Positions 1-64,000 of a stretch of 64,000 nt of DNA are shown piece after piece. Positions within the stretch are counted from its first letter, which is position 1. Each line of letters begins with the position of its first letter. The translations under genes and the position numbers were made by a program. The notes under the pieces are model-generated. The model had not been told where the DNA came from, did not search any database, and saw nothing but the letters and a program-made list of their open reading frames with translations. Source of the DNA: Rhodohalobacter sulfatireducens (GTDB lineage: Bacteria; Bacteroidota; Rhodothermia; Balneolales; Balneolaceae). The stretch spans positions 1 to 64,000 of the forward strand of contig NZ_JAKLWS010000016.1 in the NCBI RefSeq assembly GCF_022012475.1, in the 5' to 3' direction.

Positions 1-120
1 GAAAGAATCTTTGTTTTTCGAATGTATGGTCAGATTTGGCGTAATTTTCAAAATTCAACCCCTGCTTGAACAAACCGGGAACTGTCTCAGGCTTTTCCCC
101 AAGGGATACCTTTGGTGCAG

Positions 121-259
121 CCTGCCGGCAGGAATTGGTTCTTCCACCCAGGGCGAGGCTCTGGGCTGTGATATTTCAGGCTGAAAGCCTGTTACAACTT
201 AGCTTGGGGCAATGCCCCAAGTCTACATGCGGAATCCTGCAAGCAGGCTGAAAGCCTGT
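121..259. repeat. REP-like cluster of extragenic palindromes
   Basis: Four structures sit in 140 bp. CCTGCCGGCAGG at 121-132 is a perfect palindrome. CAGGCTGAAAGCCTGT occurs twice, identically, at 177-192 and 244-259, and each copy is itself an imperfect inverted repeat. CTTGGGGC-AAT-GCCCCAAG at 203-221 is a perfect hairpin. The set resembles dispersed extragenic palindromic repeats, some of which are served by RAYT (REP-associated tyrosine) transposases. No such transposase is in the window, so that link is inference. Confidence 0.6.
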
Positions 260-295
260 GACAGTCTCTACGTCTTCTGATTTCAAAATAAATGT

Positions 296-342
296 TTTGG
301 ACAGATATGATTTAAATCTCAAAATTGGTTTGGACAGATATG
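296..342. repeat. 14-bp direct repeat upstream of the GH78 gene
   Basis: TTTGGACAGATATG occurs at 296-309 and again at 329-342. The start-to-start distance is 33 bp, about three helical turns. Two same-face copies could be a regulator binding pair, or simply a small duplication. No regulator gene lies next to it. Confidence 0.5.
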
Positions 343-778
343 TTATGCGATATTAAAAAAGAATAGATTGCTGTTTTATGAACTTGAATGATAGTTGTAC
401 ATTGTCCGGGAAAAGACTGAATAAATCAGATTGGTGTGATTATCAGAAAAATTGTGAGTGAGATTAAGTGATTCCTCGAATTTTATCCAATTACCATAAG
501 AGAAGGTACTTATTAGACCATTGTTCAGCACTCCATGTGTAACAAACAGTTTTTCAGATGTGAATTTTTTTCACAAAGCCTGGAGTTTCAAATTCTTATA
601 GAAAACCTCTCATTATTTGCTTATGATTAAGTCGTTTTTATTACGGTGCTTTCGCATTTCAAAAGGTTTGGGGTTACCGGGCGGCATTAAATTCAATAAC
701 CATAGTACACATTCTGATAGTTCTGAATCAGAACAGTTAAGGAGAGAATCTTTCGTGTTCCCATTCACAAATCAGTTA

Positions 779-3082
779 ATGAAATACTACAGTTCATTAA
801 CACTTTTTCTAAGTATTTCTTTAGTCTTTATTTCATGTACGAATGGGGGAAAGATATATCCCCAGGCACCCATAGGTTTAACATGTGAGTTACTGCAGGC
901 ACCTGAAGAAGCCGTTATCACAGATGCGAACCCGGAATTTGGTTGGATTGTAAATGATTCACGAAATGGAGCAATGCAGTCTGCCTGGCAGGTATTGGTG
1001 AGTTCAGACAAGAATCTTATTCAGAATGACAACGGTGATATGTGGGATTCAGGCAAAACCGATTCAGATTTCTCAACAAATATTTCCTATGCCGGTAAAC
1101 AATTGCAAGCTAACACAGCGTATTGGTGGAAGGTACGCACCTGGGATCAACATGGAGAGGTAAGTGCTTACAGCTCTCCACAAAGGTTTAATACAGGTGA
1201 TTTTAATAACACAGATAGAAACTGGCCGGGTGAAAGCCTTTGGGATCAGGTGGAAGTAGATGGTGAGACGAAGTATGTCTTCGAGAACAGGCATCCGATA
1301 CGATACCATGAGGTGAAGCCGGTATCGGTGGCCAGGAATTCATCAAACAACCATTTTATCCGCTTTGAAAAGGCAGCTTTCGGTGCACTTAAACTTACAA
1401 TTGATTCTCCTGAAAATGCAGATACGCTTGTTGTGCATTTGGGAGAAGATAATACGGAAAACCAGGTAAACAGGGATCCGGGAGGATCAATCAGCTATAA
1501 CCGCATCGAGGTTGCGCTTGAACCCGGTAAAGAAGATTATATTGTTGAGATTCCAAGATTTGTATCAAACTATCCAAACAGCCAGGTACTTGCTGATCAT
1601 ATGCCCGAAGTAACGGCCTTCCGATATGCAGAAATAGAAGGCCTGGAAGGTGATCTGAAGCCTGAACAGGTACGTCAGCTTGCATTGCTTTACCAATTTG
1701 ATGATGAGGCATCTCATTTTAACTCATCAAGTGAAAACCTGAACCAAATATGGGAACTCAGCAAACATACGCTCAAAGTAACGCCCTTTATGGGTGTATA
1801 TATTGATGGGGGTGCCCGTGAAAGGATGCCTTATGAGGCCGATGCCTATGTTCAGCAGATTAGTCATTATAGTGTAGACCGTGAATTTGCCATACAGCGT
1901 TATACGGCAAACTTTCTGATTTTCAATCCCAGCTGGCCTACAGAATGGCATCTGCATATGGTTCTTATGGCCTGGGCTGATTATATGGCAACCGGTAACG
2001 CAGAATTTCTGGAGAAATATTATGATGAACTCAGAAAGAAAACAATGCTCCCGCTGGCAAGAGAGGATGGATTAATCAGTACCCGCACAGGGTTGGTTAC
2101 CGAAGAGTTCCTTTCAAGTATTCATTACCATGGTGATATTTTCAGGGATATTGTGGATTGGCCACAGGGTACTCCGGCAAATGAAACTGAGCTAAGGAGT
2201 GGGCACGGTAGTGTAACGTTAGCCGGAGAAACGGACCGTTACATTTTTTCAGACATTAATACTGTGGTTAATGCTTTTCACTACCGAAACCTTGTATTAA
2301 TGGCCAAAATTGCCGGGGTATTAAACAACATAGAAGATGAAATATTTTTTAACGAAAGATCTGAACTTGTTAAAGAATCAATGAATGAAAAACTTCTGGA
2401 TAAGAATACAGGTTTGTACAGGGATGGCGAGGGAGTAGATCATCATGCTTTTCATGCCAGTATGTTCCCTGTGGCTTTTGGTATAGCTCCGGAGGAAAAT
2501 TATCCCCAACTACGAGATTTTTTGATCTCCAAAGGAATGGCCAGCAGCCCATATGGAGCTCCATATTTGTTTGATGCTCTTTATAAACTGGGGGCTGAGG
2601 ATTATGCGTTTGAACTTCTGACCTCCGAAACGGACCGCAGCTGGATGAATATGATCCGCTTTGGTACCACGATTACATCTGAAGCATGGGATCTGAAGTA
2701 TAAACAGAATATGACCTGGAACCATGCATGGGGTGCCTCTCCGGCATATATAATAACTCGGGGTTTATTTGGGATAGAACCGCTTGAGCCTGCATACAGG
2801 TCTGTACTTATAAAACCCCGGCCGGGAGCGCTCCAAAGCGCTGAAATTAAGAGTCCTACAATCAGGGGGCCTATACATGCAAAATTCAATAAGGAACCCG
2901 GAGTATTTCGTATGGAGCTTGTTATACCCGCAAACACAAATGCAAAGGTATTGCTACCCAAACCCGAGATAGAGGATTTTACGTTTCGATTAAATGGAAA
3001 TGAAGTTCCTTTTACTATTGAAGAAGAATCAGTTTCAATTGATAATCTTCAAGCCGGCAATTATCTGCTGGAATTGCGATAA
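779..3082 (+). CDS. GH78-type (alpha-L-rhamnosidase-like) lipoprotein
   Basis: This is a secreted glycoside hydrolase of the alpha-L-rhamnosidase type (767 aa from this start). An open frame extends upstream to 617, but the ATG at 779 begins a clean lipoprotein signal (MKYYSSLTLFLSISLVFISC), so I take 779 as the start. After the lipobox Cys comes an N-terminal beta-sandwich/Fn3-like region typical of GH78 enzymes (residues ~30-140, with WDSGK and YWWKVRTWD). Then come an accessory beta domain, an (alpha/alpha)6 catalytic region starting near residue 330, and a C-terminal beta domain. The segment around Glu348 (ARERMPYEADAY) matches the position of the conserved acidic catalytic region of GH78. 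By family it releases rhamnose or a related deoxy-sugar from glycans, here at the cell surface or in the periplasm. It heads the glycan segment followed by the Gfo/Idh, DUF1080 and sulfatase genes. The exact substrate is unknown. Confidence 0.82.
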   Translation: MKYYSSLTLFLSISLVFISCTNGGKIYPQAPIGLTCELLQAPEEAVITDANPEFGWIVNDSRNGAMQSAWQVLVSSDKNLIQNDNGDMWDSGKTDSDFSTNISYAGKQLQANTAYWWKVRTWDQHGEVSAYSSPQRFNTGDFNNTDRNWPGESLWDQVEVDGETKYVFENRHPIRYHEVKPVSVARNSSNNHFIRFEKAAFGALKLTIDSPENADTLVVHLGEDNTENQVNRDPGGSISYNRIEVALEPGKEDYIVEIPRFVSNYPNSQVLADHMPEVTAFRYAEIEGLEGDLKPEQVRQLALLYQFDDEASHFNSSSENLNQIWELSKHTLKVTPFMGVYIDGGARERMPYEADAYVQQISHYSVDREFAIQRYTANFLIFNPSWPTEWHLHMVLMAWADYMATGNAEFLEKYYDELRKKTMLPLAREDGLISTRTGLVTEEFLSSIHYHGDIFRDIVDWPQGTPANETELRSGHGSVTLAGETDRYIFSDINTVVNAFHYRNLVLMAKIAGVLNNIEDEIFFNERSELVKESMNEKLLDKNTGLYRDGEGVDHHAFHASMFPVAFGIAPEENYPQLRDFLISKGMASSPYGAPYLFDALYKLGAEDYAFELLTSETDRSWMNMIRFGTTITSEAWDLKYKQNMTWNHAWGASPAYIITRGLFGIEPLEPAYRSVLIKPRPGALQSAEIKSPTIRGPIHAKFNKEPGVFRMELVIPANTNAKVLLPKPEIEDFTFRLNGNEVPFTIEEESVSIDNLQAGNYLLELR

Positions 3083-3251
3083 AATTCTCTAATAATTGGA
3101 ATTAAAAAATACAATTGATAAAAGGATTTTTTGGATTGATCTCATATTCTAATTTGATAAAAAACCGCTTTCATCAGATAAAATTTTCGTTTATCGTTAC
3201 AGTAATGATTTAAAACAATAACAGTAAAAAATTACTGAAAACCTTACTACC

Positions 3252-4568
3252 ATGACCAAATTTACACGCCGTCAATTTATCAAAACTTCAGGAAGTGCAA
3301 TTGCGGGAGCGAGCCTCGCTCCATTAGCGGGACTTAAAAATCTAACCGTTGCTCCATCAGATACCGTAAATGTGGCCCTGATTGGATGCCGATCCATGGG
3401 ATTTGGTGATTTAACCAATGCTATTAATGTGGAGGGTGTAAATTGTATCGGATTGTGTGATGTAGACCAGAATGTTTTGGAGGACCGTGCCGCTGATGTT
3501 GAGCAGATGACAGGATCAACACCGCAATTATATGGTGATTACCGTAAACTACTCGAAAACCCTGATCTGGATGCTGTTATTATCGGTACACCGGATCACT
3601 GGCATTGCCTGCAAACAGTCCATGCACTTGAAGCCGGCAAGCATGTATATGTTGAAAAGCCTTTGGCCAACAATATTGCAGAAATTAATGTGATGAAAAA
3701 AGCTGCAAATTATTATGGGCACGTTGTCCAGGTGGGGCAGCAGCAAAGAAGTGGTGCCCACTGGCAACATGTGGTTGATCTTGTTCAATCCGGGCACCTT
3801 GGCAAAATTCGACAGGTAGATCTTTGGGGGAATTTTGGTTACGGAGTAGGCGCAAATCCGGTTGAAGACAGTCCCGTTCCTGAGGGCGTTGATTATGATA
3901 TGTGGTTAGGTCCCGCACCGGATCGAGCATTCAATCAAAATAGATACCATGGATCTTGGAGATTTTTCTGGCATTATGGTGGCGGTGTACAGACCGATTG
4001 GGGGGTCCACCTGCTGGATATTGCACTCTGGGCGATGGAGATTGATGGAATGCCACACTCGGTTCACTCAATAGGGGGTATTTTTTCAGGAATGGACCGG
4101 GCTATAGAGATGGCCGATACGCAAACCACAACTTACGCATTCGATGATTTTAACATGGAATGGAAACACACCGGCGGACTGGAAATGGGCCCATACAACC
4201 GGCACTATGGAATAGCGTTTGTGGGAAATAAAGGCACGCTTGTTGTGAACCGTGATAGCTGGGAGATTATTCCTGTTGAGGGTGAAGATGATCAACCACT
4301 TGTTGAACGAGTTTCTGAACAGGGAGACAGCTCTTATCATGATATTCATGCGAAAAATTTCATCGAAAGCATCCGTGGTAATGAAACGGAAGCGGCTCCC
4401 ATTGAAGCTGGTCATTTAGCTGCGATGTACGCTCACTTGGGTAACCTCTCCTACCAGACAGGTGATACACTTAAGTTTTATAATACCGGTCAGTTGGTTG
4501 ATGAAAGCAAATATATGGATATCATCAAACCGGATTACAGAAATCCCTGGACATTTCCAAGTGTTTAA
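3252..4568 (+). CDS. Tat-exported Gfo/Idh/MocA family oxidoreductase
   Basis: NAD(P)-dependent sugar oxidoreductase of the glucose-fructose oxidoreductase/inositol dehydrogenase family, 438 aa. It opens with a twin-arginine signal (RRQFIKTSG) and a short hydrophobic stretch, so it is exported folded, probably with its cofactor bound. The Rossmann domain begins near residue 37 (VNVALIGCRSMG). The family EKPLA motif follows, with Glu135-Lys136-Pro137, whose Lys is the usual active-site residue. GGGVQTDWGVHLLD holds the conserved Asp and His of the C-terminal substrate domain. It stands 169 bp after the GH78 gene and 116 bp before the DUF1080 gene. Gfo/Idh with DUF1080 is the pairing known from oxidation-elimination cleavage of glycosides, so oxidation of a sugar at C3 is a reasonable inference. 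Confidence 0.88.
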   Translation: MTKFTRRQFIKTSGSAIAGASLAPLAGLKNLTVAPSDTVNVALIGCRSMGFGDLTNAINVEGVNCIGLCDVDQNVLEDRAADVEQMTGSTPQLYGDYRKLLENPDLDAVIIGTPDHWHCLQTVHALEAGKHVYVEKPLANNIAEINVMKKAANYYGHVVQVGQQQRSGAHWQHVVDLVQSGHLGKIRQVDLWGNFGYGVGANPVEDSPVPEGVDYDMWLGPAPDRAFNQNRYHGSWRFFWHYGGGVQTDWGVHLLDIALWAMEIDGMPHSVHSIGGIFSGMDRAIEMADTQTTTYAFDDFNMEWKHTGGLEMGPYNRHYGIAFVGNKGTLVVNRDSWEIIPVEGEDDQPLVERVSEQGDSSYHDIHAKNFIESIRGNETEAAPIEAGHLAAMYAHLGNLSYQTGDTLKFYNTGQLVDESKYMDIIKPDYRNPWTFPSV

Positions 4569-4577
4569 ATCTTCTTC

Positions 4578-4640
4578 AGTTATCGGATGAGTGTTTAATT
4601 TTGTATTGCATAATTTACTATTATTACTCATCCGATGATT
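4578..4640. repeat. 63-bp dispersed hairpin element, copy A
   Basis: Fifteen-base arms 4578-4592 and 4626-4640 enclose a 33-nt AT-rich spacer. The core ATCGGATGAGT / ACTCATCCGAT is perfect over 11 bp. It begins 10 bp after the stop of the Gfo/Idh gene. The same arms, length and spacer recur at 25177-25239 and 55077-55140. It could act as a terminator or mRNA-stability hairpin, or be a non-autonomous mobile repeat. Confidence 0.8.
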
Positions 4641-4684
4641 TTATCAATTGCCATTCACAATTATAAACAACAGTAAATCACTCT

Positions 4685-5488
4685 ATGAATATTATACTTA
4701 AGCCCACGTTTATCACACTTGTTACAATAATTCTTTTCTTTGGAGTTGCAGCAGTTTCCTGTGCTCAAGACCAACAGATGGAACCGGAAGAGACAGAATT
4801 TTATGAACCTGAAGTGGAAAAAGTTGAACCGGGTGAAGATATTTTTATAGACCCTCCTGAGGATGCAATAATATTATTTGATGGATCTGACTTAGGCCAA
4901 TGGGAATCCATAAACGGGGGCGAAGCAGAGTGGGAAATTGAAGATGACGGAGCAGTTACTGTTGTACCGGGAACCGGAAATATTCAAACCAAGGAATCTT
5001 TTGGAGATGTGCAGCTATATGTGGAATGGAGATCGCCCATGAATATGGAACACAGAGGCCAAGACAGAGGTAACAGTGGTATTTTCTTACAAAAAAGGTA
5101 TGAATTGCAGGTTCTCGATGCATGGAATAATCCAACCTATATTAATGGTATGGCCGGAAGTATCTATAAGCAAACATCCCCTTTTGTGAATCCCGCAAAA
5201 AGGCCGGGCGAATGGGAATCTTACAATATTTCTTATAAAGCACCCAGGTTTAATGAAGATGGTACTCTGAATGAACCGGCTCGTATTACTGTAATTTGGA
5301 ATGGAGTAGTCGTTCAAAACAACACAAAGATCTATGGGCCTACCGAATATATAGGTTATCCGGAGTACAGTGCTCATGGTGAAGCCCCGATCATGTTACA
5401 GGACCATAACTCAAAAGTAAGTTATCGAAATATCTGGATTCGTCCGCTAGACAATGAACAATTCAGTATCGAAGACCATATGGAGTAA
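4685..5488 (+). CDS. DUF1080 (3-keto-disaccharide hydrolase-type) lipoprotein
   Basis: 267 aa. The N-terminus is a lipoprotein signal ending in a lipobox-like VAAVSC. A charged Glu/Pro-rich linker of about 30 residues follows, then a single DUF1080 jelly-roll domain (residues ~57-262). Family hallmarks are IILFDGSDLGQWES near its start, the EWEIEDDG segment, the GNSGIFLQ loop and the late HNSKVSYRNIWIRPL strand. DUF1080 proteins are lectin-like folds, some of which cleave 3-keto-glycosides. The neighbouring exported Gfo/Idh oxidoreductase would supply such 3-keto sugars, so the two probably act in series outside the cytoplasm. Activity is not proven by sequence alone; a carbohydrate-binding role is the alternative. 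Confidence 0.85.
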   Translation: MNIILKPTFITLVTIILFFGVAAVSCAQDQQMEPEETEFYEPEVEKVEPGEDIFIDPPEDAIILFDGSDLGQWESINGGEAEWEIEDDGAVTVVPGTGNIQTKESFGDVQLYVEWRSPMNMEHRGQDRGNSGIFLQKRYELQVLDAWNNPTYINGMAGSIYKQTSPFVNPAKRPGEWESYNISYKAPRFNEDGTLNEPARITVIWNGVVVQNNTKIYGPTEYIGYPEYSAHGEAPIMLQDHNSKVSYRNIWIRPLDNEQFSIEDHME

Positions 5489-5524
5489 GGAGTTTGGGGA
5501 TATAAAAATCTATAAGCGTACGGA

Positions 5525-5542
5525 TCCCGACAGCTGTCGGGA
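5525..5542. repeat. 18-bp perfect palindrome
   Basis: TCCCGACAGCTGTCGGGA is a perfect inverted repeat with a CAGCTG core, 37 bp downstream of the DUF1080 stop. No T-run follows, so it is not a standard intrinsic terminator. A palindrome with the same core lies in the sufD-sufS spacer (21316-21331) and a 10-bp one at 41513-41522. Confidence 0.7.
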
Positions 5543-5720
5543 GAAGTTCCTTGAAGCGTTGTGAATAAAGGTTACAAGTGCATTGTTGAAGCTTGGTTCC
5601 TAATAAACCTCAAACGATTCAGAACCTTTGGTGATTTACTGTTTTTACTAACTCGGGAAGAATACAAAATCTAAATCCTGAATAATTGTGTCAAAACCGA
5701 ACATTCAAATAGTCTACGGT

Positions 5721-7190
5721 ATGAAACGTCTCTTTTCTATTACTCTTTTCCTCTCTCTTCTATTGATATGTAGTTCACTGGGATTTGCCCAGCAACAACC
5801 GGAGAATGTAATTTTTATTCTGAGTGATGACCACCGGTATGATTACATGGGATTTCATCCCGATAGTCCCGACTTTCTTGAAACACCCGCAATGGACCGT
5901 ATGGCAGCAGAAGGTGCTCATCTTGCAAATGCGTTTGTAAGTACATCTCTTTGTTCTCCAAGTCGTGCTTCGATTCTGACGGGTCAGTATCCTTTTAGGC
6001 ACCAGGTGGTCGATAACAGTAATGCAATGCCGGAAGGCACTCCGTTGGTTTCGCAGGCACTTCAACAGGCAGGATATCAAACCGGTTATTTTGGAAAATG
6101 GCATATTGGTAATGAGACTGCCGATCCGCAGCCCGGTTTTGACAAGTGGGTAAGTTTCCGCGGGCAAGGTGTTTATTATAACCCGACATTGAATATTGAT
6201 GGTGAAGAAGGTAATTATGAAGGATATGTCACGGATTTGTTGACTGATTATACAATCGAATGGCTGGATGAAATTGATCGCGATCAGCCCTTTTTCGCGT
6301 ATCTTTCACACAAAGCCGTTCACGCTGAATTTGAACCGGCAGAACGCCATGAGGGAATGTATGCGGATGCGGAGCTGGAGTTTCCTCAGTCCATGAAGTA
6401 TATCGAAGAAAATTACGAGGGCAAACCGGATTGGGTAAAAGAACAGCGGTTTAGCTGGCATGGCGTGGATTATATGTACCACAATCGCGACGATCACCCT
6501 CAAAGCCTTGAAGAGATTATCACACGATACAGCGAATCCCTTTCAGCAGTTGATGAGAGTATTGCAAGGGTCATCAACTACCTTGAAGAGGAGGGACTTG
6601 CCGAAGAGACTCTTGTCATCTATATGGGAGACAACGGATTCATGCTTGGTGAGCATGGGTTGATTGACAAGCGGCAGGCATATGAAGAATCGATGCGTGT
6701 TCCGTTATTGGCATGGGCCCCGGGATTTATTGAACCGGGTACGGTGATCGAGGAAAATATCATGAATATTGATATGACACCAACCTTCCTGGATATAGCC
6801 GGTGGTTCGATGCCCGAGGGACATACAGTTGACGGTGAATCATTTTTACCATTTTTGGCCGGCGAGACGATTAATGACTGGCGAACCGCATTTGTTTATC
6901 AATACTTTTGGGAAGATGCATTTCCACAAACTCCAACAACCTATGCAATTCGGGGTGATCGGTACAAATATATCTACTACCATGGTTTATGGGATAAGAA
7001 TGAGTTCTATGATTTAGAAACCGACCCCAATGAAATGCATAACCTGATTAATGCTCCTGAACACCAGGAACGCATTCGACAGATGAAAAACAGGATGTTT
7101 GATATCTTTGAAGAGAATGGCGCAACAGATGTTAAATTCAGGCGTCCGTCTCCTTTCCGTGCAGACGAGAAACTTATTCACGAAGATTAG
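5721..7190 (+). CDS. Secreted S1-family sulfatase (Cys-type)
   Basis: 489 aa. A GTG upstream at 5688 is in frame, but the ATG at 5721 starts a clean Sec signal (MKRLFSITLFLSLLLICSSLGFAQ), so I place the start there. After cleavage at about FAQ, the mature enzyme opens with VIFILSDDHRYD, whose Asp pair binds the catalytic calcium. The sulfatase signature Cys78-Ser-Pro-Ser-Arg82 follows; this Cys must be converted to formylglycine. GKWHIG and MGDNGFMLGEHG (the second metal-site Asp-Asn) complete the active site. By family it removes sulfate esters from glycans. With the GH78, Gfo/Idh and DUF1080 genes upstream, a sulfated rhamnose-containing polysaccharide such as ulvan is plausible but inferred. 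A maturase (formylglycine-generating enzyme) is not in the window. Confidence 0.92.
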   Translation: MKRLFSITLFLSLLLICSSLGFAQQQPENVIFILSDDHRYDYMGFHPDSPDFLETPAMDRMAAEGAHLANAFVSTSLCSPSRASILTGQYPFRHQVVDNSNAMPEGTPLVSQALQQAGYQTGYFGKWHIGNETADPQPGFDKWVSFRGQGVYYNPTLNIDGEEGNYEGYVTDLLTDYTIEWLDEIDRDQPFFAYLSHKAVHAEFEPAERHEGMYADAELEFPQSMKYIEENYEGKPDWVKEQRFSWHGVDYMYHNRDDHPQSLEEIITRYSESLSAVDESIARVINYLEEEGLAEETLVIYMGDNGFMLGEHGLIDKRQAYEESMRVPLLAWAPGFIEPGTVIEENIMNIDMTPTFLDIAGGSMPEGHTVDGESFLPFLAGETINDWRTAFVYQYFWEDAFPQTPTTYAIRGDRYKYIYYHGLWDKNEFYDLETDPNEMHNLINAPEHQERIRQMKNRMFDIFEENGATDVKFRRPSPFRADEKLIHED

Positions 7191-7249
7191 GTTTAATATA
7201 TCTACAGACTTACAGACTAGTATCATCAATTGTAAAAACGTACATCGCT

Positions 7250-7678
7250 ATGTTCAAGAAATTGAATTCAACACGTTTAAACGAAATCGTGAGCCCTGAC
7301 GTAGCCATTTTGCTCTTAAGAATTGGAGCTGCATGCCTGGTTATGACGCATGGAATTCCAAAACTCATGAGAATCCTGGATGGTAATTTTGGATTTAGTG
7401 ATCCGATAGGGTTTGGTCCCACAGTGTCTCTTTTCCTAGTAGCATTTGCTGAAGGTATTTGTGCTATTTTTGTACTTCTGGGCCTTTGGACGAGGGTAGC
7501 ACTTATTCCGCTCATTATTAATTTTATAGTGGTTGTTTTTGTTGCACATGCTAACGACCCATTTGGTGATAAAGAGTTAGGATTGTTCTTCCTAATAACA
7601 TTTGTAACATTGTTTTTGACTGGAGCAGGGAAGTATTCTCTTGATGGCGGTCTCAGTAAGCGTAATAGGCGTTATTAA
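7250..7678 (+). CDS. DoxX family membrane protein
   Basis: 142 aa with four predicted membrane helices (about residues 18-40, 58-78, 82-102 and 107-128). The N-terminal RIGAACLVMTHGIPKL segment and the helix pattern are typical of DoxX/DoxD-like proteins. Family members are linked to quinone-related oxidoreduction or redox homeostasis, but most are uncharacterised. It lies 59 bp after the sulfatase and converges with the L,D-transpeptidase gene, leaving only 19 bp between the two ends. No function in the glycan segment can be assigned. Confidence 0.82.
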   Translation: MFKKLNSTRLNEIVSPDVAILLLRIGAACLVMTHGIPKLMRILDGNFGFSDPIGFGPTVSLFLVAFAEGICAIFVLLGLWTRVALIPLIINFIVVVFVAHANDPFGDKELGLFFLITFVTLFLTGAGKYSLDGGLSKRNRRY

Positions 7679-7697
7679 TTTTAAATAATTGTTAATA

Positions 7698-8615
7698 TTA
7701 CAAGTTGTAAATATTCGGAAGACGAAGTGTGTCTCCCTTATCATCTACAATCTCTAAATCGTAACGAATGACAATTCGTGTTCCTATTGGTGCATGATAA
7801 TAGATATACCATGCAGCCGCTTCAGAAATACCAATGCAACCATTAGAGTAAGCCTTACCCAGAGTTTCGATGTTAGTAGTAGGGTGGATAAGCTGCCCGT
7901 AGCGCATCCCATTAGTTTCTGTAACCAGCCATGGAATGTTGGGCAAATCTGTAAAAATTCCATCATCTCGCTGGGTTACAAAATATCTGTGATTGTTGGT
8001 CGGATTAATGAACTTGGGTTCTTTACTGTGCTCAACAATAGTTCCCACTCCTGTTCGAGTTCTAAGGTCTACAACTCCTTCAGCCATAGCCAGATATTTT
8101 CGTTCATTGCGACCTACTCTCACCGGAAATTCGTAGATAATACTATCCCTCTGTAGAACCCGTAGTTTAAATTCTGGTATATTGAGATCCAGGTGGATAT
8201 TCTCAAAAAGATACTCCAGGCTGTCCACTGCAGCAGAATCAGGAATGATAAGTTGATCTCCCGGTTTAAAGATCAGTAATTCTTTTGGGTTAAGGTTAAT
8301 GATCCCGTGATCCTTTAAATGGTAATAATCTGAGGCAGCAAGCGAATCGATTACCCAGGGGTTATTGCGTATAATCAAATGCTCTGAAACCTGATGAGCG
8401 AGAATGGAATTGTACCTCTCAACAATACTATCTACAACTTTAAAGTAGTCTTTGATTTTTACAGTTTCTTTGAAGGTATAAACAGGCAGAAAAATATCTG
8501 TAGTTATTTCCTCACGACTGTAATCAATGGAACCGGTTAAATTCCTTTCTCTGAAAGGAAGCAAAAACAGAATAGCGGTAAACGAAAGAATCAATATGTA
8601 TCGAAAGAGTGACAT
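7698..8615 (-). CDS. L,D-transpeptidase (YkuD domain)
   Basis: 305 aa, with one N-terminal hydrophobic segment (signal or anchor, residues ~4-20). A short LysM-like stretch near residues 100-130 (PGDQLIIP) is followed by a YkuD catalytic domain from about residue 150 to 285. The active-site signature is present: His244 (LIHPTT) and Cys260 in SNGCIGIS. By family it makes 3-3 cross-links in peptidoglycan or attaches proteins to it in the periplasm. It is transcribed away from greA across a 310-bp shared upstream region. The residue after the catalytic Cys-Ile is Gly where many family members have Arg, a mild departure from the usual GC[IV]R. Confidence 0.87.
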   Translation of the reverse strand: MSLFRYILILSFTAILFLLPFRERNLTGSIDYSREEITTDIFLPVYTFKETVKIKDYFKVVDSIVERYNSILAHQVSEHLIIRNNPWVIDSLAASDYYHLKDHGIINLNPKELLIFKPGDQLIIPDSAAVDSLEYLFENIHLDLNIPEFKLRVLQRDSIIYEFPVRVGRNERKYLAMAEGVVDLRTRTGVGTIVEHSKEPKFINPTNNHRYFVTQRDDGIFTDLPNIPWLVTETNGMRYGQLIHPTTNIETLGKAYSNGCIGISEAAAWYIYYHAPIGTRIVIRYDLEIVDDKGDTLRLPNIYNL

Positions 8616-8925
8616 AATTCAACTTTTCTTCTTAAGAATATCAACCTTATAAAGTATTATATCTTATTTATACAAAATTTTATGTACGATTTTTAAGTAC
8701 AAATGTGTAATCAATTAGAAGAGTAGTTAATTTTCTTTGCAGTTGGCGCGCAAATAAATTTTTCTAAATATTTTGAAAGAATGGACGGTCAATATCAGAA
8801 AAAAAGGGTTGGTAAACAGCGTTTATCATCATATTTTTACTGATCTGAACTAAAGCCAAAATTTAGAATAAACAATAGCAGTTAGTGTACTGCTATTTTT
8901 ATTTTAAAGAAGACCAAGATGAATT
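8616..8925. other. Divergent intergenic region, L,D-transpeptidase / greA
   Basis: 310 bp between divergent genes, AT-rich, which must hold promoters for both. The clear structure in it is the hairpin with T-run at 8876-8905 just before greA. I see no other gene. Confidence 0.6.
8876..8905 (+). terminator. Terminator-like hairpin in the greA leader
   Basis: TAGCAGT (8876-8882), a 6-nt loop and ACTGCTA (8889-8895) form a perfect 7-bp stem, followed directly by TTTTTATTTT. It points toward greA, whose ATG is at 8926, so it could terminate transcripts ahead of the gene. In E. coli the greA leader also contains an intrinsic terminator that gives short RNAs. Here an attenuation role is inference. 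Confidence 0.6.
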
Positions 8926-9396
8926 ATGAAAAAAAATTATCTATCAAAAGAAGGATACGAAAAGTTAGATAAGGAATTAAGAGACCTGAAAACACGTGGC
9001 AGAAAAGAAATTGCTCAAGAAATTGCCGAAGCACGTGCAAAAGGTGATTTGAGTGAAAATGCTGAATATGATGCAGCAAAAGAGGCACAGGGCCACCTGG
9101 AGACAAAAATTGCAAAACTTGAGAATACGCTTGCCACATCAACTATTATTGAGAAAGATGATATCGACACATCAAAAGCATATCTCCTGTCGACTGTTAC
9201 TATTCTTAACAAGAATACCGACAAAGAGATGAAATACACATTGGTTTCAAAAGATGAAGCTGATTTTAAACAAGGAAAAATTTCTGTGGATTCTCCCATA
9301 GGACAAGCTATTCTCGGAACAGAAGTTGGAGAAGAAATTACCGTGGATGTACCGGTAGGAACTTTAGAACTTGAAATACTAAACATTGAGCGTTGA
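8926..9396 (+). CDS. greA: Transcription elongation factor GreA
   Basis: 156 aa, the normal length. GreA binds in the secondary channel of RNA polymerase and promotes cleavage of back-tracked transcripts. The N-terminal coiled coil (residues ~1-75) carries the conserved tip GDLSENAEYDAAKE, with the acidic Asp and Glu that position the catalytic Mg. The C-terminal FKBP-like domain ends with VGEEITVDVP. The ugd start codon follows after a 3-bp gap, so the two are probably co-transcribed. Confidence 0.97.
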   Translation: MKKNYLSKEGYEKLDKELRDLKTRGRKEIAQEIAEARAKGDLSENAEYDAAKEAQGHLETKIAKLENTLATSTIIEKDDIDTSKAYLLSTVTILNKNTDKEMKYTLVSKDEADFKQGKISVDSPIGQAILGTEVGEEITVDVPVGTLELEILNIER

Positions 9397-9399
9397 TAA

Positions 9400-10734
9400 A
9401 TGAAAATAGGTGTGATTGGTACCGGCTATGTTGGCCTTGTAACAGGAACATGTTTTGCAGATAGCGGAAATGATGTTATCTGTGTGGATATTGATGAAAA
9501 GAAAGTTCAACGAATGCAAAATGGTGAAGTACCGATCTACGAGCCGGGTCTAAATCGCGTGTTCGACAGAGCCATTCGGGAAAAACGACTCCATTTTACA
9601 ACCCGCATTGAGGAAGCATTTAAAGAGTCGGAAATTATTTTTCTTTGCTTGCCTACACCTCCCGGTGCAAACGGACAGGCCGATTTAAGTTTCGTGCTGG
9701 ATGTTGCCAATGATTTGGGAGATTTATTTAATAAGTACCCCGGCTACAAAGTTATTGTTAATAAAAGCACTGTGCCTGTTGGAACTGCCGATAAGGTGAA
9801 AGAGAAGATCGCTCAAAAAACAGATACTGAGTTCGATGTTGTTTCCAATCCTGAATTTTTGCGTGAAGGTGCAGCTGTAGAAGATTTCATGAAACCCGAA
9901 CGGGTTGTGGTTGGCACCACCAGTGAAAAGGCAGCGGATTTAATGACAACCCTTTATGAGCCGTTTGTTCGCAGCGGTAACCCGATCATCATAATGGATG
10001 AACGAAGCTCTGAACTGACCAAATATGCTGCCAATGCCATGTTAGCTACAAAAATTACTTTTATGAATGAGATAGCTAATGTGTGTGAAAAGGTAGGGGC
10101 CAATGTAGATAATGTTCGGCGTGGAATCGGTACCGACACACGAATTGGTAAGCGATTTCTTTTTGCAGGAATTGGTTACGGCGGGAGTTGTTTTCCGAAA
10201 GATGTTCAGGCGATTCATCACACGGCAGATGAATATGGATATGAGTTCAAGATTCTTGATTCAGTGATGAAAGTGAACGAATCTCAAAAAGTATCCATCG
10301 TAGATAAAATGAAACTCTACTACAATGGAAATTTAGAGGGAAAAACAGTGGGAATTTGGGGACTATCCTTCAAGCCCGAAACAGATGATATTCGTGAAGC
10401 TCCCTCCCTCTATATAACAGAACAATTGGCAAAAATGGGCGTTTCAATGAAAGCCTATGATCCGGAAGCGATAGAAACGTTTAAAGAAGCTTCATCAGAC
10501 GAAACACTTTCAAAGATGCAATTTGTGGAAGATCGTGATAGTGTAATTGATGGAGTAGATGCGCTGATTATTTGTACGGAATGGAACGAATTCAGGCGTC
10601 CGGATATGGATCGATTTGCTGAGGTGATGAACGAACCGGTTATTTTTGATGGCCGGAACCTTTATGATCTAGACAGAGCCAGAGATGCTGGACTCACTTA
10701 TATAAGTGTGGGACGCCCCAGTGTGAACATATAG
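9400..10734 (+). CDS. ugd: UDP-glucose 6-dehydrogenase
   Basis: 444 aa. It oxidises UDP-glucose to UDP-glucuronate with two NAD+. The N-terminal Rossmann motif is GVIGTGYVGLVTG (residues ~3-15). The central domain carries the conserved PEFLREG, and the catalytic Cys lies in GYGGSCFPKD (about residue 265). The C-terminal UDP-binding domain has WGLSFKPETDDIREAPS. It sits 3 bp after greA and 45 bp before the UDP-glucuronate decarboxylase-like gene, so together they convert UDP-glucose to UDP-xylose or a related sugar for envelope or exopolysaccharide. Confidence 0.96.
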   Translation: MKIGVIGTGYVGLVTGTCFADSGNDVICVDIDEKKVQRMQNGEVPIYEPGLNRVFDRAIREKRLHFTTRIEEAFKESEIIFLCLPTPPGANGQADLSFVLDVANDLGDLFNKYPGYKVIVNKSTVPVGTADKVKEKIAQKTDTEFDVVSNPEFLREGAAVEDFMKPERVVVGTTSEKAADLMTTLYEPFVRSGNPIIIMDERSSELTKYAANAMLATKITFMNEIANVCEKVGANVDNVRRGIGTDTRIGKRFLFAGIGYGGSCFPKDVQAIHHTADEYGYEFKILDSVMKVNESQKVSIVDKMKLYYNGNLEGKTVGIWGLSFKPETDDIREAPSLYITEQLAKMGVSMKAYDPEAIETFKEASSDETLSKMQFVEDRDSVIDGVDALIICTEWNEFRRPDMDRFAEVMNEPVIFDGRNLYDLDRARDAGLTYISVGRPSVNI

Positions 10735-10779
10735 CAGGATTTTATAATCAAGTCTTGCTTCAACTCAACTATACAGATT

Positions 10780-11727
10780 GTGGAAAAAAGAATACTTATA
10801 ACCGGTGGAGCAGGGTTTTTAGGATCTCATTTGTGTGACAGATATCACAAAGATGGATGGGATGTAATCTGCATGGATAATCTTATCACAGGTGCAGAGA
10901 GTAATATAGCTCATCTTGTCGGTAAAGAGCGGTTTACTTTTGTAAAGTATGATGTTACCAACTATCTGTATGTAGATGGCCCGGTAGACTTGATCCTTCA
11001 CTTTGCCTCTCCGGCATCACCTATAGATTATCTCGAGATGCCCATTCAAACTTTAAAAGTGGGCTCACTTGGTACTCATAAGGCACTTGGGCTGGCACGT
11101 GCGAAAAAAGCAAAATTTTTACTCGCATCCACCAGCGAAGTTTACGGTGATCCGCTAGAACATCCTCAAAAAGAAACCTATTGGGGGCATGTAAATCCTA
11201 CCGGCCTGCGCGGAGTTTATGATGAAGCCAAACGTTTTGCTGAGGCAATGACAATGGCCTATCATCGCTATCATGATATTGACACCCGAATTGTTCGAAT
11301 TTTCAATACGTACGGTTCAAGAATGCGTCTTAAAGATGGACGCGCACTACCAACTTTTTTCCGCCAGGCACTGCGAAATAAGCCACTTACCGTATTTGGA
11401 GACGGAAGCCAAACACGCTCATTTACTTATGTGGATGATTTAATCGAAGGTATTATCCGCCTGTCAGAAAGTGACGAAGTGGAACCTGTGAATATTGGCA
11501 ATCCAGAAGAGGTATCAATCCTTGATTTTGCAAAAGAGATTATCGAAGTGACGGGCAGCAGTAGTGAGATTGAATACCGTGAACTCCCGGCAGATGATCC
11601 GCAGGTTCGCCAACCGGATATTTCGAAGGCAAAGCGGGTGTTGGATTGGGAGCCAAAAACCAACCGTAGAGACGGCCTTGAAAAAACAATGAAATATTTT
11701 AAAAAACAGGTTTTAAGGAATGGGTGA
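10780..11727 (+). CDS. UDP-glucuronate decarboxylase-like SDR (UXS type)
   Basis: 315 aa, starting at a GTG (10780). It is an extended short-chain dehydrogenase: [10 protein letters not shown] cofactor motif at residues ~8-17, catalytic Ser/Thr in STSEVYGDP, and the Tyr-x-x-x-Lys pair in [29 protein letters not shown] and the IRRL/IEYRELP pattern match UDP-glucuronate decarboxylases (UDP-xylose synthases). That agrees with ugd directly upstream, which would make its substrate. A plain dTDP- or UDP-sugar dehydratase/epimerase is the alternative. Its last 8 bp overlap the Nudix gene. Confidence 0.88.
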
Positions 11728-12178
11728 CAAAAAGCTCATTGATCTTTATCCATATCGACTCCTGGAAAACAAAGTGGAGTTTTTGTTGTTAAAACGCGCG
11801 AAGGGAGAAAAATATGATGGTCAGTGGCGAATGATCGGAGGAAAGGTTGAGAAAGGGGAAACGCACTGGGAAGGTGCACTTCGAGAACTCGATGAGGAAA
11901 CGGGATTGTATCCGGAAACATTTTGGACGATTCCCAGCCTGAATCATTTTTACGAATGGAATACTGATAAAATTTTACTGATCCCGGCTTTTGCAGCGGA
12001 AATAAGATCTTCCGATTCAGTAACTTTGAATAAGGAACATAGCACAGCAAAATGGTTTGATATTGTTGAAGCTACTGATCTGATAATCTGGCCGGAACAA
12101 CGACGATTATTAAAACTATTGCACAACATTGTAACCTCCAATCAAATTCTTGACGATTGGCTCGTATCACAAAACTGA
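11720..12178 (+). CDS. Nudix hydrolase
   Basis: 152 aa. The complete Nudix box runs from Gly41 to Leu63, with Glu47, Arg55-Glu56, Glu59-Glu60 and Gly62 in place. Such enzymes cleave nucleoside diphosphate derivatives (NDP-sugars, dNTPs or oxidised nucleotides) using Mg. The [20 protein letters not shown] opening resembles dATP/dihydroneopterin-triphosphate pyrophosphohydrolase-like members. The start overlaps the UXS gene by 8 bp and the end overlaps the next gene by 22 bp, so it is translated within the same message. Activity on a nucleotide sugar made upstream is possible but not shown. Confidence 0.9.
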
Positions 12179-13389
12179 TTCTATCGCTGTTACTTATCCT
12201 GCCGTTCATTTTCTTAAGCAGAAATGTTGAAGCACAGAGTGCAGGGTATGAGCTACTTCCCGCACCGGATGCCTGGTATAACGACGTGGATGGAATCCGG
12301 CTGGGACTCCGCATTAAAGGACAGGTTCCCGGTACATTTAATGATGGCCCACACCGACTGGATGCCGGAGTTTGGCTCGGAACATGGTTCCCGGATCTTC
12401 CGGTTTCCTATTACCTGTCTTTTACTGAACCGATTCCGAAATGGTCTGATTTTGGGAGCGAAGCCAGTGTTCAACTGCGAAGTTCAGTTCGAACTGGATA
12501 TCATAATCATGGGGTGGCGTTTAATAAACGATGGCAGCAAGGTTTTGATGAGCGGCGATATCGAGAGTTGAGATTTTACCAATCCTATCAAAAAAGATTT
12601 GAAGATGAATATACTCCCTTTCCTTTTCTTTGGAGCGATGAGGATAAGTTCCTTTCAACATTAACACTTCGCCTACAGGATGATAATCCACTTGGATGGT
12701 TCCAGGTAGAAACGACGGGTAGCGTTCAATATCTGAATGATACCTATTCGGTCTTTTCGCTAACCGCTCTTCAAAATATTCCGATTAACGAAAACTGGGG
12801 ATTTCGAATTCGGTCTTTTACCGGCCTTACTTCTGATCAGGCTGATCCTGAGTATCTTTTTCCTCTAAGCAGCAAACCAGCGATACACTGGATGGAAAAT
12901 GGTATCACCCGGGCTAAGGGAACCATTCCGCAGCCATGGATGGATAGCGGTTATCTGCAGGTTTCCGGCGGAGCAAATCTGAGGGGATATACAAAACGGG
13001 AAATCAGCGGATTTGTAAATCTCGAGGATGAAGATATCAATATACCACTTGCAAAATCTATTACGGCAATCAATGCTGAATTTGATTACTGGAATCCAAT
13101 TGGAATACTCTTCCAAAAAATTCCTTATGTATCAGACTTTTTGACCTTCAATTCCTACCTGTTTTTTGATGCAGGTACGGAACTTGGAACTGAATCAATG
13201 AATTCTGATAAATGGTTAGCAGACGCAGGTACCGGTTTTTCATTATCTTTAAATATACCCGATAACCTCGGGAAACCGCGTGGTTTTCTGATCCGCTTTG
13301 ATATGCCGTTCTGGTTGTCTGATTCTGGTACAGAAGATGCATTTAAATTTAGGCACCTGTTTGGCATTGGTGGGGTTATCTCACTGTAA
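12157..13389 (+). CDS. Putative outer-membrane beta-barrel protein with TTG start
   Basis: 410 aa. The start is forced. A stop lies in frame at 12151-12153, and TTG at 12157 is the first start-type codon, preceding a Sec signal ([18 protein letters not shown] ending near VEA-Q). This puts the start 22 bp inside the Nudix gene, suggesting translational coupling. The mature protein is rich in aromatic, alternating beta-strand segments, with YNDVDGIRLGLRI near the start, repeated WFPDLPVSYYLSF-type strands, and an end (HLFGIGGVISL) typical of barrel strands. I recognise no enzyme domain. An outer-membrane barrel or the barrel-like tail of a peptidase-type surface protein are both possible. Confidence 0.7.
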   Translation: MARITKLILSLLLILPFIFLSRNVEAQSAGYELLPAPDAWYNDVDGIRLGLRIKGQVPGTFNDGPHRLDAGVWLGTWFPDLPVSYYLSFTEPIPKWSDFGSEASVQLRSSVRTGYHNHGVAFNKRWQQGFDERRYRELRFYQSYQKRFEDEYTPFPFLWSDEDKFLSTLTLRLQDDNPLGWFQVETTGSVQYLNDTYSVFSLTALQNIPINENWGFRIRSFTGLTSDQADPEYLFPLSSKPAIHWMENGITRAKGTIPQPWMDSGYLQVSGGANLRGYTKREISGFVNLEDEDINIPLAKSITAINAEFDYWNPIGILFQKIPYVSDFLTFNSYLFFDAGTELGTESMNSDKWLADAGTGFSLSLNIPDNLGKPRGFLIRFDMPFWLSDSGTEDAFKFRHLFGIGGVISL

Positions 13390-13401
13390 ATCTGGTTTGC
13401 T

Positions 13402-15138
13402 ATGAAACGGTCGTTTCTTTTTTTAATCTGCTTGTTCCTTACAAGCGCCTGTTCTTCAAGCCGATGGGTGGTTACGGATCAGAATTCCATAAATACAGGA
13501 AGTGACCCTGTTATTCTGAGTGAAAAGCATATATTACTTCTCGAAAAAGAGCCTACCGTCGATGATCCAGTGATCAGTTTTGGTACTTACTCAGTCGTAG
13601 AAAAACAATACGAAGAGAGGGTATTGGTTGAGCGTACTGTTCAGAAGTACAGGCCGAAATGGCAGTTTTTGTTGTTGGGCATCTCGGGTGCCGTTTTTGC
13701 AGTTACAGCCGGAAATACCGACTTGATTCTTCCCTCAGTATCTGTTGGTCAGCAGGTAGCGTTTAATATTGCTGCGGCAGTGTTAGGTGGTTTGTCTTTC
13801 ACAAACATGGAACCGGTAGGAGATCCTATATATACAGGGGAGACACGCTTACAACGCAGAAGTGGTACGGAAGTGCTTAATGATACTACCCAAACAGAAT
13901 CTTTTGAAGAGGATATGAATATCAGCCTTAACATCTTATACCAGGATGAGGAGGTATTTTCAGAATCGGATATAATACTGGAGAACGGTAGTTTCGATCT
14001 CAACCTTGCATCTTTTGTTGAATATATCGGCAGCGATGTTGACGATGAATCTTCACTGAGTGTTGAACTTGCCTATAACGGTTTTGAGTCGTCTTATACG
14101 ATTCCGGTTATGGACTTTCTGGCTCCTTTTTTGAGGGTCACCGAACCGGTAGCAGTGATCCGAAATGCTCCAACTGTAAATGAGCTGAATGTGGTCACTG
14201 AAGTTGGAAATGGAAGTTCTCTTGAACTGATTGGTGAATACTCTGATCAGTGGTATCGTGTGAGGTTTGGTGGTTCAGAAGTATTTGTGTCTAAAAATGC
14301 CGGGGAAATTCAGTGGATGTCGGAAGCTCAGTCCGGTTCGCCTGATATATTTGAATTTGCAGAGGTGCCTTTTGGTGAGATTGACGTAGAGAATTCAGTT
14401 CCGGTACTCAAACCGAATAACCCGGATGATCGCGCAGTAATTCTCACAAATGGATTTTCTGAGGAGTCTGAACCTCGTCAGTATTTAGCGCGAGATCATG
14501 ACCTGTTTCAGTTCTATATGAGGTATGCCCTTCAGATGGATAATGATCAAATCACTGAGATTGAGATGGATTCAACAGGAAATTGGCGGGATCAACTTTC
14601 TAATATATCGGCGATGGATTCCACGGGAACTCTCTTTATTTATCTATCAGGATCGGCTTTTATTGATGATTCGAACTCTCTTTATTTGAGCCGGGAACGA
14701 AAAGAGGAAGGTGAATCTGAATTGGAATCTGAAATCCTTGATACATTTGAGGAATTGGAACCGTCGTCCCTGGTGCTGTTTGCTGATCTCGAGTTTATCA
14801 TAAATGACTCAAATAACGGACTAAACAGTGACAAAAGTTATCAACTTGCTTTGCAGAATTTTTCAAATACTCTATTGAGAAGAATTCCGAATAGTGCTGT
14901 CGTTTTTAGTCACCGCCCGGGTCAGCAGTCCTCACTTTATATTGGTGGTGATACTGAGAATAAGCGTCATCACATCTTTCCATATTTCCTGGCCGATGCT
15001 CTAAAGAAAAGAAATGTAGAACTCTCTGAAATTGTCAGACACCTCGAGAACAATGTGGATTATACCTCAAGAAGGCTGCATGACCGCCCCCAGGAGATCC
15101 AGGTATTTGGTAATCTGACGATAGATGTCGTAGAATGA
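13402..15138 (+). CDS. Lipoprotein with SH3b domain and degenerate caspase-like domain
   Basis: 578 aa. The lipobox is LTSAC (Cys17). A hydrophobic hairpin-like stretch lies at ~90-135. An SH3b-type domain follows at ~250-303 (AVIRNAPTVNE, QWYRVRF). The C-terminal part (~340-575) has the order of motifs of a caspase-like p20/p10 fold: RAVILTNGF first strand, LFIYLSGSAF where YYSGHG is expected, LVLFADLEF where LxLDACHSG is expected, then FSHRPGQQSSLY and HHIFPYFLADALKK. The catalytic His is Ser418 and the catalytic Cys is Asp462, so it should be inactive as a peptidase. It probably serves as a binding or scaffold protein in the envelope. The next gene overlaps by 4 bp. Confidence 0.75.
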   Translation: MKRSFLFLICLFLTSACSSSRWVVTDQNSINTGSDPVILSEKHILLLEKEPTVDDPVISFGTYSVVEKQYEERVLVERTVQKYRPKWQFLLLGISGAVFAVTAGNTDLILPSVSVGQQVAFNIAAAVLGGLSFTNMEPVGDPIYTGETRLQRRSGTEVLNDTTQTESFEEDMNISLNILYQDEEVFSESDIILENGSFDLNLASFVEYIGSDVDDESSLSVELAYNGFESSYTIPVMDFLAPFLRVTEPVAVIRNAPTVNELNVVTEVGNGSSLELIGEYSDQWYRVRFGGSEVFVSKNAGEIQWMSEAQSGSPDIFEFAEVPFGEIDVENSVPVLKPNNPDDRAVILTNGFSEESEPRQYLARDHDLFQFYMRYALQMDNDQITEIEMDSTGNWRDQLSNISAMDSTGTLFIYLSGSAFIDDSNSLYLSRERKEEGESELESEILDTFEELEPSSLVLFADLEFIINDSNNGLNSDKSYQLALQNFSNTLLRRIPNSAVVFSHRPGQQSSLYIGGDTENKRHHIFPYFLADALKKRNVELSEIVRHLENNVDYTSRRLHDRPQEIQVFGNLTIDVVE

Positions 15139-15998
15139 TGGCTGGCTGGATCTATATCGTTCTATCTACGATATCATCCGTATTAATTGCTCATTTTTTT
15201 AAAATTTCGGAAGGTAGAAAGCTGAATACAATTCGTGTAATTACAGTCAACTACTTGATTGCCTTTCCATCTGCTTTTCTTCTTTATGGGAGTCAAGATC
15301 GGGCGGATGTTCTATTAAACGAGATGGTTGTTCCTGTATTAATGGCTGTTGTGGTGGGAGTTGTATTTATTTTCAATTTCTTCATCTACAGTAAATCTGT
15401 GAACTTGAATGGGGTTGGAATCAGTATTGCAGCGATGAGAATCTCGCTGATAGTTCCTGTTATGATCTCCACCATATGGTACCTGGAGCTGTTAACGCTA
15501 AACCAGTGGTTCGGTCTGTTGCTGGTTTTTGTTGTTTTGTATCTACTTCTGCCAAATAAAAAATCCCTTTTAAAAGGTTCATTGAGTGCCGGTTGGCTGT
15601 TGCCATTACTGTTTCTATGTACGGGGATTGGAGATGGGTCGCTAAAAATTTATGAGTCGGAATTCAATCAAATCCTGTCTAAAGGAGAGTTTATGGGATT
15701 GGTTTTTCTGACCGCATTTTTAGTTGGGGTAATAACAGTTATTTACAAAAGGAAATGGCAATTCAAAAAAATGGAAATTTTTATCGGAGCCTGCATTGGC
15801 ATTCCAAACATGTTGTCTGCTGTTTTTGTAATCGAAGCACTGGAACGGATGAATGGTGCAGTTGTATATAGCTTGGTAAATGTATTGTCAGTGATAGGCG
15901 GTACATTTCTTGGGGTCGTATTTTGGGGAGATCGATTTACGAAAATGCAATGGCTGGGTATTGTATTGACAATCAGTTCAATTTTATTACTTCTCTAA
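15135..15998 (+). CDS. DMT superfamily (EamA-like) transporter
   Basis: 287 aa with about ten hydrophobic helices in two five-helix halves, the drug/metabolite transporter layout. It opens MMAGWIYIVLSTISSVLIAHF and ends with a helix pair (WLGIVLTISSILLLL) typical of EamA-like proteins. The ATGA overlap with the pseudo-caspase lipoprotein stop places it last in the greA-ugd run. The substrate cannot be read from sequence; export of a sugar or small metabolite is possible. Confidence 0.83.
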   Translation: MMAGWIYIVLSTISSVLIAHFFKISEGRKLNTIRVITVNYLIAFPSAFLLYGSQDRADVLLNEMVVPVLMAVVVGVVFIFNFFIYSKSVNLNGVGISIAAMRISLIVPVMISTIWYLELLTLNQWFGLLLVFVVLYLLLPNKKSLLKGSLSAGWLLPLLFLCTGIGDGSLKIYESEFNQILSKGEFMGLVFLTAFLVGVITVIYKRKWQFKKMEIFIGACIGIPNMLSAVFVIEALERMNGAVVYSLVNVLSVIGGTFLGVVFWGDRFTKMQWLGIVLTISSILLLL

Positions 15999-16355
15999 TG
16001 TAAGATGAGTACAATAAATCAGATAAGATATTTATCAGAATCTAATAAACACACAGTAAACCGTATAAGCATTGAACGTGCCAGGGCATGAAATTAATGG
16101 CTTGTTTATGCAACAAACGAGTCCATTCAGTTAGCTTTCAGTAAAGATTCTCAATATTATTTTTGAAAAGTCACATTGAAAAAAAATAAGAATGAAAACA
16201 TACCAAACAATCAGCAAGTTTTATACGGAGAGATTTTTAAGGAACAAGTTTGAGGTTTCTTGATTGCAAATCTATTTATTAGTTCAATAAGCTTTGGTAT
16301 TTCGTTACAAATCATATCATATTAACAATCAAATGGTAATTTAGCATCAAAAAAA
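15999..16355. other. Intergenic region before pta, no gene seen
   Basis: 357 bp between two rightward genes, AT-rich, with only very short open frames (for example a 23-codon frame from an ATG near 16192). No clear terminator with T-run is visible after the transporter. The pta promoter should lie here. Confidence 0.5.
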
Positions 16356-17342
16356 ATGAGCATAATTTCAGACATACGATCGAAAGCAAAAAGCCTTGGT
16401 AGACGAGTACTGCTGCCGGAAGCTGAACAAGACATTAGAGTGATACGGGCTGCAAACATTATCCGGGAAAATGGCCTTGCAACCCCAGTTCTTATTGGGA
16501 ACGACAATAATATTTATGAACTTGCAGAGAAGCATGATGTAAAGATATCGGATAAAATTTCGGTTCTACCTGTTAACGATTACCAGTCAGAACAAGAGAA
16601 AACTCATTTTTTTAAAGAAAAATTGGCACACAAGAATCCTACGGAAGAACAGGTTCAGGCTCTTTGCCGAGACCCACTCTTTACTGCAGGCTGGTTGTTG
16701 GAAAAGGGAGAAGCCGATACCGTTATAGCGGGTTCAATTGCGTCAACACCTGATGTAATTCGAGCCGCGTTGAGAACAGTGGGGGTGGCGAGCGGTTCTT
16801 CTATCATATCCAGTACCTTTTTAATGGAGATGCCCAACGGTAAAGTATTTACATACGCAGACTGTGGCGTAGTGCCTTATCCCGATTCAAAACAGCTTGC
16901 TTCCATTGCTCTTGATTCAGGTAAAACACATCAACTTTTGACAGGTGTAGAGCCACGAATTGCATTTCTATCCTTTTCAACGAAGGGAAGTGCCCAACAT
17001 GAACGGGTTGATCTTGTCAGAGAAGCTTTTGAATTAGCCCGTAAACAGAACGAAACCTGGGATATGGATGGAGAACTTCAGTTTGATGCAGCGTATATGT
17101 CAGAAATCGCCCATCGTAAAGCTCCCGATTCACCTCTTGCAGGCAGGACGAACGTATTTATTTTTCCAAACCTGGATGCCGGCAATATCGCCTATAAAAT
17201 AACGGAAAGATTGGCAGGTGCAGTAGCTACAGGGCCCATTTTACAAGGTTTATCGAAACCTTACCTGGACCTTTCAAGGGGATGCTCGGTAGATGACATT
17301 GTAAATGCAGCTTCTGTTGGAGCTCTCTTGAGCACAAAATAA
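16356..17342 (+). CDS. pta: Phosphate acetyltransferase
   Basis: 328 aa, the length of the single-domain Pta enzymes. It interconverts acetyl-CoA and acetyl phosphate in the cytoplasm. Family features are RRVLLPEAEQDIRVIRAA near the N-terminus, GSIASTPDVIRAALRTVG in the centre, and the C-terminal FPNLDAGNIAYK and GLSKPYLDLSRG motifs. The partner acetate kinase gene is not adjacent. It is a lone gene between the greA-ugd run and the suf cluster, separated by 357 and 273 bp. Confidence 0.94.
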   Translation: MSIISDIRSKAKSLGRRVLLPEAEQDIRVIRAANIIRENGLATPVLIGNDNNIYELAEKHDVKISDKISVLPVNDYQSEQEKTHFFKEKLAHKNPTEEQVQALCRDPLFTAGWLLEKGEADTVIAGSIASTPDVIRAALRTVGVASGSSIISSTFLMEMPNGKVFTYADCGVVPYPDSKQLASIALDSGKTHQLLTGVEPRIAFLSFSTKGSAQHERVDLVREAFELARKQNETWDMDGELQFDAAYMSEIAHRKAPDSPLAGRTNVFIFPNLDAGNIAYKITERLAGAVATGPILQGLSKPYLDLSRGCSVDDIVNAASVGALLSTK

Positions 17343-17615
17343 CTGAAATTTACAATTAGATAATCTAAAGATCTTTTTAATGTGATATAGATTCTTAAAT
17401 GTAGAATCTATTGCGTTGATAACCTCTTTCAATTGGTATTTCAGACGGGGATGTCCTTTCTTTAAAATTAGTTAAGAAAATTTTATTGCAGAATTGATTT
17501 TGCTTATATTGATTAAGTCCAAATAAAGAGTTCAAATCGAATTTGCTGTGAACTACCGACAGTTTTCAGTTGTTCTACCTTTCAAATGAGAAGATAAATC
17601 ACAGAGTAAATACTT

Positions 17616-19058
17616 ATGAGCGAGACAAAAGCTTTAGAATCCATGATTGGCGAGGAGTACAAGTATGGATTCACCACGGATGTTGAATATGAAGAGTTTC
17701 CAACCGGACTTAATGAGGACGTTGTTCGTCTAATTTCAGAAAAGAAAGAGGAACCGGAATGGATGTTAGAGTTTCGGTTAAAGGCATATCGTGCATGGAC
17801 GGAGATGGAGGAACCGGATTGGTTTAATGCTACATATGAAAGTCCTAAGTTTGATGATCTTCAATATTATTCAGCACCAAAAAAGAAGCCTAAATTAAAT
17901 AGTTTAGATGAAGTTGATCCAAACATTCGGGAGACGTATGAGAAACTCGGAATCCCCCTGGAAGAGCAGAAAATGCTCTCAGGTGTGGCTGTTGATGCCG
18001 TTTTTGATAGTGTCTCGATCTTTACGTCATTTAAAGAGAAGTTGGCTGAAGCAGGTGTAATTTTCTGTTCTATATCAGAAGCAGTAAAAGAGCATCCTGA
18101 ATTAGTGAAAAAATATATGGGCTCAGTTGTACCGGCACGCGATAATTTCTATGCCGCATTAAACTCAGCAGTGTTTTCAGACGGATCGTTTTGCTACGTA
18201 CCGAAGGATACAATCTGCCCAATGGAGCTGTCCACGTATTTCCGAATCAACAATATGAATTCAGGCCAGTTTGAACGGACATTGATCATTGCTGAAGACA
18301 ACAGCCATGTAAGTTATCTTGAGGGCTGTACTGCCCCCATGTATGATGAGCACCAACTTCATGCTGCTGTTGTTGAACTTGTAGCTATGGAAAATGCCGA
18401 AATTAAATACTCCACCATCCAAAACTGGTACTCCGGTGATGAAGATGGAAAAGGCGGAATTTATAACTTTGTAACTAAACGAGGAGCTTGCCGCGGAGAT
18501 AATTCAAAAATCTCATGGACGCAGCTCGAAACCGGTTCAGCGGTAACTTTGAAATACCCAAGTGTAATTTTGCAGGGTGATAATTCCGTTGGAGAATTTT
18601 TCTCCGTTGCTGTAACAAATAAAAGACAGCAGGCCGATACAGGTACGAAGATGATTCACATCGGGAAAAACACGAAAAGTACTATTATATCGAAAGGAAT
18701 TTCAGCTGGCAGATCTGATAACAGTTATCGTGGTGAGGTTAAAATCAGCAAAAAAGCGGATAAAGCACGGAATTATTCACAATGCGATTCTATGTTGATT
18801 GGCCAAACATGTGGTGCACATACTTTCCCATACATTGAATCTTCTAACCCAACAGCAAAAGTTGAACACGAAGCAACTACCTCCCGTGTAGGCGAAGATC
18901 AAATTTTCTACTTGCAACAACGAGGAATCAGTGAAGATGATGCCATTTCGCTCATTGTGAATGGATTCTGTAAAGAAGTGCTCAAAGAACTGCCGATGGA
19001 GTTCGCAGTAGAAGCAAATAAACTGCTCGGCATCAAACTCGAAGGTAGTGTTGGGTAA
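17616..19058 (+). CDS. sufB: Fe-S cluster assembly protein SufB
   Basis: 480 aa, the usual size. SufB is the cluster-building subunit of the SufBC2D scaffold. The N-terminal region is helical; the rest is the right-handed beta-helix core with [23 protein letters not shown] and the C-terminal [13 protein letters not shown] motif shared with SufD. Conserved Cys and His for cluster assembly are present, including the Cys in EGCTAP. It is the first gene of sufB-C-D-S-nfu-sufA and is preceded by 273 bp of AT-rich DNA holding the likely promoter. No IscR or SufR regulator gene is adjacent. Confidence 0.97.
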
Positions 19059-19074
19059 TAAGTAGCGATATTGA

Positions 19075-19146
19075 GTCATGCTGAACTTGATTCAGCATCT
19101 CCAACCTTTTTGGCAACAGGAGATTCCGGGTCAAGCCCGGAATGAC
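19075..19146. repeat. Two-hairpin extragenic element, sufB-sufC spacer
   Basis: An outer GTCAT/ATGAC pair (19075-19079, 19142-19146) encloses two perfect hairpins: ATGCTGAA/TTCAGCAT with a 5-nt loop (19078-19098) and ATTCCGGG/CCCGGAAT with a 5-nt loop (19123-19143). A second element at 61016-61088 has the same layout and compensatory base changes. It lies just inside the spacer between two co-transcribed suf genes. Confidence 0.8.
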
Positions 19147-19207
19147 GAAAATGAAATCAGCTATTGCAAAACGATTTTAAAACAAAACATAAAACGAATA
19201 AAAACAA

Positions 19208-19981
19208 GTGTTAGAACTAAAGAATTTACATGTTGAAGTTGAGGAAGATGGAACAGAGATCCTCAAAGGAGTAAACCTGACAATTAATAAAGGAGAAATC
19301 CATGCTATCATGGGCCCGAATGGGAGCGGCAAAAGTACGCTTGCCAAAGCTGTATCGGGGCATCCGGAATACGAAGTTACTGAAGGTGATATCCTTTTTA
19401 ACGGTGAGAGTATTTTAGAGATGGATCCTGACGAAAGAGCTCATGCAGGTGTATTTCTTGCGTTTCAGTACCCGGTAGAAGTTCCAGGTGTTACCAATAC
19501 CACACTGCTTCGGGAATCATACAATACGATCGCGGCATCACGCGGACGAGAAGAACTAGATCCGCTCCAGTTCGATGATTATATCCGCGAAAAACTTGAT
19601 CTGGTAGAAATGAAACCCGATTTCCTGGAGCGAAGTGTAAATACAGGATTCTCAGGCGGGGAGAAGAAACGAAATGAGATTTTCCAGATGGCAGTACTTG
19701 AACCGGCATTGGCACTTCTCGATGAAACCGACTCTGGGCTTGACATTGACGCACTTAAAGTTGTGGCTAATGGAATTAACAAACTTCATGGTGATGATGA
19801 TGCTGTTGTTCTTATTACACACTACCAGCGCCTGCTGAACTACATTGTACCTGATTTTGTGCATGTAATGATTGGCGGTAAGATTGTTAAATCCGGCGAT
19901 AAAGGCCTTGCGTTAACTCTTGAAGATCAAGGGTATGATTGGTTAGAAGCACATGCAACTGTAAATGGTGAGGCGAAGTAA
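19208..19981 (+). CDS. sufC: Fe-S cluster assembly ATPase SufC
   Basis: 257 aa ABC-type ATPase that drives the SufBC2D scaffold. It starts at a GTG (19208). Walker A is GPNGSGKST (residues ~36-44), the signature is [10 protein letters not shown] (a SufC-specific variant of LSGGQ), and Walker B reads [12 protein letters not shown]. The switch His is in LITHYQRLL. Its stop codon shares one base with the sufD ATG (19981), so the two are translationally coupled. Confidence 0.97.
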
Positions 19982-21306
19982 TGGCACTACCTACAAAAGT
20001 AGAACCATCGATTTTACATCAACTTGCGAAAGGAGTTGCTGAGAATGGCGAGACGAAGTGGAAGGATCTCCGTGAGAAAAGCCTTGAAGAACTGAATACG
20101 ACCGCATTTCCTCATAAAAAAATTGAGGAGTGGAGATTCACGGATCTACGACCTATTACACGTACAGATTTTGTAAATCTCGACGAAGCCGGAACACTTC
20201 CTGCAACGAATATAGAACAGTATTTTATCCCTGAGTCGGACAGGAGCCGGTTGGTTTTCATCAATGGGAAATTTCATGAGAAGTATTCATCCATTGGCGG
20301 GTTGGGTAAAGGAGTAACAGTCGGAAATCTTTCTGATCACTCTGAGGATGAAACTGTTAAGGAATATCTGAACCAGTTGGTAAATTACGAAAAAGATCTA
20401 TTTGTACCATACAATGGATTGATGTTTGAAGACGGAGCTTACATCCACCTCGAAAAAGGCGCGAAAGCGGAAGCCCCCATCCAGGTATTGAATATCTATA
20501 CAGATGCAAAAGAACCATATGTCACTACTCCGCGAATGTTGGTTGTGGCTGAGGAAGAATCAGATGTAACGATTGTTGAAGATCATATTGGTCTTTCTGA
20601 GAACAGGTATATGACGATACCGGTTTCTGAAGTGAAGGTGAAAAAGGGTGCGCATATTCATCATGTACGTATTCAACGCGACAGCAGAGATGCCATTCAT
20701 GTCGCAAGGCCGATTGCATATGTGGAGAAAAATTCTGAATACCACGCCTACACTATTACCTTGGGCGGAAAACTCACACGGAATGAACCACGGGTTATTC
20801 AGGAAGATGAAGAAGTAGATTTCACCTTGGATGGGCTTGTGTTAATTGACGGTGATCAAGTTGCGGATACGCACTCAGTAATGGATCACCGGTTCTCGCA
20901 TGCTGAGAGCCACCAGTTGCATAAAGTTGTGGTGAATGGTAATGCACACAGCATTTTCAATGGAAAGATTTTTGTAAGGCGTGATGCTCAAAAAATCGAC
21001 TCATTCCAGGAAAACAGAAACCTACTTCTTTCGTTAGATGGATTGGTGAATGCAAAACCTCAGTTAGAGATTTTTGCTGATGATGTTCTCTGCTCACACG
21101 GAGCAACCGTTGGTCAACTCGATCCTGAAGAAGTATTTTACCTGCAAAGCCGCGGTATGACTGAAGAGAAGGCAAAAGAGGTTCTAACATACGCATTTGC
21201 ACTTGAAACAATTGAAAATGTGAAAGTGGAATCGGTTCACAAACTTCTGATTGACGAAGTGTACCGATACACGAAAGCGAACAATGTAGAGAAGGTGTCT
21301 GCGTAG
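19981..21306 (+). CDS. sufD: Fe-S cluster assembly protein SufD
   Basis: 441 aa, paralogous to SufB and its partner in the scaffold. The N-terminal helical part (FPHKKIEEWRFTDLRP) is the family opening. The beta-helix core follows, and the C-terminal CSHGATVGQLDPEEVFYLQSRG motif holds the conserved His used at the SufB-SufD interface. The ATG overlaps the sufC stop by one base. A hairpin-rich 142-bp spacer separates it from sufS. Confidence 0.96.
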   Translation: MALPTKVEPSILHQLAKGVAENGETKWKDLREKSLEELNTTAFPHKKIEEWRFTDLRPITRTDFVNLDEAGTLPATNIEQYFIPESDRSRLVFINGKFHEKYSSIGGLGKGVTVGNLSDHSEDETVKEYLNQLVNYEKDLFVPYNGLMFEDGAYIHLEKGAKAEAPIQVLNIYTDAKEPYVTTPRMLVVAEEESDVTIVEDHIGLSENRYMTIPVSEVKVKKGAHIHHVRIQRDSRDAIHVARPIAYVEKNSEYHAYTITLGGKLTRNEPRVIQEDEEVDFTLDGLVLIDGDQVADTHSVMDHRFSHAESHQLHKVVVNGNAHSIFNGKIFVRRDAQKIDSFQENRNLLLSLDGLVNAKPQLEIFADDVLCSHGATVGQLDPEEVFYLQSRGMTEEKAKEVLTYAFALETIENVKVESVHKLLIDEVYRYTKANNVEKVSA

Positions 21307-21448
21307 GGAGATCTCTCCGCCAGCTGGCGGAAGTATAACGAAGCGCAGCGAAGGCGAGGGGTGTACATCCCCCGAGTTCACACGACATTCGTCGTGCTCA
21401 CTTTCCCCCTTCAAAGGGGGACTTAAACTAATAAAGCTTTAAAACATA
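21307..21448. repeat. Hairpin cluster in the sufD-sufS spacer
   Basis: Within 142 bp there are a perfect 16-bp palindrome TCCGCCAGCTGGCGGA (21316-21331), a GGGG/CCCC hairpin near 21357-21373, CACGAC-ATTC-GTCGTG near 21382-21397, and TCCCCCTT-CA-AAGGGGGA at about 21404-21421. None is followed by a T-run. They may stabilise or modulate the message between the scaffold genes and the desulfurase. Confidence 0.7.
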
Positions 21449-22693
21449 ATGCCACAGGCAGTAAAAGACATACCGGCAGTAGATTTTGATAAGATCAGGG
21501 ATGACTTTCCCGTTCTTCAGCAAGAGATGAACGGGCATCCTTTGGTCTACCTGGATAATGCTGCATCCAGCCAGATGCCGAAAAAAGTGGCGGACCGGAT
21601 TGATCATTACCACCGGTATGAGCACGCTAATGTGCATCGTGGGATTCATACACTGAGTCAGAAAGCTACTGATGCCTATGAAGAAGCACGGTGGAAAGTG
21701 CGGGATCTCATCAATGCTGAAAATCAACATGAGATCATCTACACAACCGGGACAACCGATTCATTGAATTTGGTTGTGAACAGTTATGGGTATAAAAACC
21801 TCTCCGAAGGTGATGAAATTATCCTGACAGAGATGGAACACCACGCGAACATTGTTCCCTGGCAGATGATGGCCAAGGAAACCGGTGCTGTGATAAAAGT
21901 GATACCGGTGACTGATTCCGGCGACCTGGATATGGAAGCTTATAAAGCGCTATTGAACGATCGTACAAAAATTGTATCAGTCGTTCATGTTTCAAATGCG
22001 CTTGGAACGACCAATCCCGTGAAAGAGATTGCTGCCCTTGCTCATGAATATGACGCTGTTTGTGTTGTTGACGGTGCTCAAGCCGTACCTCACAAAAGCA
22101 TTGATGTCCGGGATTTAGACGTCGATTTCTACGCTTTATCTGCTCATAAAATGTGCGGACCTACAGGGTTCGGAATCCTTTACGGGAAAAAGCATCTGCT
22201 TGATGAGATGCCTCCATACCGTGGTGGCGGTGATATGATTGATAAAGTGAGTTTTGAAGAGACAACTTATAACGTGGTTCCTTTTCGGTTTGAAGCCGGT
22301 ACACCACCGATTGCAGCCTCCATCGGTTTTAGCGCTGCGATTGACTATCTATCAAACATTGGTATGGAACTGATTGAGGAACGAGAATATGAGCTGGTAG
22401 AATATGCTGTAGAAAAGGTTTCGGGAATTGATGGGTTGAGACTGATTGGAAAATCGGATACTCGTGCTTCAGTCGTATCGTTTGTTTTTGATGATATCCA
22501 TGCATCCGATATCGGAACCATTCTCGATAAAAGAGGGATCGCTGTGAGAACGGGCCATCACTGTGCTCAACCTATACTTCGTAGATTTGAAGTCCCGGCA
22601 ACAACACGGGCATCGATCTCGTTTTATAACACGAAAGAGGATATTGACCGACTCGTGGATGGAATTGAATATGCAAAGACATTTTTTGAATAA
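21449..22693 (+). CDS. sufS: Cysteine desulfurase SufS
   Basis: 414 aa PLP enzyme, group II cysteine desulfurase. It takes sulfur from cysteine and hands it to the Suf scaffold. The PLP Lys lies in SAHKMCGPTG, the conserved His in MEHHANIVPW, and the catalytic Cys in RTGHHCAQP near residue 373. Length and the R-x-G-x-x-C spacing fit SufS rather than IscS/NifS. Group II enzymes normally need SufE or SufU as sulfur acceptor; neither is in this cluster. The next gene begins 12 bp downstream. Confidence 0.96.
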   Translation: MPQAVKDIPAVDFDKIRDDFPVLQQEMNGHPLVYLDNAASSQMPKKVADRIDHYHRYEHANVHRGIHTLSQKATDAYEEARWKVRDLINAENQHEIIYTTGTTDSLNLVVNSYGYKNLSEGDEIILTEMEHHANIVPWQMMAKETGAVIKVIPVTDSGDLDMEAYKALLNDRTKIVSVVHVSNALGTTNPVKEIAALAHEYDAVCVVDGAQAVPHKSIDVRDLDVDFYALSAHKMCGPTGFGILYGKKHLLDEMPPYRGGGDMIDKVSFEETTYNVVPFRFEAGTPPIAASIGFSAAIDYLSNIGMELIEEREYELVEYAVEKVSGIDGLRLIGKSDTRASVVSFVFDDIHASDIGTILDKRGIAVRTGHHCAQPILRRFEVPATTRASISFYNTKEDIDRLVDGIEYAKTFFE

Positions 22694-22705
22694 AACATAC
22701 ACATT

Positions 22706-23257
22706 ATGCCAAAGATTAAAGAAATAGAACGTACACCGAATCCAGATGCAATGCGATTTGTTCTCGCGGAACCACTCACGAATGGCGTCACCCGTTCATT
22801 CGAAAACAGTGGAGAAGCTGAAGGAGATGAATTGGCAAGCGCATTGTTTAAGATCGATCATGTGATCAATGTATACTATGTAGATCGCTATGTAACCGTT
22901 ACACAAGACGGTAATGCTGTTTGGTCTGAACTTTTGAGGAAACTCGCACCACCAATCCGACAGTCAAAAGCCCAGGAAAATGTCGAGGAAGATGATGAAG
23001 TTCATGCAACCAAAGAGGTTCAGGAATCAGATGATCCGCGTTTGATCCAAATCAACCAGTTGCTGGATGAACAGGTTCGTCCCTACTTACTGGCTGATGG
23101 CGGTGGTTTGAAAATTCTTGGGCTTGATGGAAATCGCCTGAAAGTTCACTACCAGGGAGCTTGTGGAACCTGTCCTACTGCTACTTCAGGTACACTTTAC
23201 GCCATCGAAAGCATGGTGAAGAGAATTGACCCTGAAATCCAGGTAATCTCTGTTTAA
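22706..23257 (+). CDS. Nfu-type Fe-S carrier protein
   Basis: 183 aa with two parts. The N-terminal Nfu_N domain (residues ~5-88) begins IERTPNPDAMRFVL. After an acidic linker the C-terminal NifU-like thioredoxin-fold domain (residues ~112-183) carries the cluster-binding Cys pair in GACGTCPTATSGT. Proteins of this layout (as in mitochondrial NFU1) receive a 4Fe-4S cluster from the scaffold and pass it to client enzymes. The position between sufS and sufA supports that role. Confidence 0.9.
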   Translation: MPKIKEIERTPNPDAMRFVLAEPLTNGVTRSFENSGEAEGDELASALFKIDHVINVYYVDRYVTVTQDGNAVWSELLRKLAPPIRQSKAQENVEEDDEVHATKEVQESDDPRLIQINQLLDEQVRPYLLADGGGLKILGLDGNRLKVHYQGACGTCPTATSGTLYAIESMVKRIDPEIQVISV

Positions 23258-23298
23258 TTGAAGTTTGAGTTGACTTAAGACTTGAAGGAAATTCAACT

Positions 23299-23634
23299 AT
23301 GTCGATAACAATAAGTGAAAGTGCGGCTGAGCGCATTCAACGAATTCGTGAGGAGCAACATATTGCATCAGATGCACCATTGCGTGTATCCGTTGTAAGT
23401 GGTGGTTGCTCCGGTCTGACGTATGATCTTGATTTTGATTCACAAGATAATCCTGAAGATGGAGATAAAACTTTTGAAGATCACGGGGTCAAAATTGTCG
23501 TAGATATGCGAAGTTTCTTATATCTCTCGGGCACGGAACTGGATTATTCAGAAGGACTGAGCGGGCAGGGATTCCATTTTCACAATCCTAACGCTTCGAG
23601 AAGTTGTTCGTGCGGAGAATCATTTTCTCTTTAA
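23299..23634 (+). CDS. A-type Fe-S carrier (SufA/ErpA/IscA family)
   Basis: 111 aa. The three conserved Cys are present: one in SGGCSGLTYDL and two in the C-terminal SCSCGESF, which together bind the cluster. A-type carriers accept Fe-S clusters and deliver them to apo-proteins. As the last gene of the suf run it is best called a SufA-like carrier, but ErpA/IscA subtypes cannot be told apart here. Confidence 0.93.
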   Translation: MSITISESAAERIQRIREEQHIASDAPLRVSVVSGGCSGLTYDLDFDSQDNPEDGDKTFEDHGVKIVVDMRSFLYLSGTELDYSEGLSGQGFHFHNPNASRSCSCGESFSL

Positions 23635-23842
23635 TAATTAGTAGTAAGTATTGAGTATTAAGTAGTGAGATGGTTTGGTTTATAAATACAAAAAAATAAA
23701 CCTGAGGATAGCGCGAGCCTCTTGCTCGTGTTTCTAATTAGCGCATCCCGACCCTTCGGGGCGCCATCAGAACCACTTTTACTCAACTATTTATTCTGAA
23801 TCGAATCTCAGTACTCAATACTTCCTACTCAATACTACTCAT
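23635..23842. repeat. Inverted-repeat spacer between sufA-like gene and DUF2480 gene
   Basis: Two low-complexity arms abut the genes. The left arm (about 23639-23670) follows the stop codon; the right arm (23806-23842) runs into the next ATG. Both are built from AGTATTGAGTA-like units, with a perfect 12-bp inverted match AAGTATTGAGTA / TACTCAATACTT. Between them are a GCGCGAGCCTCTTGCTCG stretch and the hairpin CCCGACCCTTCGGG (23747-23760). No coding potential is seen. Confidence 0.7.
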
Positions 23843-24352
23843 ATGTCAGAAATTGTCAACAAAATTAAGCAATCCAAACTTGAGACCATAGACCTTGAAA
23901 AGCTTGCAGCTGACGTAAAAGTCTATGAGCTTGATCTCAAAGATTTCCTCTTTAAAGAGATGATTTTGAAGGAGGCTGAATTTCGAGAGAAAATGGAGGC
24001 CCATGATTGGAGTCAGTATGAAGACGGTTATTTGACAGTCTACTGCTCAACAGATGCCATCATCCCCAAATGGGCGTATATGCTCGTTGTTCAGCATGCA
24101 AAGGATCATACCAAAGATGTTTTATCCGGAACAAAGAGGGAAGCACTGAGCCAGATTTTCAGGCAAAAAATGGATCAAACCGATTGGCAACAATATGAAG
24201 ACCGGTTTGTACTTTTGAAAGGATGCAGTAAAATGGATGTACCCCCCGATGTCTACATGTATGCCACAAAAAAACTGATGCCTCATGTCAAGAAACTGAT
24301 GTACGGTGAAGCATGCTCTAACGTGCCAATCTATCGAAAAAAGAGATCTTAA
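23843..24352 (+). CDS. DUF2480 family protein
   Basis: 169 aa, full length for this Bacteroidota family of unknown function. It begins MSEIVNKIKQSKLETIDLE and has two similar segments (HDWSQYEDGYLTVYCS near residue 54 and TDWQQYEDRFVLLKGCS near residue 113), suggesting an internal duplication. Several Cys residues, including the second-segment KGCS and a late EACSN, could bind metal. It sits downstream of the suf genes and just before an SDR gene, which hints at a link to Fe-S metabolism, but no function is established. Confidence 0.85.
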   Translation: MSEIVNKIKQSKLETIDLEKLAADVKVYELDLKDFLFKEMILKEAEFREKMEAHDWSQYEDGYLTVYCSTDAIIPKWAYMLVVQHAKDHTKDVLSGTKREALSQIFRQKMDQTDWQQYEDRFVLLKGCSKMDVPPDVYMYATKKLMPHVKKLMYGEACSNVPIYRKKRS

Positions 24353-24364
24353 TTGAATTTAAAG

Positions 24365-25117
24365 ATGGGAAATGACACTCCTGTAAAACACGCTATCGTC
24401 ACTGGTGCATCAAGAGGAATTGGTTCTGAAATCGCTAAAAAGCTTCTCCAAAAGGGATTTAAAGTAACGGGAACAGCGAGAAAATCGGAGTTTTCGACCG
24501 ATCTCTCATCAAACAAAAACTTTTCTGGTATTCATGTTGATTTGGGAGATGAGGAGGATATTAAATCTCAGCTCAAACCACTTTTTTCAGAAACTGGCGG
24601 AGTAGATGTTCTGATTAACAATGCAGGCATTTCTGTGGATTCTGACTTTTCTGATGATGATCAGAAGTGGCTGGAAGTCTGGGATCGAACGTTGGATGTA
24701 AATCTTCGATCCTCAGCGCTCTTGAGTAAATGGTTTGTGAACTCACACATTGAAAATGAGACAAATGGCGTTCTGATTAACATCGCATCCCGGGCGGCTT
24801 ATCGCGGAGATACGCAAGAGTTTGCAGCATATGCAGCATCCAAAGCGGGAATGGTAGCGTTTACAAAAAGCATTGCGAGAAATTTCAGTAAGAAAGGAAT
24901 AAGCGCATACTCAATCGCTCCCGGATTTATAGATACAGATATGGCCTCCGAGGCGAAAGCAATTCATGGCGAAGACTATCTCACCCAGGGCTCCGCATTT
25001 GGTGAAATAACCAGTCCCCAAGAAGTCGCTGATCTTGTAGCTTTTCTTGCAAAAGGTGATGTTCCACATATGTCGGGCCAGACGTTTCATATCAATGGCG
25101 GCTCATACATGATTTGA
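24365..25117 (+). CDS. SDR family oxidoreductase
   Basis: 250 aa classical short-chain dehydrogenase. A TTG at 24353 directly after the DUF2480 stop is possible, but the ATG at 24365 sits just before the Rossmann strand, so I use it. Motifs are TGASRGIG (cofactor), NNAG, the active-site Ser in INIASRAA, and YAASK with the catalytic Tyr and Lys. The C-terminal MSGQTFHINGGSYM is typical of FabG-like enzymes. The substrate is unknown. Confidence 0.92.
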   Translation: MGNDTPVKHAIVTGASRGIGSEIAKKLLQKGFKVTGTARKSEFSTDLSSNKNFSGIHVDLGDEEDIKSQLKPLFSETGGVDVLINNAGISVDSDFSDDDQKWLEVWDRTLDVNLRSSALLSKWFVNSHIENETNGVLINIASRAAYRGDTQEFAAYAASKAGMVAFTKSIARNFSKKGISAYSIAPGFIDTDMASEAKAIHGEDYLTQGSAFGEITSPQEVADLVAFLAKGDVPHMSGQTFHINGGSYMI

Positions 25118-25176
25118 TTTGTGAGAAATGGGGATTTGGGATATACTAATTCATTATTCTAATTTATTTCTTTAAA

Positions 25177-25239
25177 AGTCATCGGGTCAGTGTACTGGAA
25201 TAAGAACAAATATTTGGCTTAAATACTCATCCGATGACT
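25177..25239. repeat. 63-bp dispersed hairpin element, copy B
   Basis: Arms 25177-25191 and 25225-25239 match in 13 of 15 positions and enclose a 33-nt spacer, the same geometry as copies at 4578 and 55077. It begins 60 bp after the SDR stop and ends 14 bp before the ATG of the DUF6807 gene, so it could also affect that gene's translation start. Confidence 0.78.
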
Positions 25240-25253
25240 GAAACTCTGCTGTC

Positions 25254-26462
25254 ATGAAAAAAAATACTTTGTCTGCTACTTTTTTTCTCATGCTATTGAT
25301 TGGATTTTTTTCTCAATCTTTCGCTCAAAAGAAATATGAAATTCACGTCTCAGCCGGTGCTTTTGACCGGTCGGAAACTGTTGTTTCTTTTTATTTTCCT
25401 GACTCAGTAGAGCCTGGTGTTTATCATTTAGTAAGTAGTTCAGGTGATCGTCCAATTTTGCAGGTGGATGACTCCAACAGAGGTTGGTTTATGTTGCATA
25501 AACTGGCTTCAGGTGAATCGAGAGAATATGAATTGACTGCGACTCCGATCAAATCAGAAAATCATGTCTCAAACAAAATAGATTCAACTCAGATCACTTT
25601 TTTGTCTAATGGCAGAAGGGTTTTGTCATATTATCACGGGGATAATAATCCCACAGAGTTAGATGAAAGATATAAACGCGGTGGTTATATTCACCCGGTG
25701 TATTCGCCAAACGGTACTGTGCTTACGGCTCATTTGAATCCACTTCATCCTCATCAATCGGGAATTTGGTCGGCGTGGACCAAGACAGAATTCGAAGGCA
25801 GGACTCCCGACTTCTGGAATATTCACAACAATACAGGACGGGTTGATCAGGCTGATTCTCTGCGAGATGCATGGAAAGGCCCGGTACATGCAGGCTTCCA
25901 CAATAGGCATTTCTTCAAAGATCTCTCAGCTCCTGATCCTGTCATTACAGTCAACGAGGAATGGAATCTGTATGTCTATAGAGCTCCTGAAGATCATTCG
26001 TATCAAATATTTGATATAGTTTCGACGCAAAGTGTGAATACCGGTAAACCGTTGATCTTGCCTGAATATCATTATGGCGGTATTGGATTCAGAGGAAACA
26101 GACAGTGGGATGACCCGGAGAATACGACTTTTTTAACGTCAGATGGATTAGGGAGAGAAGGAAATACCACCCGGCCAAAATGGACGCATGTAGGCGGGGT
26201 CGTTGATGGCGAATTAGCCGGAATTACAGTGATGGACCACCCCGAGAATTTTCGGTATCCTCAACCTGTTCGAATTCATCCGGAAGAGCCCTATTTCGTA
26301 TATGCCCCAATGCAGCTTGGAGAGATGCGAATCGAACCGGGTTCACCCTACAGTACCCGTTACCGATATGTAACGTATGATGGTATGCCTGATCCTGAGA
26401 AGCTTACTCGGCTTTGGAATGATTACGCTTACCCGCCGGGGGTTACAGTTAAAGTGAAGTAA
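25254..26462 (+). CDS. Secreted DUF6807 (PmoA-like) protein
   Basis: 402 aa with a Sec signal (KNTLSATFFLMLLIGFFSQSFAQ). The mature part matches the family annotated as DUF6807 or 'PmoA family' in Bacteroidota and Planctomycetes: GGYIHPVYSPNG and HPHQSGIWSAWTK near residues 142-180, HYGGIGFRG near 273, and ITVMDHPENFRYPQPVRIHP. Despite the name there is no evidence that such proteins are methane monooxygenase subunits. They often occur near Gfo/Idh and DUF1080 genes, which are present 20 kb upstream here. A sugar-related extracytoplasmic role is inference. Confidence 0.8.
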   Translation: MKKNTLSATFFLMLLIGFFSQSFAQKKYEIHVSAGAFDRSETVVSFYFPDSVEPGVYHLVSSSGDRPILQVDDSNRGWFMLHKLASGESREYELTATPIKSENHVSNKIDSTQITFLSNGRRVLSYYHGDNNPTELDERYKRGGYIHPVYSPNGTVLTAHLNPLHPHQSGIWSAWTKTEFEGRTPDFWNIHNNTGRVDQADSLRDAWKGPVHAGFHNRHFFKDLSAPDPVITVNEEWNLYVYRAPEDHSYQIFDIVSTQSVNTGKPLILPEYHYGGIGFRGNRQWDDPENTTFLTSDGLGREGNTTRPKWTHVGGVVDGELAGITVMDHPENFRYPQPVRIHPEEPYFVYAPMQLGEMRIEPGSPYSTRYRYVTYDGMPDPEKLTRLWNDYAYPPGVTVKVK

Positions 26463-26620
26463 CAAAGCTCCCTTATAGAGAGGGGACAGATCATAGAACG
26501 TTGAGCAGCGGTCTCAATAGGGGGTGTTCAAGTCTGTGAAGGCATCGAATCATGTAAACCCACCCATCGTCAAATCTCTGAACGAGATTTAACTTTTCTC
26601 CTCCCAAGAGGGGAAATACA

Positions 26621-27106
26621 CTACTCATCAACCCGTTCAATGACCATCTCTTCATCTCCGGTTTTAATTTTTTTTCCAGCATAACGGCTGGCGAAGAAGG
26701 AGACGATAAGGGTCGCAATCAGCCCGATAAGAGTTACCGCGATATTAACACGAACAACCTGTTTTTGAAGATCGTAAATAGCCATAATTACAATCGATTT
26801 GGCTGAATCTTCCTTATATCGAATAGGTATGATTTCAGAATCCATGATCACCTGGGCAAACTGAACAGGGAGTGACAGTTGCTGTTCAATTGTTTCGCCA
26901 TCGGCGGGAGTGAATTGCAGAACTACATATCCGTTAGTTTGAGCCGCAATCTGTTTTACATCGAAGTCAGTGACTTTCGCCACGTAACTTTCTCCATTGT
27001 TATAAGTTGACTGGATTCCAAAATATGTATACACCTGGTAACCGGATTGAAAAAGAAAATAAACCGGTAATAACCAGATCAAAAAAATGAAGTAGTATTT
27101 ATTCAT
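26621..27106 (-). CDS. Two-helix membrane protein, DUF3592-like layout
   Basis: 161 aa. Hydrophobic helices at residues ~5-25 and ~118-142 flank an extracytoplasmic beta-rich domain of about 85 residues (YVAKVTDFD, VVLQFTPADGETIEQQL, IPIRYKEDSAKSIV). That helix-beta domain-helix order resembles DUF3592 proteins, whose function is unknown. It is the last gene of the leftward ccmB-holB-dapF run, separated from the serine hydrolase-like gene by a 122-bp spacer with an inverted repeat. Confidence 0.6.
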   Translation of the reverse strand: MNKYYFIFLIWLLPVYFLFQSGYQVYTYFGIQSTYNNGESYVAKVTDFDVKQIAAQTNGYVVLQFTPADGETIEQQLSLPVQFAQVIMDSEIIPIRYKEDSAKSIVIMAIYDLQKQVVRVNIAVTLIGLIATLIVSFFASRYAGKKIKTGDEEMVIERVDE

Positions 27107-27131
27107 TCGGCGTCATTAAATTTGTTTTATT

Positions 27132-27192
27132 TGCCACAGAAACACAGAAAGGTGGATTCACTGTTTAAGAAATTCTCTGTGTCTCAGTGGCA
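27132..27192. repeat. Imperfect inverted repeat in a leftward spacer
   Basis: Arms 27132-27150 and 27173-27192 pair in about 16 of 19 positions (TGCCACAGAAACACAG against CTGTGTCTCAGTGGCA). It lies between two leftward genes. Sequences of this CACAGAGACACAG type are familiar as dispersed intergenic hairpins in related genomes, from general knowledge; only one copy is visible here. Confidence 0.65.
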
Positions 27193-27228
27193 GTTATTTT
27201 GTTGGTAGAAAAATAAGCATCTATCAAA

Positions 27229-28434
27229 TTACTCATTTTGATTTTCAACAACTTTATACATCTGATCGATCATAGCCGGATCATAAATCATTCGCTGCAT
27301 AAAATCCTGGTGCATCTGACTTCCCGATGCATGAAACCAAAAACCGATGGGAAGTTGATCGAGATATAAAGCCTGGACCGATGTATCGCCCGTGTAGGCT
27401 GAAGTGCCAAAGTCGATTCCGTTCATCAGTCCCATACGGTTATCATAGATCGCCCCATAGCGAAGAAAATCTTGATCAATCCTCGGCTGATTATCCATCG
27501 GCCAGTCCAGATAGTTTTTTACAGTTTGACTTACTGAATCATTAATCAATGAATCCTGAACTATTTTTTGTAGAGTACCTGTCATCTCTTTTGCAGTTGT
27601 CTTTGGAAAAAGACGCATGGCATCACGCTCTTCCATGAAAGTGTTGCCTAGTCGATTATCTTCCAGATAGCTTTGAACGGTGGTTCGAAAATCTGAGTCG
27701 TCCAGGTAAGATGATGACAATTCAATTACATGATCTTTCCACTTTTCTGATTTTCGATTTCTCCAATGATCAATGAGTTCTTGATTTTCCATCCCGGACA
27801 AGCCGGGAGAGATCGCCTGGTAGAGTCCGGAATAAGGCAGAGGCATTTCAGTTGAACTCAATTCAAGCCTTTCCATCAAATCATTCCAATCAAATTGACC
27901 TACATTCCACCAGAGATAATCTGCAAGGGCCAAATCCCCAAATTCAGCTAAAAGCGCCAGTGAGTTTTGAAGTGTAATTGAGCCATCCTGTATCCATCCT
28001 CGTTCTTCAGCTGCGGTAAGTGCTTGTGCATGGATCGATTCTTCTACTTCCGGCAGTTGGTATCTGGATATTTGCTCCCATTCAATGTATTCACCAGGGT
28101 TCAAAGCTCCCGAATCAAACTGTTCAGCGTAAGCAATCAGTATAAAAATGTTTGCCGTTGTTCCCATGATCCGAGGTTCACTTTCCCGGTAGTAGAGCGA
28201 TGAGTCAGGGTGGTTCACTACGATACTTGCTATTGATGAATACTCTGGCGTTTCACCAATAAACTCAGATAAACCTTTCAGGGATCCTGTATTGGAAACC
28301 CATTCAGTTCCCTCCATCATACCTTTTCGGTTCTCAAAAAAGGTGTTAAATGCATCCCAGTTCCAGCCAATTACAAACCCAAAGAGTACCAGGGCTGTTA
28401 ATATAAAGGCACTAAGAAATTTTAGTATTCTCAT
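27229..28434 (-). CDS. Beta-lactamase-fold serine hydrolase homologue, degenerate
   Basis: 401 aa with an N-terminal membrane anchor or signal (residues ~5-24). The region 65-390 follows class A beta-lactamase-like serine hydrolases: IMGTTANIFILIAYAEQ (88-105) aligns with LGS-x-x-K-LFVLYALA, LALADYLWWNVG with the SDN-region helix, and TTAKEMTGTLQKIV with the usual TTPRDM helix. The nucleophile Ser is Thr92 and the general-base Lys is Asn95. No KTG triad is evident where MGLMNGIDFG occurs. It is therefore probably non-catalytic, a binding or sensor protein in the periplasm. The start lies 2 bp after the end of the plug-like lipoprotein gene. Confidence 0.62.
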   Translation of the reverse strand: MRILKFLSAFILTALVLFGFVIGWNWDAFNTFFENRKGMMEGTEWVSNTGSLKGLSEFIGETPEYSSIASIVVNHPDSSLYYRESEPRIMGTTANIFILIAYAEQFDSGALNPGEYIEWEQISRYQLPEVEESIHAQALTAAEERGWIQDGSITLQNSLALLAEFGDLALADYLWWNVGQFDWNDLMERLELSSTEMPLPYSGLYQAISPGLSGMENQELIDHWRNRKSEKWKDHVIELSSSYLDDSDFRTTVQSYLEDNRLGNTFMEERDAMRLFPKTTAKEMTGTLQKIVQDSLINDSVSQTVKNYLDWPMDNQPRIDQDFLRYGAIYDNRMGLMNGIDFGTSAYTGDTSVQALYLDQLPIGFWFHASGSQMHQDFMQRMIYDPAMIDQMYKVVENQNE

Positions 28435-28436
28435 TC

Positions 28437-29768
28437 TTAATCAGATAAAAAAGATTGAACTTGTAAGAGGCGGTAATAAAAATTATTGGGATCTCTCATA
28501 TACACAAACGCATGATACTGCTGACGGTTGCTTGTGAACTGTTCATCAAAGTGGAGATCATTAATTTCGTTCCCATCTACTAACACATATTTGTATTTAT
28601 ACTCTCCCTCTTTGATGATTTGGTTTGCCTCCCATCGTCGGGTATCATCATCGTATTGTAGTTTGTTATTGGAACTGACCGCCCAATTGTTGAAATCACC
28701 CAAAAGGTGAAGAGATTCTGTAGAATCAGGTTTGCTTTCCGGTTCAAACCGAAAGACTACATTTCCATATCCTGCTCTGAGATTCATATCGGGATCACCA
28801 AAGGGTCCCAACCTGTCGAGATTGATAAAACCTGAGGCTCCAAAACCCTCTGCATCATCTCGAAGAATCAGTCGAGGGGGGATTTCGTTTGGAAATGCTT
28901 CGAATACATTATTATCACTTTGGGATAGTTCATCAAGGGTAAGAGTTCGAAATTCGTAGTCGCCGATAAATGCTTCATCAGAACTCAATTCAAATTGTAC
29001 ATGGTCTGGGGCTGAAAAATCCAACTCATCGGCCTGTTTGGTTCGGCCCCAGAAGCGATTTTGTGCAAAATAGAACTCAAGATCGAATTGAGGCTGATCT
29101 ACAAAATCAGGCAGATTGAATTGGCTTACCGGCCTGTGCAGGCGTCTTAGATTTTGACGCGGAACCGACAGTTGTACTACTGAAGATGTGATGGATCCCT
29201 CGTTCTCGTAAACAAAAAATGGGAGTGTCATTACAAGAAAGCCGGTATCCGCATCTTCGATCTTAACCAGGTAGTTCCCGCTTTTAGTGATTTGAAATTG
29301 TTCGGTTGGAAATGTAAATGAATATTGCCTGTAGGATGGACGATTGTTCTGGCTCACTTTACCGCTGTTCAAAGTTAAATTAAAGAAGCCATTCACATAA
29401 CGTTCCGGTGGTAAACTTGATCGACTCCAGTCGGGGTTGTGATGTGTTAATGAAACTCTGAACTGTTTTGAATCGAAAGTGAGATGTTCAAACCGAAGTA
29501 GCAGTTGATCGTTACTCTCCAGGTTCAATATGGGAGCTGAAGCAGGATTTCCAAGACGATGAAACTGAATGGTCCGGATGGATTCATCAGCCACGATCTG
29601 GGCGTGAATGTTAAACAGGTTTTCCGGTTCAGCAGGCTGAGTTTGACCATTTTGAGATGAACCGGCAAATGAACCACAACCGGTAAAACTAACCAAAAAA
29701 ATCAAACCAAGGATGGTAAAAAATTTTTCTGAGTAATAAATACGGGGAATTTTAAAAACGTTGAACAT
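28437..29768 (-). CDS. DUF5103 lipoprotein, type IX secretion plug-like
   Basis: 443 aa with a lipobox-like VSFTGC about residue 31. Most of the protein (residues ~45-330) matches DUF5103, the domain of the periplasmic plug protein of the Bacteroidota type IX secretion channel. Typical segments are RTIQFHRLG, LLLRFEHL, LTHHNPDWSRSSLPPERYVNGF and GNYLVKIED. The C-terminal part (~350-415) looks like a CBM48/AMPK-beta glycogen-binding-type beta-sandwich: LHLLGDFNNWA and GEYKYKYVLVDG. The gene is 131 bp after dapF and 2 bp before the next gene. Other T9SS genes are not in the window. Confidence 0.78.
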   Translation of the reverse strand: MFNVFKIPRIYYSEKFFTILGLIFLVSFTGCGSFAGSSQNGQTQPAEPENLFNIHAQIVADESIRTIQFHRLGNPASAPILNLESNDQLLLRFEHLTFDSKQFRVSLTHHNPDWSRSSLPPERYVNGFFNLTLNSGKVSQNNRPSYRQYSFTFPTEQFQITKSGNYLVKIEDADTGFLVMTLPFFVYENEGSITSSVVQLSVPRQNLRRLHRPVSQFNLPDFVDQPQFDLEFYFAQNRFWGRTKQADELDFSAPDHVQFELSSDEAFIGDYEFRTLTLDELSQSDNNVFEAFPNEIPPRLILRDDAEGFGASGFINLDRLGPFGDPDMNLRAGYGNVVFRFEPESKPDSTESLHLLGDFNNWAVSSNNKLQYDDDTRRWEANQIIKEGEYKYKYVLVDGNEINDLHFDEQFTSNRQQYHAFVYMRDPNNFYYRLLQVQSFLSD

Positions 29769-29788
29769 ATTTCTTCTACGCTTTACTG

Positions 29789-29816
29789 TGCCTGTCTGGC
29801 GAAGATAGCACAGGCA
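29789..29816. repeat. Hairpin between dapF and the plug-like gene
   Basis: TGCCTGT (29789-29795) and ACAGGCA (29810-29816) form a perfect 7-bp stem with a 14-nt loop in the 131-bp spacer between two leftward genes. No T-run follows on the minus strand. Confidence 0.55.
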
Positions 29817-29899
29817 GGCTCAACATGACGTTATTTTGAGTACAATGAGAAGAAAAGACGAATGAAGACGAAAACAAGACACCCTTTTTAAAAATTTTA

Positions 29900-30727
29900 T
29901 TACAGATAATATTGCCCTTCGAAAACAAATGTGGCAGGTCCTTCCAGTTTGATATTTGTGTATGATTCATTCCTTTTGTTGAACGAAAAATGAACCATTA
30001 GAGTGCCTCCTTTTACTTGCACGTGATATTTGAAATTGCCATTCTCTGCCTGCTGAAGATGATGCCATGCCAGTGCGGAAGCGATGGCCCCAGTACCACA
30101 TGCCAGGGTTAGATTTTCAACTCCCCGTTCATACGTTTGAAGATTTAGGGTTTCATTGTCTGTTCCTGAAATAAAATTTACATTTGTTCCAATGGGTTGA
30201 AAATCAGGATGATTACGTAAAAAACGTCCCTGGTTAATAAGGGTTTGCTCGTTTTCAAGTTCGTTTGGTTGAACGGTACAAACCACATGCTCTGTATTGG
30301 TGTATACATTGAGAAGAGCTTCATCGGCAACCGTTAGTTCCTGCACGGACGTTTCGAGCGGAAATTCGATAACTATACTCTGATCTTTAACATTTGCTTT
30401 GTACACCTTGTTGTGTACACGGAATGTAAATTTTTTTGGTGAACCGAGAGTCTCAGCGAAAGCTGAGAAACAACGAGCCCCGTTTCCACACATGCCCGCG
30501 TCACTGCCATCGGGATTTTTGTAGAGCATCACCAAATCAGCTTTTTTGGTTTCGTCGAATTGAAGGGCTATGATTCCATCGGATCCAACGCCAAATTTCC
30601 GATTGCAGATAGCCGGTGCTAATTGAGCAAGCTCTTGCTCAGTCAGTTTCAGGGTGCGGTTGTCGAAGAGAACAAAATCATTCCCCGCTCCATGCATCTT
30701 TGTAAAATTTAAGGATGAAATATTCAT
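29900..30727 (-). CDS. dapF: Diaminopimelate epimerase
   Basis: 275 aa. It converts LL- to meso-diaminopimelate for lysine and peptidoglycan synthesis. The two catalytic Cys are present: Cys80 in MCGNGARCF and the second in LACGTGAIAS. The opening FTKMHGAGNDFVLFD and GSDGII are family signatures. It starts 4 bp after the end of the DNA polymerase delta'-like gene, so the two are co-transcribed. Confidence 0.96.
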   Translation of the reverse strand: MNISSLNFTKMHGAGNDFVLFDNRTLKLTEQELAQLAPAICNRKFGVGSDGIIALQFDETKKADLVMLYKNPDGSDAGMCGNGARCFSAFAETLGSPKKFTFRVHNKVYKANVKDQSIVIEFPLETSVQELTVADEALLNVYTNTEHVVCTVQPNELENEQTLINQGRFLRNHPDFQPIGTNVNFISGTDNETLNLQTYERGVENLTLACGTGAIASALAWHHLQQAENGNFKYHVQVKGGTLMVHFSFNKRNESYTNIKLEGPATFVFEGQYYL

Positions 30728-30731
30728 GGTA

Positions 30732-31931
30732 TTAATTAATCAGTGCCGGTAGATGTTTCCAACTGCTCTCGCTGTCAATTGCCGGATCGAGCCCGCGCAT
30801 TAAACGGGTAAACCTTAGTGATAATGCAGTGCCTATATATTTAAACTGCACATTTTGGTAAAGCAACCCTTTTAGCTGTTGAATGTTGTCGATCATCTCC
30901 TCCAACCGTGCTTCTGTCATAGAGGTACAAAACTTTTTGATTACATCAAGCTGATCAATATTTGTAATTAAAGATTCATTTTCTGTCTCCCGGTACACAG
31001 TAATATCACGGAGTAACTGCTCGAGAGTGTTGCAAAGTGCGATCTGGTTTTCCTTGTTCAGATTTTTATTCCAATTATTGATCAAATTTAGCAATTCCGG
31101 AACATCCTGGGTGTATGAAAATCTCAGAAACTCAACCGATTCATTTCGAATTTGTTGAAGTGTTTCGATATCTAAAAAACGGCAGGTTGAATAATTTCCG
31201 CCTGAAAGACGTGCAAGCAGTTCAGCATCATTCTTATCAACACCATCATGATTGATGAGCCCCTCAGCAACTTCATACTTTGATAATGGATGGAGACGGA
31301 TCTGCTGGCACCGTGAAATGATCGTCGGTAAAAGCTGATCGGGTTGAGAGGCCGTTAAAATAAAGAGAATATTGCCGGATGGTTCTTCCAATAATTTCAA
31401 GAATGCATTTGCGGTCTCTTTTCGCATCGTATCTACATTCGTCAATACAATGACTGTTCGCCGTCCCTCATTTGGTTTGTATACAGACTTTGGTCGAATC
31501 TCATTGTGATAATAATCAATCGGGTAAAACGCCCGCCTGTTTTTGGATGATTCGGCATCATTCAAAGCCGGCCTGAGAGTAAAATCAACAATTTCATAGG
31601 GGTCTTTCGCAAGAAGCTCAAGCCGGGACTGTAGTTCATCACTCCCCACAGTAGATGGAAGCGGGATAAATACATGAATATCGGGATGCGTAAACCAGCT
31701 CGACTTTTTGGAAATGGTTAAATCTTTCAAATCCGTCAAATGGTTTACACCATTTACTACTTCGGCAAGGGCAAGAGAAAAAGCTGTTTTGCCTGACCCA
31801 TCAGGCCCGGTAATCAGGTAGGAGTGTGCAAGTCGGTCAGAAAGCAAAATTCGTTCGATCTGGTGTTTCGCTTTTTCCTGTCCAACGAGCCTTCGGTCGC
31901 CAAAAGAGATATGTTCATTGATGATGTTCAT
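30732..31931 (-). CDS. holB: DNA polymerase III delta' subunit-like ATPase
   Basis: 399 aa clamp-loader subunit. The AAA+ domain has Walker A GPDGSGKTAF near residues 42-51, RTVIVLTNVDTM as the Walker B/sensor region and LLEEPSGNILFILTAS, the conserved delta'/gamma stretch. The usual Cys4 zinc module of DnaX is missing, in keeping with delta'. Insertions such as FIPLPSTVG lengthen it relative to E. coli delta' (334 aa). It starts on the base immediately next to the ccmB stop (31932/31931) and reads into dapF. Confidence 0.9.
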   Translation of the reverse strand: MNIINEHISFGDRRLVGQEKAKHQIERILLSDRLAHSYLITGPDGSGKTAFSLALAEVVNGVNHLTDLKDLTISKKSSWFTHPDIHVFIPLPSTVGSDELQSRLELLAKDPYEIVDFTLRPALNDAESSKNRRAFYPIDYYHNEIRPKSVYKPNEGRRTVIVLTNVDTMRKETANAFLKLLEEPSGNILFILTASQPDQLLPTIISRCQQIRLHPLSKYEVAEGLINHDGVDKNDAELLARLSGGNYSTCRFLDIETLQQIRNESVEFLRFSYTQDVPELLNLINNWNKNLNKENQIALCNTLEQLLRDITVYRETENESLITNIDQLDVIKKFCTSMTEARLEEMIDNIQQLKGLLYQNVQFKYIGTALSLRFTRLMRGLDPAIDSESSWKHLPALIN

Positions 31932-32594
31932 CTATTCATCCCAGATGTAATCAAAAAGTAAAATTCCTGCCGTGATAGTTACTCCGCAGTAACCAATCAG
32001 TGCGGTTAAGTCATTTAAAGCGTCAGCGGTTGGCCCTTCAATCAAGGCAAATCTTGTAACTCTCGTTAAGATAAGAAGAAGTGGTACAACAAGCGGAATG
32101 CAAAGTACAGAAAAGAGTGCCCCTTTCCGGTCGGCCTGAGCAATCATAGCCGAAGTAAGTGTTGTAATGGCCGATAATCCGCCTGCTCCGAAGAAAATTG
32201 CACATAAGAAATAAAGATGGCTCTGAATTGATAAATCCATCATAATCAGGTAGAAAAAGAACGTAAACAGGTGAAGAATCAGCAGAAAGAGGAAGTTGTA
32301 TATCAGCTTGCCGAGGTATACTTCTGTTGCGTTGGCATGCAGCTGCAGGAAAGCCCATGTTTTCTTTTCAGCTTCCTGTACGAAAGATCGGGTCATTCCA
32401 GCCATAGAGGCAAAAAGAATGATGATCCACACCAACCCGCTTTTTGGAGTTGGGTCCATCTGCTGAGCCCTGAGTGTGAATAAAATCAGCAGGAGGGAGG
32501 CACCGGTAAACGCAAGAATGGTATTGAGAGCATATTTGGTACGAAGCTCCTGGGTGATCTCTTTTTTTAATATTGCTGCAGCAGATTGAATCAT
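31932..32594 (-). CDS. ccmB: Heme exporter subunit CcmB
   Basis: 220 aa, the normal CcmB length, with six membrane helices. The opening ILKKEITQELRTKYALNTILAF and FVQEAEKKTWAFLQLHAN are family features, the latter a cytoplasmic coupling segment. CcmB is the membrane part of the CcmAB ABC system used in cytochrome c maturation (system I). No ccmA, ccmC or ccmE gene is next to it in this window. It is the first gene of the leftward run that continues to 26621. Confidence 0.88.
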   Translation of the reverse strand: MIQSAAAILKKEITQELRTKYALNTILAFTGASLLLILFTLRAQQMDPTPKSGLVWIIILFASMAGMTRSFVQEAEKKTWAFLQLHANATEVYLGKLIYNFLFLLILHLFTFFFYLIMMDLSIQSHLYFLCAIFFGAGGLSAITTLTSAMIAQADRKGALFSVLCIPLVVPLLLILTRVTRFALIEGPTADALNDLTALIGYCGVTITAGILLFDYIWDE

Positions 32595-32904
32595 GAAACG
32601 GCTAAAAAGATTAGATAGAAAAGTACTAAAAAAGGAGGCCTCAAGAAATGGGAAATGTAGATTGTAGGTGGTTAGTTGTCAGTGGTTAGTATGTTTCCTG
32701 AATAACTTAAGATGAATCCAAAAATCTCGACTAACAGAACATGAAAATAACGAACAACAAACAACTGACAACAGGCGTAACAATCGATAGATTAATCATA
32801 AAACGGAATTCAGTATTTAACATTTTTCATTCTTACCTTTGTGTGAAGCAGTAAAGGCACGTACCTTCCACTCTTAACCAAAAAATGTGATTTGAACGAC
32901 TTTT
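32595..32904. other. Divergent intergenic region ccmB / EIIA with inverted repeat
   Basis: 310 bp between divergent genes. Low-complexity arms at about 32671-32690 and 32753-32772 pair through GTTGTCAGT/ACTGACAAC and neighbouring bases. Promoters for both genes must lie here. No gene is seen. Confidence 0.55.
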
Positions 32905-33375
32905 ATGAATATCTATTCACTCATTAACACATCAACAATTTTGGCAGATTTTGAGATTGACAATAAAGAAGAACTTCTCCATAAAATGGTTGATGTTCTG
33001 AAAGAAGAGGTCAATGATAAACAACTGGAGGATATTAGGGACGCTGTCTTTGAGAGGGAAAAAATTATGTCCACCGGTGTGGGTAAGAGTCTTGCCATAC
33101 CGCATGGAAAAGTTGAATCCATAGAAAAGAATTATGCCAGTTTTGCTGTTCTAAAAGAACCCATTGAGTATGATTCTATCGATGATCAACCGGTAAATAT
33201 GGCTTTTCTACTGGTTGGGCCTGCAGGTGAAAATCGACTGCACATTAAACTGTTGAGCAGGATTTCACGTTTAATGAACAGTACATCTTTCCGGGAAACA
33301 CTATCCGAATGCAAAACAGCCGATGAGATTTATGATGCATTTCATAAAGAAGAAGTTAAATATTTTGGTAACTGA
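32905..33375 (+). CDS. PTS EIIA-type protein (fructose/nitrogen family)
   Basis: 156 aa PTS EIIA type 2 domain. The phosphorylatable His67 lies in AIPHGK; GVGKSLAIPHG and LLSRISRLM are typical of the EIIA-Fru/Ntr family. No EI, HPr, EIIB or EIIC gene is nearby, so a regulatory (PtsN-like) role is more likely than sugar transport, but this is inference. It ends 62 bp before the next open frame. Confidence 0.88.
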   Translation: MNIYSLINTSTILADFEIDNKEELLHKMVDVLKEEVNDKQLEDIRDAVFEREKIMSTGVGKSLAIPHGKVESIEKNYASFAVLKEPIEYDSIDDQPVNMAFLLVGPAGENRLHIKLLSRISRLMNSTSFRETLSECKTADEIYDAFHKEEVKYFGN

Positions 33376-33464
33376 GATTTTGGTGTTCATACCCGTTTCA
33401 ACAATGTCCCGATGTCTCTCCTTTGATATCATTCTGAATGATTGATCGTACTTCATATTTACTT

Positions 33465-34922
33465 ATGAAAACCCGTACAGCTTTGTTCGGTTTGATAACT
33501 TGTCTGTTACTCCTCTTTTTTTCTGCGGATGCAAATGCCCAGATCTCTGAACCCATTCTGAATTTGATTGAAAATAACAGGGCTGAGAATGCTTTGTGGG
33601 TGGTTCAGGTGCGAGACTCAAGCGGATCTGTATTGGAGAGTTATAATGCTGATAAGATTATTCGGCCGGCATCCAACCTTAAACTAATCAGTTCCGGCGC
33701 ATATTTAGAGTTTCTTGGGGCTGACTATAAATTCAGAACAAGATTATATGGCGAAGGTGAACAAGCAGGAGATACCTGGTCGGGCGACATGGTTGTACAG
33801 GGATCGGGTGATCCGTCAATCAGTGGTGAGTTTTACCAGGATAACCCGCTGTTTTTGTTTGAGAAGTGGGCTGACCTGCTTATTGATAAGGGCATTCAGA
33901 AGATTGACGGAAATCTAATCGGCCACACCGGCCTCTTTGATGATATTCCCTACCCCGAAGGTTGGGAGTGGAGCGATCTGTCGTTTTATTATGCTCCCGA
34001 GATTAGTGCGCTGTCATTCAACGGAAATGTGGTAAACCTGGAAGTAGTTGCGGATGGACCCGTTGGCTCGGCACCGGAAATTCAATGGTTTCCATTTAAC
34101 ACTCCCTATGTTGAATTTATAAATGAACAGCAGATCACCCCGAGGGGCAGCAAATACGATGAGTCCTATCGCCGGGTTCTTGGAACCAACACCATAATCC
34201 TTCGAAGTACACTTCCACAGGGGTATTACGAAACCGAACCTCTCTCAATCCTGGAACCGGCGTACTATTTTATGGATACCTTTAAGCGGTATCTGGTAGA
34301 AAGGGGAGTTGAGGTGACGGGACAGATTTTTATAGATCATAATTACGAATTTTACAGTGAAAATGGATTACAGCTCTTGGATGAACATCAGTCCGAACCA
34401 CTCCATGAATTAATTCAATGGATGAACCGTGAGAGTGATAACTTTTATACGGAGATGTTTCTGAAAAAAGCCGTCACGGAGGTTTACGGTGTCCAGGGTT
34501 CTACTGATTTAGGACTGGAGATGATGAAGTCGTATATGCAAGAGATGGCGTTTGATACTAGTCAGGTGAGTCTCAAAGATGCATCGGGGATGGCACCGGC
34601 CACGCTTTTGAAGGCAAGTGACTTGAATCGATACCTTTTAAAGGTACAGGAGAAAGAGTATTTTCCATACTTATACGAATCACTCTCTGTGGGTGGAAGA
34701 AACGGAACCCTGAGTTACAGGTTCAACAATAGTCCCGTATGGGGAAATTTTAATGGGAAAACCGGTTTTGTAACAGGAGTCCGGTCCCTTTCGGGTTACC
34801 TGGAAACAGAATCAGGACAGCGTCTGATCGTATCTATTTTTACAAATAATTATACAGCAAAGACCTCGCATGTTGATTTAATTCATCAGCGAATCCTCGA
34901 ATACCTTCATTCAGCATATTAA
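33465..34922 (+). CDS. D-alanyl-D-alanine carboxypeptidase/endopeptidase (PBP4 type)
   Basis: 485 aa from the ATG at 33465; an in-frame ATG lies upstream at 33438, but the Sec signal (MKTRTALFGLITCLLLLFF ending ANA-Q) starts at 33465. All three catalytic motifs of class C low-mass penicillin-binding proteins are present: SNLK (in RPASNLKL), SDN (in RESDNFYTE) and KTG (in GKTGFVTG). PBP4 enzymes trim and open peptidoglycan peptides in the periplasm. The NtrC-type regulator starts 2 bp after its end. Confidence 0.93.
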   Translation: MKTRTALFGLITCLLLLFFSADANAQISEPILNLIENNRAENALWVVQVRDSSGSVLESYNADKIIRPASNLKLISSGAYLEFLGADYKFRTRLYGEGEQAGDTWSGDMVVQGSGDPSISGEFYQDNPLFLFEKWADLLIDKGIQKIDGNLIGHTGLFDDIPYPEGWEWSDLSFYYAPEISALSFNGNVVNLEVVADGPVGSAPEIQWFPFNTPYVEFINEQQITPRGSKYDESYRRVLGTNTIILRSTLPQGYYETEPLSILEPAYYFMDTFKRYLVERGVEVTGQIFIDHNYEFYSENGLQLLDEHQSEPLHELIQWMNRESDNFYTEMFLKKAVTEVYGVQGSTDLGLEMMKSYMQEMAFDTSQVSLKDASGMAPATLLKASDLNRYLLKVQEKEYFPYLYESLSVGGRNGTLSYRFNNSPVWGNFNGKTGFVTGVRSLSGYLETESGQRLIVSIFTNNYTAKTSHVDLIHQRILEYLHSAY

Positions 34923-34924
34923 AT

Positions 34925-36295
34925 ATGAGCTCAAAGACTACCATCCTGATTACCGACGATGAGCAGAGCATCCGCAATGTCCTGAAGGAGATTCTTGAGT
35001 TTGAGGATTACGCAACTCTTGAAGCCGAAAATGGCGAAGAAGCCCTTGAAAAAGTTGAGAAAGAGCGGGTGGACCTCGTGATGCTGGACATTAAAATGAA
35101 GGGAATGGACGGTATTGAAGTATTAGAGAAACTGAAAAAAACTAAACCCGAGATTCCGGTGATCATGATTTCCGGGCACGGCACGATTAAGATCGCCGTG
35201 GAAGCCACAAAGAATGGTGCGTTTGATTTCCTTGAAAAACCACCAGACCTAAACCGGCTATTGACAAGCGTTCGCAATGCTTTAAAAAGCGGCGAGCTGA
35301 TCCAGGAGAACAGAGAAATTCGAAAAGAACTACATGGTAATACGGAGATAATCGGTGAGAGCCCGGCGATCCTTAAAGTGAAAAAGATGATTGAAAAGGT
35401 GGCCGCCAGCAACAGCCGTGTTTTGATTACTGGTGAGAATGGAACAGGGAAGGAGTTGGTAGCCCGCGCGATTCATGAAAAAAGTAAACGGTCGTCAAAG
35501 AAATTTGTGGATGTAAACTGTGCAGCGATACCTCCGGATCTGCTGGAAAGCGAACTGTTTGGTCATGAGAAAGGAGCATTTACCGGTGCATCCTCCCAGC
35601 GAATCGGGAAGTTTGAACAAGCCGACGGCGGAACATTGTTTCTTGATGAGATCGGTGATATGAGTGCGGACTCCCAGGCAAAAGTACTCAGAGCACTCCA
35701 GGAAAACCAGATTACCCGCGTGGGCGGATCGGAACGAATTGATGTTGACGTTCGAGTACTGTCGGCGACGAACCAGGATCTGCAAGAGCAGATTGAACAC
35801 GGCAATTTTCGGGAAGACCTGTTTCACCGCCTGAATGTTATTCCCATACATCTGCCTCCACTGCGCGAGAGAAAGGATGATATCTCAATTTTAGCAAAGT
35901 GGTTTTTACAGCAGTTGTCTGAGCGGGAGATTGTATTTGCAGGCAAATCTTTTTCTGATGAGGCACTCGAACTGCTGGAAAAACAGTCGTGGTCGGGAAA
36001 TATCCGGGAATTGCAAAACGTAGTTGAACGCCTTGCCCTTTTATCGACTGATGATGAAATATCTCCCGAGGATGTTGAACAGTTAGTTATCCAAAAAAAG
36101 AAGCAGAAGAATATGCTGGATGACATGCTGGATCAAACCGATAATTTCCATGAATACAAAGAGGAAGCCGAGCGAATGTTTTTGCTCAAAAAACTTGAAA
36201 AATACGACTGGAATGTGTCCGCTACCGCCGAGGCAATTGACATTCAAAGAAGTCACATCTATAACAAGATGAAGAAATACGATATTGAAAGATAG
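34925..36295 (+). CDS. Sigma-54-dependent response regulator (NtrC family)
   Basis: 456 aa with three domains in order: a receiver domain (residues ~5-118) with acidic pocket Asp11-Asp12 and phospho-acceptor Asp55; an AAA+ sigma-54 activator domain (~140-375) with Walker A from Gly170 (GENGTGKE) and the GAFTGA loop at 217-222 that contacts sigma-54; and a C-terminal Fis-type helix-turn-helix (~415-455). It activates sigma-54 promoters when phosphorylated. No sensor kinase gene is adjacent, so its kinase is elsewhere. It is coupled to the PBP4 gene (2 bp gap), hinting at envelope-related control. Confidence 0.95.
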   Translation: MSSKTTILITDDEQSIRNVLKEILEFEDYATLEAENGEEALEKVEKERVDLVMLDIKMKGMDGIEVLEKLKKTKPEIPVIMISGHGTIKIAVEATKNGAFDFLEKPPDLNRLLTSVRNALKSGELIQENREIRKELHGNTEIIGESPAILKVKKMIEKVAASNSRVLITGENGTGKELVARAIHEKSKRSSKKFVDVNCAAIPPDLLESELFGHEKGAFTGASSQRIGKFEQADGGTLFLDEIGDMSADSQAKVLRALQENQITRVGGSERIDVDVRVLSATNQDLQEQIEHGNFREDLFHRLNVIPIHLPPLRERKDDISILAKWFLQQLSEREIVFAGKSFSDEALELLEKQSWSGNIRELQNVVERLALLSTDDEISPEDVEQLVIQKKKQKNMLDDMLDQTDNFHEYKEEAERMFLLKKLEKYDWNVSATAEAIDIQRSHIYNKMKKYDIER

Positions 36296-36388
36296 TCTTT
36301 TGTTTGTTGCTGGTTGTTAGTGGTTCGTTGAATAGCTAAACCACTAACCACTAACAACAGACAACTAACTACGAACAAAATACGATCT
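36296..36388. repeat. Inverted repeat filling the spacer before folD
   Basis: The whole 93-bp spacer is one low-complexity inverted repeat. GTTGTTAGTGGTT (36313-36325) pairs perfectly with AACCACTAACAAC (36346-36358), and outer TTTTGTT pairs with AACAAAA near 36375-36380. The left arm begins right after the regulator's stop and the right arm ends 9 bp before the folD ATG. Confidence 0.75.
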
Positions 36389-37282
36389 ATGTCAGCCAAA
36401 ATTATTGACGGAAGAAAAGTTGCAGATGAAACCATGTCCATCATCAAAGAGGATGTGGAAAACTGGGTAAAAGCAGGTAATCGACGTCCTTTTTTAAAGG
36501 TGGTGCAGGTGGGAACTGATCCTGCCTCCTCCACATATATAGGTGCAAAAACCCGCGCCTGTAAAAAAGTTGGAATTGATACAGACACCAAACATCTGCC
36601 GGATACCGTCTCAGCGAAAGAGTTAAAAGCCACAATCCGTTCATTTAACAAAGATGATTCAATCGATGGGCTTTTGGTTCAGCTTCCGTTGCCATCTCAT
36701 CTCTCTTCGCATGATGTAATTGAGAGTATTGATCATCGCAAAGATGTTGATGGCTTTCACCCGATGAATGTGGGGCGATTGACGGTCGATCAGCCTACAT
36801 TCCGATCGTGCACCCCCGCCGGAATTTTTGAGCTTTTCAAATACTACAGCATCCCGGTGAAGAGCAAACATGCGGTTGTTGTAGGAGCCAGTAATATAGT
36901 GGGTTCCCCGATGGCCATTATGCTCTCCAGAGAGAATGCATCCGGTAAAGCAACGACAACCATTTGTCATAAATTTACCCGCGATCTGACCAGCCATACG
37001 ATCTCTGCAGATATACTCGTTGTAGCAGCGGGTCAACCTGAATTGATCAAGCCGGAGATGGTTAAGGAAGGAGCCGTTGTAATTGATGTGGGTATCAATC
37101 GTATTGCCGATGAGACATCAGAAAAAGGCTATAAACTGGTAGGCGATTGCGATTTTGAGGGCCTCAAAAAGAAAGTCAGTTGGATCACACCCGTTCCCGG
37201 AGGAGTGGGGCCCATGACAGTGGCTATGTTAATGAAAAACACATTACTGGCAGCCAAAAAATCGATCTACCCGGATGAGTAA
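36389..37282 (+). CDS. folD: Bifunctional methylene-THF dehydrogenase/cyclohydrolase FolD
   Basis: 297 aa. It interconverts 5,10-methylene-, methenyl- and 10-formyl-tetrahydrofolate in the cytoplasm. STYIGAKTRACKKVGI holds the catalytic Tyr and Lys; DGLLVQLPLPSHL and the C-terminal PVPGGVGPMTVAMLM are family signatures. The GASNIVGSPMA motif binds NAD(P). It is a stand-alone housekeeping gene after the response regulator. Confidence 0.96.
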   Translation: MSAKIIDGRKVADETMSIIKEDVENWVKAGNRRPFLKVVQVGTDPASSTYIGAKTRACKKVGIDTDTKHLPDTVSAKELKATIRSFNKDDSIDGLLVQLPLPSHLSSHDVIESIDHRKDVDGFHPMNVGRLTVDQPTFRSCTPAGIFELFKYYSIPVKSKHAVVVGASNIVGSPMAIMLSRENASGKATTTICHKFTRDLTSHTISADILVVAAGQPELIKPEMVKEGAVVIDVGINRIADETSEKGYKLVGDCDFEGLKKKVSWITPVPGGVGPMTVAMLMKNTLLAAKKSIYPDE

Positions 37283-37283
37283 A

Positions 37284-37319
37284 CCCCATCAGACGGTTGT
37301 TTTTTCCATCCGATGGGTA
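37284..37319 (+). terminator. Possible terminator hairpin after folD
   Basis: CCCATCAGACGG (37285-37296) and CCATCCGATGGG (37306-37317) form a 12-bp imperfect stem with two mismatches, 2 bp after the folD stop. No T-run follows. The right arm shares CATCCGAT with the 63-bp repeat family, so it may be a shortened relative. Confidence 0.4.
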
Positions 37320-37477
37320 GATAAATATCATGTGACCCTTCAGACCGCTTAAAGCGTTCAGACGTGATAGCATTCACGATTAAAAAAACAAGAAATAAAG
37401 TTATATTTAAGGATATAAGCTTTAAAAAAATTGCTCAAAATTTTCATTCATCTTACCAATATCTTAATTCAAATCTT

Positions 37478-39604
37478 ATGAACAAACTATTAACATCAGT
37501 CGCTGTTGTGATCTGTTTATTCATGTTTACAGCGTGCGGCGAAGAGGAATCAATGACAGAAAATCCATTATTTACACCAAGTACACTCCCATTCGAGGCT
37601 CCAAATTTTGATGAAATATCTGAAGAGCATTACCGGCCGGCTTTTGAAGAGGGCATGGAACGTGAGCTTGCTCAGATGGACTCCATCGCATCAAACCCGG
37701 AACCTCCAACGTTTGAGAATACAATCGTTGCGATGGAAAAAAGCGGTCGATTGCTTGAGCGGACTGAGTCGGTATTTTATAATCTTACATCTGCTCATAC
37801 CAACGATCAGATACAGGAGATTCAATCTGAAATGGCACCAAAACTGGCCTCCCACAGCGATAATATCTACCTGAATGCAGACCTGTTTGAAAGGGTACAG
37901 ACCCTCTATGATCAGCGTGATGAGCTTGATCTTGACGAATCTTCCCTGAAACTTCTTGAAGATACATACAGGGATTTTGTTAGAGCCGGTGCACAGTTGA
38001 CAGAAGAAGAGCAGCAGCGAATGAGGGAAATCAATGAACGAACTTCAACGCTTACAACCCAATTCCAGGATAATTTGTTAAAGCTGACGCAGGAACGGGC
38101 TGTTCTTGTTGATGATGTGGAAGAGCTCGACGGGTTGAGCGAGGACCGAATTGCCGCAGCAAAAGAAGCTGCCGAAGAGCGAGGACATGAGGGCCAATAC
38201 CTTCTCTCGATTACAAATACTACCCGCGTACCGATTTTGAAAAGCCTGATTAACCGCGACCTGCGTGAACGGGTTTGGAAAGCATCAGCCTTTCGCGGAA
38301 TTGGAGAGGACGGTGGGATCGATAATCGGCCTCTGGTTTTAGAACTTGTTGAACTGCGGGCCGAACGCGCCGCACTGCTTGGATATGACGACCATGCATC
38401 TTACAGGCATGATCCACAAACGGCCGAAAACCCAGAAAATGTGTTGGATATGCTAACCGACCTGATTCCCGCTGTGATTGCAAACACCGAACAGGAGGCT
38501 TCAAAGATCACTGAGATGATGCGGGAAGACGGCGTTGAGGGCGAACTCCAACCATGGGACTGGGAATATTACGCAGAGAAAGTTCGTCAGGCTGAGTACG
38601 ACATTGACGAGGCGGAAGTCCGTCCCTACTTCGAGCTGGACCGTGTACTGAAAGATGGTGTTTTCTTTACAATGAATCAGCTCTTTGGAATTAGATTCGA
38701 GGAACGGTTTGATTTACCCGTTTACCACGAAGATGTTCGCATATTTGACGTGCTTGATGAAGACGGTTCACAAATCGGCCTGTTTTATGCCGATTACTTT
38801 ACCCGCGATTCGAAGAGAGGGGGTGCATGGATGAATTCATTTGTCTCCCAATCACATCTGCTGGATAAAAAACCGGTGATTGTTAACGTAATGAATATTC
38901 CTCCCCCGGCAGAGGGTGAGCCGGCGCTTATCAGTTTTGACAATGTAAGCACGATGTTCCACGAGATGGGACACGCGGTTCACGGACTGTTTTCGGACGT
39001 TAAATATCCTTCGCAAAGTGGAACATCTGTACCGAGAGATTTTGTAGAATTCCCGTCAACTTTTGAAGAGGACTGGGCGGTATTGCCGGAAGTCCTTGAG
39101 AATTACGCTGTACACCATGAAACGGGTGAGCGAATTCCTCAGGATCTATTGGATAAAGTAATTGCGGCCCGAAATTTCAACCAGGGCTTTGATACGCAGG
39201 AATATTTGGCAGCAACAATGGTTGATCTTGAATGGCATCTGCTGGATACAACTGAGATTCCAAACGATGTGGTTGAATTTGAAGATGAGTCGCTTGCCAA
39301 ATACGACCTGGATATGCAAGCCGTGCCTCCCCGCTACAAATCACCCTATTTTGCACATATTTTTGCAGGCGGATACTCTGCCAATTACTATGCATATATC
39401 TGGAGTGAAATTCTGGCTGCCGATGCATTTGCTTACATGAGGGAAAGCGGTGGACTGACAAGAGAAAATGGAGATCGATTTCGTGAATATATCCTCTCCA
39501 AAGGCGGCAGCCGAGATGCCATGGATCTGTACGAAACTTACAGAAACGGCGAACCGGATGTTGTTCATCTGCTCCGAAGAAGAGGTTTAACGGCAGAGAA
39601 TTAA
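37478..39604 (+). CDS. M3 family metallopeptidase lipoprotein (Dcp-like)
   Basis: 708 aa zinc peptidase. The frame is open from 37364, but the ATG at 37478 begins a lipoprotein signal (NKLLTSVAVVICLFMFTAC), so this is the start. The active site is His495-Glu496-Met-Gly-His499 with the third ligand Glu further on in PRDFVEFPSTFEED. Full-length similarity across the helical N-terminal half and the DMQAVPPRYKSPYFAHIFAG region fits peptidyl-dipeptidase Dcp/oligopeptidase F relatives. As a lipoprotein it would degrade peptides in the periplasm or at the surface. A strong terminator follows 87 bp later. Confidence 0.93.
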   Translation: MNKLLTSVAVVICLFMFTACGEEESMTENPLFTPSTLPFEAPNFDEISEEHYRPAFEEGMERELAQMDSIASNPEPPTFENTIVAMEKSGRLLERTESVFYNLTSAHTNDQIQEIQSEMAPKLASHSDNIYLNADLFERVQTLYDQRDELDLDESSLKLLEDTYRDFVRAGAQLTEEEQQRMREINERTSTLTTQFQDNLLKLTQERAVLVDDVEELDGLSEDRIAAAKEAAEERGHEGQYLLSITNTTRVPILKSLINRDLRERVWKASAFRGIGEDGGIDNRPLVLELVELRAERAALLGYDDHASYRHDPQTAENPENVLDMLTDLIPAVIANTEQEASKITEMMREDGVEGELQPWDWEYYAEKVRQAEYDIDEAEVRPYFELDRVLKDGVFFTMNQLFGIRFEERFDLPVYHEDVRIFDVLDEDGSQIGLFYADYFTRDSKRGGAWMNSFVSQSHLLDKKPVIVNVMNIPPPAEGEPALISFDNVSTMFHEMGHAVHGLFSDVKYPSQSGTSVPRDFVEFPSTFEEDWAVLPEVLENYAVHHETGERIPQDLLDKVIAARNFNQGFDTQEYLAATMVDLEWHLLDTTEIPNDVVEFEDESLAKYDLDMQAVPPRYKSPYFAHIFAGGYSANYYAYIWSEILAADAFAYMRESGGLTRENGDRFREYILSKGGSRDAMDLYETYRNGEPDVVHLLRRRGLTAEN

Positions 39605-39690
39605 ATGTTCACCCATAGAATGGGCAAGATCAGTCAAAGACTGATCGAGGGAGGATGACCCTCAGATTTTTCAATATTAAACTCATTCCC

Positions 39691-39728
39691 AAATCCGCGA
39701 AGTTTCGAAAACTTCGCGGATTTTTTTT
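39691..39728 (+). terminator. Intrinsic terminator after the M3 peptidase gene
   Basis: A perfect stem AATCCGCGAAGTTT / AAACTTCGCGGATT with a CGA loop spans about 39692-39722 and ends in eight T residues. It lies inside an open frame that continues into the second sulfatase, which shows that this upstream part is not coding and that the sulfatase starts later. Confidence 0.9.
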
Positions 39729-39828
39729 AGTTAAAACCCACCTTTTTTTCATTAGCATCTCTCACTACAGTTTTTTATTTATGGGGATTGAAAATTATCT
39801 CCTTAAACAAATCGATGGTCTGCTAAGC

Positions 39829-41430
39829 ATGAATCGAAGTGTATTTTTGCTCATTTTTATTAGCTTCATTATTCACAACGGTTGTACAGGTCCCAATTCA
39901 ACCGAAACGGAACGGCCTAATATTATTTTTGTGATGACGGATGATCACGGGTACCAGGCGATCAGTGCCTATGGTTCCAATCTGATTGATACACCGAATA
40001 TCGACCGGTTGGCGAACGAGGGGATGCTGTTCCGAAGAGCATATGTTTCCAACTCCATCTGTGCACCCAGTCGTGCTGCTATTCTCACCGGGAAGCATAG
40101 CCATATCAATGGACACATCAACAATGGGAGTGTTTTTGATTCAACACAGGTTACCTTTCCAAAATTACTACAGGAAGAGGGATATGAAACGGCGATTGTT
40201 GGAAAATGGCACCTGAAATCTGAACCCACAGGCTTTGATTTTTGGAAAGTATTACCGGGACAGGGGCATTATTACAACCCCGATTTCCGAACCCCTGAAG
40301 GCATGATTCAAGAGGAGGGACACTCAACGGAATTGATTACTGATACAGCCATCGAATATCTCGATTCAATTCGTGACCGGGAAAAACCTTTTATGTTGAT
40401 GTACCAATTAAAGGCACCGCACCGGCAGTGGTGGCCATCGGCCGAAGATATTGGCGTATATACAGATCATGATTTTGAAGAACCGGAAAGCCTGTTTGAT
40501 GATTATGAAAATCGAGGCACAGCGGCAAAAGAAGCGGAGATGAGAATAGCAGATCATATGGGACTCACATTGGATAATAAAATCCATCCGGATTCATTAG
40601 CGAAAACCGGAATTGAAGAGTTTAGCCCGAATATCTATCCGCGTATTTATCTGGATGTGTACAGTCGTTTGACTGATGAGCAGAAAGAACGATGGGATGC
40701 CTATTATGGCCCCATCAACAAAGAGTTTGTGGAAAACACGCCGAAAGAGGATGAGCTGACGAGATGGAAATTCCGGCGTTATATGGAGGATTATTTGGGA
40801 GTCGTTCGAAGTGTAGACCGAAATTTGGGGAGGCTGTTGGAGTACCTGGATGAGAACGGGCTCACTGACAACACAATGATCGTCTACACATCGGACCAGG
40901 GATTCTATCTCGGCGAACATGGTTGGTTTGATAAGCGATTTATGTATGAAGAATCTTTCCGAACTCCGCTCATCATCCGATATCCGTCAGTGATTCAGTC
41001 GGGATCAGAAAACAGTGACCTGGTTCAGAACATCGATTTTGCTCCAACGATTTTAGATGTGGCCGGGGTGCAAATCCCGGGCGAAATCCAGGGAGAAAGT
41101 TTAACGCCGCTCTTTGCGGGAAATAATACAGAATGGAGAGATCAGCTTTATTACCATTACTACGAGTATCCGGCTGAACATGCGGTGAAGCGGCACTACG
41201 GGATTCGGACGAATCGCTATAAACTCATCCACTTCTACTATGATATTGATGAATGGGAACTATATGATCTTGAAAATGACCCGCAGGAGATGATGAATCT
41301 CTACAATGATCCTGATTATGCAGAAATAAAAGATAGCTTGCATCTAGAATTGGAAGACCTGAGAGAACACTACCGGGATTCGGACGAGCTGACCAATCAA
41401 TTCCTGCAACGAGATCTGGCTGAGGAGTAG
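39829..41430 (+). CDS. S1-family sulfatase lipoprotein (Cys-type)
   Basis: 533 aa. The frame is open from 39655, but a strong terminator at 39691-39728 falls in that stretch, and the ATG at 39829 starts a lipoprotein signal (NRSVFLLIFISFIIHNGC). The mature enzyme has IIFVMTDDHGYQ (metal site), Cys78-Ala-Pro-Ser-Arg82 (formylglycine site), GKWHLK, and YTSDQGFYLGEHGWFDKR. It is close to the iduronate-2-/N-acetylglucosamine-6-sulfatase type. By family it removes sulfate from glycans at the cell surface. It is a second sulfatase, 34 kb from the first, without other glycan genes beside it. Confidence 0.92.
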   Translation: MNRSVFLLIFISFIIHNGCTGPNSTETERPNIIFVMTDDHGYQAISAYGSNLIDTPNIDRLANEGMLFRRAYVSNSICAPSRAAILTGKHSHINGHINNGSVFDSTQVTFPKLLQEEGYETAIVGKWHLKSEPTGFDFWKVLPGQGHYYNPDFRTPEGMIQEEGHSTELITDTAIEYLDSIRDREKPFMLMYQLKAPHRQWWPSAEDIGVYTDHDFEEPESLFDDYENRGTAAKEAEMRIADHMGLTLDNKIHPDSLAKTGIEEFSPNIYPRIYLDVYSRLTDEQKERWDAYYGPINKEFVENTPKEDELTRWKFRRYMEDYLGVVRSVDRNLGRLLEYLDENGLTDNTMIVYTSDQGFYLGEHGWFDKRFMYEESFRTPLIIRYPSVIQSGSENSDLVQNIDFAPTILDVAGVQIPGEIQGESLTPLFAGNNTEWRDQLYYHYYEYPAEHAVKRHYGIRTNRYKLIHFYYDIDEWELYDLENDPQEMMNLYNDPDYAEIKDSLHLELEDLREHYRDSDELTNQFLQRDLAEE

Positions 41431-41961
41431 TTCTTAATTATCGTCAGTTCGGGATAACAATGAATAAACTCATCTGCCGCAGGTGTTAAGCGAAGCGTCC
41501 TCGGTCAAAGAAGCCAGCTGGCGTTGTTGACTCACTTGTGGCACTGCATTGTATCAGCCGGAAGTCATTTGCCCATGACATCTTTTGCGAGCCAAGCGTC
41601 ACGAATTCACTACCCGGATGAACGCTTCAAGGACCTGCGGACGCTTGAAGGTTCATAACTCATCTCTTTGGAAGTTTTGAATGAAGTGACATCTCTGGTC
41701 TACTGGCGGATTCATTTTTCTTGCAAAACAAATCCCGGATTATCTCAATTTATGCTCTGAAATGGCGGATTGAACACTTGCGCCAGTTTAGAGGATTTGA
41801 TCCATATTTCTTATTAAGATATCCTCATCTTTAATATAATCATTTATAAAATGTATTAAATCATTCATAAAAAAATGATTTAAAAATATATAATTGAACT
41901 ACAAAAATATATTATTTGTTTTATTACTAAATAGATAAAGTGGAATTAAATACAAACTAAC
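41431..41961. other. 531-bp intergenic region, no gene seen
   Basis: No protein or RNA gene is recognisable. The first half is GC-richer and holds small inverted repeats: GCCAGCTGGC at 41513-41522, and GAACGCTTCAAG near 41622 pairing with CTTGAAGGTTC near 41645. From about 41800 the DNA becomes strongly AT-rich up to the BON-protein start, probably the promoter region of that gene. Confidence 0.6.
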
Positions 41962-43515
41962 ATGTTGCATTTATTCAAAAATAATTTTTCAACCTTTGGG
42001 AAAATAGTGGTTGTACTGGCAGTATTTTTCCTGGCAGCTTGTTCAGGTCAGGGCTCCGGCGAGACGAACCGGATTTCGCAAGACGATACATCCTATGAGC
42101 AGTTGGATGATATTGAGATTACAAATGCTGTTGTTGATGAGTTAGCGATTACAAGAGGTATTGATGGAGATCTGCTCTCTGTTGAAACCAATGAAGGTAT
42201 TGTAACACTTTCAGGTACCACGGATAACTTGTTGACGAAAGATCGTGCAACAAGTGTTGCGTCCACCATTAAAGGCGTTCGTTCCGTCGTAAACGATATT
42301 GAGGTTCAGAGTGATCGCCTGGATGTCTCGATTGCAGAAGATGTAGCCGATGCACTTCTTTCGGATCCCGCAACGGACTCGTGGGAAATTGAGTCGTCCG
42401 TAGAGGATGGAGTTGTAAATCTTACGGGCACTGTTGAATCCTGGAAAGAAAAAGAACTTGTAGCTACTGTTACGAAAGGTGTTGACGGTGTGATAGGCAT
42501 CAATAATAACATAGATGTTGATTACGCTACCAATCGATCAGATGATGAAATACTTGGTGACGTTCAGGCTTCAATTGTCTGGAATAACCGGCTCGAAGAC
42601 GGGCTCATCATTGTAGATGTGAACGATGGAGTGGTTGAACTCTCGGGAACGGTTGGAAGCCTGTTTGAGAAAAACCTGGCGAAAGATATTGCGCGCGTAG
42701 CCGGTGTAACAGATGTAAATGCTGCAGATCTCGAAGTAAAATCCTGGATGAGAGAAGAGATGGAGCGACAGGATTTCCTCGCCGATAAATCTGATGCAGA
42801 TATTGAGAGGGCTGTGAATGACGCATTAGCCGTACATCCGCGAATTGACCCAGTAAATATTGAGGTTTCGGTTAACAACGGAATTGCAACGCTCACCGGA
42901 ACCGTTGACAACCTGAAAACGGCACGGGCGGCAGCAGAGACGGCAAGCAATACCCGGGGCGTTATTGCGACCGAGCAGAATTTATCGGTTGATAACCAAC
43001 TCGTAGTTACACCCGATGTGGACAGCACTGACGAAGAGGTTAGACAAGAAGTTGAGAATGCACTTGAGCGAGATCCGTTCGTGAGTGCAGCCGAGATCGA
43101 CGTAGTTGCTGAAACCGGGATTGTAACATTGAGCGGAACGGCCGACAACTACTTTGAGAAATACCAGGCCGATGAAGTGGCTTCAACCGTGAACGGCGTC
43201 GTAGATATTATAAATGATATCAATGTTGACTACGAAGAGTTGACCTACGAACCAATGTTCTACGACTGGGATGTTGAACATCACGATTACGATTATGAAC
43301 CGATTGTGATTGACGATGCCGATCTCGAGGAAGCCATTGAAAGTCAGCTGACCTGGTCGCCATATGTTAGCACCGTGAATGTAAATGTTGAAGTGCGAAA
43401 CGGTGTGGCCACCCTGACAGGTACCGTATTGACGGAAACAGCTAAAGAGGAGGCGACTGAAGAAGCCTATGAAGCAGGTGCCCGGGAAGTTGTGAACAAT
43501 CTTGAAACCAGCTAA
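41962..43515 (+). CDS. Lipoprotein with six BON domains
   Basis: 517 aa. The signal ends in a lipobox-like FLAAC. Six BON domains follow in tandem, starting near residues 48, 121, 193, 276, 355 and 451. Each ends with the same pattern (G-I/V-V-T/N-L-S/T-G-T, then a helix and a closing VxxxNxIxV strand). BON domains bind membranes and are found in OsmY and channel-linked proteins, where they help against osmotic or envelope stress. Six copies is more than the usual one to three. A strongly acidic, repetitive composition fits a periplasmic or surface protein. It is flanked by a 531-bp promoter-like region and its own terminator. Confidence 0.9.
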   Translation: MLHLFKNNFSTFGKIVVVLAVFFLAACSGQGSGETNRISQDDTSYEQLDDIEITNAVVDELAITRGIDGDLLSVETNEGIVTLSGTTDNLLTKDRATSVASTIKGVRSVVNDIEVQSDRLDVSIAEDVADALLSDPATDSWEIESSVEDGVVNLTGTVESWKEKELVATVTKGVDGVIGINNNIDVDYATNRSDDEILGDVQASIVWNNRLEDGLIIVDVNDGVVELSGTVGSLFEKNLAKDIARVAGVTDVNAADLEVKSWMREEMERQDFLADKSDADIERAVNDALAVHPRIDPVNIEVSVNNGIATLTGTVDNLKTARAAAETASNTRGVIATEQNLSVDNQLVVTPDVDSTDEEVRQEVENALERDPFVSAAEIDVVAETGIVTLSGTADNYFEKYQADEVASTVNGVVDIINDINVDYEELTYEPMFYDWDVEHHDYDYEPIVIDDADLEEAIESQLTWSPYVSTVNVNVEVRNGVATLTGTVLTETAKEEATEEAYEAGAREVVNNLETS

Positions 43516-43545
43516 ATCAAAAAATTACTATTTGAGCCAAATGAG

Positions 43546-43578
43546 AAATGTCCGCTTGATTGCGGGCATTTTGTTTTT
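43546..43578 (+). terminator. Intrinsic terminator after the BON protein gene
   Basis: AAATGTCCGC (43546-43555) pairs with GCGGGCATTT (43562-43571) through a 6-nt loop, with one T-G wobble, followed by TGTTTTT. It ends the BON-protein transcript. Confidence 0.85.
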
Positions 43579-44018
43579 AAAACCGGTAAAGCTCACAAAT
43601 GCAGAGTTATAGTTCAAGGAGAGTACATTGAAAGTTAAGAACTTCGCCTCCCGAGAGAGGAGTATTCTCCCTCCTCTTTCGTACAATAAATCCTCCAAAA
43701 AGGATATAGAATCGACTCATCTTTATTCACCCAATCACCGGCCCAGTCGAATCCATCTTTGCTGATGTTAGAAAACGTTAGGCGGTTAGTACTGAGAAAA
43801 GCTGCCCCTTCCATAATTACATTGTTCAGTTGGCTGAAAGATAACGGCATGAAGGAACGTTAGATTTACATTTAATTTGATAATGGATTTGCCGATTAAT
43901 AAATTTTATCCACATAATAATTGTCCTATTTATCAACTGGTTCAAGAAATTATCAAGATAAATTCCTTGGGTAGAGTTCATCAGGGAGATCTTAGCGGCA
44001 TTTTTGGGTGAGTAAAAT
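43579..44018. other. Intergenic region with a possible gene remnant
   Basis: 440 bp between the BON terminator and the DUF2283 gene. It holds a GAGAGAGGAG/CTCCCTCCTCT-type hairpin near 43651-43680 and the possible minus-strand remnant described at 43635-43850. The rest is AT-rich with no other gene. Confidence 0.5.
43635..43850 (-). pseudogene. Possible C-terminal remnant of a DUF1579/lipocalin-like protein
   Basis: A 71-codon minus-strand frame contains NRLTFSNISKDGFDWAGDW and, further on, PFWRIYCTKEE. This looks like the closing strands of DUF1579-type proteins (ending in a WxIxYxRK-like motif). A stop lies just upstream of its ATG, and no signal peptide or N-terminal domain is seen, so it would be a truncated remnant. 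Recognition is from memory of family patterns only and may be wrong. Confidence 0.25.
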
Positions 44019-44213
44019 TTAAGCCACCTCATAAACAACACTCGAAGGATTGTCAGTTCGTTGAGAGGCATCAAGCAGTTCTATTCCTACAATTTTTCCT
44101 TCTTTATCATAATCAATAATAATACCCGGCTTATCCTCGTCACTTTCAGCGATTTCGGAATCAGAGAATTTCAGATACATTGCATCTGCTTCTTTGTCGT
44201 ATTTAATGTTCAT
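44019..44213 (-). CDS. DUF2283 family small protein
   Basis: 64 aa. The frame is open much further upstream (to 44621), but that part overlaps the cotransporter gene. The ATG at 44213 begins the domain exactly: MNIKYDKEADAMYLKFSD, then ESDEDKPGIIIDYDKEG, and KIVGIELLDAS. The whole protein is one DUF2283 domain of unknown function. Members are often found beside DUF4258 genes as possible toxin-antitoxin pairs. No such partner is visible here; the upstream stretch up to 44403 has no recognised domain. Confidence 0.82.
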   Translation of the reverse strand: MNIKYDKEADAMYLKFSDSEIAESDEDKPGIIIDYDKEGKIVGIELLDASQRTDNPSSVVYEVA

Positions 44214-44403
44214 ATTTATCGATTTTGGAAGTTTTGTAGGCTGTAATGACAAATTAAGGATCTTTGCACGTATCCATGAAAACTCATAGTAAAATTTAGA
44301 ATCTTTTTCATTCAATTCAGAATTTATATTGCCTTGATAGAGTCTGTCTGCTATAATGGAGATGGGAATTTTAACAAAGGTATCTGAACGGGATAGAGGA
44401 TAA

Positions 44404-46674
44404 GTGACAGAATCAGGCTCAGTTCCAAAGAAAAAATTCGGTACATTTTTAGGAGTTTTCCTTCCCAGTGTTCTCACCGTACTGGGGCTGATCATGTATC
44501 TCCGGTTTGGTTGGGTGGTTGGAAACCTGGGCTTACCCTTAACCATTGTTACGGTTCTTCTCGCGAATGTCATTACATTTATTACCGGTCTGAGCGCCGC
44601 AGCGATTGCTACCAATATCAAAGTTGGAGTCGGCGGTGTGTACTACTTGATCTCAAGAAGTTTGGGACTGGAAACAGGCGGAGCGATCGGGATTGCATTT
44701 TATATCAGCCGTACGCTCAGTATCACATTTTATGCATTCGGCCTTTCTGAGTCGATTCTGATATTCTGGCCGGTGGAAACATGGGGTGCAATGCCGGGCT
44801 ACGCCATCTCGGTTTTTACTGCCGGAATTATCATACTCATTACGTTTGCATCCGGGAAAAGTGCCGAACTGGTATTGAAGTTCCAGGTACCTATGCTGAT
44901 CTTGGTTGTTCTATCCATTCTCTCGCTGATAGCCGGAGTATTCATGGGAGATTTGCGCATGCCGGAGTGGACTCCTGCGTATCGAACAGTAGCCCCGGAG
45001 GGTGGATTTTGGATAATATTTGCCGTGTTTTTTCCTGGGGTTACAGGATTTCTTGCCGGAATCGCGATGAGCGGGGATCTGAAAACGCCCGGTAAATCGA
45101 TCAAGAATGGAACCATCAATTCGGTAATAACCGGTACGCTGGTCTATCTTCTCATACCCATTTTGATCTCTATAACAGCACTCCTGCCGTTTGATGACAT
45201 TGCACAGGAAACATTCGGTCTTCGAACATGGACAGAGGCGGCTTTTCTTGGTGGTGTTTTCATCTACCCGGCTGCCTGGGGAGCCATTCTATCTTCGGCT
45301 ATCGGCAGTGTGTTAAGCGGGCCGCGTGTGTTGCAGTCCCTCTCGATGGATGGTCTCGCCCCGAAATTTTTATCGCGTTTATCGAAAACCGGTCAGCCTA
45401 CCATCGCTACCTGGTTTACGGGCGGAATAGCGCTGGCCGCCGTGGCTTTGGGAGATCTGAATACAGTAGCCAAATTTGTAACGGTTCTGTTCCTGACCCT
45501 TTATGTGGTGATTAATGTAGTTGCGGCGATCGAAAAACTGGTTGCCGAACCGTCGTACCGGCCGGCTGTGGATATCCCCTGGTATTGGTCACTAATCGGC
45601 GCATTTGGGGCATTATATGTTATGTACCTGATCAGCCCGGTCGCACTTGTGGCAGCACTGGGCCTGGAATTTGTATGCTATCTCTATTTCCAAAAGAAAG
45701 CGATTGAGCAGCAATGGGGCGATGTAAATGTTGGAATGTGGATGAAGGTTGCACGTTTCTCACTTTTGAGGATGAACAAGCACCGGGTGACATCGCGGAA
45801 CTGGCGGCCGATTATCCTGCTTTTTGCAAAAAATATAAACGACCGGATCGAACTGGTGAACCTTGCAGCCGCCTTTGGGCAAAATCGCGGGATTTTTACC
45901 ATCTCAAAGTTATTGTTCTCAGATGAAGCCCCATCACTCAGCGAACAGGAAAATTTAAAAGAGGAGATGGTGAATGAGGTCCGAAATCACGAACTGGAAG
46001 CATTTTGTGAAGTGAATGTAGTGGACTCATTAAAGCAGGGGATCCTGGAGGTATCAAAAGGCCACGGGATTGCAGGGTTAAAAACGAATACCGTGATGTT
46101 TGGATGGTCTGAAAATGAAGATGCGAATGTCAACCAGTTAAAGATTATTCGACAGCTTGCATCAGAGGGAAAGAATATAGTTCTGGCCAAGTTTAACGAT
46201 CATAAAGCGTGGAAAGAAAAAAATCATCAGAGAATTGATATCTGGTGGGGCGGGCGAGATAACAATGGCGACCTGATGCTTATTCTTGCTTATATGCTGA
46301 AACTGAATAAAGAATGGGAGAAAGCGGAAATCAACATCCATGCCGTTGTCAATAACTCTATTGAGGGAGACAATTTGTACAAAGGAATTCGGGAATCACT
46401 CGATGAAGATCGAATTAAAGCGTCTGTGGATATTCTGATCAATAAAAAAGGCCGCAGATTTCCCGATCTGTTAAAAGAGAAAAGTGACGGTGCGGATATT
46501 GTCTTCTTAGGATTGAAGGAGACAGAAAAAGGAAAAGAGAGACAGCACATTGCCAAGATTAAAGAGCTGGCAGAAATTGGAAAAGTTGTAGTTTTTGCAG
46601 AGAACAACAGTATGGATGACACAATGCCGATCCTTTTGGAAAAATCCGGTGTCGATTGGGATTCGGAGGGTTGA
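44404..46674 (+). CDS. Cation-chloride cotransporter family permease (SLC12-like)
   Basis: 756 aa, beginning at a GTG (44404). The N-terminal ~430 residues form about twelve membrane helices of the APC fold. LPSVLTVLGLIMYLRFGWVVGN (quoted start LPSVLTVLGLIMYLRFGW), the VGVGGVYYLISRSLGLETGG segment and MSGDLKTPGKSIKNGT are hallmarks of bacterial Na-K-Cl cotransporter-like proteins. The last ~320 residues are a cytoplasmic domain of the SLC12 C-terminal type. It would move cations with chloride, or an amino-acid-like substrate, across the inner membrane. It is divergent from the DUF2283 gene. Confidence 0.9.
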   Translation: MTESGSVPKKKFGTFLGVFLPSVLTVLGLIMYLRFGWVVGNLGLPLTIVTVLLANVITFITGLSAAAIATNIKVGVGGVYYLISRSLGLETGGAIGIAFYISRTLSITFYAFGLSESILIFWPVETWGAMPGYAISVFTAGIIILITFASGKSAELVLKFQVPMLILVVLSILSLIAGVFMGDLRMPEWTPAYRTVAPEGGFWIIFAVFFPGVTGFLAGIAMSGDLKTPGKSIKNGTINSVITGTLVYLLIPILISITALLPFDDIAQETFGLRTWTEAAFLGGVFIYPAAWGAILSSAIGSVLSGPRVLQSLSMDGLAPKFLSRLSKTGQPTIATWFTGGIALAAVALGDLNTVAKFVTVLFLTLYVVINVVAAIEKLVAEPSYRPAVDIPWYWSLIGAFGALYVMYLISPVALVAALGLEFVCYLYFQKKAIEQQWGDVNVGMWMKVARFSLLRMNKHRVTSRNWRPIILLFAKNINDRIELVNLAAAFGQNRGIFTISKLLFSDEAPSLSEQENLKEEMVNEVRNHELEAFCEVNVVDSLKQGILEVSKGHGIAGLKTNTVMFGWSENEDANVNQLKIIRQLASEGKNIVLAKFNDHKAWKEKNHQRIDIWWGGRDNNGDLMLILAYMLKLNKEWEKAEINIHAVVNNSIEGDNLYKGIRESLDEDRIKASVDILINKKGRRFPDLLKEKSDGADIVFLGLKETEKGKERQHIAKIKELAEIGKVVVFAENNSMDDTMPILLEKSGVDWDSEG

Positions 46675-46753
46675 GTCCATAGAGAGTAATCTCAGGTGTT
46701 TCGCCAAATAATTTGAATTCACTCCTCGTCTTAGCGCATACATGACTTCTCAT

Positions 46754-47464
46754 TTAAATGAAATGCTTCTTCACAAAAAGCCGGCTCAGCCAAATCATCA
46801 AACCGCCAAAATAGAAAACAGTGATAATGGCAAAAAATGCATATGAAGTACCTTCAGTGACGTTTACAATACTCTGAAAAATCCAGTGGGTGGGTAGTAA
46901 TCCAAAGAGATGGACAACATTCTCGGGAACAAAGAATGCAGCGAAGGGAAGAAGTACAATCATATTGAATGCTTTGATGTATATCATTCCCTGCATCCGG
47001 TTATCAACAACCGAGTTGATACCGAGGACATAAACCGGTACAACCATCGCTGCAAGTGCTGAAATCATTATGTTTGTACTTAAGCCAATCTCATAAAAGG
47101 GCTGAAGGGCGATCAGTCCCACATTGAAAAGGACAGTGATCAGATATGGAAAGATAAACCTGGATAGAAGAAACTGGTTTTCTGTGATTGGCGTAATTCC
47201 ATAAAGGATTGAAACTCCGGTCTCTTTTTCCTCTATCAAAACCATGCTGTTGATGAAACAAAACATCTGTGTGTTTTCAATCACGCCGAGTACCAGAAAG
47301 AGTGGGAGATAGGGTACAAGTACGTCATAGCGATCTACCAGGCCGGGCAGAAACCAGATCATCAATCCGTAAAGTAAAATCGGTAGGAAAATAAACGAAT
47401 AGAGTGAGGGATCCCGAAAGATCAGTTTAAAGTCAGTGACCGCTAATTTGAAGATTTTATTCAT
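46754..47464 (-). CDS. ABC-2 type permease subunit 2
   Basis: 236 aa. The frame is open upstream, but the ATG at 47464 gives a 4-bp overlap with the stop of the previous gene and begins a normal cytoplasmic helix followed by six membrane helices (first SLYSFIFLPILLYGLMIWFL region). The charged VLIEEKETGVSILYGI segment between helices two and three is typical of ABC-2 exporters. It pairs with the upstream permease and ATPase as one exporter. Confidence 0.85.
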   Translation of the reverse strand: MNKIFKLAVTDFKLIFRDPSLYSFIFLPILLYGLMIWFLPGLVDRYDVLVPYLPLFLVLGVIENTQMFCFINSMVLIEEKETGVSILYGITPITENQFLLSRFIFPYLITVLFNVGLIALQPFYEIGLSTNIMISALAAMVVPVYVLGINSVVDNRMQGMIYIKAFNMIVLLPFAAFFVPENVVHLFGLLPTHWIFQSIVNVTEGTSYAFFAIITVFYFGGLMIWLSRLFVKKHFI

Positions 47465-48168
47465 GACTGTTGATGGATAATTTTTGAGGTAAAGAACCGA
47501 TAGGAACCGACATAAAAGATCGGAATCCAGATTAATAGAGAGAGGATAGAAACCCACGAGAGGTTAATGTTCGGGTTTAGAGAATCAGCAATCAGGTTTA
47601 AACCTCCCTGAATAGGAAATAGTTGGATGATGAAACCAAGATCAATTCCATTTAAATAGTGGAGCAGCGGTAGATTTACAATCGGCAGAAATACGGGGAA
47701 TGACAGTAATGCGAATTTTAGAAAATCGTCGCTATATGCAAGTACCATAATTCCTAGCAAGACAGCAAGTATGGAGATGCCTAAAGCTCCAATACTAAAT
47801 GCTACAAAATTAAAGGCAAATCCTTTTATGGAGATCACAAGACCTAACGAACAAAACAGGCCGATGACTGATAACGCTAACGTTTTGGAGAGGATATAGT
47901 GGTGTGTCTTAACCGGAGTAACAAAAATTGCCGGCAAAATTTGGTGCTTCATCTCCGTATAAATTGCCAGGGCAATAAAAAAGTAACCGATAACGGTCGG
48001 GTCGTTCAAGATTAGAGATACCAGCACTTTATCGATATAAGTAGATGAGCGCAGGAAGAATAGAAGAAGTCCATATATCAGTGTTACGATGATACTAATA
48101 CTGATGATGTTGTTCTTTTGCAGTAAAATAAACTGCCACTTGAGCTGTTTTGCCAGTGTTTTCATCAA
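47461..48168 (-). CDS. ABC-2 type permease subunit 1
   Basis: 235 aa with six hydrophobic helices and the ABC-2 permease layout: an N-terminal amphipathic lead (LAKQLKWQFILLQKNN), then helices separated by a cytoplasmic YTEMKHQILPAIFVTPVKTH coupling segment. It overlaps the ATPase gene by 4 bp upstream and the second permease by 4 bp downstream. The ATPase presumably serves a heterodimeric membrane part. Substrate unknown. Confidence 0.84.
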   Translation of the reverse strand: MMKTLAKQLKWQFILLQKNNIISISIIVTLIYGLLLFFLRSSTYIDKVLVSLILNDPTVIGYFFIALAIYTEMKHQILPAIFVTPVKTHHYILSKTLALSVIGLFCSLGLVISIKGFAFNFVAFSIGALGISILAVLLGIMVLAYSDDFLKFALLSFPVFLPIVNLPLLHYLNGIDLGFIIQLFPIQGGLNLIADSLNPNINLSWVSILSLLIWIPIFYVGSYRFFTSKIIHQQS

Positions 48169-49013
48169 GTCAGTGTTTTACCCGTTACGTTTATAAATAC
48201 CTCATCCAAAGTGGCCTCCATTGTATGAATTCGGCTCACTGCACCTTTCTTCAGAAACCCAATGAATTCCGGGTTATTTCCCAGGTCTGAAATTGAAAAC
48301 TCTTGGGATTGACCATCTTTCAATTCTACTCTTACCGCTTCTTTTCCATACTGAGATTTCAGTGTCTCTGGTGAATCAGTGATCCGCAGTTCGCCTTCTA
48401 CGATAAATGCCACGCGATCGCAGAGTTCATCGGCGGTATGCATGCTGTGAGTGGTAATAAAAATTGTCTTTCCTCTTTCTTGTAGATCGCTAATGTGATT
48501 TCGGATCATCTGTGCGTTTACTGGATCGAGGCCCGCAGTCGGTTCATCAAAAAATAGAATATCCGGATCATGCTGAATGGCGCGGATAAAATTCAACCTC
48601 ATTTTCATACCTTTTGAATAGGTCTCTACCGGCTTGCTGATGGCATCTTGAAGCCCCACCATCTCAAAAAGATCGGTTCTATCTCTTTGTTTTCCAATCG
48701 GATAAAATGAACCAAACAGATCAAGGTTTTCGAGCCCGGTCAATTTCTGATAGTGATTCGGCAGCTCAAATCCCACGCCTATTTTTTCAAAGTAGGCGAG
48801 ATCCCAATCATTCAAATCCTTCCCGTCGATTTTTACTTCGCCCGAGTAGTTTGAAAGTGTTTTATAGAGTACTTTTTGAGCCGTGCTTTTTCCCGCTCCC
48901 GAGGGTCCCAAAAATCCGAACAGTTCTCCCTGTTTGATCTCAAAACTAATCCCCTTCAGCGTCAAAGACTCATTTTTAGGATATTGAAATTTCAGGTTAT
49001 TGACGAGTATCAT
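48165..49013 (-). CDS. ABC transporter ATP-binding protein
   Basis: 282 aa nucleotide-binding subunit. Walker A is GPSGAGKST (residues ~36-44), the signature is YSKGMKMRL (an LSGGQ variant typical of drug or peptide exporters), and Walker B reads ILFFDEPTAGLD. The C-terminal ~70 residues form the accessory domain usual in CcmA-like exporter ATPases. It overlaps the TetR gene and the permease by 4 bp each. Together the four genes are an exporter under its own repressor. Confidence 0.94.
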   Translation of the reverse strand: MILVNNLKFQYPKNESLTLKGISFEIKQGELFGFLGPSGAGKSTAQKVLYKTLSNYSGEVKIDGKDLNDWDLAYFEKIGVGFELPNHYQKLTGLENLDLFGSFYPIGKQRDRTDLFEMVGLQDAISKPVETYSKGMKMRLNFIRAIQHDPDILFFDEPTAGLDPVNAQMIRNHISDLQERGKTIFITTHSMHTADELCDRVAFIVEGELRITDSPETLKSQYGKEAVRVELKDGQSQEFSISDLGNNPEFIGFLKKGAVSRIHTMEATLDEVFINVTGKTLT

Positions 49014-49675
49014 GTTGACTCCTTGTCCAGCGCTCGTTGTAATATTTTGATATAATTATCCACCGTTTCCATCAGTTGATCCACCTTTCCTTCGTACACC
49101 GGTTTTCCTTTTTTAATACTTTCTTTTGGGTTGATATGGCCGGTAACCTCCATCTGTTCATTAATCGCTCTCCCATTTTTATAGAGGATAAACCCGATCG
49201 TTTTAATAGGAATATCATCGCGGAAAAGTCCTAATTCAACTTCATGTTTGGCCATCTGTTCAAACCCTGCAATGATGTTCGTTAACATCTCGTCATACAG
49301 TCCTTTCACGGAAGGGGAGTTGAGGTTATCTGCCAGACTGTGCAGAAAATGACTCTCCAGCGGGTTTTCGAGATCGAATTTTACTCCTTCTGAATAAAGC
49401 GAGCGAAAGTATCCCCAAAAGTCATTGAAGTTTTCACGTTTCAACTGACCGACATATTTCATCTTTACAGCCGAGCACTCCTCAATGAGATAAGTAAAAA
49501 GATCTAATTTGTCATCGAAATACTGGTACACGCTTCCTTTAGCAATTCCAAGCGATTTCACAACTGAACTGAGAGAAGCTTTATCGTACGGATGAATCGC
49601 AAATTCCCTTAGAAATGCATTTGTGATCTTCTCTTTCTTTTCTTCAGGCAGATTATGGAAGGTATCTTTTGGCAT
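49010..49675 (-). CDS. TetR/AcrR family transcriptional regulator
   Basis: 221 aa. The N-terminal helix-turn-helix (residues ~15-60) reads ITNAFLREFAIHPYDKASL, then SSVVKSLGIAKGSVYQYFDDK. The C-terminal part is the ligand-binding domain. As the first gene of the exporter operon with 4-bp overlap to the ATPase gene, it is likely the repressor of the operon. Two perfect TGACT-4-AGTCA palindromes stand 17-62 bp upstream and are good candidates for its operators. Confidence 0.94.
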   Translation of the reverse strand: MPKDTFHNLPEEKKEKITNAFLREFAIHPYDKASLSSVVKSLGIAKGSVYQYFDDKLDLFTYLIEECSAVKMKYVGQLKRENFNDFWGYFRSLYSEGVKFDLENPLESHFLHSLADNLNSPSVKGLYDEMLTNIIAGFEQMAKHEVELGLFRDDIPIKTIGFILYKNGRAINEQMEVTGHINPKESIKKGKPVYEGKVDQLMETVDNYIKILQRALDKEST

Positions 49676-49691
49676 CGCAATATGATTGATG

Positions 49692-49737
49692 TGACTACCC
49701 AGTCATATTATGGAATTCGAATGTGACTCGCCAGTCA
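49692..49737. promoter_or_regulatory. Pair of operator palindromes upstream of the TetR gene
   Basis: TGACT-ACCC-AGTCA (49692-49705) and TGACT-CGCC-AGTCA (49724-49737) share identical half-sites and a 4-bp spacer. Their centres are 32 bp apart, about three helical turns. They lie directly upstream of the TetR start (49675), where an autorepressor would bind. Confidence 0.8.
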
Positions 49738-49862
49738 AAAATTAATTTAATGAAAGATTTTATGCACAGGCATTCATCAGTAAACAAAGATCTTTGAATT
49801 GAATTTATCGGAAGTCATTCAAATTCTTGATAAATTAAATTTATAAGTATGGAGAGTATGTG

Positions 49863-50453
49863 ATGAAAAAAGAGAATGATGTAATAAGAAAGATATTTAA
49901 ACGAAATCTGTGTTTGGCATTCCTTTTAATCATTTTGTCTTTTCAATTAGCAGAGGCCCAAATTGAAGGAATTTCTGAGGGTGATCGCGTAAAGGTTACT
50001 GCTCCTTCAGTTAAATCGGGAAATATCAAAGGTGCTATAATCACCCTGGAAGATTCGTTTTTAACGGTCTCGGAAAAGGATACAACATTTACTATTTCCT
50101 ATGAAAGTATCCGAAGATTACAAGTATCTGAAGGCGAAAAATTAGCAATCGGTAAGGGAGCGCTTATTGGGGGATTGAGTGGTGCACTAACCGTTGGTAT
50201 GATTAGTTTGGCAACGAACGAAACCTGTGATGAAGATGAATGGTGTATAATTGAATTCACAAATGCCGAAGCTTTTGGAATCGGAGCTTTAATTGGAGGA
50301 TTAGGAGGAATGGCAGCCGGAGCATTGATCGGTGCATTTATTACTATCGATCGATGGGAAAAAGTACCGGTTACTTTATCCATGAATTCTTATCAATCAA
50401 GGTATCAGTTAACTGAAAACCGATCTATCCTGACCATACAATTTATTTTTTGA
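49863..50453 (+). CDS. Exported or membrane protein with glycine-zipper helices, copy 1
   Basis: 196 aa from the ATG at 49863 (a GTG sits 3 bp upstream). An N-terminal signal or anchor (NLCLAFLLIILSFQLAEAQ) is followed by a small beta-rich domain (GDRVKVTAPSV, LTVSEKDTTFTISYESI). Two Gly/Ala-rich segments (GALIGGLSGALTVG and GALIGGLGGMAAGALIG) look like membrane-inserting glycine zippers. A Cys pair (CDEDEWC) lies between them. It is clearly paralogous to the protein at 58044. I know no function for the family. Confidence 0.72.
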   Translation: MKKENDVIRKIFKRNLCLAFLLIILSFQLAEAQIEGISEGDRVKVTAPSVKSGNIKGAIITLEDSFLTVSEKDTTFTISYESIRRLQVSEGEKLAIGKGALIGGLSGALTVGMISLATNETCDEDEWCIIEFTNAEAFGIGALIGGLGGMAAGALIGAFITIDRWEKVPVTLSMNSYQSRYQLTENRSILTIQFIF

Positions 50454-50576
50454 TAATGATTATTCTGTGAGCATTATTTGTAATTGCTTTTTTAGAGTGT
50501 ACAGAATAAAATTGGTTCAGAAAGTAGTGAAAGAAGATATAATTAACTCTGTGTCTCCCCGGCTAATCGGTTCATT

Positions 50577-52379
50577 CTAAAATCTCATATTCAACTGACT
50601 ATCCGCATCCAGGTCGCGGAACTGGAGCTCATAGAGATGGCTGTACAGACCTTTTTGTTCGATTAGTTCGAGGTGTGTTCCCTCCTCTACAATTTCACCT
50701 TCATCTAAAACAAGAATGCGGTTTGCATGTTGAACGGTGGAGAGCCGGTGCGCAATCACAAATGTGGTTCGGTTTTGCATCAGGCGGTAGAGCGCTTCCT
50801 GGACCTGGGCTTCCGATTCTGAGTCAAGGGAAGAGGTCGCTTCATCCAGTAAAAGAATCGCCGGGTTTTTGAGGATAGCCCGCGCAATGGCCAGCCTTTG
50901 CCGCTGACCGCCACTCAGTTTTACACCTCGTTCGCCAATGGGTGTATCATATCCATGTTCTGTCTCGAGAATAAACTCATGAGCATTGGCATCTTTTGCA
51001 GCCCGGATCACTTCCTCATCCGTAGCATCCAGTTTACCATAAAGAATATTGTCTTTAATGCTGGTTCCAAACAGGTGAATCTCCTGCGGAACAATAGAGA
51101 TCTTTTCACGGAGTGATTTTACCTTTAAGTCTCGAATATCCTGTCCGTCGATCAGGATTGAACCATCCTGGGGATCATAAAATCGCGGGAGCAAATTCAG
51201 GAGTGTAGTTTTTCCTGCGCCACTGGGGCCAACGAGTGCAATCGTTTCACCTGCTTTTCCTTCAAAAGAGATTCCTTTCAGCACATCTCGTCCGTCTTCA
51301 TAAGCAAAATGGAGATTTTCAAGCGTAACCTGGCCTTTTACATTTTTCAGTGGCTTGGCTCCTGGTGAATCTTCTATTTCAGGAGTTTCATCCAACAGTT
51401 CAAAAATCCGTTCTGATGCACCCGCTGCTGAGTTTACTGCTGTATAAAGCCGAGAGGATTGGTTGATGGATCGTGAGATATTCAATGCATAGATGATGAA
51501 AGCTACCAGATCACCGGCGGTTAATCGTCCCGCGAGAACTTCCTGCCCGCCATACCAAAAGATGATAACCAATGTTGTCATAAACATGATTCCAACACCG
51601 GACCAAAAAAGCTGTGTGAGTACCACTTTTCGGCGAGCCGTTTTAAACAGTTTCTCGACGGCAGTTTGATATCGATCCACTTCGTAATCTTCGCGAACAA
51701 AAGCTTTTACCAGTCGAACCGCACTAAGGGCATCCTCAGCCACCGCTGTTGAATCAGCCAGTTCATCCTGGATCCCCCGGGAGAGTTCACGGATCTTTTT
51801 ACCGAAATATCGCGTAGCGATAGTAACAACCGGAACCGTCAGGAAGATCACGGAACTGAGGCGCCAGTTAAGCATAATCATCAGCGAAACTGAACCGATC
51901 AGGGAAAATGTAATGGTAAGAAGTTGGGGCAGGGAATCGGTTAAAGCGGTTCGGATTGATCCCACATCATTCGTTAGGCGTGACGTGATTTCGCCCAAAC
52001 GCCGTTCTGCAAAAAACCGAAATCCTAACCGGTGCAGGTGCTGATAGACTTTCTTCCGAAGATCGGTGATCACCCTTTCGCCAACCCACTCAAGGTGATA
52101 ATTGCCGGTAAAAGAAAAGACAGCTTGAAGGATGAATAAGAAGAAGAGCCCAATAGCGAGCAAGTTCAGTAAATCGGCATCCCCGGATTCAAAAACGGCA
52201 TCCAGCAGTTCACGTAGTCCCAGCGGTACGGTCAGCCAAATTGCAGAGGCGATAATGGTCGCCACTGTAGCTGCATAAAACCGGAAGCGGTAGGGTTTGC
52301 TTAGATCAAATATTTCCATCAAAGTCGTCCAGAGTGACTTGATGGATCGCTGTTGTACTTCTTTTTCTTCTTCTGGCAT
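50577..52379 (-). CDS. ABC exporter, fused permease/ATPase (MsbA-like)
   Basis: 600 aa half-transporter. Residues ~30-330 form the six-helix ABC exporter membrane domain; residues ~360-590 the ATPase. Walker A is GPSGAGKTT, the signature LSGGQRQRL, Walker B ILLLDEATSSLD, and the switch His is in VIAHRLSTV. Such proteins move lipids or drugs out as homodimers. It is a single gene, with the MsbA/LmrA-like order and length. The natural substrate cannot be assigned from sequence. Confidence 0.93.
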   Translation of the reverse strand: MPEEEKEVQQRSIKSLWTTLMEIFDLSKPYRFRFYAATVATIIASAIWLTVPLGLRELLDAVFESGDADLLNLLAIGLFFLFILQAVFSFTGNYHLEWVGERVITDLRKKVYQHLHRLGFRFFAERRLGEITSRLTNDVGSIRTALTDSLPQLLTITFSLIGSVSLMIMLNWRLSSVIFLTVPVVTIATRYFGKKIRELSRGIQDELADSTAVAEDALSAVRLVKAFVREDYEVDRYQTAVEKLFKTARRKVVLTQLFWSGVGIMFMTTLVIIFWYGGQEVLAGRLTAGDLVAFIIYALNISRSINQSSRLYTAVNSAAGASERIFELLDETPEIEDSPGAKPLKNVKGQVTLENLHFAYEDGRDVLKGISFEGKAGETIALVGPSGAGKTTLLNLLPRFYDPQDGSILIDGQDIRDLKVKSLREKISIVPQEIHLFGTSIKDNILYGKLDATDEEVIRAAKDANAHEFILETEHGYDTPIGERGVKLSGGQRQRLAIARAILKNPAILLLDEATSSLDSESEAQVQEALYRLMQNRTTFVIAHRLSTVQHANRILVLDEGEIVEEGTHLELIEQKGLYSHLYELQFRDLDADSQLNMRF

Positions 52380-52409
52380 TGAATAAAATTATGGATTCTT
52401 GTAAAAGGG

Positions 52410-52544
52410 GATGGCGCAAGCGTCATCGCTCGTGGCACTTTAACTCGGGAGTGTTCTCAATGTCTATGACTAGCGCAAGTTTGTAACTTGTGCGATGAAG
52501 ATCCAATTTGCAAACTTGAACCAGTTATTGACGCTTACGCCATC
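52410..52544. repeat. Nested inverted repeat between ABC exporter and NfeD genes
   Basis: Outer arms GATGGCGCAAGCGTC (52410-52424) and GACGCTTACGCCATC (52530-52544) match in 14 of 15 positions. Inside is a hairpin GCGCAAGTT-TGT-AACTTGTGC (52473-52493), with a further GCAAACTTG near 52510. The genes on either side diverge, so it may also overlap their promoters. Confidence 0.7.
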
Positions 52545-52670
52545 TCAATGTCTCAGGTTTTCAATTTTAATTATTCAAACCATTATGTTACAAATTTAAT
52601 GCCAACAAGTTGAGATTTTTTGCGTTCAATTCATTATCTATCAGAAATAAAAAACGAATCTACTCAAGGT

Positions 52671-53168
52671 ATGGATGGGGAACTCATCACGTGGATATTT
52701 TTAGTTGGCGGAATTCTACTTATGCTGCTTGAGGCGTTGATTCCGGGAGGCGTTACGTTCATCCTGGGATTCAGCGGGTTGGGTGTGGGTATACTCCGGT
52801 ATCTCGGTTTTTTGGAGGATCCGTTTACTGCCACATTTACATGGCTGTTCTCCTCCATGGCGTTAACAATTCTGATTCGGCCTTTTATCAAAAAGTATTT
52901 CCCGGGGGAAACGTCTTTCAAGTTCGCTGATGAAGATTACGAGGCGATGGATCAAATTGTGGATGTAGTTGAACCGATCAACGAGTTTGACAACAATGGA
53001 CGTATCCGATACCAGGGAATTTCATGGCAGGCAAGATCTATGGAAGGTAAGATTCCGACAGGTACAAAAGTTCGAATCAAGTATAGGGAAAATACAACTT
53101 GGATTGTGGAGCCGGTAGATTCGCTCGAACCCCAAAAAACTCAACTTAAAAATAAAAACAGGAATTAA
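52671..53168 (+). CDS. NfeD family membrane protein
   Basis: 165 aa from the ATG at 52671; a TTG at 52620 in frame would add 17 residues without hydrophobic character. Three membrane helices (ITWIFLVGGILLMLLEALI and two more, to about residue 82) precede a soluble OB-fold domain (residues ~100-160: YQGISWQARSMEGKIPTGTKVRI). This is the short NfeD form without the protease part. NfeD proteins partner SPFH/stomatin proteins, two of which follow after 1 and 2 bp. Confidence 0.88.
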   Translation: MDGELITWIFLVGGILLMLLEALIPGGVTFILGFSGLGVGILRYLGFLEDPFTATFTWLFSSMALTILIRPFIKKYFPGETSFKFADEDYEAMDQIVDVVEPINEFDNNGRIRYQGISWQARSMEGKIPTGTKVRIKYRENTTWIVEPVDSLEPQKTQLKNKNRN

Positions 53169-53169
53169 T

Positions 53170-54105
53170 ATGTGGACAGTACTTTTAGTTATTATCGTAC
53201 TCATGTATGTTATCTTCACGCGGTTATTCCAGATCGTGGAGTTTCGTGAAGAGGTGATTCAAGAGAGACTTGGTAAATACAAAAAAACACTTAAACCGGG
53301 ATTTCATTTTTTGATCCCGTTTGTGGATCGTCCCGCCTACAGCCAGGAGATGCGCGAGCAGGTGATCGATGTTCCCAGCCAGACCTGTATCACAAAAGAT
53401 AACATCGAGGTGACGGTGGACGGGCTAGTTTACCTGAAGGTTATGGATTCATACAAAGCCAGTTACGGGATTTCAAATTATCATGCGGCGGCGGTAAATC
53501 TTGCACAGACAACGATGCGGAGTGAAATCGGGAAAATTACACTTGATGATACGTTTTCCGAACGGGAGATGATGAATGAGAATATTGTCCGCGAAATTGA
53601 CAAGGCTGCTGATCCCTGGGGTATAAAGGTACTTCGGTACGAGATCAAAAATATCCGTCCATCGAAAGAGATCATTGATACCATGGAGAAACAGATGGAG
53701 GCCGAGCGGGAGAAAAGAGCCGAAATCACGCATTCTGAAGGTCACAGGCAGGCGCGAATCAATGAATCGGAAGGGGAGCAGACCAGCCAGGTATTGGTTT
53801 CTGAGGCTGAACGACAGCGAAGAATTAATGAATCAAAAGGACGTGCACAGGAAATCGAACTGATAGCAGAAGCGACAGCGAAAGGTATCCGGCGGGTGGC
53901 AGAGGCGATACAACGCCCCGGCGGAGATATAGCTGTGAAGACAAAACTCGTGGAACAGTATATCAATCAGTTTGGCAAGATTATTAAAAGTACGAATGTT
54001 TCCGTTCTGCCAACGGAGACCGCTAACTTGAAAACCTTTTTTGAAGGTGTGAGTAAAGTGAGTGACCATACAAAATCGTCAACAAGCACTAAAGGAGGGA
54101 AATAA
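53170..54105 (+). CDS. SPFH/stomatin-like protein 1
   Basis: 311 aa. A short N-terminal membrane anchor (WTVLLVIIVLMYVIFTRLF) is followed by the SPFH (Band 7) domain (residues ~20-180: GRLGKY-type opening, PFVDRPAYSQEMREQ). A long charged coiled coil (to ~250) and a C-terminal tail complete the stomatin/podocin layout. SPFH proteins form large cage-like assemblies on membranes and regulate proteases or membrane order. It sits between nfeD and a second SPFH gene with 1- and 2-bp gaps. Confidence 0.94.
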   Translation: MWTVLLVIIVLMYVIFTRLFQIVEFREEVIQERLGKYKKTLKPGFHFLIPFVDRPAYSQEMREQVIDVPSQTCITKDNIEVTVDGLVYLKVMDSYKASYGISNYHAAAVNLAQTTMRSEIGKITLDDTFSEREMMNENIVREIDKAADPWGIKVLRYEIKNIRPSKEIIDTMEKQMEAEREKRAEITHSEGHRQARINESEGEQTSQVLVSEAERQRRINESKGRAQEIELIAEATAKGIRRVAEAIQRPGGDIAVKTKLVEQYINQFGKIIKSTNVSVLPTETANLKTFFEGVSKVSDHTKSSTSTKGGK

Positions 54106-54107
54106 TT

Positions 54108-55061
54108 ATGGAGATTTTAAATACAATTAGTCAGCTGCTGTTGGCGATTTTTTCGGTTTATGTGATGTTCCAATTCGTACGAGCCATACGATTGGTGCCC
54201 AATCAATTCAATTTTATTGTAGAAAGGCTTGGAAATTATCATAAAACACTCGGCGCGGGTTTTCACGCTCTCGTACCTTTTATCGACAAGGTGGTTTACA
54301 AGCAGGATTTAAGAGAAGAAACGATTGAAGTGGAACCACAGGAATGTTTCACCAGGGATAATGTAAAGGTGGAAGTGGATGGGGTGATCTACATCAGCGT
54401 AATGGATCCGGTCAATGCCAGCTATGGTGTCACTGATTATCGCTATGCGGCCGTTCAGCTTGCGCAAACGACTACCCGGTCTGTGATCGGTATCATGGAT
54501 CTTGACCAAACATTCGAAGAACGCGCCAAAATGAGCAAGGAAGTTGTAGAAGTACTGAGTGAGATGGAGCGCCCGTGGGGGATTAAGGTTCATCGCTACG
54601 AAATCAAAAATATCATGACGCCGAGAACCGTGCAAAAAGCAATGGAGCGGCAGATGACAGCTGAACGAGATCGTCGTGCGGTAATTGCAAAGTCAGAAGG
54701 TGTGAAAGGTGCAAATGTAAATGACGCAGAGGGGATGCGTACACAAATTATCAACATCTCTGAAGCTGAGATGCAGAAACGAATTAATGAAGCTGAGGGT
54801 ACAGCACAGGAGATTGAAGCGATTGCAGAAGCTACCGCAAAATCAATAGAGCAGATTGCGGATGCACTGAGTCAGCCGAGCGGGAAAGAGGCGATGCAGC
54901 TACAACTTGCCGAAAAATATCTTGATGTTTTGGAAGGGCTCGGCCGGGATGAGAATGATATAATTCTGCCCAAAGATATTACCAATTACGATGCCTTGAT
55001 GGAGGGTTTGTCGCTGGATAAGATGGTGTTAGGCTCTGATGCGACGGGGAAGAAAGAGTAA
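54108..55061 (+). CDS. SPFH/stomatin-like protein 2
   Basis: 317 aa paralogue of the preceding protein, with the same anchor, SPFH domain (PFIDKVVYKQDLREE) and coiled coil (KSEGVKGANVNDAEG). The two differ most in the C-terminal tail. Tandem, co-translated copies beside nfeD suggest a hetero-oligomer, like the HflK/HflC or QmcA-type pairs, although these belong to the stomatin branch and lack the HflKC partner FtsH nearby. Confidence 0.93.
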   Translation: MEILNTISQLLLAIFSVYVMFQFVRAIRLVPNQFNFIVERLGNYHKTLGAGFHALVPFIDKVVYKQDLREETIEVEPQECFTRDNVKVEVDGVIYISVMDPVNASYGVTDYRYAAVQLAQTTTRSVIGIMDLDQTFEERAKMSKEVVEVLSEMERPWGIKVHRYEIKNIMTPRTVQKAMERQMTAERDRRAVIAKSEGVKGANVNDAEGMRTQIINISEAEMQKRINEAEGTAQEIEAIAEATAKSIEQIADALSQPSGKEAMQLQLAEKYLDVLEGLGRDENDIILPKDITNYDALMEGLSLDKMVLGSDATGKKE

Positions 55062-55076
55062 GAATCTCTAACAAGG

Positions 55077-55140
55077 GGTTATCGGATGAATAGATAATTC
55101 TCTAATTTGAATAGAAGGTGATAAGACTCATCCGATAACT
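55077..55140. repeat. 63-bp dispersed hairpin element, copy C
   Basis: Arms 55077-55091 and 55126-55140 match in 13 of 15 positions and enclose a 34-nt spacer. It begins 16 bp after the stop of the second SPFH gene. It is the same family as the copies at 4578 and 25177. Confidence 0.78.
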
Positions 55141-55279
55141 TTAGGATTCTTGTACCGAAGATCATCTCCGGAACACAAGTTTGAAGCTCTGCTTCAAATC
55201 AAATGGATTGTGATAAACCAGGAATTTGGAAATGACTGGCAATGAATTCATTGATATTATGCTTCAATAAGTATTCTTC

Positions 55280-55945
55280 TTGATGGATTACTCAGAAATA
55301 AAAAGTCTTTTCCTGAAGTCGTTTATCGGCTTCTTAATTCTTACGGCTGTAATTGCCATTCTCACTGTTGTAAGTGGAGAAGTCGGAGATGTGCAGGCAA
55401 GAATTTTAGGAACTACATTTACCATATCTATTGCCAGCATCTGCGCAATGTCCTGTGCTGCTTTTCTTGAGAAAAGAAATTTCAAACCGGCGGGAATTAG
55501 CGGAATGGTCTTCTCGCTTTTAAGTGCAATTCTGATAATTACCGAGATTTGGGCGGAGATTGGGGGTGACCTCTATTTTGATATCACAATTGCAGCCGTT
55601 GTCTTTGCATTTTCATTTGCGCATTCATTACTTCTCTATTTACCCGTTTTGGCTGATGATAAGAGATGGGTTCAGCATACGACAGCCGTTACCATTACAA
55701 TTCTGGGGGTACAGATTATAGCGGGAATATGGTTTGAGATTGATAATCAACTTTATTTCAGAACCATGACTGTGGTCGCCATTCTGGTAGGTCTTGAAAC
55801 GCTTGTAATACCTATTTTGATGAAATTGAATGATAGAGTTTCTGATGAGAAAGAGATATTAACACTCGAAAAAATCGATGAAAATACCTACCAGGATGCA
55901 TCAGGGAATAAGTATGATGTTCAAAAGAAAACAAATGAATTTTGA
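55280..55945 (+). CDS. Multi-pass membrane protein, unknown function
   Basis: 221 aa with six hydrophobic helices (about residues 10-30, 44-62, 72-92, 100-122, 132-152, 160-182). Each of the two clusters has a similar helix-WAEIGGDLYFD/WFEIDNQLYF loop-helix pattern, which points to an internal duplication. A C-terminal tail of about 40 polar residues is cytoplasmic. I recognise no family. It follows copy C of the repeat, 219 bp after the SPFH operon. Confidence 0.65.
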   Translation: MMDYSEIKSLFLKSFIGFLILTAVIAILTVVSGEVGDVQARILGTTFTISIASICAMSCAAFLEKRNFKPAGISGMVFSLLSAILIITEIWAEIGGDLYFDITIAAVVFAFSFAHSLLLYLPVLADDKRWVQHTTAVTITILGVQIIAGIWFEIDNQLYFRTMTVVAILVGLETLVIPILMKLNDRVSDEKEILTLEKIDENTYQDASGNKYDVQKKTNEF

Positions 55946-56087
55946 GTTTAATGACTGAGGTTCCGATTCAACAAAGAAAATGTGACTAGAAGCTTTCATT
56001 AATCAATCATCGTATGATTGATTGGCAAGTCTAGTGAATTGATGTTTGCTTAAAATTTATCTGATGAATCTCAAAATGATGACCCAC

Positions 56088-56771
56088 CTATTTTGAATAT
56101 CCAAAATAGTCGAAATCTTTTTTAAGAAGTGAATAAACGTTTTCAATTAACTCAGGTGTGAAAGAATTTGTTTTATTATTCTCACTTACATTGAGATGAA
56201 CATTCAGGTTGGTATTTTTGAAATCCGGCATTTCTCCAGCCTTTAGACACATTTCATTAAGTTTGTCAATTAATAATGCGATGTCATTTTCAAAATTTTC
56301 AATCCTGCCTGTAAAATCAATGTTACAACCCTCTACAAAGTTATATTGTAATAAAGGTGTCAATCCTTCTCTGCTCCAATTTGTTAGGTTTTGCTGATGA
56401 AAATGGTGAGGCATGCCTTCCATTATCCAATCTCTAAAAGACAATTCCGTATAGGGTTTTAAACACAAATTTTTATGATATCGATACCAGGATTCAGTTC
56501 GGTCATAAGGATTTCGAGAAAAACAAAATACAAACAGATTTTCAAGGTCATATCTTTCTTTTAAGACCACTCCTCTTTGGTGATTTTCATGAATAAATTT
56601 TGAATTTGTATTGTCAAGATCTCTGTTTTTTCCGATATCAAGAACCTTTCTTATTGAATTGCTGCCATTCTTGGGAATCGAAATAAAAACCCCCACTCTC
56701 TTTGGATGATTTTGGAAGGCTGTCTTTAATAGCTTATTTATTTTTTTATGCACATTTAAAAAGGAAAACAT
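56088..56771 (-). CDS. Sulfotransferase family protein
   Basis: 227 aa. PKNGSNSIRK (residues ~32-41) fits the 5'-phosphosulfate-binding loop and FCFSRNPYDRTESWY (~85-99) the 3'-phosphate-binding motif of PAPS-dependent sulfotransferases. Such enzymes place sulfate on glycans or other acceptors using PAPS. It is a single gene, more AT-rich than its neighbours, with no envelope-polysaccharide genes next to it. That could mean recent acquisition. It is of note in a window with two sulfatases, but no direct link is shown. Confidence 0.8.
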   Translation of the reverse strand: MFSFLNVHKKINKLLKTAFQNHPKRVGVFISIPKNGSNSIRKVLDIGKNRDLDNTNSKFIHENHQRGVVLKERYDLENLFVFCFSRNPYDRTESWYRYHKNLCLKPYTELSFRDWIMEGMPHHFHQQNLTNWSREGLTPLLQYNFVEGCNIDFTGRIENFENDIALLIDKLNEMCLKAGEMPDFKNTNLNVHLNVSENNKTNSFTPELIENVYSLLKKDFDYFGYSK

Positions 56772-57005
56772 CTTTGTCTGTTAGTGTTTATTATGTCTTT
56801 TTCATTGCCAAAATATGTAAAGCCGCTATAAAACTTGCAGAATAAATTTTCACTTTATATGATTATGGTTTTCAAATAGCTTTCCCGAAGAGTCTTATTG
56901 GAACGGAATCACATAGTTCTGCTTCTCAAAAAATATTAAGAATCCTGTTTTTGGAATTGCATTGGGTTTGAATACTTTTTTTTAAACCAACAAGAAAATT
57001 TAAAA

Positions 57006-57956
57006 ATGCTTCAAATAACTTTTAGAGAATTTCTCCTTATCACAATTTGTTTTCTCCCGATCTTGCAATCCTGTGGAGAAGCCGACTTCCGGCAGGAACT
57101 TCCGGCAGAGGAAGGCACTCTATCCATAAACGGTACTGAAATTTACTACAATATCGTGGGGGAGGGGGAGCCGATTATTATTATTCACGGTGGGCCGGTG
57201 CTGGATCACGGGTATCTTGAATCCTCTTTTGAACCGCTTGCTCAAAATTATCAACTGCTATATTATGATCAAAGGCTTAGTGGCAGGTCATCTGCCAATG
57301 TGGATCGTTCAGGTATTACATTGGACAATTTCGTGGAAGATATCGAAGCTCTGCGTCAGGAGTTCCAATTTGATAATATACACTTGCTGGCGCATTCCTG
57401 GGGCGGTTTGCTGGCGATGAAGTATGCGATCAAGTACCCCTCGAACCTGAACTCACTGATATTGCTAAATTCTATGCCGGCGAATACAGAAGACTGGAGG
57501 CAGGAATCGCAAATGGTTGCCCGGAGAACATCGGTAGAAGACAGCCTGGAACGTCAGGAACTGATGAGTTCGGAGCTTTTTCAAAACGATCCTCCAAAAG
57601 CGATTGAACAACTTCTGATTATATCATTCCGGAATCAATTTGAAAATCCTTCACTTGCTGATAGCCTGGACTTTTATATTCCTGAGGATTATATGGTTCG
57701 GAGCCAGCGATTTGGAAGTTTAATGGCTGAACTTTCGAATTATGATCTCTACGAGTCGTTGAGTTCGCTGCAAATACCAACACTTTTAGTGTATGGAAGC
57801 AGTGAACCGGCGGTTGAGATAAGCGGTCAAAAATTGGACTCCACTATTTCAAATTCCCATTTGTCAGTCATACAAAATTCAGGTCATTTTCCGTTTATTG
57901 AACAACCGGATCAATTAATGAACGAACTTCAGACTTTTCTTGGTTCGTTGGAGTAG
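57006..57956 (+). CDS. Alpha/beta hydrolase lipoprotein (prolyl aminopeptidase-like)
   Basis: 316 aa with a lipobox-like ILQSC near residue 23. HGGPVLDHGY near the oxyanion region and the nucleophile elbow AHSWGG (Ser) fit alpha/beta hydrolases, closest in pattern to proline iminopeptidases. The acid and His of the triad are probably in LLVYGSSEPA and NSGHFPFIEQP. Its substrate is unknown. It is a lone gene with no operon partner. Confidence 0.86.
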   Translation: MLQITFREFLLITICFLPILQSCGEADFRQELPAEEGTLSINGTEIYYNIVGEGEPIIIIHGGPVLDHGYLESSFEPLAQNYQLLYYDQRLSGRSSANVDRSGITLDNFVEDIEALRQEFQFDNIHLLAHSWGGLLAMKYAIKYPSNLNSLILLNSMPANTEDWRQESQMVARRTSVEDSLERQELMSSELFQNDPPKAIEQLLIISFRNQFENPSLADSLDFYIPEDYMVRSQRFGSLMAELSNYDLYESLSSLQIPTLLVYGSSEPAVEISGQKLDSTISNSHLSVIQNSGHFPFIEQPDQLMNELQTFLGSLE

Positions 57957-58043
57957 TAACTGCGAACTTAAGCATCTAAACTGAATCTCAAAAAACCAGC
58001 ACTCAGCACTTGTTGGATTTATGAATTAAAGAGGCCGAATACG

Positions 58044-58697
58044 ATGGTCAACTTACTTCCTGAGAAAAGCGATACCCGTCAAACAGAAAAAGTTAAAGTA
58101 GAATTTATTAGGTGGAATTGGCTGAAGAATGTACTATGCTTGTTTCTACTACTGACGGTTATAATGATTTCATCGGCTGATGCCCAGATAAATAGAGTAG
58201 AAGTGGGCGATCGTGTACGAGTTACAGCTCCGTTTGTAGACCCTATGGAAAGAATAAAGGGTACCATATCTGAGATGTCAGGCACTGTTCTTGTATTATC
58301 TCACCAAGACTCACTTATTTATATTTCTGATTCATTGATCCAAAATTTAGAGGTATCGACCGGCAAGAAACGAACAATAGGAGAGGGTGTGTTGATAGGT
58401 GCAGTTGCCGGAACTATGATAATTGGTGCTCTATCATCACTTCTAAATGATCCCTGTAGACCGACGGAAATCAATTGCTCTTCTGCAAGTAGTAATGGGG
58501 ATGCTTTTCTATCCGGTGCAAAAATTGGATTGCTAAGTGGTATTACAGCCGGTGCCCTAACTGGATTTTTTGTTAAAATTGATGTTTGGGAGAGAGGTCC
58601 GGTTCGCTTGGGGCTTGGCGTGGCACCCACTCAAAGTAAAGTTGATTATTGGGATTTGGAACCGAAACTTTCTCTAAAGATACCCTTAGGCAAGTAG
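58044..58697 (+). CDS. Exported or membrane protein with glycine-zipper helices, copy 2
   Basis: 217 aa. The first ATG at 58044 gives a polar 30-residue lead before the hydrophobic signal/anchor (LKNVLCLFLLLTVIMISS), a longer lead than in copy 1, so a later start is possible. It then shares with copy 1 the GDRVRVTAPFV opening, the beta region, two Gly/Ala-rich segments (EGVLIGAVAGTMIIG and LLSGITAGALTGFF) and a Cys pair between them. Function unknown. Confidence 0.7.
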   Translation: MVNLLPEKSDTRQTEKVKVEFIRWNWLKNVLCLFLLLTVIMISSADAQINRVEVGDRVRVTAPFVDPMERIKGTISEMSGTVLVLSHQDSLIYISDSLIQNLEVSTGKKRTIGEGVLIGAVAGTMIIGALSSLLNDPCRPTEINCSSASSNGDAFLSGAKIGLLSGITAGALTGFFVKIDVWERGPVRLGLGVAPTQSKVDYWDLEPKLSLKIPLGK

Positions 58698-59287
58698 CGA
58701 ATGGTGATAAATCTAAATCATGACCTTGTCTGTAATCGGGATTGCCAGTTAATTTCTGAGCTTATCTTCTAATTTAATGCCCGTCAAAGGAGTTACTGAC
58801 GGTTCATATCCCGAAAACTCTTTTTAACCAAAAAAGAAGTTGTTGATATGCCGCTACAACCAGACTTCATTGAACGTCAGCTTATCAAATAGGGAATGAT
58901 TCCGGGACTTCTGCTGGATGGTGCTCTCCCTACCTGTTCCGTTAGTGTCATATTGGGAGCGGGAGAAATTCAGCTTTTAAAAACCTAAAAAAAATCCATT
59001 ATCATTGAAACAGCTAACCGAAGAAACCAACTGCTGTAAATGAGTTGAAGGTTTTAAATTAATGGTGGCAATCCGGTAAAAACCAAAAATAATAAAGAAG
59101 GTCTGCTCATAAGAATATTGAGCTAAAGGTATCAAAATAATTTGATCATGATGCTAGTAAAAAACTATGGCGGAGTAAAACAATTCATACATACCTATTT
59201 GTAACAAGTAGCATTGTTTGGGAGTATATCAATGGAGTCGAATTGTATTAGAAAGAAACATAAAAGATCAATTAATATCTATTGGGT
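58698..59287. other. 590-bp intergenic region with a possible relic
   Basis: No intact gene is seen. It contains a CCGTCA/TGACGG hairpin near 58784-58804 and the possible methyltransferase relic at 58848-58988. The remainder is AT-rich with only very short open frames. Confidence 0.5.
58848..58988 (+). pseudogene. Possible relic of an O-methyltransferase N-terminus
   Basis: From the ATG at 58848 a frame reads MPLQPDFIERQLIK, then an in-frame TAG (58890-58892), then GMIPGLLLDGALP in the same frame before a stop at 58986. The two halves together recall the dimerisation start of SAM-dependent O-methyltransferases (F-I-x-K/R-x-L-I-K-x-G-x-I-P-x-P-L-L-D). The stop and the missing catalytic domain would make it a decayed fragment. 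This is recognition from memory and is weak. Confidence 0.25.
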
Positions 59288-59743
59288 ATGCCAAAAGTTG
59301 AGATTACAAAGCGAATAAACGCCCCTCAAAAACAGGTATGGGAATTTATTAGTGATATTGAAAAAGCCCCGGAGTGGGTCGTTGTGATGAAGTCACTTAT
59401 TCATACAACAGAAAATCCAGTTAAGCTAGGTACTGTTTACCATGAGTCATCGAAAATTGGTCTTAAAAAATCGAAAACGGAATGGGAAATCACCTATTTT
59501 GATGCGCCTCATATGCAGGCTCATGAATGCAATGAATCGGATTTTAAAGCAACTCTGAAAATGCGAGTGGAAGATAATGGGGATGGCACCAGTATTCTAT
59601 TTCACTCTACTGACTATCAACTAATGCCCAATTTTAAACTTTTAGGAAGGCTGCTGGAGACTATATTCATTAATAGATTGATGAGTAAAAATCTCAATCA
59701 ATCTGTTATTAACTGTAAGCAAATGATAGAAAACAAGTATTAA
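59288..59743 (+). CDS. SRPBCC family protein
   Basis: 151 aa from the ATG at 59288 (a TTG at 59282 is possible). The whole protein is one START/Bet v1-like (SRPBCC) domain: ITKRINAPQKQVWEFISDIEKAPEW at the start (opening ITKRINAPQKQVWEF), a central beta sheet and a closing helix (IFINRLMSKNLNQSV). These small cytoplasmic folds bind hydrophobic ligands such as polyketides or lipids. No partner gene is adjacent. It converges with nuoH across a 239-bp spacer. Confidence 0.85.
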   Translation: MPKVEITKRINAPQKQVWEFISDIEKAPEWVVVMKSLIHTTENPVKLGTVYHESSKIGLKKSKTEWEITYFDAPHMQAHECNESDFKATLKMRVEDNGDGTSILFHSTDYQLMPNFKLLGRLLETIFINRLMSKNLNQSVINCKQMIENKY

Positions 59744-59982
59744 TGAGAAAAGCGATAAAATAATTCTATCGATCTTGTGCGGTCACATTTCTAATTATTT
59801 CGGTGTTTATCATATTCTTGCTTTGTCAACTCAATAGATTAGTTGAATAGAATTACAAAAATATGCGAATTATGATTCTCTCGAAATCGCAGAATTTTGG
59901 AAGAAGACTCAACTTTCCATTTTACACTTGCTAAGTTAGAATTCCACATAGCCGGATTTATAACTAACAGTGTTGTCCCCTG

Positions 59983-60984
59983 TTAATTGACTATAAAGAA
60001 GAGAATTGCCGCAATCACGATAAAGTTCGCGATACTAAGCGGAAGCAATCTCGACCAACCAAGTTTCATCACCTGGTTGTATTTGAAGCGTGGAATGGTC
60101 CACCGTACCCAAATGAAAAGGAACATGAAGAAACCAGTTTTGATGGTAAACACAGACACATCCAAAATACCTTTTACCAGAGGAGAAAGCTCGGGAAGCC
60201 AGTAACCGGCAAAAGGCAGGTGGTAGGCTCCGAAGAAGAAGGTCGTCATCAGCATAGAGTTGATGACCACATGCATATATTCAGCGAGGAAAAACATCCC
60301 GAATTTCATAGAACTGTACTCCGTATGGAATCCTCCCACAAGCTCCTGTTCAGCCTCGACCAGATCGAAAGGTGTACGATTACTTTCCGCAAATGCAGCA
60401 ATAATGAAAATAATTGCACCCAGTGGATTCAGAAAGAAAAACCACCAGGTCTCCTGGTAAGCTGCAATATCAACGACTCGAAGAGAGCCAACAAAGATTA
60501 CAACTGAAGCCACTGCCATACCCAGGGGAAGCTCGTAGCTAATCATCTGGGCAGCAGCTCTGAGTCCTCCAAGGAGAGAATATTTACTGTTGGATGCCCA
60601 CCCTGCCAGAGTTACACCATAAACGCCAAGAGAAGCAACTGCTAACAGATATAATACACTCGCGTTAATATTTGTAGCGTACAGCCCTTCGCCAAATGGG
60701 ATAACAGCTACCGTCATAAGAGCAGTTATCACGGGTATCATCGGGGCTACTGCGTGTATAAACTTGTTTCCTTCAGTAGGTGTTACATCTTCCTTTAAAA
60801 GAAGTTTTAGAACATCAGCAATCGGTTGCAATAAACCTGCCGGCCCAACCCTGTTTGGCCCCATACGATTTTGTATAAAAGCTGCAACTCTCCGTTCTGC
60901 GTATACAGCTATAGCTGCAGAGTTCAAGAGCATGAAAAGTGCCACACCCAGCACTATGAAAGATGATAATGTAACTTCTGCCAT
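59983..60984 (-). CDS. nuoH: NADH-quinone oxidoreductase subunit H
   Basis: 333 aa with eight or nine membrane helices, the subunit that joins the membrane arm of complex I to its quinone site. RRVAAFIQNRMGPNRVGPAGLLQPIAD (opening RRVAAFIQNRMGPNRVG), EDVTPTEGNKF, and the acidic EAEQELVGGFHTEYSSMKF loop are the family signatures. It is the third and last nuo gene here; the next gene downstream is a convergent SRPBCC gene, so nuoI-N must be elsewhere. Confidence 0.97.
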   Translation of the reverse strand: MAEVTLSSFIVLGVALFMLLNSAAIAVYAERRVAAFIQNRMGPNRVGPAGLLQPIADVLKLLLKEDVTPTEGNKFIHAVAPMIPVITALMTVAVIPFGEGLYATNINASVLYLLAVASLGVYGVTLAGWASNSKYSLLGGLRAAAQMISYELPLGMAVASVVIFVGSLRVVDIAAYQETWWFFFLNPLGAIIFIIAAFAESNRTPFDLVEAEQELVGGFHTEYSSMKFGMFFLAEYMHVVINSMLMTTFFFGAYHLPFAGYWLPELSPLVKGILDVSVFTIKTGFFMFLFIWVRWTIPRFKYNQVMKLGWSRLLPLSIANFIVIAAILFFIVN

Positions 60985-61015
60985 CCCCTAAAAGGTTTTG
61001 AATTATTTCAATTGT

Positions 61016-61088
61016 GTCATCCTGAACGCAATTCAGGATCTCCGTTCCAATTTTGAGTACAGAGGTTCTGAGTCAATCTCAGAATGAC
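61016..61088. repeat. Two-hairpin extragenic element, nuoG-nuoH spacer
   Basis: This has the same plan as the element at 19075. The outer pair is GTCAT/ATGAC (61016-61020, 61084-61088). The hairpins are ATCCTGAA/TTCAGGAT (61019-61039) and GTTCTGAG/CTCAGAAT (61065-61085, one G-T wobble), both with 5-nt loops. Stem bases differ from the first copy but stay paired. Confidence 0.8.
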
Positions 61089-61107
61089 TTTTCATTAAAA
61101 ATTATTA

Positions 61108-62841
61108 TTATGCTTTCGTTTTTTTCGTGCCTTCAATTGAAAGCTGAATTCCATTGTTATCATCCATATCAGGATAACTTACACCAGAAAAAGCTTCATT
61201 TAAACCGGCAATTTCTTCTATGATTTCCCGTCCGGAATTATATACAACATCCACTCCGCTTTGATCAGAAACTTCTGCCATAAATCTCCAAAGTGGCAAA
61301 CAATCCACCTTATTCTCTTCAGTTCGCCAATTATCGAAGTTGGTTCCGTAACGATCTAAGCGACCTTCAGACATCTCCAGGTCAAGCCGCCGGTTGGAAT
61401 ATTTGGTCTCCTTAGCAGGAAATGTACGTTGAATTCGTCCGTCGATATTAACATAGCTTGCTGCATGTTCAGCGGCAGTTGTAATTGGCACTACAAGATC
61501 AGCTGCTTTTGTTGTATCAGAGTGGTTCGTTGCAAAAACGATCACAAATTTATCGTCAAAATCTTCCTGTGACAAAACATTTCGATCCAATAAATGATCA
61601 CTTAATACGATAACCAGTTCAGCATTTTTAACTGATTTCTTGATGGCTGAAGCTTTCTTCTCTTTAAGATTCAACAGTTTACAACCAGTTGTATTGGGAG
61701 CAAGATCATCCGTGATCAAAAAGCCATCACCTTTTCCTTCTTCGATGTTAGGCGTAAATACGGGCTGATCAATTCCCAGAAGGTTTGCATACTTGCTGAA
61801 GACATAATTCTCTTCAACGGATGCATGAGGACTGCCGATAATTAAAATCTTGTCTTTGTCCGTATCGGCTACTTGTTCATTAAATGTAGCGATTGCGTTA
61901 TTCCAAGATGAAAGAATCTGTTCACCATCTAATTTCTGTATCGGCCGTGAAATTCTGTTCTCATTGAACAATTTATAAGCATCCCGAGCTTCATCAGGAA
62001 TCCAATGATCGTTAACATCTTCATTGTGGCGCGGTGTAATTCTCAGGATGAGATTGTCACGCGTCCACAGGTCAATATTCGATCCTTTCCCATTCGTAAT
62101 ATCGATACTTGGAGTCTGGTTCATTTCCCAAACTCTCGCTTTAAACCTAAAATCAGATGATGTTAGTGCACCCACCGGACAGATATCCACGGTATTCATT
62201 GAATATGGATCATCAAAGGTTTCTCCCGGTGCTGTGGTCGGGTAATTCTTATCACCCCGCGAAGTGATCGTCAATTGATGTGTATTACTGATCTCCTGGG
62301 TAAATCGCGTGCATCGGGTACAGTTGATACAACGTTCAGCATCAAGTGTAACCCTGGGTCCGAGCTCAACTCTCTTGGGCTTATGAACTTTTTTCACTTC
62401 AAACCGGCTTCCTTCAGGACCATACTTGTACGTTTGAATTTGAAGCGGACACTCACCCGCCTGATCACAAATCGGGCAATCAAGTGGATGATTAATCAGG
62501 ATAAATTCGAGGTTATCTTTTTGAGCCCGTTTTACTAAATCATCGGTTTCCTGAGTGTGAACCACCATATCATCAGACATAGTGAGATTACAGGAAGTCT
62601 GAAGCTTTGGAAACCAACGGATCTGTTTTTCACCGTTTTCGTCCAACTCATATTCTCCGGTCTCCTTGTCCTTCACATATTGTCCTACCTTCACCATACA
62701 CTGGCGGCAGTTTGCAGGGATGGACATTGAAGGGTGATAACAGAAAAATGGTACCTCTTTCCCGAGATCCTGAATAAACTGGAGAAGCTTATGCTCTCCT
62801 TCAAATTCGTATGTCTGACCGTCAATGACTATTTCGGGCAT
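61108..62841 (-). CDS. nuoG: NADH-quinone oxidoreductase subunit G
   Basis: 577 aa from the ATG at 62841; an upstream ATG at 62886 lies in the neighbouring repeat and is not likely used. The N-terminus is the 2Fe-2S ferredoxin domain (PFFCYHPSMSIPANCRQCMV). The His-Cys3 cluster region follows (HPLDCPICDQAGECPLQ), then a 4Fe-4S domain (CINCTRCTRF, CPVGALT). The C-terminal molybdopterin-oxidoreductase-like part is short. At 577 aa it is much shorter than E. coli NuoG (908 aa). Confidence 0.95.
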   Translation of the reverse strand: MPEIVIDGQTYEFEGEHKLLQFIQDLGKEVPFFCYHPSMSIPANCRQCMVKVGQYVKDKETGEYELDENGEKQIRWFPKLQTSCNLTMSDDMVVHTQETDDLVKRAQKDNLEFILINHPLDCPICDQAGECPLQIQTYKYGPEGSRFEVKKVHKPKRVELGPRVTLDAERCINCTRCTRFTQEISNTHQLTITSRGDKNYPTTAPGETFDDPYSMNTVDICPVGALTSSDFRFKARVWEMNQTPSIDITNGKGSNIDLWTRDNLILRITPRHNEDVNDHWIPDEARDAYKLFNENRISRPIQKLDGEQILSSWNNAIATFNEQVADTDKDKILIIGSPHASVEENYVFSKYANLLGIDQPVFTPNIEEGKGDGFLITDDLAPNTTGCKLLNLKEKKASAIKKSVKNAELVIVLSDHLLDRNVLSQEDFDDKFVIVFATNHSDTTKAADLVVPITTAAEHAASYVNIDGRIQRTFPAKETKYSNRRLDLEMSEGRLDRYGTNFDNWRTEENKVDCLPLWRFMAEVSDQSGVDVVYNSGREIIEEIAGLNEAFSGVSYPDMDDNNGIQLSIEGTKKTKA

Positions 62842-62849
62842 TTTTTTAA

Positions 62850-63304
62850 ATTGTTGATTTTTGATTGTCGATTGTTGAATGATCAATCATAGATTTTGTT
62901 GAGCTGTTTTCCTGGATTTGATAAAAATTGAAGTCAGTTCATATGCTTCTTTTCTTAAGTCTTCCACCATTTTATTGGATTTCAATTTTTCATCAATAAT
63001 AAACTTTAACCAGAATTCGGACTCATCCACTTCTTCTATAACAATACCGATTTTGTGTATAAAAACTGCTTTCGTTTGACCATGACATGCTGCTCGATAG
63101 TTAGCTGCAACTGATGTACTACATCGTATTAACTGCCCTTTTATGTGATTTCCTAAAGCGGTCTTTGGTAAAGCGATAGCTAATTTTACACATTTATGGG
63201 CAAATGCTTTTTGTTCGTTTTATTAATTCATCTTTTCTCATGATGATTGAATTTTGTGATAATTTGATGAGTTTTAAAATAATCAACAATCACAAATCAA
63301 CAAT
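62850..63304. mobile_element. Candidate cassette bounded by 24-bp inverted repeats, holding a four-helix-bundle gene
   Basis: The ends 62850-62873 and 63281-63304 are inverted repeats matching in 22 of 24 positions, built from TTGTTGATT and TGATTGT units. The ~455-bp segment fills the nuoF-nuoG spacer: it stops 6 bp short of the nuoF stop codon and starts 8 bp from the nuoG ATG. Its only coding content is the frameshifted gene at 62887-63241. No transposase is present, so any movement would be in trans or by recombination. The mobile nature is inferred. Confidence 0.5.
62887..63241 (-). pseudogene. Four-helix-bundle (23S rRNA intervening-sequence-type) protein gene, frameshifted
   Basis: The ATG at 63241 opens MRKDELIKRTK, then the frame shifts by one base in a run of five A residues (63205-63209 on the plus strand); with four A's it would be in phase. 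The next frame continues AFAHKCVKLAIALPKTALG, QLIRCSTSVAANYRAACHG, EVDESEFWLKFI and VEDLRKEAYEL, ending at the TGA at 62887-62889. This is the full layout of S23/IVP-type four-helix-bundle proteins (about 118 codons). It was missed by simple ORF calling because the second part has no early ATG. It could be a real decay, programmed frameshifting, or a sequencing error in the A run. Confidence 0.85.
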
Positions 63305-63310
63305 CATCAA

Positions 63311-64000
63311 TCACGCCAGAGCGTGTACGCTTTTCTTACACCGGGCTTCAAACTCATCCCGGAAGCGATTGATAGTATGACGAACCGGCCATGCAGCTGC
63401 ATCAGCAAGAGCACAGATTGTCCGTCCTTCCATCTGTGTGGTAAGGTCCAGTAAAAGATCGAGATCCTTCACTTCGCCTTCGCCATTTTTAATCTTCAAT
63501 AATATTTTTTCAAGCCAGCCTGTACCTTCACGGCATGGAGTACATTGTCCACAAGATTCATGATGATAAAAGTGTGCAATTCGCCACAGCACATCCACCA
63601 TATCTGTGTCTTCATCCATCACAACCATTCCGGCTGTTCCCATCATGGTACCAACAGTTCGAAGGGAATCGCTGTCCATTGTAATTCCATCAAGTTGATC
63701 TGCTCGTAATACGGGAGTGGATGAGCCGCCAGGAATAACAGCTTTCAGTTCTTTGCCTCCTTTAATTCCCTGGGCAACATCATGAATCAAGTCAAGAACA
63801 GGAACACCGGATGGTAATTCATACACGCCGGGTCGGTTTACGTGACCGGAAATTCCATAGAGTACAGGACCGGGATGATTTTTTGCACCAACGCCTTTGA
63901 ACCACTCAGCACCTCGGTTAATCACCGCAGGTACATGCGCCAATGTTTCAATATTGTTGATGGTGGTTGGCCGTCCCCATAATCCTTTTTGAGCAGGGAA
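63311..64000 (-). CDS. nuoF: NADH-quinone oxidoreductase subunit F (cut by window end)
   Basis: The gene enters from beyond 64000; about 229 C-terminal codons are visible. The frame is open to the last base, with KGLWGRPTTINNIETLAHVP before the internal TTG that an ORF caller might take as a start. The fourth 4Fe-4S site is complete: SCGQCTPCREGT with a later Cys in RTICALADAAAWPV. NuoF carries FMN and accepts electrons from NADH. The stop at 63311 lies 6 bp from the inverted-repeat end of the cassette before nuoG. Confidence 0.96.
   Translation of the reverse strand, partial: FPAQKGLWGRPTTINNIETLAHVPAVINRGAEWFKGVGAKNHPGPVLYGISGHVNRPGVYELPSGVPVLDLIHDVAQGIKGGKELKAVIPGGSSTPVLRADQLDGITMDSDSLRTVGTMMGTAGMVVMDEDTDMVDVLWRIAHFYHHESCGQCTPCREGTGWLEKILLKIKNGEGEVKDLDLLLDLTTQMEGRTICALADAAAWPVRHTINRFRDEFEARCKKSVHALA

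Follow-up and report, generated by a model that had tools for sequence, protein, structure and literature searches.

Introduction

The spacer between nuoF and nuoG of Rhodohalobacter sulfatireducens holds a small gene between inverted repeats, and this locus raises the question of whether a mobile element lies within the nuo operon and, if so, what kind of element it is. A preliminary description of the DNA analysed here (the window, a stretch of 64,000 nt forming positions 1 to 64,000 of contig NZ_JAKLWS010000016.1) had proposed, from the sequence alone, that the spacer is a mobile cassette with a single gene of the IVP/S23 type. A 2024 paper still described the S23 domain as functionally uncharacterized (PMC11270868).

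Results

The insert between nuoF and nuoG

The cassette takes up the whole spacer (62842–63310, minus strand, 469 nt), with the 3' part of nuoF (63311–64000, minus strand) as the host gene upstream and nuoG (61108–62841, minus strand) as the host gene downstream. Its S23/IVP four-helix-bundle gene (62886–63240, minus strand) points in the same direction as the operon and matches the PF05635 profile at 47.3 bits, above the cut-off (HMM match 62926–63231). The inverted arms at 62850–62876 and 63278–63304 are 27 nt long, 89% complementary and have 401 nt between them; their score of 19.5 was equalled in 0 of 1000 dinucleotide shuffles (mean 8.1, maximum 16.0). Both arms consist of tandem degenerate 7-mers (lag-7 arrays). 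On the plus strand, the array beside nuoG (62843–62891), which pairs in the RNA fold, reads TTGATTT TTGATTG TCGATTG TTGAATG, and that beside nuoF (63276–63316), which runs into the nuoF stop codon, reads AATCAAC AATCACA AATCAAC AATCATC AATCA; on the minus strand, the sequence from the nuoF stop codon on is TGATTGA TGATTGT TGATTTG TGATTGT. The arms end 6 bp from the nuoF stop (63311–63313) and 8 bp from the nuoG ATG (62839–62841), and one extra A in an A run near 63205 shifts the reading frame of the gene, whose orthologue in the relative G005 is open (117 aa) and whose orthologues in G024 and G003 are intact as well. On all these points (inverted ends around a single gene, their distances to the host genes and the 1-bp insertion) the preliminary description was accurate; it did not recognise the arms as runs of 7-mers.

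In both the MFE and the centroid RNA folds the two arms pair together with the gene in the loop (whole-fold z = −1.8). An S23/IVP open reading frame and stem-forming terminal inverted repeats, as in rRNA intervening sequences (IVS), are both present in the insert, which sits between nuoF and nuoG and not inside an rRNA gene.

Cassettes and gene-less arms in the same genome

The genome (G000) contains 13 PF05635 matches, corresponding to about 12 genes, each of which lies between inverted arms of a 6–8-mer word that differs at nearly every locus. Inverted terminal ends, as first described, were thus found, but one shared terminal repeat was not: the ends are heptamer words that go with the protein subfamily. 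Comparison of each left arm with the reverse complement of the right arms gave a score of 16.8 within loci and 8.7 across loci, a same-locus value reached in 0 of 100,000 permutations, and 11 of the 12 loci paired best with themselves. A background survey covering 1.26 Mb of the genome revealed 23 real lag-7 arrays, a 24th having been left out as a run of N, versus 1–10 at other lags; for eight of the 23 arrays, one of 11 S23 genes is no more than 250 nt away. These results bear on the possibility that the arms are an artefact, in which low-complexity spacers and replication slippage yield 7-mer runs that happen to pair. Tandem 7-mers are indeed prone to slip and the arms are poor in C, but the strength of own-arm pairing, the shuffles at nuo, the specificity of lag 7 and the proximity of arrays to S23 genes make this explanation extremely improbable, and chance arms were rejected by the shuffles, the cross-locus permutation and reversed-arm controls.

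The remaining 15 arrays largely reuse the words of the genome's own cassettes, chiefly AGTATTGAG of L002 and GTTGTTAGTGG of L006. Three are visible within the window, in agreement with the earlier remark that other spacers have similar arms: a gene-less inverted pair with the L002 word (23637–23836), with same-site arms in several congeners; a pair with the L006 word (32656–32777), whose second arm was read by eye; and a hairpin with the same L006 word (36298–36376). Gene-less matches per arm numbered 1.18 for own arms, 0.50 for reversed arms and 0.65 for arms from other phyla, and at a score of at least 18 the values were 0.41, 0 and 0.10, respectively, with two word families dominating. The gene-less hairpins are derivatives that reuse the genome's own cassette words. 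A composite 3.7-kb element (32656–36378) was considered and dropped, as each of its ends is a local hairpin of its own.

Other repeats and motifs were also encountered. The short repeat GACATGGTATTTTT forms inverted pairs with 67–68 nt between arms (C50, near 13092, 191699 and 239777), and several spacers, including those at 23700–23790 and 52425–52529 of the window, contain a dispersed palindrome (GATAGCGCGAGCGTC...CTCGTGC type) that has no relation to the heptamers. Of the 83 S23 genes in the order, 41 (e.g., L006, L008, L014 and L116) are preceded by a GTAAGG-containing motif, with TTCATAC about 16 nt beyond it at some loci; the motif is possibly a promoter.

Filled, decayed and empty sites among relatives

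The nuo spacer was compared in 30 relatives. A full cassette is present in G000, G005, G024 and G003, as well as in G030, which belongs to another genus; remnants were identified at L066, L068, L075 and L081, and the spacer is short to empty (12–15 nt) at L067, L091 and L093. At least two genera have inherited the nuo copy from a common ancestor; it is intact in some genomes, decaying in others and broken in G000. At a second site (L003), G000 and G005 both carry a cassette, in opposite orientations, and G012 carries none (L140). No clear orthologous locus was found for the L004 site. The L139 cassette (2943–3362) occupies the same site as L003, with opposite orientations in the two congeners, which suggests either that the cassette was inverted by way of its arms or that it was inserted twice independently. 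Empty sites of the kind by which mobility was to be judged thus exist, and with the plasmid pairs described below they uphold the mobility of the cassette; a fresh insertion at nuo is not what was found, the copy there being shared by descent. The nuo insert is likely to represent an ancient copy, since inactivated in G000, of a minimal mobile element in which S23 is the only gene.

Full-length nuo S23 pairs have pN/pS values of about 0.20–0.34, indicative of purifying selection on intact copies. Because inheritance at nuo is mostly vertical and intact copies are under such selection, a benefit to the host is possible. Concerted evolution of the arms at one site is not claimed: of 45 'same-site' pairs, 32 had own-arm scores above the cross scores, yet this tblastx set contains false pairs, and true orthologues score about equally in both comparisons. 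A single case, in which G000 and G005 differ in both arms (GTTTAA to GTCTAA), is striking but anecdotal.

Copies at unrelated sites and insertions in plasmids

Over 469 nt, the two G030 cassettes L116 and L117 are 84% alike; the similarity stops near the arms, which are themselves nearly identical. In conjugative cyanobacterial plasmids, filled and empty sites were found with flanks that are 97–99% identical. Plasmid site 1 reads GTTAAAAA-GTAAT-TAACAAATAAATATG when empty and GTTAAAAA-GTAAT-[cassette]-GTAAT-TAACAAATAAATATG when filled, and site 2 reads AGG-TTCTA-GGTTATG when empty and AGG-TTCTA-[cassette]-TTCTA-GTTATG when filled. Clean 5-bp direct repeats (GTAAT, TTCTA) are limited to these two sites; at a third the repeat has one mismatch (TAATG/TTATG), and two more, with flanks 92–95% identical, gave no clean repeat reading. 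The two sites with clean repeats (designated A and C) combine terminal inverted repeats with a 5-bp target-site duplication, and between plasmid sites the cassette alone aligns. Site 1 also documents decay, with arms lacking the gene in Brasilonema and a truncated copy in Nostoc (C052), so that one site provides a series from full, through gene deleted with arms kept, to empty. The insertions at the first three plasmid sites are all located at stop codons, a position that may explain how an operon survives them. The filled and empty sites, the 5-bp repeats and the copies at unrelated sites show that S23 cassettes are mobile.

The same observations weigh on a reading in which S23 binds the hairpins and these serve the host in regulation or mRNA stability, mobility being incidental or ancient. 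Arms kept without a gene at one site across a genus, purifying selection on S23 and the pairing of arms in predicted RNA are all in keeping with such a role. However, the number of PF05635 matches varies from 0 to 15 among the genomes of one genus, the plasmid insertions are recent and clean, and the nuo site shows decay and empty spacers, and we regard this reading as very unlikely.

The protein and its relationship to the end word

No recognisable transposase was found in the cassette, whose only gene, S23, matches no profiles other than TIGR02436 (in 20 of 20 relatives), PRK12275 and, weakly, Avd (NF033474; seven of 20 members). To our knowledge, neither a recombinase nor a nuclease motif has been described in S23. 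A reverse transcriptase of the RVT_1 family, resident in the genome, was rejected as the motor because several cassette-rich genomes lack it: a search detected none in G030 (12 S23 matches, 99% complete), G003, G023 or G034. The solved homologues 2gsc and 2rld have five chains each, and the S23 oligomer is therefore probably a pentamer.

Cassettes at different sites within the order revealed a relationship between arms and protein. Arm similarity is at background (~5.3) below 50% protein identity, rising to 7.6 at 50–60% and 9.2 at 60–80% identity (control ~5.8), and arm and protein similarity are correlated across different sites of the one order (Mantel r = 0.26, p = 0.0005). Among inter-phylum pairs with at least 60% protein identity, 44% share the word versus 5% in the reversed control. 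For instance, L116 of Balneolota and copies on plasmids of Trichormus and Nostoc have CAGAATTCAGAAGTCAG-type arms in common, and the starts of their proteins are closely similar. The S23 protein subfamily thus pairs with the end word across sites and even phyla.

This pairing is evidence against S23 as a passive passenger, that is, cargo or an autoregulator within MITE-like cassettes moved in trans by an ordinary IS transposase. Direct repeats of 5 bp are typical of DDE transposition, S23 has no known catalytic motif and gene-less copies occur, as would be expected of such passengers. Yet the ends differ wholly between subfamilies while tracking S23 across sites and phyla, and a single transposase could hardly read so many unrelated heptamers, which leaves the passenger explanation improbable, if less so than a host-serving RNA element.

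Distribution and the link to rRNA intervening sequences

Arm scores of at least 12 were obtained for 63 of the 83 S23 genes across the order. For all phyla sampled, the best lag was 7 in 146 of 171 arms versus 17 of 171 when shuffled; read inward, the arms contain 10% C and have a median length of 31 nt, or about four units. In a multi-phylum set, 38 of 79 loci scored no lower than the 99th percentile of the cross-locus control; that roughly half of these loci do not surpass it counts against the mobile-element reading. Phyla with such arms include Chloroflexota, Acidobacteriota, Planctomycetota, Patescibacteria and Bacteroidota, and other loci, an archaeal (Methanophagales) one among them, fell just under the same percentile. 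All 10 plasmid loci examined scored at least 14.5, and 31 of 35 further loci, most from the gammaproteobacterial class, at least 13; the phage collection searched yielded one weak match only. The flanks of other family copies, in this genome, the order, other phyla and plasmids, thus carry such ends, the check that the preliminary description had put forward. The cassettes often separate two genes that belong to the same operon or system, such as nrdB/nrdA, cas6/cas4 and drmD/MmeI. Three plasmid cassettes (L309, L310 and L313) lie within apparent defence clusters, DISARM drmD/MmeI and DUF1156-Swt1, the latter in a cyanobacterium and a chloroflexote.

One copy, L314 on an Azospirillum lipoferum plasmid, resides in a 23S rRNA gene (Rfam RF02541), at the helix-45 region as judged by flanking sequence, and its arms are TCAGAGGACGGATGACAGAGGACGG and the inverse (GGACAGA-type on both sides). 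The 23S IVS of Coxiella burnetii has a 28-bp terminal stem with GACAGAT three times at its 5' end and is reported to be excised by RNase III in vitro (PMC4990558). It shares with the S23 cassettes the protein family, the terminal inverted stem and the tandem heptamers; known IVS, however, are in rRNA and have been treated as remnants or rRNA-processing features (PMC4990558), whereas the cassettes lie between protein genes, have gene-less copies with their own words and are found at filled and empty sites. The cassette architecture is identical to that of one 23S rRNA intervening sequence, and the rRNA copies of Coxiella and Azospirillum and the intergenic cassettes appear to be a single type of element found in different places.

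Discussion

Several known systems resemble the S23 cassettes in part. RAYT is an HUH tyrosine transposase. S23 is not of this type but an unrelated four-helix bundle, and its ends are tandem heptamers, although REP/REPIN and RAYT likewise combine short hairpins scattered through intergenic DNA with a single gene that has the repeats on either side (PMC3116915). MITEs are likewise small and intergenic, with inverted ends and direct repeats at the insertion (PMC10969869), but S23 cassettes carry their own gene, whose subfamily predicts the end word; a MITE has no gene and takes its ends from an autonomous IS, a definition that excludes the cassette and that its gene-less derivatives would fit. 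The Avd accessory protein of diversity-generating retroelements belongs to a fold family homologous to S23 but works with a reverse transcriptase, whereas the cassettes need no resident RVT_1 enzyme, and the Avd-type copies L375 and L376 are without heptamer arms. The 1.5-Mb genome of the gammaproteobacterial class from which these two copies come (G386:C1) has about ten near-identical Avd-type S23 genes, each apparently in a diversity-generating retroelement with a variable-protein end upstream and a reverse transcriptase-like frame downstream.

Heptameric intergenic repeats have been reported before, as GGGAATC in Xanthomonas and Nostoc (PMC4692102) and TAACTGA in Beggiatoaceae (PMC4679880). 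Xanthomonas campestris has 186 heptamer patterns, with 70 cases of two sites inverted and convergent (PMC4692102), and the Beggiatoaceae paper goes only as far as the speculation that mobility might reside in a protein that binds the repeats (PMC4679880). Both describe tandem 7-mers in spacers, as here, with no mention of S23 genes (PMC4692102, PMC4679880). Among the loci retrieved for the present comparison, no Xanthomonas S23 gene with GGGAATC arms could be recognised. Our literature search found no description of such an element; subscription journals were mostly outside its scope, so an earlier one is possible. The rRNA form is of a kind already known, and the S23 cassette as a transposition system would be new.

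The best explanation of these results, and in our judgment a likely one, is that a minimal mobile element uses S23 as its specificity factor and that S23-type rRNA IVS are copies that landed in rRNA. This element consists of one S23/IVP gene with an array of about four tandem heptamers on each side, the two arrays being inverted relative to each other. We infer that an S23 oligomer, probably a pentamer, would bind its own arms with about one 7-nt unit per subunit; given the five chains and arms of about four units, a putative ring that reads one heptamer per subunit is attractive. Through such binding S23 would select the DNA to be mobilised, which may then be joined at a staggered cut to leave the 5-bp duplication, with catalysis by a partner or by S23 itself. 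In transcripts, the arms would pair into a long stem and leave the gene in a loop, as happens in the IVS cut by RNase III; processing of this stem, suggested by analogy with the rRNA IVS work, and insertion at stop codons would jointly allow an operon to tolerate the element. A bolder claim, for which we see the chances as evenly poised, is that S23/IVP proteins are a new class of transposition protein, in which a ring of ~120-aa subunits would read the 7-mers of the ends and mobilise the cassette, as well as gene-less hairpins of the same word, with a 5-bp duplication, S23-type rRNA IVS and many unexplained bacterial heptamer repeats being products of this activity.

These findings suggest a mobile origin for S23-encoding intervening sequences, and with it a route into rRNA genes, and they suggest a role for a common 'uncharacterized' family of four-helix-bundle proteins. 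In addition, they offer a possible reason for the tandem heptamers in bacterial spacers and predict a protein-to-repeat recognition code, from subfamily to 7-mer, that would be readable directly from genomes.
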